A stretch of DNA of 35,547 nt, from the NCBI RefSeq assembly GCF_016908145.1, contig NZ_JAFBDI010000025.1, positions 1-35,547 of the forward strand, read 5' to 3'. The notes beneath the pieces are model-generated. The model made no database searches and had not been told where the DNA came from. It worked only from the letters and a program-made list of their open reading frames with translations. Numbering within the stretch: the first letter of the stretch is position 1; every line of letters starts with the position of its first letter. Source of the stretch: Marinitoga litoralis (GTDB lineage: Bacteria; Thermotogota; Thermotogae; Petrotogales; Petrotogaceae). Positions 1 to 35,547 of this stretch are shown here, piece by piece. The translations under genes were made by a program, and so were the position numbers.

Positions 1-23
1 AAGTTGCTGTAATATAATATAAT

Positions 24-52
24 AAAACGGTGGAATTAATCTCCACCGTTTT
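24..52. terminator. Bidirectional intrinsic terminator
   Basis: An 11-bp perfect stem (AAAACGGTGGA, a 7-nt loop, TCCACCGTTTT) is flanked by T-runs when read from either side. It ends the flgF-flgG-mscS transcript on the minus strand. It could also end a plus-strand transcript entering from the left edge. The stop codon of the MscS-family gene lies inside the loop. Confidence 0.85.
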
Positions 53-836
53 TTATATGTAAATCTATTTGTGTAAAAGGTATTTCTATATTCTTTTCTT
101 TTAAAAGGTTGAATATTTCTGTTGCAACCTTTTTTGAACCTTCTAAAAAGTCTTCTCTTTTTAACCAAAATTTTATTGAAAAATCTACTGAAGAAGCTCC
201 AAAACCACTGAATACAATTAAAGAAGAATGATTATCATCATTATATATAATATCACTTTTTTCTAAATAATCATTTACAAGGTTTAAAAAGTAATTCACA
301 TCAGTATTATATGAAACTCCTATATTTAAATCAGCTCTTCTAATATCACTTGGCCAGAAATTAGTTATTGTGCTTCCCCACATTGTTTTATTAGGAATTC
401 TGACTTCTTTTCCATCAAATGTTTTAATTATTGTATGGTTTAAATCAATTCTACTTACAACACCAGATACACCATTTACTTCTATAACATCATTATCTTT
501 AATAGCTTTGGAAAACATTAATAAAATACCAGAAATAAAATTAGATAATGGTTCTTGTACTGCAAAAGCAATTACAATACCTGATACTCCTAAACCAGTC
601 AACATTGGCATTAAATCTTTAAAAATAAGGGATAAAATTACAAAGATGCCTATAGTATATGATGCAACATTAATTAAAACTTTCATAGTATTTTTATATG
701 TTAAATCTTTTCCAGTTTTTTCAGAAACTTTAAGAACAGAATTATATAAAACTTTAGAAACGATTTTTGTGATAATTAATACAACTATACTTAATCCTAT
801 TCTTAAAGAATAATCAATAATAATATCCATATTCAT
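36..836 (-). CDS. MscS-family small-conductance mechanosensitive ion channel
   Basis: This 266-residue inner membrane protein should open under membrane tension and release solutes during osmotic downshock. The N-terminal 100 residues hold about three hydrophobic segments. The third is the Gly/Ala-rich pore helix (GLGVSGIVIAFAVQEPLSNF). A beta domain follows (DVIEVNGVSGVVSRIDL, then DGKEVRIPNK), and then an alpha/beta C-terminal domain, which is the order and size of a minimal MscS. The ATG follows an AGGGTG ribosome binding site and lies 11 nt after flgG, so it is probably the last gene of the flgF-flgG transcript. No functional link to flagella is evident. The family call is firm, but the exact channel type cannot be told from sequence. 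Confidence 0.93.
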   Translation of the reverse strand: MNMDIIIDYSLRIGLSIVVLIITKIVSKVLYNSVLKVSEKTGKDLTYKNTMKVLINVASYTIGIFVILSLIFKDLMPMLTGLGVSGIVIAFAVQEPLSNFISGILLMFSKAIKDNDVIEVNGVSGVVSRIDLNHTIIKTFDGKEVRIPNKTMWGSTITNFWPSDIRRADLNIGVSYNTDVNYFLNLVNDYLEKSDIIYNDDNHSSLIVFSGFGASSVDFSIKFWLKREDFLEGSKKVATEIFNLLKEKNIEIPFTQIDLHIKNGGD

Positions 837-847
837 ATTAAATCACC

Positions 848-1633
848 CTATCTCTTCAATGTTCCAATTGTTCTTAAGAAATCATCTGCAGTTTGTATTG
901 CTTTAGAATTTAAATCATATGTTCTTTGAGCAACTATCATATTAACCATTTCTTTTACAACATCAACATTAGATTTTTCTAAAGAACCTTGTTCAATAGA
1001 ACCAAAACCATCTTGATTAGGTATTCCTTCAGTAGCAACTCCTGAAGCAGGTGTTGATAAGAATAAATTATTACCAATAGATTTTAATCCAGCGGGATTA
1101 ACAAATCTAACTAATGTTAAATTACCAACATTTTGAATAGTTCCATCTGGTAATTTTGCACTTATTATACCATCAGGAGATACATTAACACTTTCTGCTG
1201 TTGTAGGTAATGTAATGTTAGGAACAAGAAGTAATCCATTAGATGTAACTAATCTTCCATCACCATCAACTTTAAATGAACCGTCTCTTGTATATGCTAT
1301 TCTTCCGTCTTGTAATTGAACTTGGAAAAATCCATCTCCCATAATTGCAAAATCAAATGTTCCGCCAGTTTGTTCTATATTACCTTGTGTAAATATCCTA
1401 TTTGTTGCAACAACTTTTACCCCATGGCCCACATAATCTCCTGTAGGTAAAACAGAGTTTTGGGCTACAGGTGTTCCAGCTTCTTTTATAGGTGTATATA
1501 GTAAATCTTGGAATTCAACCCTTTGTGCTTTATAACCTGTTGTGTCAACATTAGATAAATTATTTGATATTGTATCAAGTCTTCTTTGTTGTGCTATCAT
1601 CCCTGTAGATGCAGAATAAAGAGATACTAACAT
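848..1633 (-). CDS. flgG: Flagellar distal rod protein FlgG
   Basis: FlgG builds the distal rod that crosses the periplasm between the MS-ring and the hook. At 261 residues it matches the usual FlgG length. The N-terminus has the rod/hook signature (TGMIAQQRRLDTISNNLSNV), followed by the FlgG-type segment TTGYKAQRVEFQDLLY. The C-terminus has the coiled-coil signature (SNVDVVKEMVNMIVAQRTYD). Terminal heptad helices packing together is characteristic of the axial protein family. A strong AAGGAGG site precedes the ATG. The gene follows flgF by 34 nt on the same strand, so the two are co-transcribed. The presence of FlgF and FlgG implies a motile cell. Confidence 0.95.
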   Translation of the reverse strand: MLVSLYSASTGMIAQQRRLDTISNNLSNVDTTGYKAQRVEFQDLLYTPIKEAGTPVAQNSVLPTGDYVGHGVKVVATNRIFTQGNIEQTGGTFDFAIMGDGFFQVQLQDGRIAYTRDGSFKVDGDGRLVTSNGLLLVPNITLPTTAESVNVSPDGIISAKLPDGTIQNVGNLTLVRFVNPAGLKSIGNNLFLSTPASGVATEGIPNQDGFGSIEQGSLEKSNVDVVKEMVNMIVAQRTYDLNSKAIQTADDFLRTIGTLKR

Positions 1634-1667
1634 ATTCTTTTCCTCCTTGAATTATATTATTTTATTT

Positions 1668-2402
1668 TTATATTCTTTGAGCAGCTTCTACTATTCTACC
1701 AGTCATTGAATCTTGGCTTTGTACAGACTTTTGTATAATTTCAAATGCTCTATTTGCATTAATTAAATTAACCATTTCTTTTAATGTATCCACATTAGAT
1801 TTTTCAACACTACCTTGAATTAATTTATAATTTTGAGCTTCTAATTCATTTCCTGTAAAAAGATTTATTCCAAACTTTGAAGGATTATCCAAATTTACAA
1901 TTGCGATTTTTTGTCCAGTTAATTGTGTTCCGTTATATATATTTCCTAATTCATCAACAGTAAAATTGTTTGGAACCTGAATGTGTTGATTATTTGTATC
2001 TAAAATATAATTACCATCTGAATTTACTAAAAAACCATCTTGATTTAATTTAAATTCGCCATTCCTTGAATAATATATCTCTGAATTTCTTTCTACTTTA
2101 AAAAAACCATCTCCAAATATTGCAAAATCAGTGGGATTATTTGTTTCTACGATTTGACCTTGAGATATGATAGGTTTTGTTTCTTCAGCAATCAAAGCAG
2201 TTTCCATATATCCAACATGTTTTCCTTTTTTAATATCATTTGAGTCATAATTTCTGAATTCCTTTTCTAAATAAGCTTTAAATAATACTTCATCTTTTTT
2301 GTATCCTACTGTATCAGCATTAGCTAGATTATTAGAAATATTATCTAATTGTGCCATATTAGCTAGCATACCCATAGTTGAAATATATAGTCCTCTATTC
2401 AT
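1668..2402 (-). CDS. flgF: Flagellar basal-body rod protein, FlgF type
   Basis: This is a second axial rod protein (244 residues), a paralogue of the neighbouring FlgG. It carries the same N-terminal rod signature (MLANMAQLDNISNNLANADT) and C-terminal signature (SNVDTLKEMVNLINANRAFE). It lacks FlgG's QDLLY segment and is more divergent in the middle, which fits FlgF, the proximal rod protein. FlgF and FlgG are hard to separate by sequence alone, and the order flgF-flgG supports the call. The ATG sits behind a strong GCAGGAGGCGATT ribosome binding site. The promoter was not identified with confidence in the 200-bp divergent gap to the STAS gene. Confidence 0.85.
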   Translation of the reverse strand: MNRGLYISTMGMLANMAQLDNISNNLANADTVGYKKDEVLFKAYLEKEFRNYDSNDIKKGKHVGYMETALIAEETKPIISQGQIVETNNPTDFAIFGDGFFKVERNSEIYYSRNGEFKLNQDGFLVNSDGNYILDTNNQHIQVPNNFTVDELGNIYNGTQLTGQKIAIVNLDNPSKFGINLFTGNELEAQNYKLIQGSVEKSNVDTLKEMVNLINANRAFEIIQKSVQSQDSMTGRIVEAAQRI

Positions 2403-2526
2403 ATAATCGCCTCCTGCGAATCAACTCATTAATATATTTCTTTTTATAAAAAGTATTATCCTAATTTTTAGATATAAAGTAATTAAAGAAAATGAACGAT
2501 TAATAATATGAGGAATTAAAGTTCTT

Positions 2527-2554
2527 TTGAGTTTTAAAAAAAATATGTTATAAT
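2527..2554 (+). promoter_or_regulatory. Sigma-A-type promoter of the STAS gene
   Basis: A -35 TTGAGT (2527-2532) and a perfect -10 TATAAT (2549-2554) are separated by 16 bp. Transcription would start near 2561, about 40 nt before the ATG at 2602. The rest of the gap back to flgF is AT-rich, and I could not place a firm divergent promoter there. Confidence 0.6.
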
Positions 2555-2601
2555 TTAAAAAAAGAATAGTTATAAAAGAATAAAATAATGGAGGTGTTAT
2601 T

Positions 2602-2931
2602 ATGGACTTTACAGTAGACTTTTCAGAAAAGGGAAATTATTTTCTAATTAAAGTTGATGGAGAAATAGATGCATATCATTCAGCTACATTTAAACAAAAA
2701 TCAAAAGAAAAATTATCAGGAACATCACATTCTAAATATGTAATTGAAATGTCAAATGTAACATATATAGATAGTGCAGGATTAGGAGCAGTTGTAAGTT
2801 TATTAAAAGAAGCAAGAAATTTAAAAAAAGAATTAGTTTTAGTAGGACTTCAACCACAAGTAAGAAAAATTTTTGAAATGACAAAATTAGATAAAATTGT
2901 AAAAATTGTAGATACTATAGACGAAATTTAA
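2602..2931 (+). CDS. STAS-domain anti-sigma factor antagonist
   Basis: This is a single STAS domain of 109 residues, the size of SpoIIAA/RsbV proteins. These cytosolic switches bind an anti-sigma kinase when unphosphorylated and are released by its phosphorylation. The hallmark loop is YIDSAGLGAVV, with Ser58 in the position of the phosphorylated serine. A GGAGGTG ribosome binding site precedes the ATG, and the gene has its own promoter and terminator. No anti-sigma kinase or sigma factor is adjacent. A SpoIIE/RsbU-type phosphatase is encoded at 17007-18116 and could act on this protein, but that pairing is inference. Roles other than sigma control, such as c-di-GMP or chemotaxis signalling, are possible. 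Confidence 0.9.
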   Translation: MDFTVDFSEKGNYFLIKVDGEIDAYHSATFKQKSKEKLSGTSHSKYVIEMSNVTYIDSAGLGAVVSLLKEARNLKKELVLVGLQPQVRKIFEMTKLDKIVKIVDTIDEI

Positions 2932-2955
2932 AAAGCTCCCAAACGGGAGCTTTTT
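2931..2955. terminator. Bidirectional terminator between convergent STAS gene and murC
   Basis: A 10-bp stem (AAAAGCTCCC, loop AAAC, GGGAGCTTTT) starts at the last base of the STAS stop codon and overlaps the first base of the murC stop codon. It serves both convergent genes. Confidence 0.88.
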
Positions 2956-4297
2956 AAATAACATCTTCGTATTTTTTTTCAAAAATTCTACTTAAATCTT
3001 TAGCGATATTAGTAATATCGCCAGCACCTAAAAATAAGAAAACACCTTCATTTATTTCAAGCGCTTTATCTATCATCATATTTTCAGAATCGATATATTC
3101 TGCATTATCAATTAAACTTACCATTTTAGATTCATCAATTCCATCAATTGGATCTTCAAAAGCTGAATATAATCTATATATAAAAACCTTATCAGCATTT
3201 TTTAAAGCTTCGCTAAATTCCATATAATGTCTGTATAATCTACTATATCTGTGTGGTTGGAAAATTGCGATAATAGGGTAATCTGGGAAATATTCTTTTG
3301 CAGCTTTTATTGTTAAATCAACTTCTTCAGGTGTATGAGCATAATCATCCACAACAAAAATATGACTGTTTTTAAATAAAACATTGAAACGTCTATTTAC
3401 AGAATTAAATGTTTCAAAAGCATTGACTATTTTTTCAAAAGCTATTCCAGATTCTAAAGAATATGCGATAGCTGCAATAGCATCATATGCATAATGAATA
3501 CCTGGTAAATTTAATTTGATTTTTCCAATGAACTTATCCTTATAATTCACATCAAAGGTTTGATAATATCCATATGGGGTTCTATTAGTGAAATAATAGT
3601 CAGAATTTGAATTTGAACCAAATTTAATAACTATGTTATCATTAAAACCATTTAAAATATAATCATCACCATTTAATAAGACAAAATCTCTTGCTTTGGA
3701 TGCGTATTCATAAATAGAATCAATTAAATTTTGAAATGAATTATTATAATGTTCTAAATGATCTGGTCTTAAATTAGTAATTATAGATACATCTGAAACC
3801 GTATTTTTTATAAATCCATCGCTTTCATCAACTTCACTAATAATTGGTCCAGACCCCATTCTAAAGTTTCCATCTTCTAAACTATCATGAATTCCACCTA
3901 AAAATACTGTAGGATCGTTTTTTGCTTTTTTAAAGATATGAGATATCATAGCAGTAGTTGTAGTTTTTCCGTCTGTACCAGTAATTCCAACACTATAATT
4001 GCTTTTTAAAATATAATTTAAATATTCCATTCTATTCATTATAGGTATTTTATGTTGTTTCGCATATATTATTTCTGGATTATCATCTTTTATAGCTGTA
4101 CTTTTTATTATTAAATCCGAGTTTTCTATATTATTTTTATCGTGACCAATATTTATATATATACCCTTATTTTTCAAATAATCAGTTCTTTCGCTTTCGA
4201 CATTGTTAGAACCTGATACATCATATCCTCTATACTTAGTATATAATGCTAAAGAACTCATTCCGATTCCGCCAATGCCAGAAAAAAAGTATTTCAT
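2954..4297 (-). CDS. murC: UDP-N-acetylmuramate--L-alanine ligase MurC
   Basis: MurC joins L-alanine to UDP-MurNAc with ATP, the first step of the peptide stem of peptidoglycan (cytosol). The N-terminal UDP-binding Rossmann fold starts with the MurC signature FSGIGGIGMSSLA. The ATP loop is GTDGKTTTT (about residues 107-115). The central domain has SEVDESDGF and NLRPDHLEHY. The C-terminal domain has VVDDYAHTPEEV and FQPHRYSRLYRH, both typical of MurC. The length of 447 matches the family. Most MurC proteins have His where this one has Asp (GTDGK); as I recall, Thermotoga shares Asp. It is the last gene of the dcw operon, 1 nt after murG. Mpl ligase is the main alternative, but the cluster position favours MurC. 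Confidence 0.95.
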   Translation of the reverse strand: MKYFFSGIGGIGMSSLALYTKYRGYDVSGSNNVESERTDYLKNKGIYINIGHDKNNIENSDLIIKSTAIKDDNPEIIYAKQHKIPIMNRMEYLNYILKSNYSVGITGTDGKTTTTAMISHIFKKAKNDPTVFLGGIHDSLEDGNFRMGSGPIISEVDESDGFIKNTVSDVSIITNLRPDHLEHYNNSFQNLIDSIYEYASKARDFVLLNGDDYILNGFNDNIVIKFGSNSNSDYYFTNRTPYGYYQTFDVNYKDKFIGKIKLNLPGIHYAYDAIAAIAYSLESGIAFEKIVNAFETFNSVNRRFNVLFKNSHIFVVDDYAHTPEEVDLTIKAAKEYFPDYPIIAIFQPHRYSRLYRHYMEFSEALKNADKVFIYRLYSAFEDPIDGIDESKMVSLIDNAEYIDSENMMIDKALEINEGVFLFLGAGDITNIAKDLSRIFEKKYEDVI

Positions 4298-4298
4298 A

Positions 4299-5336
4299 TT
4301 AGGCGCCTCCTAGTGAATCTAAAATATTTTTTATTATTAATTTAGATGGATTTTCCTTTTTTATTAAATAATTATCTTTTTTATGTGTATTATATATAAT
4401 ATCAATTATTCTTTGTGATGATATTTCATTTTCGGTAAATATGTGTATATTTTTTCGATTAAGAGCCTTTGCGTTTAAAATTTGTTGATTTTCTGCAGAT
4501 TCTCCCCAAGGTATAATTATAGCAGGTATTTCAAAAAAGTCAATCTCTGATAAACTTGTAGCGCCACCACGTGAAATAGTCATATCACTTACAGCAAGAT
4601 ATTCTGTTAAATTATCTAGATAATCAAATATTCTTACATTATCCCATTTAGAAACAATATTTTTTGAAACATGAACAAAATTCACATCTCTAATTACATT
4701 ATATACCTCAACCATTAAATTATCAATAAACTCAGAACCCAAACTGCCACCAAAAACTGTTATTAATGGTTTATTATCATCGAATTTTAAGTCATTTATT
4801 ATTTTTTTTCTATCAATATTTTCTGGTATTCTTATTGGATTTCCAGATATTATACTTTTTTCTGGATAATTATTACCAATAGTATTTTCGTATGTTAAAA
4901 AAATTCTTTTTGCATATTTGCTTAGAACTTTATTTGCGACTCCCATAATTTTATTTTGTTCAAGTAAAAAAATTGGAATTTTTAAATCTTTAGCAGCTAA
5001 ACCAACAGGTACAGTCACATAGCCACCTGTTAAAATAACAAAATCTGGTTTATTTTTTTTCAAAATTCTTTTAACCTTCAAATAATTTAAAAAGGTTTTT
5101 GCTAAAACAGCTATGTTTTTTAATGAATGTAAAGGCCTAATTAATCCTTTAACCTTTAAAGGTATATGTTTAGCATTAGGAAAATCTTTAGGTACTTTAA
5201 AATAATCCAATCTATTATAGATAGTAAAATACGTCAAATTAAAATCTATATTTTTTTCCAATTCTTTTATAACAGAATAAGCTGGATAATAATGACCGCC
5301 AGTTCCTCCACCAGCAACAACAATATTATACTTCAT
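4299..5336 (-). CDS. murG: UDP-GlcNAc:undecaprenyl-PP-MurNAc-pentapeptide GlcNAc transferase MurG
   Basis: MurG adds GlcNAc to lipid I to make lipid II on the cytosolic face of the membrane. It is a GT-B glycosyltransferase of 345 residues, the normal length. The N-terminal lipid-substrate loop VVAGGGTGGHYYPA is at about 6-19. A second glycine loop lies near residue 195 (TVFGGSLGS). The UDP-GlcNAc site is SRGGATSLSEIDFFEIPAI followed by ENQQILNA. The start overlaps the end of ftsW by 11 nt, which implies translational coupling, and murC follows after 1 nt. Confidence 0.96.
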   Translation of the reverse strand: MKYNIVVAGGGTGGHYYPAYSVIKELEKNIDFNLTYFTIYNRLDYFKVPKDFPNAKHIPLKVKGLIRPLHSLKNIAVLAKTFLNYLKVKRILKKNKPDFVILTGGYVTVPVGLAAKDLKIPIFLLEQNKIMGVANKVLSKYAKRIFLTYENTIGNNYPEKSIISGNPIRIPENIDRKKIINDLKFDDNKPLITVFGGSLGSEFIDNLMVEVYNVIRDVNFVHVSKNIVSKWDNVRIFDYLDNLTEYLAVSDMTISRGGATSLSEIDFFEIPAIIIPWGESAENQQILNAKALNRKNIHIFTENEISSQRIIDIIYNTHKKDNYLIKKENPSKLIIKNILDSLGGA

Positions 5337-6489
5337 CTACTCTTTCCACCTTTTCCATTTCTTCGATATTATTTTTTTCAATGTTATTTTCGTCAATTAT
5401 TTCATAATAAATCATACCCATAATATATCCAATTGATACTAAAGTTATCATTAACGAAGAATTTCCATAACTCATTAAAGGTAAAGTAACCCCTGTTGTA
5501 GGTAATAATCCAACAGATACACCTATGTTAATAAAACTTTGGAAAAATATCCAAAAAGCAAATATTATCATATAATTTCTGCCGGCAGAATTTTTAATAT
5601 ATCTAGAAATTAAAATAAGTTCTCTAGAAATTAAAAAATATAACGTAATTATCATTATAATACCTAATTTTCCCCATTCTTCTCCAATAACAGCTATAAT
5701 AAAATCGCTATATGAATAAGGAACAGTATATTTTTCTTCTCCAACAAAAGTACCAGAACCAAATAATCCACCATTAGTAATGGCATCTAACGATTGACTT
5801 AATTGATAATTATTTTCAATGCTCTTAAATTGTTCTAAACGGTCTTTTTGGTATCCATGTAAAATATCTGTGTTTAGGATAATAAACATTCCTAATGCAA
5901 TTAAAAGGAAAATAGTTAAATAGAAATGTATATTTTTTACACCGTTTATATATATTGTAAGTATAGCTAAAATAAAAATTAAAAGAGATGTACTTAAATC
6001 AGGTTCAAGAAAAATCAAAGCAACACTTACTCCTGTAATAATTAATGGAATAATAATACCATATGCAAAATATTTTTTCTTATTTCCTATCTTATAATAA
6101 TACCATGATAAATATAACGGTAAAAATAATTTCATAAACTCTGATGGCTGTAATTGAAAACCAGCAAACGTTATCCATCGTCTAGTTCCATTAATTGGAG
6201 TTTGGGTTAAAGCAGTGACTAATAACGTGAAAATCACTAAAAAAACGAAATTTATTATGTACTTTCCTCTTATAATGTATTTTGATAATGAAAAGGCTAT
6301 AAACCCTAAAAATGAAGATAATATTATAGTTATAACATGTTTTTGGAATTTACTTTCTATTTCTACTTGTGAAAAAGAATATTCCATAGCCTTTAAAGAA
6401 CTATATACAAAAAAAGTTCCTAAAGTTAATGCAATACCAACCATAATAATAAATAATAGAGCTCGACGTTTTAATACTGTTTTATTCAC
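5326..6489 (-). CDS. ftsW: SEDS peptidoglycan polymerase FtsW
   Basis: FtsW is a polytopic SEDS glycosyltransferase that polymerises lipid II at the division septum with a class B PBP. This 387-residue protein has about ten hydrophobic segments. Family motifs are NGTRRWITFAGFQLQPSEF, FLEPDLSTSL, GEEWGKLG and GLLPTTGVTLPLMSYGNSS. RodA is the paralogue that sequence alone does not fully exclude; the place between murD and murG argues for FtsW. The start is GTG and shares its G with the murD stop (TAGTG), with GGAG about 8 nt upstream. The acidic C-terminal tail after the last membrane helix is about 35 residues. Confidence 0.93.
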   Translation of the reverse strand: MNKTVLKRRALLFIIMVGIALTLGTFFVYSSLKAMEYSFSQVEIESKFQKHVITIILSSFLGFIAFSLSKYIIRGKYIINFVFLVIFTLLVTALTQTPINGTRRWITFAGFQLQPSEFMKLFLPLYLSWYYYKIGNKKKYFAYGIIIPLIITGVSVALIFLEPDLSTSLLIFILAILTIYINGVKNIHFYLTIFLLIALGMFIILNTDILHGYQKDRLEQFKSIENNYQLSQSLDAITNGGLFGSGTFVGEEKYTVPYSYSDFIIAVIGEEWGKLGIIMIITLYFLISRELILISRYIKNSAGRNYMIIFAFWIFFQSFINIGVSVGLLPTTGVTLPLMSYGNSSLMITLVSIGYIMGMIYYEIIDENNIEKNNIEEMEKVERVDEV

Positions 6490-7808
6490 TATACCATCTC
6501 CATCAATTTATATACTTCTTTTTTAAAGGCTTTACCTCTTTCCTTATAATTTTTAAATAAATCATAACTTGCACCTGCAGGTGACAAAATAATATAAAAA
6601 TCATTTTGATAATCATCATTACTTGCTAAATCAACAGCTTTTATAAATGCTGAATGTAAATCTTTTTCTACAACATAATTGGTAAAGAAATTGTATTTTT
6701 TTATTTCATTAACCATTTCACCAAACACAATAACCTTTTTTGCATTGTTTTGTAATTCTAATAGAAATTCATGCATATCTTCATTCTTTGGCCTTCCAGT
6801 TAATAATGCAACATAATTTTTTCCTCTAAATGATTTATAAGCAGTAAAGGCAGAATGAACATTAGTAGCTTTAGAATCATTATAGAATTTTATTCCATTA
6901 TATTCGCCAACATATTCAAGTCTATGTTCTAAGGTTTTAAAAGAGATTAATTTTTCTTCTATTAATTCCTTAGAAATACCAAGATTTAAAGCAACAGCAA
7001 CAGCAGATAAAACATCTTCTCTATATAAGTCTAATTTCAAAGATTCGTTATTTACTTTTATGTTAATATTGTTTTTTGTTTCTATCATGTTATTTTTCCA
7101 TATATAGTTCCCATTTTCCCCGAAGAAAAACAAATTCTTAACATTATTTAAATATGATCTAAGGTTAGAGTTTATAAATCCAAGTCCATTATTTTTAATT
7201 GTTTTTATTATCAATCCAAGTTTTGTATTATAATATTCTTCTAAAGACGAATGCCAATCTAAATGATCAGGCATTAAGTTAATTAAAACTGAAAATTCTG
7301 GAGTAAATTCTTTACCCCAGAATAATTGAAAGCTAGATATTTCAACAACATATACTTCTCTATCATAATCCGCTGATGAAAGAGGAGTGCCCAAGTTTCC
7401 TCCTATAAATGTATTATATGAACCGTTTAATATATGGCCTATCAATTCTGTTGTAGTTGATTTGCCATTTGTGCCAGTAACACCAATGAAAATGGCTTTA
7501 GGATTTTCTTTTTTTATTTTCTTCCATGCATATTCAACTTCTGTAGTATATGGTATATTATTTTCCATAATAATTTGAATAGGTAAGCTCTTTGGAGGTA
7601 TTCCTGGGCTTAAAATTGCTAAATCTGATGATTTCAGCAAATCTCCATGTTTTTCTTCATAAGATATTCCGTTATTTTCAAAAAATATTATATCTTTATC
7701 GGAAAAAGGTTTATTATTACTTACATAAATTTCATGATTTTCTTTTAATAAAATGTTTTTTAATAATTCTTCATTGCTAATACCATATCCAACAAGGCAT
7801 ATTTTCAT
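6489..7808 (-). CDS. murD: UDP-N-acetylmuramoyl-L-alanine--D-glutamate ligase MurD
   Basis: MurD adds D-glutamate to UDP-MurNAc-L-Ala with ATP in the cytosol. The protein has 439 residues. Its N-terminal domain begins ICLVGYGISNEELL. It contains ILSPGIPP, typical of MurD, then the ATP loop TGTNGKSTTT at about 111-120. Then come VVEISSFQL (the MurD segment contacting the carbamylated-Lys region), LMPDHLDWH, and YNDSKATN in the C-terminal domain. YNDSKATN is diagnostic for MurD against the other Mur ligases. The ATG overlaps the mraY stop as ATGA, and its TAG stop overlaps the GTG of ftsW by 1 nt. Confidence 0.96.
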   Translation of the reverse strand: MKICLVGYGISNEELLKNILLKENHEIYVSNNKPFSDKDIIFFENNGISYEEKHGDLLKSSDLAILSPGIPPKSLPIQIIMENNIPYTTEVEYAWKKIKKENPKAIFIGVTGTNGKSTTTELIGHILNGSYNTFIGGNLGTPLSSADYDREVYVVEISSFQLFWGKEFTPEFSVLINLMPDHLDWHSSLEEYYNTKLGLIIKTIKNNGLGFINSNLRSYLNNVKNLFFFGENGNYIWKNNMIETKNNINIKVNNESLKLDLYREDVLSAVAVALNLGISKELIEEKLISFKTLEHRLEYVGEYNGIKFYNDSKATNVHSAFTAYKSFRGKNYVALLTGRPKNEDMHEFLLELQNNAKKVIVFGEMVNEIKKYNFFTNYVVEKDLHSAFIKAVDLASNDDYQNDFYIILSPAGASYDLFKNYKERGKAFKKEVYKLMEMV

Positions 7809-8749
7809 ATTAATCCTCCAAGTCCTATTAATGAAAATATTAAATTTATAATTATAAACCTAAAGGTTATATTTTCTTCTGGCCATTTTTTTAACTCAAA
7901 ATGGTGATGAATAGGAGACATTAAAAATACCCTTTTTCCTCTTAATTTAAATGAAGATACTTGTATAATAACACTTAAAGTTTCTATTATGAATATAAAT
8001 CCGGTAAAGATTAAAAATAATTCAATATGATAATAGGTTACTAAAGCAGAAAGTATAGCACCTAAAGCTAATGATCCAGTATCTCCCATAAAAATTTTTG
8101 CGGGTTTTACGTTATATATTAAAAATATAGTTATAGGCAATATTATAGTAAATAACAAGTATATTGGAGCATTAAATAATATAACACTTATTATTATAGT
8201 AAATAACGCTGATATAACAAATGTACCTCCAGCTAAACCATCTAAACCATCAGTTAAATTAGTTGCATTTGAAAAGCCTGTAAATAGAAATATATATAAA
8301 ATAAAATATAATATAGGATTTAGTTCAAAATAATCTTTTACAAAAGGAATATATATTTTTGTTGGTAAAAGATACTTTGAAAAAAGAAAATATATAATTA
8401 TTGAAAATGCAATTTGTAAAAATAATTTTCCTTTAGGTGTTAATCCCATAGCATCTTTTTTTAAAATTGAACTGAAATCATCAAAAAAACCAATAAATCC
8501 AAATAATAATGCTGAAAGTGATATATATATAAATATAGGATCTTTTAAAAATAAAAAAGCTAAAAGATTTAATAATGATATTATCGGAATGAAAATAATG
8601 CCTCCTGCAGTAGGTGTCCCCTGCTTATAACCATGTAAATCAGGACCTTCTGGTCTAATATACTGCCCAAATTGTTTCTTTCTTGCCCAAGCAATATATT
8701 TAGGATACATAAAAAATTCAATTGCAATTATTAATAAAATTAAAAGCAT
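7805..8749 (-). CDS. mraY: Phospho-N-acetylmuramoyl-pentapeptide transferase MraY
   Basis: MraY transfers phospho-MurNAc-pentapeptide to undecaprenyl phosphate, making lipid I in the inner membrane. The sequence has about ten hydrophobic helices. Signatures are PTAGGI, the catalytic FFDDFSSILKKD, NATNLTDGLDGLAGG, AKIFMGDTGSLALG and the MraY-specific histidine motif PIHHHFELKKW. At 314 residues it is a little shorter than the common 320-360, with a short N-terminal helix, but no active-site block is missing. AAAGGAGG precedes the ATG, 1 nt after murF ends. Confidence 0.96.
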   Translation of the reverse strand: MLLILLIIAIEFFMYPKYIAWARKKQFGQYIRPEGPDLHGYKQGTPTAGGIIFIPIISLLNLLAFLFLKDPIFIYISLSALLFGFIGFFDDFSSILKKDAMGLTPKGKLFLQIAFSIIIYFLFSKYLLPTKIYIPFVKDYFELNPILYFILYIFLFTGFSNATNLTDGLDGLAGGTFVISALFTIIISVILFNAPIYLLFTIILPITIFLIYNVKPAKIFMGDTGSLALGAILSALVTYYHIELFLIFTGFIFIIETLSVIIQVSSFKLRGKRVFLMSPIHHHFELKKWPEENITFRFIIINLIFSLIGLGGLI

Positions 8750-8750
8750 T

Positions 8751-10001
8751 TTATCCTCCTTTAATAGTGTCTTCTACTATTTTCCATAAGTTTGTACCAT
8801 TTGAACCTTTGACATATATATATGAATATTGAGAATTTAAAACTTTAATAATTTCATCTGTTTTATTTAATATATTAATGAAATCAAGTTTTTCAAAATT
8901 ATACTTATTATTAGGATCATAGAAATATATCTCATCAAAAACATCTTTTGCTTTTTCTAAAACATCTAAATGATAATTATAGCTATTTTCGCCAAGTTCT
9001 AACATTTCGCCCATAATTAGAATTTTTTTCTCTTTAACATTCATTTTTTTAATTGTTTCAAATGCAGCAAAAAAAGATTCTCTAGAAGCATTATATGCAT
9101 CATTTATTACAACAGAATTATTGAATTTTTTAAAATCAAATCTTTTTTCAGGTAATTTAAAGCTAGAAATATAAAAAGGATCAATAGGAATTTCAAAGTA
9201 TAATGAAATCATTAAAGATACTAAAGCATCTAATAATTGTCCTTTATTCCATATTCCAGATAAAGTAAGCATTAACGATTCGCCATATATATGATAATAC
9301 ACGCGTGTATTTCCATTATAATATTCATAATCAATTAAATAACCATCATTATTTTTAGTTTCGCCAAATCTAAATACTTTCATATCTTTTGGATATTCGA
9401 CATCTAAAAGAGGTTCATCTCCATTTATAAATATTAATCCAGGTTTTTCGGCATGAGAAATTATTTTTAATTTTTCTTTAGCAATATTTTTTCTGTTTTT
9501 AAAAAATTCAATATGCGAAGTTCCGATATTAAGTATTATAGATATATTTGGATTATAATATTTTGAAAGATATTCTAAATCATTTTCTTTTCTTAAACCC
9601 ATTTCTAAAATAGAAACGGGTTGATTATTATAATTATTTAAAATGCTCACAGGTATTCCTATCTCAGTATTATAATTTTTTTCTGTTGTGAAAACATTAA
9701 AACCATATGATAATAAATGAAAAAGGAAAAACTTTGTGGTAGTTTTTCCATTTGATCCAGTTATACCTATTCTTATTTTTGAGTTTTTAATAATATTTGA
9801 AGCTTGTTGGTTTATATAATCTATTACATTATCCACCAAAATAACATCTTTAATATAATCTCTTTTTTCTTCAACAATAGCTGATTGAGCGCCTTTTTTA
9901 AAAGCCTCGTTTACAAAGTCATGTCCATTATTTTTTTCGCCTTTGATGGCAATAAATATATCGCCTTCAGAGACGTTTCTTGAATCTATTTCAAATTTCA
10001 T
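8751..10001 (-). CDS. murF: UDP-MurNAc-tripeptide--D-Ala-D-Ala ligase MurF
   Basis: MurF adds the D-Ala-D-Ala dipeptide to the UDP-MurNAc-tripeptide in the cytosol. Motifs are IDSRNVSEGDIFIAIKG (N-terminal domain), TGSNGKTTTK (ATP loop, 81-90), NIGTSHIEFF, and NDAYNASRESF (C-terminal domain). NDAYNA is the MurF hallmark. With 416 residues it is shorter than many MurF proteins because the N-terminus begins almost at the DSR motif, without the usual 25-30 preceding residues. The start is fixed by the ATGA overlap with murE, so the short N-terminus appears genuine. An upstream start inside murE would be the alternative. Confidence 0.94.
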   Translation of the reverse strand: MKFEIDSRNVSEGDIFIAIKGEKNNGHDFVNEAFKKGAQSAIVEEKRDYIKDVILVDNVIDYINQQASNIIKNSKIRIGITGSNGKTTTKFFLFHLLSYGFNVFTTEKNYNTEIGIPVSILNNYNNQPVSILEMGLRKENDLEYLSKYYNPNISIILNIGTSHIEFFKNRKNIAKEKLKIISHAEKPGLIFINGDEPLLDVEYPKDMKVFRFGETKNNDGYLIDYEYYNGNTRVYYHIYGESLMLTLSGIWNKGQLLDALVSLMISLYFEIPIDPFYISSFKLPEKRFDFKKFNNSVVINDAYNASRESFFAAFETIKKMNVKEKKILIMGEMLELGENSYNYHLDVLEKAKDVFDEIYFYDPNNKYNFEKLDFINILNKTDEIIKVLNSQYSYIYVKGSNGTNLWKIVEDTIKGG

Positions 10002-11479
10002 CTTTTCATCACCTTTCTAAACTTTTGAACAATATTATAAGCCACTTCATAATCATTGAAAGGTATTTTTCTTCCATTTTCATATAGTTGAAATTTTTCA
10101 TGGCCTCTACCAGCAATGATTATAATGTCATCGCGAGAAGCAAAACTAATAGCGGCTTTTATAGCAGTTCTTCTATTTCTAATAACAATATGTGTTTTTT
10201 CTTTATCAATACCTTCTAATATATGTTCAATTATTTCATCTGGATCATCATCTTTGGGATCATCATCTGTAATAATTATTAAATCACTATATTTTGAAGC
10301 TACTTCACCCATAATTTTTCGTTTTCCAATATCAGCAGAACCACCGGCACCAAAGACTAAAATAATTCTACCTTTTGTAATTTTTTTTGCACTTTTAAGC
10401 ACTTTTTCTAAAGCGTCGGGGGTATGTGCGAAATCAATATAAACTTTATACTCAATATCTCGTGTATTTTCAACTAATTGGAATCTACCAGGCACACCAT
10501 TAAAAGTTGAAATATTATGTCTAATTTCTTCCCTATCAATTCCTAATTTGATTAAAGCTATAAAGGCAGCGGTGATATTTTGTGCGTTATATTCTCCAAT
10601 TAAATGAGTATGTATATTATTTTCTGTTCCATCGGGTTCAACAATTGTAAAGCTCATTTGTGAATTATTGTATTCAACATCTTTTATTACATAATCTGAA
10701 TTATTATTAAATCCATAAGTTATTAAGTTATTATACGGAACCTCATCAGGGTTTATAGCGTCTAAATTAATGATTCCAATTCCATCATCTTTTAGTTGTC
10801 TAAACAATGAATATTTTATTTGCTTGTATTCTTCAAAACTAGAATGATAATCAAGATGATCTCTTGTAATATTTGTTAATATTGCTATTTTAAATGGAAT
10901 ATTAAAAACTCTCTTTTGAGATAGGGCGTGAGAAGAAACTTCAATACATATATTTTTAATGGATCTTTCTTTTGAAAGATTTATTATTTTTGCAATTTCA
11001 TCAACACCAGGGGTTGTATTATATGGTTCATATAATAATTCATTATTTAATTTAATTCCAACAGTGCTTATTAATGAACTGTTTTTTTGAGATTGAGTTA
11101 ATACATGATGTATTAAAGAAATTACTGTTGTTTTTCCATTTGTTCCAGTAACTCCTATAAAATTAAAATCATCAAAATTTATGTTATAATATGCATAATT
11201 GAGAAGTGCATAAGCTTCTTTTGTATCACTTACTAATATATATGGATAATCTATAGGAGTTTTTTTAGCATTTTCTGATATTATTAAACCAGCATGGAAC
11301 TCTATAGCAGTTCTAATAAAATCATGTCCATCAAAATTATTACCTTTAATACATACAAAAACCGACCCCGGTTTTATGTTATTAGTATTATTGGTAATAT
11401 GCGATATATCCATATCTAATGGAAAGTTGTACTCGATAATCAAGTCTTTTAATACATTAATAATATCATGACCATTCAT
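9998..11479 (-). CDS. murE: UDP-MurNAc-L-Ala-D-Glu ligase MurE (third amino acid probably lysine)
   Basis: MurE adds the third residue of the peptide stem with ATP. This 493-residue protein has the N-terminal SHITNNTNNIKPGSVFVCI block, the ATP loop TGTNGKTT (111-118), TTPG, CIEVSSHAL, NITRDHLDYH, YIDFAHTPDALE and FGAGGSADIGKRKIMGEVA. The specificity motif at about 406-409 reads DDPK. DNPR marks meso-diaminopimelate enzymes, and Thermotoga maritima, whose MurE uses L- and D-lysine, has DDPR in my recollection. So the substrate is probably lysine rather than diaminopimelate, which is inference. An AAGGAGCG site precedes the ATG. It is the first gene of the dcw operon. Confidence 0.95.
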   Translation of the reverse strand: MNGHDIINVLKDLIIEYNFPLDMDISHITNNTNNIKPGSVFVCIKGNNFDGHDFIRTAIEFHAGLIISENAKKTPIDYPYILVSDTKEAYALLNYAYYNINFDDFNFIGVTGTNGKTTVISLIHHVLTQSQKNSSLISTVGIKLNNELLYEPYNTTPGVDEIAKIINLSKERSIKNICIEVSSHALSQKRVFNIPFKIAILTNITRDHLDYHSSFEEYKQIKYSLFRQLKDDGIGIINLDAINPDEVPYNNLITYGFNNNSDYVIKDVEYNNSQMSFTIVEPDGTENNIHTHLIGEYNAQNITAAFIALIKLGIDREEIRHNISTFNGVPGRFQLVENTRDIEYKVYIDFAHTPDALEKVLKSAKKITKGRIILVFGAGGSADIGKRKIMGEVASKYSDLIIITDDDPKDDDPDEIIEHILEGIDKEKTHIVIRNRRTAIKAAISFASRDDIIIIAGRGHEKFQLYENGRKIPFNDYEVAYNIVQKFRKVMKR

Positions 11480-11511
11480 ATTCTCACGCTCCTTGAAACA
11501 TTTCTTAACTA

Positions 11512-11540
11512 ATTTTACACTAATAATTAATTTTTTACAA
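11512..11540 (-). promoter_or_regulatory. Promoter of the murE-murC operon
   Basis: Read on the minus strand, a -35 TTGTAA (11535-11540) and a -10 TAAAAT (11512-11517) are 17 bp apart. Transcription would start near 11505, giving a leader of about 26 nt. The -35 lies back to back with the hrcA promoter, only about 25 bp from the CIRCE operator. Confidence 0.6.
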
Positions 11541-11565
11541 CCCTCTTTTTATGATATCATATAAT
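11534..11565 (+). promoter_or_regulatory. Probable hrcA operon promoter
   Basis: A perfect -10 hexamer TATAAT (11560-11565) abuts the CIRCE operator and shares its first base. The best upstream -35-like element is TTTACA (11534-11539), but the 20-bp spacing is too long to be ideal. The -10 call is stronger than the -35. A start near 11572 would give a leader of only about 20 nt. Confidence 0.45.
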
Positions 11566-11591
11566 TAGCACTCAAAAAAAAGGAGTGATAA
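11565..11591. promoter_or_regulatory. CIRCE operator (HrcA binding site)
   Basis: The consensus CIRCE is TTAGCACTC-N9-GAGTGCTAA. Here the left arm is perfect (11565-11573), the spacer is exactly 9 nt, and the right arm GAGTGATAA (11583-11591) has one mismatch. It lies directly in front of hrcA and overlaps both the -10 box on one side and the GGAG ribosome binding site on the other, ending 1 nt before the ATG. HrcA should therefore repress its own operon here. Confidence 0.93.
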
Positions 11592-11592
11592 A

Positions 11593-12603
11593 ATGCCAAA
11601 AGAATTGAGTAATAGACAAAAGAAGGTATTATTTTCAATTATAGAAAATTTTATTGAGGGAAAAAAACCTATTAGTTCATCAGAAATATTGAAAAAATCT
11701 AATTTAAATGTTAGTTCAGCAACTATAAGGAATGATATGCAAAAATTACAACATTTAAATTTAATATTTCAACCACATTCTAGTGCAGGAAGAATACCTA
11801 CAGACAATGCATTAAGGCTTTATTTTGATGCAATAAAAGAAAGTTTTTCTGTTTCTAGTAAAAATATAGAATTACCACAAGAGTATAGATTTTATGATAT
11901 AAATTTGATGTTTGATAAGTTTTCTAAGGTTTTATCTGAACTAACAAATGGATTAGTAATATTAGAATTACCTGATTCAAAATATGTATATATAACAAGA
12001 GCAGTAGTATCTGATTTAACAAATGATTTTTATCAAATAACTTTAATGACAAATTTGGGATTATCTATTACAAGAACTGTAGAAAAATTTGGATTTCCAT
12101 CTGTAAAGGAATTAGAAAAAATATTAAATGACGGTCTTGTTGGAAAATCAATGCATGAAATTATTAATATTATTAAATCAAAAAAAATAGAAGAAGAAAA
12201 AGATATTAGATTAATAAACTTATATAATCTCGTCTTCTTATTGGTTGAAGAATTTTTTAGAAATAAATTTATTGTTAACGGTTTGGCTAGATTAATTTCT
12301 ACTGAATATTTTAACACAAAAGAAATAATTTTTCTATCAAAAATTGTTGAAGAGGATAAATTAAAGGTTCAATTGTTATCCATGAAGCCTTTTGATGTAG
12401 AAATTAAAGTGACAATTGGGAGTGAATTTGAAATAAATGAGTTAAAAAATTTTGTTATGTTTGAAACATCATATTGTTATAATGCTAATCCATTAGGTAA
12501 AGTAGTTATTTTAACCTTTAAATATAGTGATTACAAAAGAATATATTCTATGTTGAAAGAATACACATCTAGACTATCTAAAATTATTTCTAAAAACCTA
12601 TAA
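11593..12603 (+). CDS. hrcA: Heat-inducible transcription repressor HrcA
   Basis: HrcA binds CIRCE and represses chaperone genes; heat and misfolded protein relieve this through GroEL. The protein has 336 residues, the usual length. The N-terminal winged helix covers about residues 1-80 (SSATIRNDMQKLQHLNLIFQ, then SSAGRIPTDNALRLYFD, both family signatures). The rest is the GAF-like and dimerisation part. The ribosome binding site GGAG lies inside the right arm of CIRCE, so operator and translation signal coincide. It heads a ten-gene co-directional run, with grpE following after 19 nt. Confidence 0.96.
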   Translation: MPKELSNRQKKVLFSIIENFIEGKKPISSSEILKKSNLNVSSATIRNDMQKLQHLNLIFQPHSSAGRIPTDNALRLYFDAIKESFSVSSKNIELPQEYRFYDINLMFDKFSKVLSELTNGLVILELPDSKYVYITRAVVSDLTNDFYQITLMTNLGLSITRTVEKFGFPSVKELEKILNDGLVGKSMHEIINIIKSKKIEEEKDIRLINLYNLVFLLVEEFFRNKFIVNGLARLISTEYFNTKEIIFLSKIVEEDKLKVQLLSMKPFDVEIKVTIGSEFEINELKNFVMFETSYCYNANPLGKVVILTFKYSDYKRIYSMLKEYTSRLSKIISKNL

Positions 12604-12622
12604 TAAATAAGGAGGGATTTTA

Positions 12623-13258
12623 ATGCCAAAAAAACAAAAAAATATGGATAATATAGAAAATAAGGAAAAGGAAATAGATAAAGATATGAAAAAATTAATG
12701 AATGAAATAGAAGAATTAAAAAAACAATTAGAAGAAGAAAAGGTTGAAAAAGAAAAAATAAAAGAAGAATTTGAAAAGAAAATGGAAGAGTATGAAAAGA
12801 TAAAAAGTTATGCTGTTAATTTAAAGGTAGATTTTGAAAATTACAAAGATATAGTACAAAAAGAAAAATTAAGAATAAAAAAGGAAGCACAAGAGAGTAT
12901 TATTAAACAAATACTTCCAATATATAAGAACTTTAGTATAGTAATGAATAACCAAGAAAATTTAGATGTTTTTGCACAAGGCGTAGAAATGGTGTACAAA
13001 TCATTTGTAAAAATGATAGAAAATATTGGAATAGAGTTTATTATGCCAAATAAAAATGATAAATTTGATCCGTTTGAACATGATGCGATAGAAAGAGTTG
13101 AAACAGATGAGGTTAAAGAGTATCATGTATATAGTTTAGAATCACCAGGTATTAAATTTGAAGGAAAAATATTAGAACCCGCTAAGGTAAAAGTAGCAAT
13201 TAAACCGGTAAAAAAAGAGGAAAACAACGAACCAACAAACGAAGAAAGGAGTGAGTGA
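12623..13258 (+). CDS. grpE: Nucleotide exchange factor GrpE
   Basis: GrpE releases ADP from DnaK and acts as a thermosensor. The protein has 211 residues. About residues 10-80 are a long, highly charged coiled coil rich in Glu and Lys, followed by the helical region ([20 protein letters not shown]) and the C-terminal beta wing. Wing signatures are [14 protein letters not shown] and [12 protein letters not shown]. An AAGGAGGG site precedes the ATG. Its end overlaps the region just before the dnaJ start. The client DnaK is not encoded in this window; dnaK standing apart from hrcA-grpE-dnaJ is, as I recall, usual in Thermotoga. Confidence 0.95.
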
Positions 13259-13260
13259 TA

Positions 13261-14397
13261 TTGAATCAAAAAAAAGATTATTATGAAATATTAGGCGTTT
13301 CTAGAAATGCATCGCCAGAAGAAATAAAAAAAGCATATAGACAACTAGTAAAAAAATGGCATCCAGATAGACATCAAGAAAATAAAAAAGAGGCAGAAGA
13401 AAAATTTAAAGAAATTCAAGAGGCATATGAAGTATTGAGTGATCCACAAAAGAAATCATTATATGATAGATTTGGGTTTGTTCCAGAAAATGGGAATCCG
13501 CCACCAAATCAAGGTGGAAGAGGGGGATTTGAAGATTTATTTGAAGATTTATTTGGTAATTTTGGAAACTTTGGAGATTCTTCAAGTCCATTTTCTGATA
13601 TTTTTGATATGTTTATGGGTGGTGCATCTTCAAAAAGAAGACAAAGATCTTCTAAGCCACCAATAAAAGGAGAAGATAAATTCTTTTCAATTACAGTGGA
13701 TTTAAAAGATGTATTAAACGATATAAAAAAATATGTTGAATACGATAGATATGCAGAATGTAAAGCATGTAAGGGTACAGGAGCAAAAAATGGAGATAGT
13801 TTTACAACATGTCCTAGATGTAATGGAACAGGTACAATAAAAGAAGAAGAAAGAACATTTTTTGGTGTATTTGTTAGAAATTATCAATGCCCTACATGTA
13901 ATGGTGAAGGAAAGATAATAAAAGAAAGATGTGATGTTTGTCATGGAAGCGGTAAAGTAATAGTTAGAGAAAAAGTAGAAATTAATATTCCTGCAGGTGT
14001 TGAAGATGGATATGCATTTAGAATTCCCGGAAAAGGAAATGATGGAAAAAACGGAGGTCCTGCAGGCGATTTAATTATTAAAGTAAACGTTAGAAATCAT
14101 CCTAGATTTGTGAGAAAAGGGAATAATTTAGAAACTTTTGTAGATATCGATTATGTTCAAGCATTATTGGGAGATACAATAGAATTAGAATTATTAAATG
14201 GGAAAACAACATTAAAAATTCCAGAAGGTACAAATCCTGGAACAGTGTTAGTATTAAAAGGACATGGGGTACCTGATTTTAGAACTGGTAAATATGGGGA
14301 TTTATATGTTAAAATAAATGTAGTAATAAAAAAACCCGGGTTAAGAGAGAAGAAACTATTAAAGGAAATCGCTAAAATAAAAAAATTGGGGGAATAG
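13261..14397 (+). CDS. dnaJ: Chaperone co-factor DnaJ (type I Hsp40)
   Basis: DnaJ delivers clients to DnaK and stimulates its ATPase. From N to C it has a J-domain with HPD at 34-36, a Gly/Phe-rich stretch (about 84-120), four CxxCxGxG zinc repeats (Cys at 167/170, 184/187, 210/213, 224/227) and the C-terminal substrate-binding domains. All are complete, giving 378 residues. I chose TTG at 13261: AGGAGTG lies about 9 nt upstream and the product begins [13 protein letters not shown], as in other DnaJ. A GTG at 13255 is in frame, but only 3 nt from the ribosome binding site. It follows grpE by 2 nt. Confidence 0.94.
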
Positions 14398-14400
14398 AAC

Positions 14401-15285
14401 TTGGGTAAAAATATAAAAAAAGAATCATTTAATTATATTATAATAACTATAGGAACCGTATTAACTGCATTAGGAATTGTGTTATTTCTTGATCCATTTT
14501 CTATTGTAGCAGGAGGAATAAGTGGATTAGCCATTGTTTTGAAAAATTTATTTGGTTGGTGGCTAGGGCTTCAAATGCTTATATATAACGTATTTTTGTT
14601 TGCATTAGGTTTCTGGTTATTGGGAATAGGATTTGGATTTAAGAGTTTATATGCTGCAACATTATTATCTGTATTAATTGATTATTTTGAACAAGGGCTA
14701 CATTTAGATAAAATGATGAAAGAATTATTATTGAATTCAAGTTATAATATGGACCCATTATTAATGGGAGCAATATATGGTGGAGCTTTAACTGGAATAG
14801 GATTAGGTTTAGTAATTTGGAGAAATGCATCTACCGGTGGGACGGATATAATAGCTTTAATAATAAATAAATATTTTCATATATCTTCTGGTAAAGGTTT
14901 GTTATTAGTAGATTCTTTAGTTACAGCATCGGCTTTTTTAATAAATCCAATTGTTCCAATGTATGGTGTAATAACTATATTTGTTACATCTAAAATGATA
15001 GATACAGTTGTAGAAGGTTTTGAATCAACAAGAACGGTGTTTGTAATAAGTGAAAAATGTGATAAAATTAAAGAGAAAATACTAAAGGATTTGGATAGAG
15101 GAGTAACTATTATCGAAGGTAAAGGTGGATATACATTAAAAGAAAGAAATGTTTTAATGGTTGTATTAACAAGACGTGAATTGGGTGAATTAAGAAGAAT
15201 TATTCGAGATGTAGACGAAACTGCTTTTGTTAATATATTGCCGAATACAGAAACTTTAGGGTATGGATTTAAAAGGCTAAGATAA
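14401..15285 (+). CDS. YitT-family membrane protein (DUF161 + DUF2179)
   Basis: This is a 294-residue integral membrane protein of unknown biochemical role. About residues 1-205 hold five to six hydrophobic segments with the family's Gly-rich motifs (VAGGISGLAIVLKN, WRNASTGGTDIIALIINKYF). About residues 210-294 form the soluble C-terminal DUF2179 domain (STRTVFVISEKCDKIKEKI, then RGVTIIEGKGGYTLKERNV). The start is TTG, 3 nt after the dnaJ stop, with a G-rich ribosome binding site in the dnaJ tail. It is part of the hrcA transcript. Family members in Bacillus include YitT and YqfU; no substrate is established as far as I know. Confidence 0.9.
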   Translation: MGKNIKKESFNYIIITIGTVLTALGIVLFLDPFSIVAGGISGLAIVLKNLFGWWLGLQMLIYNVFLFALGFWLLGIGFGFKSLYAATLLSVLIDYFEQGLHLDKMMKELLLNSSYNMDPLLMGAIYGGALTGIGLGLVIWRNASTGGTDIIALIINKYFHISSGKGLLLVDSLVTASAFLINPIVPMYGVITIFVTSKMIDTVVEGFESTRTVFVISEKCDKIKEKILKDLDRGVTIIEGKGGYTLKERNVLMVVLTRRELGELRRIIRDVDETAFVNILPNTETLGYGFKRLR

Positions 15286-15297
15286 GGAGGATTTATT

Positions 15298-18116
<2,819 letters not shown>

Positions 18117-18127
18117 GAGGAAACAAT

Positions 18128-18673
18128 ATGAGTTTAGAACATCTAGAAGAAAAACAATTAAAGGAAGAAAAAATTTTTTCTGGAGTGTTATTAGACGTTA
18201 GAAAAAGCACTGTAGAATTGCCAAATGGAAAAGAATCAACTAGAGAATATGTTGTTCATCCAGGAGCTGTTGCAGTTTTGCCAGTTGAAGGTGAGTATGT
18301 ATATTTAGTTGAACAATATAGATTCCCAATTAGAAACAGTTTATTAGAGATTCCAGCAGGGAAATTTGATAAACCAGGTGAAGAACCTTTAGAATGTGGT
18401 AAAAGAGAATTAGAAGAGGAAATAGGTAAAAAAGCAAAAACATGGGAATATTTAGGATATATATACACCACTCCAGGTTTTTCTAATGAAGTTATACACC
18501 TTTATTTAGCAAAAGATTTCGAAAATACAGAAATGAATTTAGATGAAGATGAATTTTTAGAAGTAAAGAAATTAAAGATAGATGAATTCGAAAATATGAT
18601 AATGAAAAATGAAATTACAGACGCTAAAACTATAGCAGCGTACACAAGAGCAAAATTATTAGGAGGGATATAA
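18128..18673 (+). CDS. Nudix hydrolase, ADP-ribose pyrophosphatase type
   Basis: This 181-residue cytosolic enzyme probably hydrolyses ADP-ribose or related nucleotide sugars to AMP and a sugar phosphate. The Nudix box spans about 78-100: G78, E85, then RELEEEIG with the metal-binding glutamates at 94, 97 and 98. There is one more residue between the first Gly and Glu than in the classical GX5E. The upstream [15 protein letters not shown] is typical of the NudF/ADPRase subfamily. It follows the phosphatase by 11 nt behind AGGAGG and precedes gltX by 1 nt. Exact substrate is not known. Confidence 0.9.
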
Positions 18674-18674
18674 A

Positions 18675-20132
18675 ATGGTTAGGGTAAGATTTGCACCAAG
18701 TCCAACAGGTTTTTTACATGTAGGAGGAGCAAGAACTGCATTATATAATTATTTATTTGCAAAAAAGCATAATGGTACATTTGTTTTGAGAATTGAAGAT
18801 ACAGATATTGAAAGATCAACAAAAGAATCAGAAGATCAATTAATAGAAGCTTTAACATGGTTGGGTTTAGATTGGGATGAAGGACCAAATGTAAAAGGTG
18901 AATATGGACCATATAGACAAAGTGAAAGAACATATATATACAAACAAATGACTGAAAAATTAATTAATGAAGGGAAAGCATATTATTCATATGTATATCC
19001 TGAAGAAATGGAAGAAATAAAAGAAAAATTAGCTAAAGAAGGTAAACCACCACATTATTCATATGAATTATTAGAACCATATAATACTGAAGAAAGAAAA
19101 AAAGAATTTGCTGAAAAAGGATTAAATCCAGTAGTATTTTTTAAAATGCCAAGGAAAGCATTTTCAATTAATGATTTAATTAAAGGGCCAGTAACATTTG
19201 GGGAAGGTGCAATTGGAGATTTTATTATCATGAGAAGCAATGGATTACCTACATATAATTATGCAGTTGTTATAGATGATATGACAATGGAAATTACTCA
19301 TGTAATTAGAGGAGATGATCACTTATCCAATACATTAAGACAGGTAGCATTATATGAAGCTTTTGGTGTAAAAGTACCAGAATTTGCACATGTTTCAATG
19401 ATTTTAGGACCAGATGGAAAAAAATTATCCAAAAGACATGGAGCAACATCTGTTGAAGAGTTTAGGAATAAGGGGTATTTACCAGAAGCATTAGTAAATT
19501 ATTTGGCATTATTAGGATGGTCTCACCCTGAAGGAAAAGAAGTAATGCCATTAGAAGAAATGATAGAAAACTTTGATTTAAATAGAGTAAATTCTAGTCC
19601 AGCTATTTTTGATAATGAAAAATTAAAATGGATGAATGGTGTATATATTAGACAAGCGAATTTAGATAGAATAGTAAAATTATCAAAACCATTCATTATT
19701 GAAAAAGGATTATTAACAGAAGAACAATTTGAAAATAATAAAAAATGGGTAACAGAAGCAGTTGATATTGTAAGAGAATCTGTTGAAGATTTATCTCAAA
19801 TCCCTGAAAGATTAGAAATATTCTTAAAAGATTTCGAAGCTGATTTAGAAAATGAAGAGTTAAAAGCATTTTTAGAAGAAGATGGAGTAAAAAATACAAT
19901 TAAATTAATACATGAAAAAATTTTAAATGATCCTGATTGGAAAGTTGAAACAATCTTAAAGAATATAAAAGAAGCTATGAAAGAAGCAAAACCTAAAAAG
20001 AAACCATTCTATATGTCATTAAGAAAAATATTAACAGATTCTTTTGAAGGACCTGATCTAGTAAAAACTATTCATTTAATAGGAAGGAATAGGGTTTTAC
20101 AAAGATTAGAAAGAGTGGTGGCAAGATGGTAA
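18675..20132 (+). CDS. gltX: Glutamyl-tRNA synthetase (class I)
   Basis: GltX charges tRNA-Glu, and in organisms without GlnRS also tRNA-Gln for later amidation. The 485-residue protein starts with the HIGH-type motif [11 protein letters not shown] (9-18). The KMSKS-type motif is KLSKR (250-254), within [12 protein letters not shown]. The editing-independent catalytic fold and C-terminal anticodon-binding helices are complete. No cysteine is seen in the entire protein, so it lacks the zinc finger found in some GluRS enzymes. Thermotoga has two GluRS copies, one with altered tRNA preference; which type this one is cannot be told here. The start is ATG behind AGGAGGG, 1 nt after the Nudix gene. 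Confidence 0.96.
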
Positions 20133-21517
20133 ATATTAAAATTTTTGACACGTTAAAAGGAGATTTGGTGGATTTTGAGCCCATTGAAAAAAATCATGTT
20201 AGAATGTATGTTTGTGGCCCAACAATATACAATTTAATTCATGTTGGAAATGCAAGACCTATGATTGTTTTTGATGCATTTAGAAGATTTTTAGAGTATG
20301 TTGGGTACAAGGTAACTATGGTTCAAAATTTTACAGATATCGATGATAAGATAATAAATAAAGCTAATGAAGAAGGAGTTCCTTTTGAAGAAATAGCAGA
20401 AAGATATATAGTTGAATATTGGAAAGACTCATATAATTTAAGAATAAGAGCTGCAAATTATCATCCTAAAACATCTAATTATGTTTCAGAAATAATAGAA
20501 TTTATAGAAGATCTTATAAAAAAAGGATTTGCATACGAATCAGCAGGAGATGTGTATTTTGATGTTTCAAAATTTGAAAAATATGGAGAATTATCTCATA
20601 GAAATCCAGATGATATGATATCTGGAGCTAGAATTGAAATATCAGATAAAAAGAAAAACCCATTAGATTTTACATTATGGAAAGCTGCTAAAGAAGGAGA
20701 ACCATATTGGGAAAGTCCTTGGGGAAAAGGAAGACCAGGTTGGCACATTGAATGTTCAGTAATGTCTAATTGTCTCCTTGGTGATACTTTTGATATACAT
20801 GCTGGTGGAAATGATTTAGTATTCCCACATCATGAAAATGAAAAAGCACAATCAGAAGCAAGACATGGAAAAACTTTTGCAAAATATTGGATGCATAATG
20901 GTATGATTAAATTTTCCGGAGAGAAAATGTCAAAATCTATTGGTAATATATGGTTAGTTAGAGAATTAGTAAAAACATATGATGCTGATACTATTAAAAC
21001 ATTTATATTGTCAAAACATTATAGAACACCACTTGACTTTACAGAAGAAGGACTAAATGCACAAAAGAAATCTGTGAAAAGAGTAAATGATGCATTAAAA
21101 AGAGTAGAAGAAAAATATAATGATCATGTTCCATATATTCCAAAATCTGATTATATGAAAGAAAAAATAAAAGAATTTATTGATTATTTATCTTTAGATT
21201 TCAATACACCTAAAGCTATAGCATTAATATTTGATTTAGTAAATGAATTAAATAAAACTGATAAAGAACAAAGAGTATTAGAAATATATCATTTAATAAG
21301 AAATGAGTTTGGACCAGTTTTAGGTATTTTTGAATTACCAACAAAAGAAGAAAAAGCATTAAAAACAGAAGAATTAATGAACATATTAATTGATGTTAGA
21401 AATGCTTTAAGAAAAGAAAAGAATTTCCAATTAAGTGATTATATTAGAGATACATTAAAAGGTGTTGGAATAATATTAAAAGATACACCGGAGGGAACTA
21501 AATACGAAATAGAATAA
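20126..21517 (+). CDS. cysS: Cysteinyl-tRNA synthetase
   Basis: CysS attaches cysteine to tRNA-Cys. The protein has 463 residues and the full class I layout: [16 protein letters not shown] with HIGH-type HVGN at 39-42, KMSKS at 267-271, and the zinc site that recognises the cysteine thiol (Cys30, Cys210, His235, Glu239). WHIECSVMS and [15 protein letters not shown] are diagnostic. The C-terminal helical and anticodon region is present. The ATG overlaps the end of gltX by 7 nt, and the operon ends directly after at a strong terminator. It is the tenth gene downstream of the CIRCE operator. Confidence 0.97.
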
Positions 21518-21520
21518 TCA

Positions 21521-21557
21521 AAATAAATAATCGAGGCAATGCCTCGATTATTTATTT
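21521..21557 (+). terminator. Terminator of the hrcA-cysS operon
   Basis: A perfect 17-bp stem (AAATAAATAATCGAGGC with its complement) closes on a 3-nt loop AAT and runs into TTTATTTTTA. It starts 4 nt after the cysS stop. It is the first clear terminator on the plus strand after hrcA, which supports reading the ten genes as one transcript. Confidence 0.92.
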
Positions 21558-21581
21558 TTATGAAATATTCTTCATGATGAT

Positions 21582-21609
21582 TTGACAAGTGTAAAAAATG
21601 TGTTATAAT
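21582..21609 (+). promoter_or_regulatory. Consensus promoter of the histidine kinase gene
   Basis: A perfect TTGACA (21582-21587) and a perfect TATAAT (21604-21609) are spaced by 16 bp. The predicted start is near 21616. This rules out an in-frame ATG at 21598 as the start codon, since it lies between the two hexamers. Confidence 0.85.
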
Positions 21610-21642
21610 TGTAAAGAAATAGAAAAAAATGGAGGTAGGGTG

Positions 21643-22860
21643 ATGAACTGCGAAAATGATATTTTATCTAATTTTGAGTTAATGGCTGAGCTATCCACAA
21701 AGTTTACTGGTGAAGAAAATGAAAAAGAGTTTATGAAAAAATTATTATCTGTTGCTGTAGAAAGTATTCCAGAAGCAGAAGCTGGAACAATATGGCTTAT
21801 AGATAATACATTGTATAAGGCAGTAGCTGGATATAATTATAATGAAAAGATTATAGAAAATTTAATAGTTCCATTAGAAGATTCATATATCTATAATCAC
21901 ATAGATAGAGAAGATATAATTGAAATTGATTCATTTGAAGAATATAAAAGCCCATCACAAATTTTTAAAGAAAGCATTTTTATGCTACATGAAAAACATG
22001 AAAAGATGATAACTTTAGCCTATCCACTAAAAGTAGGTAATAAAATTAAAGGTCATATATATATAGATAATTTCAAATTAAACAAATTTAGTGAAACAGC
22101 TAAAAAATCATTAAAAATATTTGGTAGTTTCGCTTCAACTTTTTTAACTTTAAAAGCTTTGAGAGATGAAGAGAAAAGCGCAAATGAATTAAATAGAATT
22201 TATTTAAGTTTTATAACACATGAGATAAGAACGCCTTTAACATCAATTCTTGGATATGCTGAAGGTATTTTAAGAAGCAAAAATGATTTATCAAAAGATG
22301 AAATAGTTGATTTAGTAAAAAAAATATATTTAAGTTCAAAACATATGAATTCATTAATATCTGATCTTTCAACATTTAATAAATTAAATAGAGAAGAAGA
22401 ATTAAATATTGCTGAATTACATTTAAAATTTTTAATATATGAATCAATATCTATAGTAGAACCTCAACTTTCTCCGGAGGTTGAATTGAATATAAAATTT
22501 GGAGAAGATATTCCAGAAATGATAGAAACTGATCCAGTGAAAATGAAGCAAATATTAGTAAATATTGTTGGAAATGCAATAAAATATACCGATGAAGGGT
22601 ATGTGAATGTAAAAATTGATTTTGATGAAAAGACAAAAGAATATATTATTATAGTTGAAGATAGTGGACCAGGAATGCCAAAAGAAAAGTTAAATGAAAT
22701 ATTTAAACCATTTGTAAGACTTGCTAAAAATAAACCTGGAAGTGGTTTGGGATTAGCTATAGTAAAGAAGCTAATTGAGCAATTAAAAGGAAGAATTAGT
22801 ATAGATTCAGAAGTTAATAAAGGTACTACTGTAGAATTAAGATTTCCACAACATATATAA
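21643..22860 (+). CDS. GAF-domain sensor histidine kinase
   Basis: This 405-residue kinase has no clear membrane segment, so it is probably cytosolic. It has a GAF-like sensor (about 15-170), a HisKA dimerisation domain with the phosphoacceptor His193 in SFITHEIRTPLTSILGY, and a HATPase_c domain with the N box (NIVGNAIKYTDEG), G1 (EDSGPGMP) and G2 (GSGLGLAIVKKL). I chose ATG at 21643 because GGAGGT lies 6 nt upstream and an earlier in-frame ATG is in the promoter. No response regulator is adjacent. The receiver-phosphatase gene at 17007 is nearby, but its receiver lacks the Asp, so it is an unlikely partner. The ligand is unknown. Confidence 0.92.
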   Translation: MNCENDILSNFELMAELSTKFTGEENEKEFMKKLLSVAVESIPEAEAGTIWLIDNTLYKAVAGYNYNEKIIENLIVPLEDSYIYNHIDREDIIEIDSFEEYKSPSQIFKESIFMLHEKHEKMITLAYPLKVGNKIKGHIYIDNFKLNKFSETAKKSLKIFGSFASTFLTLKALRDEEKSANELNRIYLSFITHEIRTPLTSILGYAEGILRSKNDLSKDEIVDLVKKIYLSSKHMNSLISDLSTFNKLNREEELNIAELHLKFLIYESISIVEPQLSPEVELNIKFGEDIPEMIETDPVKMKQILVNIVGNAIKYTDEGYVNVKIDFDEKTKEYIIIVEDSGPGMPKEKLNEIFKPFVRLAKNKPGSGLGLAIVKKLIEQLKGRISIDSEVNKGTTVELRFPQHI

Positions 22861-22863
22861 ATT

Positions 22864-22890
22864 AACCCCCTGGACTTTTTCCAGGGGGTT
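22864..22890. terminator. Shared terminator of convergent kinase and radical SAM genes
   Basis: An 11-bp stem (AACCCCCTGGA, loop CTTTT, TCCAGGGGGTT) fills the gap between the two stop codons. The T tract is interrupted (TTATTATTAT), so the strength comes mainly from the GC-rich stem. Confidence 0.82.
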
Positions 22891-22894
22891 ATTA

Positions 22895-24340
22895 TTATCC
22901 TTTTTTATCTAAAGCTAATTTATCTTCGTTATTAGCATATCTTTTCATTCTTGTTTCGTAATTATATACTCCACGTTTAGAAGGATATTTTTCTGCATAT
23001 CCTCTTTCATACCATAATTTTTCTGCATATTCTTTCCAACCTTCTGCTAATTTATCAATCTCTGGAGCTAACTCAGTAACTACTTTTTCACTTCCAGGAT
23101 GTTGAGGAATAGCATTAAATTTCTTTACCATTGATCTAAATACCTTTGGATTATCAATAATTGGACATGGTCTGAATAAATTATTTGAATATGGTATTGT
23201 TCTCTTATATGCTTCAAAGAATGGAGATTTTATGATTTCTATAATTGATTTTTCTCTTATATTGTCAACAGCAAATTGTTGGAATACACATGGTTCTGCA
23301 TATCCTTTAGCGTTTATGTGTAAGTATTTAGCTCCAGCTGCTAAACAACCATGAGTTAAGAAACCATGGTTCCAGAAGTCTGCAACAAATGCAAACTCTC
23401 CTCCAAGTCTTTTCTTTTCAGTAACTTCAAATCTTTCATATCTTTGTTCTGGGGTTGGAACAAGATCCATTGTTGGATCCATACCTACAGGCATGAATTG
23501 ATAAATCCAAACATAAGCTACATTATTTTCTTTTAAGAAATTCCAGAATTCATCGCTCATTATTAAATCGTGATTTTTTCTTGTTGCTGTTACTGATGCA
23601 CCATATATTACGCCATATTTAGTCAATAATTCCCAAGCATTTAATACCTTCTTAAATACACCTTTACCTCTTCTCCAGTCAGTCATTTCTTCAAAACCTT
23701 CAACTGAAATGGATAATGTAGCATTACCTAATTCGGCTAATCTCTTTGCTTTTTCTTCATCAATTAAAGTACCATTAGTATAAATCATGAAATATGAATC
23801 GTTGAATTCTTCTAACATTTCAAATAAATGTGGATAAATAAATGGTTCTCCACCAGTAATTACAAAGAAATATATACCTAATTCATTAAATTGTCTAATT
23901 ACACTAAATAATTCATCTTTAGATAATTGATATTTATGACCATATAACCCAGCGTAACAACCTACACATCTTAAATTACATGCATATGTTGGACTGATAA
24001 CTGCTAATTTAGGTAAAACAACTTCATGTTCATGCATTTTTTCTTGTCTTACCTTTTCGCCAACAGCAAATTCGTTTATAATAAGGTTATTAACGATTTT
24101 TTCTACAACCTTAGGATTTGCTTTTTTAAATGTTTGAGACCAATTAACTAACATTGGATCTCTATTTTCTGCCCCTTCAGCTAATTTTCTTAATCCGCTT
24201 TTTGCAGGTTCTTTGGCGAAATTAGCCAATGTTCTTAATAATTTACCTAAATCTTCCACTTCTGCATTTCTCACAACATTTGTTACTAATTTAGCTGATT
24301 GCTTCATCATCATACTTTTCATACTATCAAGGATTTTCAT
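22895..24340 (-). CDS. Radical SAM protein with SPASM-like C-terminal cysteines
   Basis: A 481-residue radical SAM enzyme of unknown substrate. Residues 1-105 form a helical N-terminal region (methionine-rich start MKSMMMKQSAK) that I cannot assign. The [4Fe-4S] motif CNLRCVGC has Cys121, 125 and 128, and GGEP (163-166) contacts S-adenosylmethionine. Three later cysteines (Cys332 in HGCLAAGAKYLHINAKG, Cys351 in EPC, Cys392 in RPC) resemble a SPASM/twitch auxiliary cluster site. It follows tetR by 27 nt behind AAGGAGGG, so the regulator probably controls it. No peptide precursor gene is visible nearby, so RiPP maturation is not supported. Its role may involve lipid or membrane chemistry, as with other TetR-linked radical SAM genes, but this is a guess. 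Confidence 0.85.
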   Translation of the reverse strand: MKILDSMKSMMMKQSAKLVTNVVRNAEVEDLGKLLRTLANFAKEPAKSGLRKLAEGAENRDPMLVNWSQTFKKANPKVVEKIVNNLIINEFAVGEKVRQEKMHEHEVVLPKLAVISPTYACNLRCVGCYAGLYGHKYQLSKDELFSVIRQFNELGIYFFVITGGEPFIYPHLFEMLEEFNDSYFMIYTNGTLIDEEKAKRLAELGNATLSISVEGFEEMTDWRRGKGVFKKVLNAWELLTKYGVIYGASVTATRKNHDLIMSDEFWNFLKENNVAYVWIYQFMPVGMDPTMDLVPTPEQRYERFEVTEKKRLGGEFAFVADFWNHGFLTHGCLAAGAKYLHINAKGYAEPCVFQQFAVDNIREKSIIEIIKSPFFEAYKRTIPYSNNLFRPCPIIDNPKVFRSMVKKFNAIPQHPGSEKVVTELAPEIDKLAEGWKEYAEKLWYERGYAEKYPSKRGVYNYETRMKRYANNEDKLALDKKG

Positions 24341-24367
24341 ATAAATCCCTCCTTAGTAAAAATTTAT

Positions 24368-24952
24368 TTAAGATATAATTTTTCCTATAATATATTCTAA
24401 AGATGGACATAATTCACCTTCTTCAAATTCAACACCAACTGACTTATAAATACCAATACCATCAATCATTGCTTGTAATATAATAGCTATAGTTTTATTT
24501 GGTACAAATTCTGACCAAAGTTCAAATAATTGAGAATAATATTCATGAAATAATTCTCCGAGCTCTTTAATTCTTTTTTTATTATGAATAGAATTTATTA
24601 AAATCTCAAAAAGTCTTAAAAGATCATCAGATGGAAATTCTTTTATTATTTTTGAATATAATTTAATAACAGCTTTAGCTTTTTCTTCTTTTGAAGTTTC
24701 TTTTGGTATTAATTTTCCAATATAATTTTTCAATCTTTCTACTAATATTCCAAAAGCTGTAATTATTAAAGTGTCTTTGCTATCAAAGTATAAATATAAT
24801 GTCCCTTTAGAAACTCCTGTTTCTCTAGCTACATCATCCATTGTAAAACTTGATAATCCTTTTGAGATAATTAAATCTAAAGCATTTTCAGCAATTTCTT
24901 TTTTTCTTTGTTCTTTATATGCATTTTTTTTGTTTTTAATGTCAGATACCAT
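24368..24952 (-). CDS. TetR/AcrR-family transcriptional regulator
   Basis: A 194-residue repressor-type protein. The N-terminal helix-turn-helix covers about 15-65 (TMDDVARETGVSKGTLYLYFDSKDTLI), a clear TetR signature. The remaining helical part should bind a ligand and dimerise; residues there give no ligand clue. GGGGTGG precedes the ATG. An operator-like box lies directly in its promoter, so self-repression is likely, and the radical SAM gene downstream shares the transcript. A second copy of the box lies 139 bp farther upstream. Confidence 0.93.
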   Translation of the reverse strand: MVSDIKNKKNAYKEQRKKEIAENALDLIISKGLSSFTMDDVARETGVSKGTLYLYFDSKDTLIITAFGILVERLKNYIGKLIPKETSKEEKAKAVIKLYSKIIKEFPSDDLLRLFEILINSIHNKKRIKELGELFHEYYSQLFELWSEFVPNKTIAIILQAMIDGIGIYKSVGVEFEEGELCPSLEYIIGKIIS

Positions 24953-24965
24953 AATACCACCCCTA

Positions 24966-24983
24966 TGACTGACTGGTTAGTCA
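24966..24983. promoter_or_regulatory. TetR operator box 1
   Basis: TGACTGACTGGTTAGTCA is an imperfect 18-bp palindrome (14 of 18 positions symmetric; outer arms TGACT/AGTCA exact). It sits just downstream of the tetR -10 box and ends about 14 bp before the tetR ATG, an ideal place for autorepression. TGACTGACTGGT-like palindromes are common TetR/AcrR sites. Confidence 0.8.
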
Positions 24984-24988
24984 ACTAT

Positions 24989-25017
24989 ATTATAATACTT
25001 TTTACAAATAGTTTCAA
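24989..25017 (-). promoter_or_regulatory. Promoter of the tetR-radical SAM operon
   Basis: On the minus strand, TTGAAA (25012-25017) and a perfect TATAAT (24989-24994) are 17 bp apart. The start would fall near 24982, inside operator box 1. Confidence 0.72.
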
Positions 25018-25104
25018 ATATGACATAATAAGTCATAAAATTGAACTGTCAGTATATAAGATTTTAAAAAAAGCATATAATAAAAATTTTGGAGTATATT
25101 TTAC

Positions 25105-25122
25105 TGACTGACTGGTTAGTCG
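25105..25122. promoter_or_regulatory. TetR operator box 2
   Basis: This 18-bp box differs from box 1 only in its last base (TGACTGACTGGTTAGTCG), in the same orientation and 139 bp away. It lies upstream of the TPP riboswitch. The sequence between the boxes (24984-25104) holds the tetR promoter and no other gene. Confidence 0.72.
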
Positions 25123-25210
25123 ATATTTTTGTCGTTCTTTAATCAAATTGTTACATAAGAATAATCACAGGATATTTAATATAATATATAATATTAGTAG
25201 AAATATTAAC

Positions 25211-25303
25211 CCGCCGGGGGAGCTCCTATTCCGGAGCTGAGATTAAGGTGGAAGCCTTAGACCCCAGCACCTGATCCGGGTAATACCGGCGTAGGGAGAG
25301 CGG
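25211..25303 (+). ncRNA. TPP (THI-box) riboswitch
   Basis: The conserved TPP aptamer elements appear in order: GGGGAGCTC, GCTGAGAT, AGACCC, ACCTGATCCGGGTAATACC and GGCGTAGGGAGAGC. P1 can form between CCGC (25211-25214) and GCGG (25300-25303). The aptamer is followed after 14 nt by an intrinsic terminator in front of thiB, so thiamine pyrophosphate should switch transcription off. TATAAT hexamers at 25180-25185 and 25187-25192 are candidate -10 boxes, but neither has a good -35. Confidence 0.95.
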
Positions 25304-25317
25304 AATCAAAAATAATT

Positions 25318-25344
25318 GCGCCTTCCGAGCCGGAAGGCGCTTTT
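25318..25344 (+). terminator. Riboswitch-controlled terminator
   Basis: A 10-bp GC-rich stem (GCGCCTTCCG, loop AGC, CGGAAGGCGC) is followed by TTTT. TTCCG in its left arm (25323-25327) can also pair with CGGAA at 25301-25305, the 3' side of riboswitch P1. This gives mutually exclusive antiterminator and terminator states: with TPP bound P1 forms and the terminator folds. Confidence 0.88.
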
Positions 25345-25370
25345 AATTTATATTATAAGGAGGTAATTAT

Positions 25371-26348
25371 ATGAAGAGAGTATTATTATTAATGATTAGC
25401 ATTATTATTATTTCATTTGTATTTGCTGAATCTTTGACAGTTTATGTGTATGATAGTTTAGATTGGATAAAAAAAGGTACTATACAAAAATTTGAAAAAA
25501 TGTATGGTGTAGATGTTAATGTTGTGGTATTAGGAGATGGAGGAAATGTATTAGCTAGGTTAAAAATGGAAAAGAAAAATCCAAAGGCAGATGTTGTAAT
25601 TGGATTAGATCAATCATTATCAGTATTGGCTATTAATGAAGATTTAATTATGTCATATAAACCATTAAATATTAGTAAAATAAAAAGTGATGATCTTATA
25701 TATGACAAAACATACCATTTAATACCATATGACTATGGTGCAATAGCAATAGTATATGACCCTGAAAAATTAGATGTTGTTCCTAAATCATTTGAAGATT
25801 TGACAAAGATGAATAAGAAACTTATTATTCAAGATCCAAGAACATCTTCTACAGGACAAGCATTTCTATTATGGACAATTGCAGTATACAAAGATCAATG
25901 GAAAGATTTTTGGAAAAGATTAAAACCTGCTATATTAACAGTAACTCCTGGCTGGAGTGAAGCTTTTGCAAAATTTGAATCTGGAGAAGCTCCTATGATG
26001 GTTAGTTATGCTACAGATGGAGCATATTCATATTATTATTATAATTCTACAAAGTACAAGGCATTTATTCCAGAAGAAGGCGCATACGTTCAGATTGAAG
26101 GTGCAGGAATAGTTAAAGGAAGTAAAAATATAGAATTAGCTAAAAGGTTTATAGAATTTATATTATTTGATGAATTCCAAAAAGAAATTCCTTTAAATCA
26201 ATGGATGTTCCCAGTAATTGACACAGAATTGCCAGAAGCATTTAAATACGCAATTATACCTAATAAAATACTTACTGTTAGTCCAGAAGATATAGATAAA
26301 AATATGGAAAAATGGTTAGAAGAATGGGAAGAAATAATGTTATATTAA
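25371..26348 (+). CDS. thiB: Thiamine/TPP ABC transporter substrate-binding protein
   Basis: This 325-residue secreted binding protein belongs to the ThiB/TbpA type. Residues 1-19 are a signal peptide (KR followed by a long Ile/Leu/Val core, likely cut after FVFA); there is no lipobox Cys. The mature part has LTVYVYDSLDW, FEKMYGVDVN, LGDGGNVLARL and ADVVIGLDQSL, as in ThiB. The TPP riboswitch directly upstream independently supports thiamine as ligand. AAGGAGGT precedes the ATG. The expected permease ThiP and ATPase ThiQ are absent: a terminator follows, and then an unrelated transporter. The protein must use components from elsewhere. Confidence 0.9.
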   Translation: MKRVLLLMISIIIISFVFAESLTVYVYDSLDWIKKGTIQKFEKMYGVDVNVVVLGDGGNVLARLKMEKKNPKADVVIGLDQSLSVLAINEDLIMSYKPLNISKIKSDDLIYDKTYHLIPYDYGAIAIVYDPEKLDVVPKSFEDLTKMNKKLIIQDPRTSSTGQAFLLWTIAVYKDQWKDFWKRLKPAILTVTPGWSEAFAKFESGEAPMMVSYATDGAYSYYYYNSTKYKAFIPEEGAYVQIEGAGIVKGSKNIELAKRFIEFILFDEFQKEIPLNQWMFPVIDTELPEAFKYAIIPNKILTVSPEDIDKNMEKWLEEWEEIMLY

Positions 26349-26364
26349 AAATGTTATATTAAAA
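26337..26364 (+). repeat. 14-bp tandem duplication over the thiB stop
   Basis: ATGTTATATTAAAA occurs twice without spacer (26337-26350 and 26351-26364). The first copy holds the thiB stop codon, and the second is untranslated. It looks like a recent slippage duplication with no obvious function. Confidence 0.8.
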
Positions 26365-26375
26365 AAATAAAATCA

Positions 26376-26427
26376 ACCTCCTTAGTAGTCAGTGTAAGCG
26401 CTGAACTGCTAAGGGGGTAATTTTTTT
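26376..26427 (+). terminator. Terminator after thiB
   Basis: A long hairpin pairs ACCTCCTTAG (26376-26385) with CTAAGGGGGT (26409-26418), including one G-T pair. An inner stem AGTCAG/CTGAACT carries a bulge. Seven Ts follow at 26421-26427. It separates thiB from the next transporter gene. Confidence 0.85.
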
Positions 26428-26484
26428 AGAAAATGGAGTATAATTAATATATATTAATATTGTGTTTTAAATTGGGGTGGTATT

Positions 26485-27762
26485 ATGATCTTAAAATTAT
26501 TGACATTATTTATTTTCTTTTTAACGTACTATTTAATTATATTTGGAAAAGGTAATAAAGCAGTAATAGCTTTTAGCATGGGGCTATTAGTATCATTATT
26601 AAAAGTATCGGAAGACTTAAGAGTAGCTAATGTTAGTGAATATATAGATTTTAATACATTAGGGATATTATTTGGAATGATGGTAATAGTAGGTATATTA
26701 AAAACAACAGGTCTTTTCCAGGGAATTGCTATATATATAGTAAAAAAGTCTCAAGGAAATGTTGTTTTAATTTTTATTTTCACTATGTTAGCGGTAGCTA
26801 TATTATCAAGTGTATTGGATAATGTAACCACATTAATTTTATTTTCTCCTGTAATTATATATATATGTCAGGAAATTGAAATAAAGCCAGAAACATTTTT
26901 ATTTCCTATGATTTTTGCAGCTAATATAGGGGGTACTGCAACTATGATAGGTGATCCACCAAATATTTTGATTGGTAGTGCTTCTGGAGTGAGTTTTTTG
27001 GAGTTTCTAATAGTTATGTCAATTCCCTCGATTATTGCACTTATTATAACTATTTATTATTTTTTATATAAGCATAGGGAATTAAAAAATGTAAAAAAAG
27101 AAAAATTAGAACAACTATTACAAGCTGACCCGTCAAAAGCTATTGTTGATTTTGGATTATTAAGAAAAGGATTAATTATTTTTAGTTTAGTTATAATTGG
27201 ATTTTTTATACATGAATATCTTGATTATGAAGCAGCATTAATAGCTTTAACTGGTGGAGCAGTAATGCTTATGATTTCAAAAAAGGATTTTGATGAAATT
27301 TCTCATGATATAGAATGGGATACATTATTTTTCTTTGTAGGATTATTTGCATTAGTTAAAGCATTAGAAGATGTTCATGTTATAGAAGATGTAACAAATT
27401 TGATATATAATTTTACTTCTCATCCATATGCTTTATTGTTAATTATACTATGGGTATCCGGTATATTAGCGGCTTTCATGGGTGCAGTTCCTGTTGCTAC
27501 AATATTTATTCCTATTGTTGAAAGATTATTAGGGTCATTTCCAAATAGTGAACTACTATGGTGGGCTTTAGCTTTAGGCGCAAGTTTTGGAGGAAATGGA
27601 ACAATAAGTGGTGCAGCATCAAATATGGTTATTGTAGGAATGATTGAAAGTAATTTTAATAGGAAAGTAGATTTTATAACTTTTATGAAAAAAGGTTTGA
27701 TGATTACAGTCATAGGACTTATTCTTTCTTCATTATATTTATATATTTTAATGAAAGTATAA
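26485..27762 (+). CDS. ArsB/NhaD/SLC13-type ion transporter
   Basis: A 425-residue membrane protein of the ion transporter superfamily, with about eleven hydrophobic segments. Two family signatures are clear. The first is the helical hairpin VLDNVTTLILFSPVIIYI, followed by FAANIGGTATMIGDPPNIL (about 130-165). The second is its inverted repeat in the C-terminal half, GASFGGNGTISGAASNMVIVG. These mark the ArsB/NhaD/P-protein group, which moves arsenite, Na+/H+ or dicarboxylates. The substrate cannot be read from sequence. GGGGTGG precedes the ATG, with a TATAAT at 26439-26444 but a poor -35. The kinase gene follows after 12 nt. Confidence 0.9.
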   Translation: MILKLLTLFIFFLTYYLIIFGKGNKAVIAFSMGLLVSLLKVSEDLRVANVSEYIDFNTLGILFGMMVIVGILKTTGLFQGIAIYIVKKSQGNVVLIFIFTMLAVAILSSVLDNVTTLILFSPVIIYICQEIEIKPETFLFPMIFAANIGGTATMIGDPPNILIGSASGVSFLEFLIVMSIPSIIALIITIYYFLYKHRELKNVKKEKLEQLLQADPSKAIVDFGLLRKGLIIFSLVIIGFFIHEYLDYEAALIALTGGAVMLMISKKDFDEISHDIEWDTLFFFVGLFALVKALEDVHVIEDVTNLIYNFTSHPYALLLIILWVSGILAAFMGAVPVATIFIPIVERLLGSFPNSELLWWALALGASFGGNGTISGAASNMVIVGMIESNFNRKVDFITFMKKGLMITVIGLILSSLYLYILMKV

Positions 27763-27774
27763 AGGGGTGATTAT

Positions 27775-29430
27775 ATGGGATACATTGTAAAAACTGATGT
27801 TTCAGAAATTAAAGTAAGCAAGGGGGAACAATTTTTTAAAATAGCAGATGAGTTGCAGAATTATAATAAATATAAGATACTGGCAATAAATTTCAATAAT
27901 GAAATCAAAGAATTATGGAAAAAAATACAAGATAATGGTTATGCAAAACCTGTAGATATAACCTCTAGCGAAGGGGTTAGAATATATAGACGTGCTTTAC
28001 TATTTATTATTTATATAGCTTTAAGAAGAATAAATAAAAAGGCTAATTTAGTGGTTCATCACTCAATAGGACCTGGATTATATTTTGAAATTAAAGGTAT
28101 GAGAAATAATGAAAAAAATATTATAAGGTTAAAGGAAGAAATGAAAAAGATAATTGATGAAAATCTTCTTTTTGAAAAAATAACAATAAGTAAATTTGAT
28201 GCTATAAAATATTTTGAAAATATAGGAGAAAATGATAAGGCATTATTGTTTAAATATAGAAAAAAAACCACTGTAAAAGTATATAAATGTGATAAGTATA
28301 TTAATTATTTCTATGAATATATGCCACCATCTACAGGATATATAGATAAATTTGATATCATTAAACATGATAAAGGTTATGTGCTTTTACATCCTAATGA
28401 GAAAAATCCAGATAGAATTCCTGAGTTTAAACCATTACCTAAATTATCAGCAACATTTATTGAGTATAAAAATTGGTTAGATATTTTAAATATAAAAAAT
28501 GTTGGAGAATTAAATGCTTTAATAGCCAAAGGAGTAAAAACTAGTGGTGAATTAATAAGAATTTCAGAAGCATTACATGAGAAAAAATATGCTAATATTG
28601 CAGATGAGATTATTAAAAGAAAAAATGTAAGATTAATATGTTTAGCTGGTCCTTCATCTTCAGGAAAGACAACAAGTGCTAAAAGAATAGCTCTTGAGTT
28701 AAAAGTACATGGTAAAGAGCCATTACAAATATCTCTTGACGATTATTATATAGATTATGAAAAAATACCTTTAACAGATGAAGGGAAAAAAGATTTAGAA
28801 TCATTAAGAGCTTTAGATTTAGATTTATTAAATCAAAATTTAAAGGATTTAATAGCGGGAAAAGAAGTGGAATTACCACGATATAATTTTGTTACAGGTA
28901 AAAGAGAATGGACGGGAAAAAAGGTTAAAGTAGGTAAAAAACAACCAATTATTATTGAAGGAATACATGGATTAAACGAAAAGCTTACAGAAAGTATTCC
29001 AAGAGATCAAAAATTTAAAGTATACGTAAGTGCTTTAATACAAATGAATTTAGACGAAATGAATAGAATTCCAACTACAGATACTAGGTTAATTAGAAGA
29101 ATAGTTAGGGATTATAATTTCAGAGGAGCTACAGCATTAAGAACATTACAATTGTGGCCAGAAGTAAGAAAAGGAGAAGAAGAAAATATTTTCCCATATC
29201 AAGAGGAAGCAGATGTAATGTTTAATTCGTATTTAATATATGAATTACCAATATTAAAATTATACGCAGAACCATTATTATTAGAAATAGATAACACATT
29301 ACCAGAATATACAGAGGCAAAAAGATTATTGAGGTTTTTAGATTATTTCTTGCCATTACCATCTATACATGAAGTTCCTAGAATTTCAGTTTTAAGAGAG
29401 TTTATTGGAAATAGTGCTTTTGAATATTGA
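27775..29430 (+). CDS. Uridine-kinase-like P-loop protein with ThrRS-related N-terminal domains
   Basis: A 551-residue cytosolic protein in two parts. About residues 1-275 resemble the TGS and second additional domain of threonyl-tRNA synthetase (VVHHSIGPGLYFEIKG region), without a synthetase catalytic core. About 285-500 form a uridine kinase/phosphoribulokinase domain with Walker A GPSSSGKTT (292-300), the substrate loop SLDDYYIDY and ELPRYNFVTGKRE. Family members are annotated as nucleoside kinases; the true substrate is uncertain. AAAGGGGTG precedes the ATG. It is probably co-transcribed with the upstream transporter. No terminator is seen until 29695, so the transcript may have a 260-nt tail. 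Confidence 0.88.
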   Translation: MGYIVKTDVSEIKVSKGEQFFKIADELQNYNKYKILAINFNNEIKELWKKIQDNGYAKPVDITSSEGVRIYRRALLFIIYIALRRINKKANLVVHHSIGPGLYFEIKGMRNNEKNIIRLKEEMKKIIDENLLFEKITISKFDAIKYFENIGENDKALLFKYRKKTTVKVYKCDKYINYFYEYMPPSTGYIDKFDIIKHDKGYVLLHPNEKNPDRIPEFKPLPKLSATFIEYKNWLDILNIKNVGELNALIAKGVKTSGELIRISEALHEKKYANIADEIIKRKNVRLICLAGPSSSGKTTSAKRIALELKVHGKEPLQISLDDYYIDYEKIPLTDEGKKDLESLRALDLDLLNQNLKDLIAGKEVELPRYNFVTGKREWTGKKVKVGKKQPIIIEGIHGLNEKLTESIPRDQKFKVYVSALIQMNLDEMNRIPTTDTRLIRRIVRDYNFRGATALRTLQLWPEVRKGEEENIFPYQEEADVMFNSYLIYELPILKLYAEPLLLEIDNTLPEYTEAKRLLRFLDYFLPLPSIHEVPRISVLREFIGNSAFEY

Positions 29431-29542
29431 TAATTAAATATAGGAAGTTAATATGTTGTTATATGGAGATTCGAAATGAATTCTTTGTACTTTTGATAAT
29501 CGCAGAGTAGTTCTAAATTTGCAAATATTCTTTTGGTATTAA

Positions 29543-29668
29543 TGGAATAGGTCAGATATATATAGAACTTATAGAGGATATGTGATAAGTTTTACAGAAT
29601 GGGATACAACAAATTCGGATCATTCAAAGAAAGTTTATAATATTACAGAAGATGATTGCATTTTTTAA
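29543..29668 (+). other. Possible gene remnant in a 400-bp gap
   Basis: The 29431-29830 gap holds no intact gene. A 41-codon frame without a start codon (29543-29668) has protein-like composition, with segments such as YRGYVISFTEWDTT and KKVYNITEDDCIF before a TAA. An overlapping frame from 29532 is also open for some 17 codons. I recognise neither. It may be the tail of a decayed gene or chance. The remainder, 29431-29542, shows nothing I can name. Confidence 0.25.
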
Positions 29669-29694
29669 AAAATTCAAAAAGATTTTATTTTGAA

Positions 29695-29720
29695 AAATAA
29701 GTGCCGAAAGGCACTTATTT
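29695..29720 (+). terminator. Terminator upstream of the sugar operon
   Basis: An 11-bp stem AAATAAGTGCC / GGCACTTATTT closes on the stable tetraloop GAAA. The U tract is interrupted (TTATTTATG). It probably ends the transporter-kinase transcript and insulates the sugar operon promoter 13 bp downstream. Confidence 0.78.
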
Positions 29721-29732
29721 ATGATAATTTTG

Positions 29733-29761
29733 TTGACAGAGAAAAATAATTATGATATAAT
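29733..29761 (+). promoter_or_regulatory. Perfect consensus promoter of the UDP-sugar operon
   Basis: TTGACA (29733-29738) and TATAAT (29756-29761) with 17 bp between them match the sigma-70 consensus exactly. The start would be near 29768, inside a palindrome. A promoter this strong usually needs repression to be regulated. Confidence 0.88.
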
Positions 29762-29793
29762 TCACTCAGTGAATGAAAAATAATTATAATATA
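29741..29793 (+). repeat. Direct repeats flanking a palindrome at the sugar operon start
   Basis: GAAAAATAATTATGATATA (29741-29759) recurs as GAAAAATAATTATAATATA (29775-29793), 18 of 19 identical, 34 bp apart. Between them lies a palindrome, ATTCACT-C-AGTGAAT (29760-29774), with perfect 7-bp arms over the end of the -10 box and the start site. The palindrome is a strong operator candidate. The second repeat copy carries another TATAAT. Confidence 0.8.
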
Positions 29794-29830
29794 TAAATTA
29801 AATAATAAATTAAATTTCGGAGGGATGAGT

Positions 29831-31135
29831 ATGACATTAATGGAAAAAATTCAAAACAAAACTGCAAAAATAGGTGTTATAGGATTAGGGTATGTAGGAT
29901 TACCTTTAGCAGTAGAAAAAGCAAAAGCTGGATATAATGTAATTGGATTTGATGTACAAGAAAAAAAGGTAGAAATGGTAAATAAAGGAATAAATTATAT
30001 AGGCGATGTAGTAAATGAAGAATTAGAAGATTTAGTAAAAGAAGGTAAAATTGTAGCAACAACAAATTTCGATGAATTAACAAATTGTGATGCAGTAATG
30101 ATATGTGTTCCTACTCCATTAGATAAGTTTAAACAACCAGATTTACAATATGTAATTGCTTCAACTAAAGAAGTAGCAAAGAGATTACATAATGATATGT
30201 TGATAACTTTAGAAAGTACTACATATCCAGGTACTACAGAAGAAGTAATGCTACCAATTTTAGAAGAAACAGGGTTAAAAGTAGGAAAAGATTTTTATTT
30301 GGCTTTTTCTCCAGAAAGAGTTGATCCAGGTAATTTAAGATTTAAAACCAAAAATACCCCAAAAGTTGTTGGTGGTGTAACTGAAGAATGTACAAGGCAT
30401 GCAAAAGCATTATATGAAAATGTATTAGAAGCAGAAGTTTTTGCAGTATCTTCACCAAAAGAAGCAGAAATGGCAAAAATATTAGAAAATACATTTAGAA
30501 TAGTGAATATTGCATTAATAAATGAAATGGCGGTTGTTGCTAAAAAATTAGGAATTAATATATGGGAAGTTATAGACGCAGCTGCAACAAAACCTTTTGG
30601 ATTTATGCCATTTTATCCAGGACCTGGCGTTGGTGGTCACTGTATTCCTATAGATCCATTTTATTTAACATATAAAGCAAGAGCTGTAGATTATCATACA
30701 AGATTAATTGAAATGGCTGGGGAAATAAATGATGCAATGCCAGAATATGTAGTTTCAAGACTTCAGGATATTCTTAATGACAGAAAGAAATGTTTAAATG
30801 GAGCAAAAGTATTATTGCTTGGTGTAGCATATAAGAATGATATTGATGATTTAAGAGAATCACCAGCATTAAAGGTTATAGAACATTTAGAAAAGAAACA
30901 TGCAGATATTATAATTCATGATCCATATATTCCTGAATTTACACATGAAGGAAAAGAATATAAGAGTGTTGAATTAACAAAAGAATTATTAGAAAGTGTA
31001 GATGCAGTTGTTTTAACTACAGCACATTCTAATGTTGATTACGAATTTGTATTAGAATATGCGCCATTCTTGTTTGATACAAAAAATAAGACAAAAAATA
31101 TTGAAAAGAACAAGGATAAAGTGATATTGTTATAA
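29831..31135 (+). CDS. wbpA: UDP-N-acetylglucosamine 6-dehydrogenase (WbpA-like)
   Basis: This enzyme oxidises C6 of a UDP-HexNAc to the uronic acid with two NAD+ (cytosol), for surface polysaccharide. It has 434 residues. The NAD-binding Rossmann motif is GVIGLGYVGLPLA (15-27), followed by CVPTPLD and TLESTTYPGTTEE. The catalytic cysteine is Cys271 in GVGGHCIPIDPFYL. The central dimer helix (EAEMAKILENTFRIVNIALI) and the C-terminal UDP-binding domain are present. I start at ATG 29831, 6 nt after GGAGGG; an ATG at 29825 touches that site directly. WecC (UDP-ManNAc dehydrogenase) is the alternative, but the wbpB- and wbpD-like genes downstream favour WbpA. Confidence 0.85.
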   Translation: MTLMEKIQNKTAKIGVIGLGYVGLPLAVEKAKAGYNVIGFDVQEKKVEMVNKGINYIGDVVNEELEDLVKEGKIVATTNFDELTNCDAVMICVPTPLDKFKQPDLQYVIASTKEVAKRLHNDMLITLESTTYPGTTEEVMLPILEETGLKVGKDFYLAFSPERVDPGNLRFKTKNTPKVVGGVTEECTRHAKALYENVLEAEVFAVSSPKEAEMAKILENTFRIVNIALINEMAVVAKKLGINIWEVIDAAATKPFGFMPFYPGPGVGGHCIPIDPFYLTYKARAVDYHTRLIEMAGEINDAMPEYVVSRLQDILNDRKKCLNGAKVLLLGVAYKNDIDDLRESPALKVIEHLEKKHADIIIHDPYIPEFTHEGKEYKSVELTKELLESVDAVVLTTAHSNVDYEFVLEYAPFLFDTKNKTKNIEKNKDKVILL

Positions 31136-31148
31136 AGGAGATGCAATT

Positions 31149-32234
31149 ATGATTAGATTAGCTTTAATTGGTTGTGGAAGGATTGCGACAAAAAAGCACA
31201 CAGAAGCTATTATAAAAAATAAGGAATTATTTGATCTTGTAGCAGTAGTTGATCCTGTAAAAGAAAAAGCAGAAAATGTAGCTAATATTATAGAAAATGC
31301 AGGATTAAAAAGGCCAGAAATATTTACCGATTATAATGAAGTAATAACACGAGAAGATATTGATATGGTAACTGTAGCAACAGAAAGTGGATATCATTAT
31401 CAAATATCAATTGATGCTATGAAAAATAATAAGCATGTTTTAGTTGAAAAACCAATGGCGTTATCAACAAAAGATATGGATCATATGATTCAATTATCTA
31501 AAGAAAAAGATTTAAAATTAGGAGTATGTTTCCAAAATAGATTTAATCCACCTATTCAAGAAATGAGAAAAAAATTAGAAAATGGTGAGTTTGGAGATTT
31601 ATTACACGGTCAAATATCAATTAGATGGAATAGAAATAAATCATATTATGAACAAGCTCCATGGAGAGGAACATGGGAACTTGATGGTGGTACATTGATG
31701 AATCAATGTACTCATGGAATAGATTTATTACAATGGACTTTTGGAGAAATAGAAGAAATAACAGGAAGGATTGAAAACTTCAATCATCCTTATATAGAAG
31801 CGGAAGACTTTGGAAGTGCTATAGTTAAATTCAAAAATGGTGCAGTAGGTATAATTGAAGGTACAGCAAATGTATATCCAAAAAATTTAGAAGAAACTTT
31901 ATCAGTATTTGGTGAAAAAGGGACTGTGGTTATAGGTGGTCTTGCAGTAAATAAAATAGAAACATGGAGATTTGAAAATGAAGATTCACATCCATTCCAA
32001 AATTTACCAGATCCTGATACTGTATATGGTGCTGGTCATGTACCATTATATAGGGATTTCTATGATTCAATAGTAAACAACAGAAAACCATATGTTTCTG
32101 GTGAAGATGGAAAAAGAGCGGTAGAAATAGTATTAGCAATTTATAAATCAGCAAAAGAAGGAAAACCAGTTAAATTTCCTTTCGAATTTTCCACAGAAGA
32201 AATGAAAGGATTTTTTAAGAAGGTGGAAAAATGA
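31149..32234 (+). CDS. wbpB: Gfo/Idh-type UDP-GlcNAcA 3-dehydrogenase (WbpB-like)
   Basis: In the known pathway WbpB oxidises C3 of UDP-GlcNAc uronic acid, giving the 3-keto sugar for transamination. The protein has 361 residues. Its N-terminal Rossmann fold has [12 protein letters not shown] (6-16), and the family motif EKPMA places the catalytic Lys at 101. The substrate-binding domain has [16 protein letters not shown] and [15 protein letters not shown], which closely resemble the WbpB/WlbA subgroup. It follows wbpA by 13 nt with GGAG, and its end overlaps the next gene by 4 nt (ATGA). Confidence 0.83.
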
Positions 32235-32980
32235 TATCAGAATATGCAAAGATTCATGACTCAGTAGAATTGGGACATAATATTGAAATAGAAGAGAATG
32301 TGATTATTGAAGAAGGGGTTAAATTAGGAAATAATGTGGTTGTTAAAAAAGATACAATAATAAGAAAAGGAAGCGTTATTGCAGATAATACAGTTTTAGG
32401 TAAAAAACCATTTAAAGCTTCAAATTCTGCAGTAACCCAAGAAAAAGAATTAGAACCGTTAATAATTGGAGAGTATGTAACTATAGGAGCTAATTGTGTA
32501 ATATATAGAGGTGCGAAATTAAATAATTTTGTTTTTGTCGGTGATTTAGCTAGTATTAGAGAAGATGTGGAAATAGGTGAATATACTATTATTGGTAGAG
32601 GAGTTGCTGTTGAGAATAAAACAACTATAGGAAAAAAAGTAAAGATTGAAACAAATGCATACATAACAGCGTTATCTACAATAGAAGATTATTGTTTTGT
32701 AGCTCCTGAGGTTACATTTACCAATGATAATTTTTTAGGTAGAACAGAAGATAGAAAAAAATATTTTAAAGGTGCTACATTAAGAAAAGGAGCTAGAGTA
32801 GGCGCAAATTCTACAATATTACCAGGAATTGAAATAGGTGAAGATGCACTAGTAGCAGCAGGTTCAGTAGTAACTAAAGACGTTCCACCTAAAAAAATTG
32901 TTATAGGTAGTCCTGCAAAAATATTTAAGGATGTTCCAGAAGAGCAATTACTTGAAAATCAAAGTTACTATAATGAATAG
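32231..32980 (+). CDS. wbpD: Left-handed beta-helix N-acetyltransferase (WbpD-like)
   Basis: WbpD acetylates the 3-amino group of the UDP-sugar using acetyl-CoA. The 249-residue protein is built almost entirely of hexapeptide repeats (such as [20 protein letters not shown] and [20 protein letters not shown]), forming a trimeric left-handed beta-helix. The C-terminal part has FTNDNFLGR and a typical terminal module, [19 protein letters not shown] then [11 protein letters not shown]. It starts inside wbpB (ATGA overlap) and ends at the operon terminator; its TAG is in the terminator stem. The aminotransferase that would act between WbpB and WbpD is not in this window. Confidence 0.83.
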
Positions 32981-33005
32981 CGGATGTATTATCCGCTATT
33001 TTTAA
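32976..33005. terminator. Bidirectional terminator between wbpD and the SDR gene
   Basis: A perfect 10-bp stem AATAGCGGAT / ATCCGCTATT with loop GTATT is followed by TTTAATTTT. Stop codons of both convergent genes lie in it: wbpD in the left arm and the SDR gene in the loop and right arm. Confidence 0.85.
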
Positions 33006-33981
33006 TTTTAGTATCAACTTCTAACCATTCTATTGTATCTCTAATGGTATTAAATAAAGGTCTTGGATTATAACCTAACTCTTTTTCGGCTTTTTTATGA
33101 GAATATTTATAATATTTTTGTAATACTTGTACGCTATAAGGACTAAAAGATAAGTTTTTGTCTTTTGAAGATAGATAATTAAACAAGGCAAAATATGAAA
33201 TAATATATGAGTTTATAGGAGATATAAATTTTATTTTATAGTTTTTTTCAGTAATTAAATTTAAATAAAAGAAGAATTTACGCATAGATATATTTTCTCC
33301 ACTTAAAATATACTTTTCATTATCTTTTTTAGATGCTTTAATTATTCCTTCTACAACATCTCTCACATCAACAAAATCAAATGCACCATCAATTGAATAT
33401 TTTATTTTTCCCTTTAAATAATCATGAAAAACCTTTGTTATTTCTGAATTTTTGTAATCATATGGACCTATTATTCCAGAAGGAAAAACAACAGTAGCAT
33501 TAATTTCATTATTTTTTACAGCTTTTAAAACTTTTAAAGTAGCTAAAGCTTTAGATTTACCATATGCACCAGTAGTTTTTTTAGGATTAATAGGCGTATT
33601 TTCATCTATTGTAGCGCCTCTTTCAATTTCAGCAAAAGCATGAACAGAACTCACATACAATAATTTCTCAATTTTATTTTCTTTAATGGCATTAATAATA
33701 TTTTCAACACCGCCTACATTTACTGAACGCACTAAATTATCTTTCCAAGGTAAAATTGAGATTATTGCAGCAAGATGATAAATACAATTAACTCCTTTAC
33801 TTGCATTTTTTACATCATCATAATTTCTAATATCTCCATAATAGACTTCTATATTCATACCATCAAAAATACTTATATCATCATTTGGTAATACAAATAT
33901 TCTTATTTTTTCTCCCATATCATATAATCTTTTTACTAAAATATTTCCTATATGCCCAGTGGCACCTGTGATTAAAATCAT
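32989..33981 (-). CDS. NAD-dependent epimerase/dehydratase family (extended SDR) protein
   Basis: This 330-residue extended short-chain dehydrogenase begins with ILITGATGHIGNILVKRL, the NAD(P)-binding GxxGxxG fold. YYGDIRNYDDV, IYHLAAI, a Ser in YVSSVHAF, the catalytic YGKSK and VDVRDVVEGIIKA follow in family order. The substrate is unknown; the layout resembles dihydroflavonol-reductase- and NAD-sugar-epimerase-like proteins. I chose ATG 33981, 6 nt after AGAGGTG. A GTG at 33990 lies within that site. The gap to the preceding marR stop is 1 nt, so marR and this gene are one operon. It may belong to the MarR regulon, not to the sugar pathway on the other strand. Confidence 0.88.
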   Translation of the reverse strand: MILITGATGHIGNILVKRLYDMGEKIRIFVLPNDDISIFDGMNIEVYYGDIRNYDDVKNASKGVNCIYHLAAIISILPWKDNLVRSVNVGGVENIINAIKENKIEKLLYVSSVHAFAEIERGATIDENTPINPKKTTGAYGKSKALATLKVLKAVKNNEINATVVFPSGIIGPYDYKNSEITKVFHDYLKGKIKYSIDGAFDFVDVRDVVEGIIKASKKDNEKYILSGENISMRKFFFYLNLITEKNYKIKFISPINSYIISYFALFNYLSSKDKNLSFSPYSVQVLQKYYKYSHKKAEKELGYNPRPLFNTIRDTIEWLEVDTKIKNSG

Positions 33982-33982
33982 A

Positions 33983-34414
33983 TTAATCACCTCTTAAATA
34001 GATATTTATAATCCTATAAAATCCATCTGAAATAACTTCAAGATCCTCTTTAGACGCTTTTGACATAAAGTCATTAAACATTATTTCAAAGTTTTTTAAT
34101 GCTTCCCTATATACTTTTTTACCTTTTTCGGTTAATTCTATTAATATAATTCTTCTATCTTCTTTGCTTCTAATTCTCCTCACATAATTATTCCTTTCTA
34201 AATTATCAATAATATTAGTAATATTACTTTTTGTTGTTGAAAAATGTTCAGCAAGTAAGGTCATTTTTTGTGGTCCTTTTATACCAATATATAATACTAT
34301 ATAAAACTCTAATGTTTTTAATTTTTCAGCTTCTGAAAAGTCTGAAATTATTTTTGTGAAATTCGATATAAAATCAAAAGTAATTTCAAAAGTCTTTTTA
34401 AAATCTAATTCCAT
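33983..34414 (-). CDS. MarR-family transcriptional regulator
   Basis: A 143-residue winged helix regulator. The recognition helix region is MTLLAEHFSTTKSNITNIID (about 56-75). The wing RRIRSKEDRRIILIELTEKG has the DRR pattern that marks MarR proteins. Flanking helices form the dimer interface. No redox Cys is present, so a ligand rather than thiol oxidation is expected. AAGGAGGGG precedes the ATG. Directly upstream is a perfect inverted repeat overlapping this site, so autoregulation of the marR-SDR operon is likely. Confidence 0.92.
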   Translation of the reverse strand: MELDFKKTFEITFDFISNFTKIISDFSEAEKLKTLEFYIVLYIGIKGPQKMTLLAEHFSTTKSNITNIIDNLERNNYVRRIRSKEDRRIILIELTEKGKKVYREALKNFEIMFNDFMSKASKEDLEVISDGFYRIINIYLRGD

Positions 34415-34426
34415 ATAATCCCCTCC

Positions 34427-34453
34427 TTAATAGTCAATAATTTAGACTATTAA
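34427..34453. promoter_or_regulatory. MarR operator candidate
   Basis: TTAATAGTC-N9-GACTATTAA is a perfect inverted repeat with 9-bp arms and a 9-bp AT-rich centre. It begins within the marR ribosome binding site region and covers the probable promoter. A weak minus-strand -35 (TTGAAC) lies just upstream of it. The stretch beyond it, 34454-34714, is AT-rich and holds no gene or site that I can support. Confidence 0.75.
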
Positions 34454-34714
34454 AAAATTAAATAGTTCAAAAAATAAACTTTTTTAAAAAATCAGGAATT
34501 TTCATTATAAATGTTAAAATATAAATAAATAAGTGATAAAATCATATATATCATTAAAATTAAAGTTTAAAAAGAATTAATCGATAAATATATAGATATA
34601 TTTATTATTACTATTTTTTGTTATATGACTTTGTTATTTGTTTAGTTATTATTTGCTTTAAACATACCTAAACAATCTGTTTTTTTAAAAAAGTGAATGA
34701 TTCTATTTATCTTC

Positions 34715-34831
34715 TAGTGTTGTAAATTTTATGAAACTAGGATTATATGAAAATTTAGATTCAGAAAACAACATTCAGATTTAGATTCTCATTTTTATCT
34801 GAATTATATCTAAATATACCTAGAAACACTA
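34715..34831. repeat. Nested imperfect inverted repeat
   Basis: Four arm pairs nest around one centre: TAGTGTT (34715-34721) with AACACTA (34825-34831), CTAGG (34737-34741) with CCTAG (34819-34823), ATTTAGAT (34753-34760) with ATCTAAAT (34808-34815), and ATTCAGAT (34773-34780) with ATCTGAAT (34797-34804). Loops between arms are unequal. It could be a folded remnant of a small mobile element or an RNA hairpin; no family is recognised. Confidence 0.5.
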
Positions 34832-35021
34832 TCATAAGTTTGTTGTACCATTTAAATTTAGTCCAGAAGCAAGGTTATATGTGAAGTATAAGGATGGATC
34901 TGTAAAAAATGGTATGATGAGAACAGATGGTAAAAAAATGTTGTATAATAATAGTGGGGAATATTTAAGAGATTTATCAAAACACACAAAGAATACTCTG
35001 TCTTCTATAAGGTGGAGATGA
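34824..35021 (+). pseudogene. Unrecognised gene remnant, about 65 codons
   Basis: A stop-free frame without a plausible start runs from the stop at 34821-34823 to TGA at 35019-35021. Its translation looks like real protein, for example KFSPEARLYVKYKDGSVKNG and GEYLRDLSKHTKNTL, with mixed charge and few low-complexity runs. It may be the C-terminal end of a gene broken by the inverted repeat or by the insertion element that follows. I do not recognise the family. The opposite strand is open as well but reads as Phe/Leu-rich noise. Confidence 0.4.
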
Positions 35022-35036
35022 ATTTGCAATTTTGGT

Positions 35037-35060
35037 ACACTTATGTTATAACATTAGAGT
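35037..35060. repeat. Palindrome near the probable left end of the insertion element
   Basis: A perfect 12-bp palindrome, ATGTTATAACAT (35043-35054), lies 31 bp before the tnpA start, with partly paired flanks out to 35037 and 35060. IS200/IS605 elements carry subterminal hairpins in this position, so it may be the left-end hairpin. The exact end is not defined. Confidence 0.4.
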
Positions 35061-35085
35061 TAATATATATATTGAAGGCGAAAAA

Positions 35086-35466
35086 ATGATTTTGGAAACA
35101 AATAATCATTCTATCTTTAAATTAAATTACCACTTAGTTCTTGTAACTAAATACAGAAGAAAAGTTGTTAATGATACTATCTCAATGAGATTAATACAGA
35201 TTTTTGAACGCATTGGAGAAAAATATCTTAAAAGAATGGAATCACGATCAAGACCATATACAAGTTTTGTTTTCTGCTCAACCTAATTCTGAATTATCTA
35301 AGTTCATTAATGCATATAAAAGTGCTTCATCAAGGATTATCAAAAAAGAATTTCATGTATATAAACTTTGGAAGTCTTCATTTTGTTCTAAAAGTTATTG
35401 TCTTTTAACAGTGGGCGGTGCTCCATTAGAAATTCTTAAAGAGTATATAAAATCTCAAGGAAGTGA
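35086..35466 (+). pseudogene. tnpA: Frameshifted Y1 transposase tnpA (IS200/IS605 family)
   Basis: TnpA is the HUH single-strand transposase. The N-terminal third reads in one frame from ATG 35086 (HSIFKLNYHLVLVTKYRRKV). After about 35215-35240 the match moves to another frame (EWNHDQDHIQVLFSA, FINAYKSASSRIIKKEF, SKSYCLLTVGGAP, EYIKSQG with the expected catalytic Tyr). A second shift near 35460 would restore the first frame and a TGA at 35464-35466. The HUH motif reads HIQ, not HIH, so one metal ligand is gone. Two frameshifts plus this change make it inactive. The element could move only with TnpA supplied in trans. Confidence 0.88.
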
Positions 35467-35471
35467 TAAAA

Positions 35472-35547
35472 ATGCTTCAAACTTACAAATTTCGCATTTA
35501 CCCTACGAACGAACAAAAAGAAAAATTAAATAAGCATTTTGGTTCTA
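35472..35547 (+). CDS. tnpB: TnpB N-terminus, cut by window end
   Basis: Twenty-five codons from ATG 35472 read LQTYKFRIYPTNEQKEKLNK, the conserved start of TnpB proteins, the RNA-guided nucleases related to Cas12. GGAAGTGA precedes the ATG. Whether the RuvC residues and zinc finger are intact cannot be judged here. Confidence 0.82.
   Translation, partial: MLQTYKFRIYPTNEQKEKLNKHFGS

What the first reader, a model, noticed from the sequence alone, without database searches (positions are those of the whole stretch)
24966..25122. Twin TetR boxes 139 bp apart at a tetR-radical SAM operon
Two 18-bp boxes (17 of 18 identical, same orientation) flank the tetR promoter region. One covers the start site; the other lies 139 bp upstream, about 13 helical turns, next to the thiamine riboswitch region. 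This suggests looping or joint control of a second, unseen promoter. The TetR ligand and the radical SAM product are unknown, which makes the locus a candidate sensor-response system.
Basis: partly seen in the sequence, partly recalled or inferred. Interest (0 to 1): 0.6.

Follow-up and report, generated by a model that had tools for sequence, protein, structure and literature searches.

The report
Paired TetR operators at fixed spacing
In the heat-loving bacterium Marinitoga, a repressor gene and the conserved radical SAM enzyme gene behind it are preceded by two copies of the repressor's likely DNA target, always 139 or 140 bases apart in seven species, which suggests that two repressor molecules clamp the promoter together instead of one blocking it.

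Summary
Two near-identical 18-bp quasi-palindromes (24966-24983 and 25105-25122) lie upstream of tetR. They are the only such sites in the genome, and much the same holds in all seven Marinitoga genomes held. Spacing is 139 or 140 bp in all seven, although the 53-54 bp next to box 2 have diverged nearly to the level of shuffled sequence. A motif model trained only on other Thermotogota ranks exactly these two sites first and second in every Marinitoga locus. The radical SAM gene is a core gene of the phylum (97 of 103 genomes). Elsewhere it is followed, or in Petrotogaceae preceded, by a TetR gene, with one such box at the start site. Only Marinitoga has a second box. In three species inserted DNA, a dispersed repeat, lies between box 2 and the thiamine riboswitch, so box 2 belongs with tetR, not with thiB. 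Best reading: a single-target autorepressor whose second operator at fixed distance cooperates with the first, probably by DNA looping around the promoter. Looping itself is inferred. The promoter region also holds an invariant inverted repeat (25019-25037), possibly for a second regulator. No evidence was found for a hidden second promoter.

The parts
24966..24983 (.). TetR box 1 (primary operator), TGACTGACTGGTTAGTCA, over the inferred tetR transcription start
   Evidence: motif score 24.9 bits with a model trained on other genera
25105..25122 (.). TetR box 2 (auxiliary operator), TGACTGACTGGTTAGTCG, 139 bp from box 1
   Evidence: 19.7 bits, second-best site of the 35.5-kb window; present in 7/7 Marinitoga, no counterpart in the other genera examined
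24989..25017 (-). tetR-rSAM promoter: -35 TTGAAA (25017-25012), 17 bp, -10 TATAAT (24994-24989)
   Evidence: top-scoring promoter in 7/7 species at the same offset
25019..25037 (.). Inverted repeat TATGAC-N7-GTCATA directly upstream of -35; candidate site of a second regulator
   Evidence: offset 53 from box 1 in 7/7; the only exact match in each of the 7 genomes; similar sequence at offset 53-54 in several other Petrotogaceae
25038..25055 (.). Degenerate TetR-box-like sequence containing TTGAACTGTCA; weak candidate third site midway between the boxes
   Evidence: offset 72 in 6/7 species but only -3.5 to 4.6 bits, and not found in G001
25052..25104 (.). Diverged spacer before box 2, length kept at 53-54 bp
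   Evidence: ungapped identity 47-51% against 37% for shuffles
24368..24952 (-). tetR, TetR/AcrR-family repressor, 194 aa
   Evidence: Pfam TetR_N 7e-14; canonical TetR fold in the predicted structure
22895..24340 (-). radical SAM/SPASM enzyme, 481 aa, second gene of the operon
   Evidence: Pfam Radical_SAM 1e-25 and SPASM; in 97/103 Thermotogota genomes
25206..25315 (+). TPP riboswitch of the divergent thiB gene; neighbour, not part of the TetR system
   Evidence: Rfam RF00059, 74.6 bits

Best explanation
This is an autoregulated, single-target TetR repressor system with a primary and an auxiliary operator. One TetR dimer binds box 1 over the start site and blocks the shared promoter of tetR and the radical SAM gene. 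A second dimer binds box 2, 139 or 140 bp upstream. The two complexes act on the same promoter, most likely by meeting across a DNA loop that holds the promoter and the TATGAC-N7-GTCATA element, which tightens repression and steepens the response to the unknown inducer. Shown here: the two sites, their near-uniqueness, their conservation, the fixed spacing, the restriction of the second site to the genus, and that the motif belongs to this operon across the phylum. Inferred: protein binding, cooperativity, looping and induction by a ligand.
For: Two full sites per genome in 7/7 Marinitoga, both here; the only extra matches are single 3-mismatch sites in G001 and G004. Spacing 139 or 140 in 7/7, while the adjacent 53-54 bp spacer is nearly randomised and the third-codon-position tree over the same species is about 3.1 substitutions per site long. 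The model trained on 60 non-Marinitoga genomes gives the two boxes 19.7-26.3 bits, next site at most 12.7. In G004 the two boxes differ from each other and from the genus consensus, yet keep 26.3 and 24.8 bits. Box 1 covers the start site, the position of the single box in other Thermotogota. Inserted repeat DNA lies after box 2 in three species, none between the boxes.
Against: No binding or expression data. TetR dimers are not generally known to form tetramers, and the predicted structure is an ordinary TetR fold with no added oligomerisation domain. Sequence data cannot prove helical phasing: 139-140 bp is 13.2-13.3 turns at 10.5 bp/turn. Another divergent intergenic region in these genomes also keeps its length within 1 bp, although at 92% identity or more in the species where it aligns well.
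Confidence: 0.6

Rival explanations
1. Box 2 is the operator of a second, plus-strand promoter driving the riboswitch-thiB transcript or a small RNA, so TetR co-regulates both directions.
For: Box 2 lies between tetR and the divergent riboswitch-thiB gene in every species where the flank is held. A plus-strand promoter candidate overlapping box 1 and the mirrored -10 appears in all seven species, though its conservation follows from the box and the minus-strand -10.
Against: No promoter-like pair at box 2 is conserved. Box 2 to riboswitch distance varies from about 100 to about 400 bp, and in three species inserted repeat DNA lies between. A thiB promoter candidate sits close to the riboswitch in most species and moves with it.
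Confidence: 0.15
2. Two independent operators without physical contact: box 2 only raises the local TetR concentration or blocks read-through transcription towards tetR from upstream.
For: TetR-family proteins normally act as dimers without looping (general knowledge). A second strong site would be useful in either role.
Against: Neither role needs an exact distance, yet spacing is held to 1 bp through a spacer of nearly random sequence.
Confidence: 0.2
3. The second box is a chance or recent duplication without function.
For: Both boxes carry the same off-centre bases in five of seven species.
Against: It is kept in all seven species over about 3 third-position substitutions per site of tree length. 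In G004 both boxes have changed yet stay strong sites. The flanks of the two boxes are not alike.
Confidence: 0.03

Closest known systems
Autoregulated TetR-family repressors with an operator over their own start site (e.g. Bacillus FadR, BetI, KstR, QacR type)
   Same: HTH and fold; an 18-bp quasi-palindromic operator over the start site and a neighbouring target gene
   Different: Here a second full operator lies at a fixed 139-140 bp, and the apparent regulon is a single operon with a radical SAM gene of unknown product
Looping repressors with paired operators (lac O1/O3, gal OE/OI; general knowledge, not tested here)
   Same: Two strong operators at near-constant distance with a promoter between them
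   Different: Those proteins have a known means of bringing two operators together (LacI tetramer; GalR with HU). A TetR dimer pair has none known, and no loop has been shown here
The single-box radical SAM-TetR operon of other Thermotogota
   Same: Same enzyme (mostly 66-82% identity), similar box at the start site, apparently one box per genome
   Different: One box, not two; outside Petrotogaceae tetR follows the enzyme gene and belongs to another TetR subgroup

Membership tests
TetR/AcrR-family transcriptional repressor | N-terminal TetR HTH domain | tested here: met
   Pfam PF00440, E 7e-14, above cut-off
TetR/AcrR-family transcriptional repressor | All-helical TetR fold with a C-terminal ligand-binding domain | tested here: met
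   AlphaFold model pLDDT 85.7; many TetR structures at Z 13-16 over about 175 residues
TetR/AcrR-family transcriptional repressor | Binds a palindromic operator near its own gene | tested here: inconclusive
   Conserved, nearly genome-unique palindromes upstream of the gene; binding not testable here
Looping (two-operator) repressor system | Two operators for the same protein with conserved spacing | tested here: met
   139 or 140 bp in 7/7 species; both sites predicted by an independent motif. That the same protein binds both is inferred
Looping (two-operator) repressor system | Protein can bridge two operators and repression depends on helical phase | not testable with these tools
   Needs gel shift, tethered-particle or reporter experiments
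Named TetR subfamilies BetI / FadR (Bacillus) | NCBIfam equivalog score above the curated cut-off | tested here: not met
   BetI 55.7 bits against cut-off 201.3; FadR 43.8 against 200
Radical SAM/SPASM enzymes | CxxxCxxC motif with Radical_SAM and SPASM domains | tested here: met
   C121, C125, C128 invariant; Pfam PF04055 and PF13186

The most novel reading that the evidence does not exclude
A TetR-family repressor that has evolved in one genus into a looping switch: two operators 139-140 bp apart enclose the promoter and a second regulator's site, controlling a phylum-wide radical SAM enzyme of unknown product. Relatives with a single operator would serve as natural controls.
Probability: 0.4. 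Interest if true: 0.55.

Novelty: new variant of a known kind. Interest (0 to 1): 0.42.

Why it matters
If true, it shows how a one-operator autorepressor gains a second operator and becomes a looping switch, with about 60 single-operator relatives for comparison. It also marks out a radical SAM gene present in nearly all Thermotogota with its own dedicated, apparently single-target repressor: an unexplained core function of this deep-branching phylum.

Tried and rejected
Riboswitch link: rejected, distance not conserved and inserted repeat DNA lies between in three species. Larger regulon: a looser 18-bp pattern gave fewer hits than the reversed control, and among the sites listed (list truncated) none other was a strong box. 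Inverted repeat 25019-25037 as a genome-wide regulon: in Marinitoga the exact match occurs only here, and one-mismatch matches are no more frequent than the control overall. It also scores badly with the TetR motif. A third TetR site midway is too weak to claim. Radical SAM as the lipid-bridging enzyme Mss: PMC13274423 describes Mss models as sharing the catalytic architecture of Tes, but neither a single-sequence nor a profile search of PDB sequences listed Tes, so this was not pursued; it is not excluded. Ligand class: fold and sequence matches spread over many TetR proteins, no call possible. Literature: none of the listed papers appears to describe this locus (judged by titles and abstract openings, and only open-licence papers are held).

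Full report
Observation. The window contains TGACTGACTGGTTAGTC at 24966-24982 and 25105-25121 and no third site within 3 mismatches; chance expectation is 0.03. In the whole 2.29-Mb genome the 16-bp core with up to 3 mismatches matches only at these two places. The window belongs to the genus Marinitoga: one same-genus genome (G003) has a tetR contig whose length (388,096 bases), and the position of the match in it, agree with a record titled Marinitoga lauensis LG1.

Conservation in the genus. All seven Marinitoga genomes carry tetR followed by the radical SAM gene and both boxes. Box 1 to box 2 is 139 bp in four and 140 bp in three. The region has three layers: a conserved core (box 1, promoter, inverted repeat TATGAC-N7-GTCATA at offset 53, and TTGAACnGTCA or a close form ending at offset 86; 86% mean identity); then 53-54 bp of spacer with only 47-51% ungapped identity (37% for shuffles); then box 2, conserved again. 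Beyond box 2 sequence and length vary freely. A tree of third codon positions of the radical SAM gene has a total length of about 3.1 substitutions per site, so the kept spacer length is notable. As a caution, another divergent intergenic region in the same neighbourhood keeps its length within 1 bp, but at 92% identity or more where it aligns well.

A natural experiment. In G001, G003 and G005 extra DNA lies between box 2 and the riboswitch. The stretch taken from G003 matches a dispersed repeat with 29-46 matches in each of these three genomes, 21 and 3 in two others, and none in the window's genome and G006. None lies between the boxes. The thiB promoter candidate sits near the riboswitch in most species. 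Box 2 is therefore tied to tetR and not to thiB.

Beyond the genus. The radical SAM protein is present, mostly at 66-82% identity, in most Thermotogota; 97 of 103 genomes have a match at E below 1e-60, including about a dozen more distant matches at 35-42%. In Petrotogaceae the order is tetR then radical SAM; in the members of other families examined, tetR comes directly after radical SAM and belongs to another TetR subgroup. A similar quasi-palindrome, TKACYGAMCGGTMARTMA, lies just upstream of the first gene; that it sits at the start site there is read from the nearby -10-like sequence. A one-mismatch search found it in 63 of 103 genomes, one site each, next to this operon where the gene position is known. 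A motif model built from 60 genomes outside Marinitoga ranks the two Marinitoga boxes first and second in all seven loci (19.7-26.3 bits against at most 12.7 for any other position). No other genome examined has a comparable second site (next best 8.6 bits). In G004 both boxes differ from the genus consensus but keep their score, which argues for selection on binding.

Proteins. TetR is an ordinary family member: Pfam TetR_N, canonical fold, no named subfamily. The radical SAM protein has an invariant CxxxCxxC and a SPASM domain; it falls far below the cut-offs of the named NCBIfam models shown, and the nearest solved sequence is SkfB, distantly. Its product is unknown.

Mechanism. Shown: site identity, near-uniqueness, conservation, fixed spacing, genus-restricted second site, and separation from thiB. 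Inferred: TetR occupies box 1 to block the promoter and box 2 as auxiliary operator, with contact between the two across a loop that contains the promoter and the inverted repeat. The inverted repeat is the only exact match in each of the seven genomes, has counterparts at about the same offset in several other Petrotogaceae, and lies just upstream of -35 where an activator would fit; that role is an inference. The helical-phase argument is weak: 139-140 bp is 13.2-13.3 turns at 10.5 bp/turn and 13.0-13.1 at 10.7.

Verdict. The boxes are real and functional-looking; the looping idea is the best reading but untested; the hidden promoter and riboswitch links are not supported. The system is a new two-operator variant of an otherwise ordinary TetR autoregulated operon.

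Noticed in passing
L187 (G003:C11:179000-183500): Marinitoga lauensis has a second radical SAM gene copy (93% identical to the window's protein) without tetR or box, downstream of what reads like a metal P-type ATPase, an ArsR-type regulator and small proteins. It may be a real paralogue or a mixed assembly.
   Followed up: partly
L005:2330-2560 and copies in G001, G002, G003, G004, G005: A dispersed repeat of roughly 200 bp, abundant in several Marinitoga genomes (21-46 matches in four of them) and without a match in the window's genome and in G006.
   Followed up: partly
window 25019-25037: Inverted repeat TATGAC-N7-GTCATA immediately upstream of the tetR -35, arms invariant in seven species, with no other exact match in each genome.
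   Followed up: partly
window 22895-24340 and 97 of 103 Thermotogota genomes: A radical SAM/SPASM protein of unknown product is a core gene of the phylum and is paired with two different TetR subgroups in different families, with gene order swapped, while the operator and its place are kept.
   Followed up: partly
window 25206-26348: TPP riboswitch with a following terminator-like hairpin precedes thiB, a thiamine-type substrate-binding protein, with no transporter permease gene directly following it.
   Followed up: no
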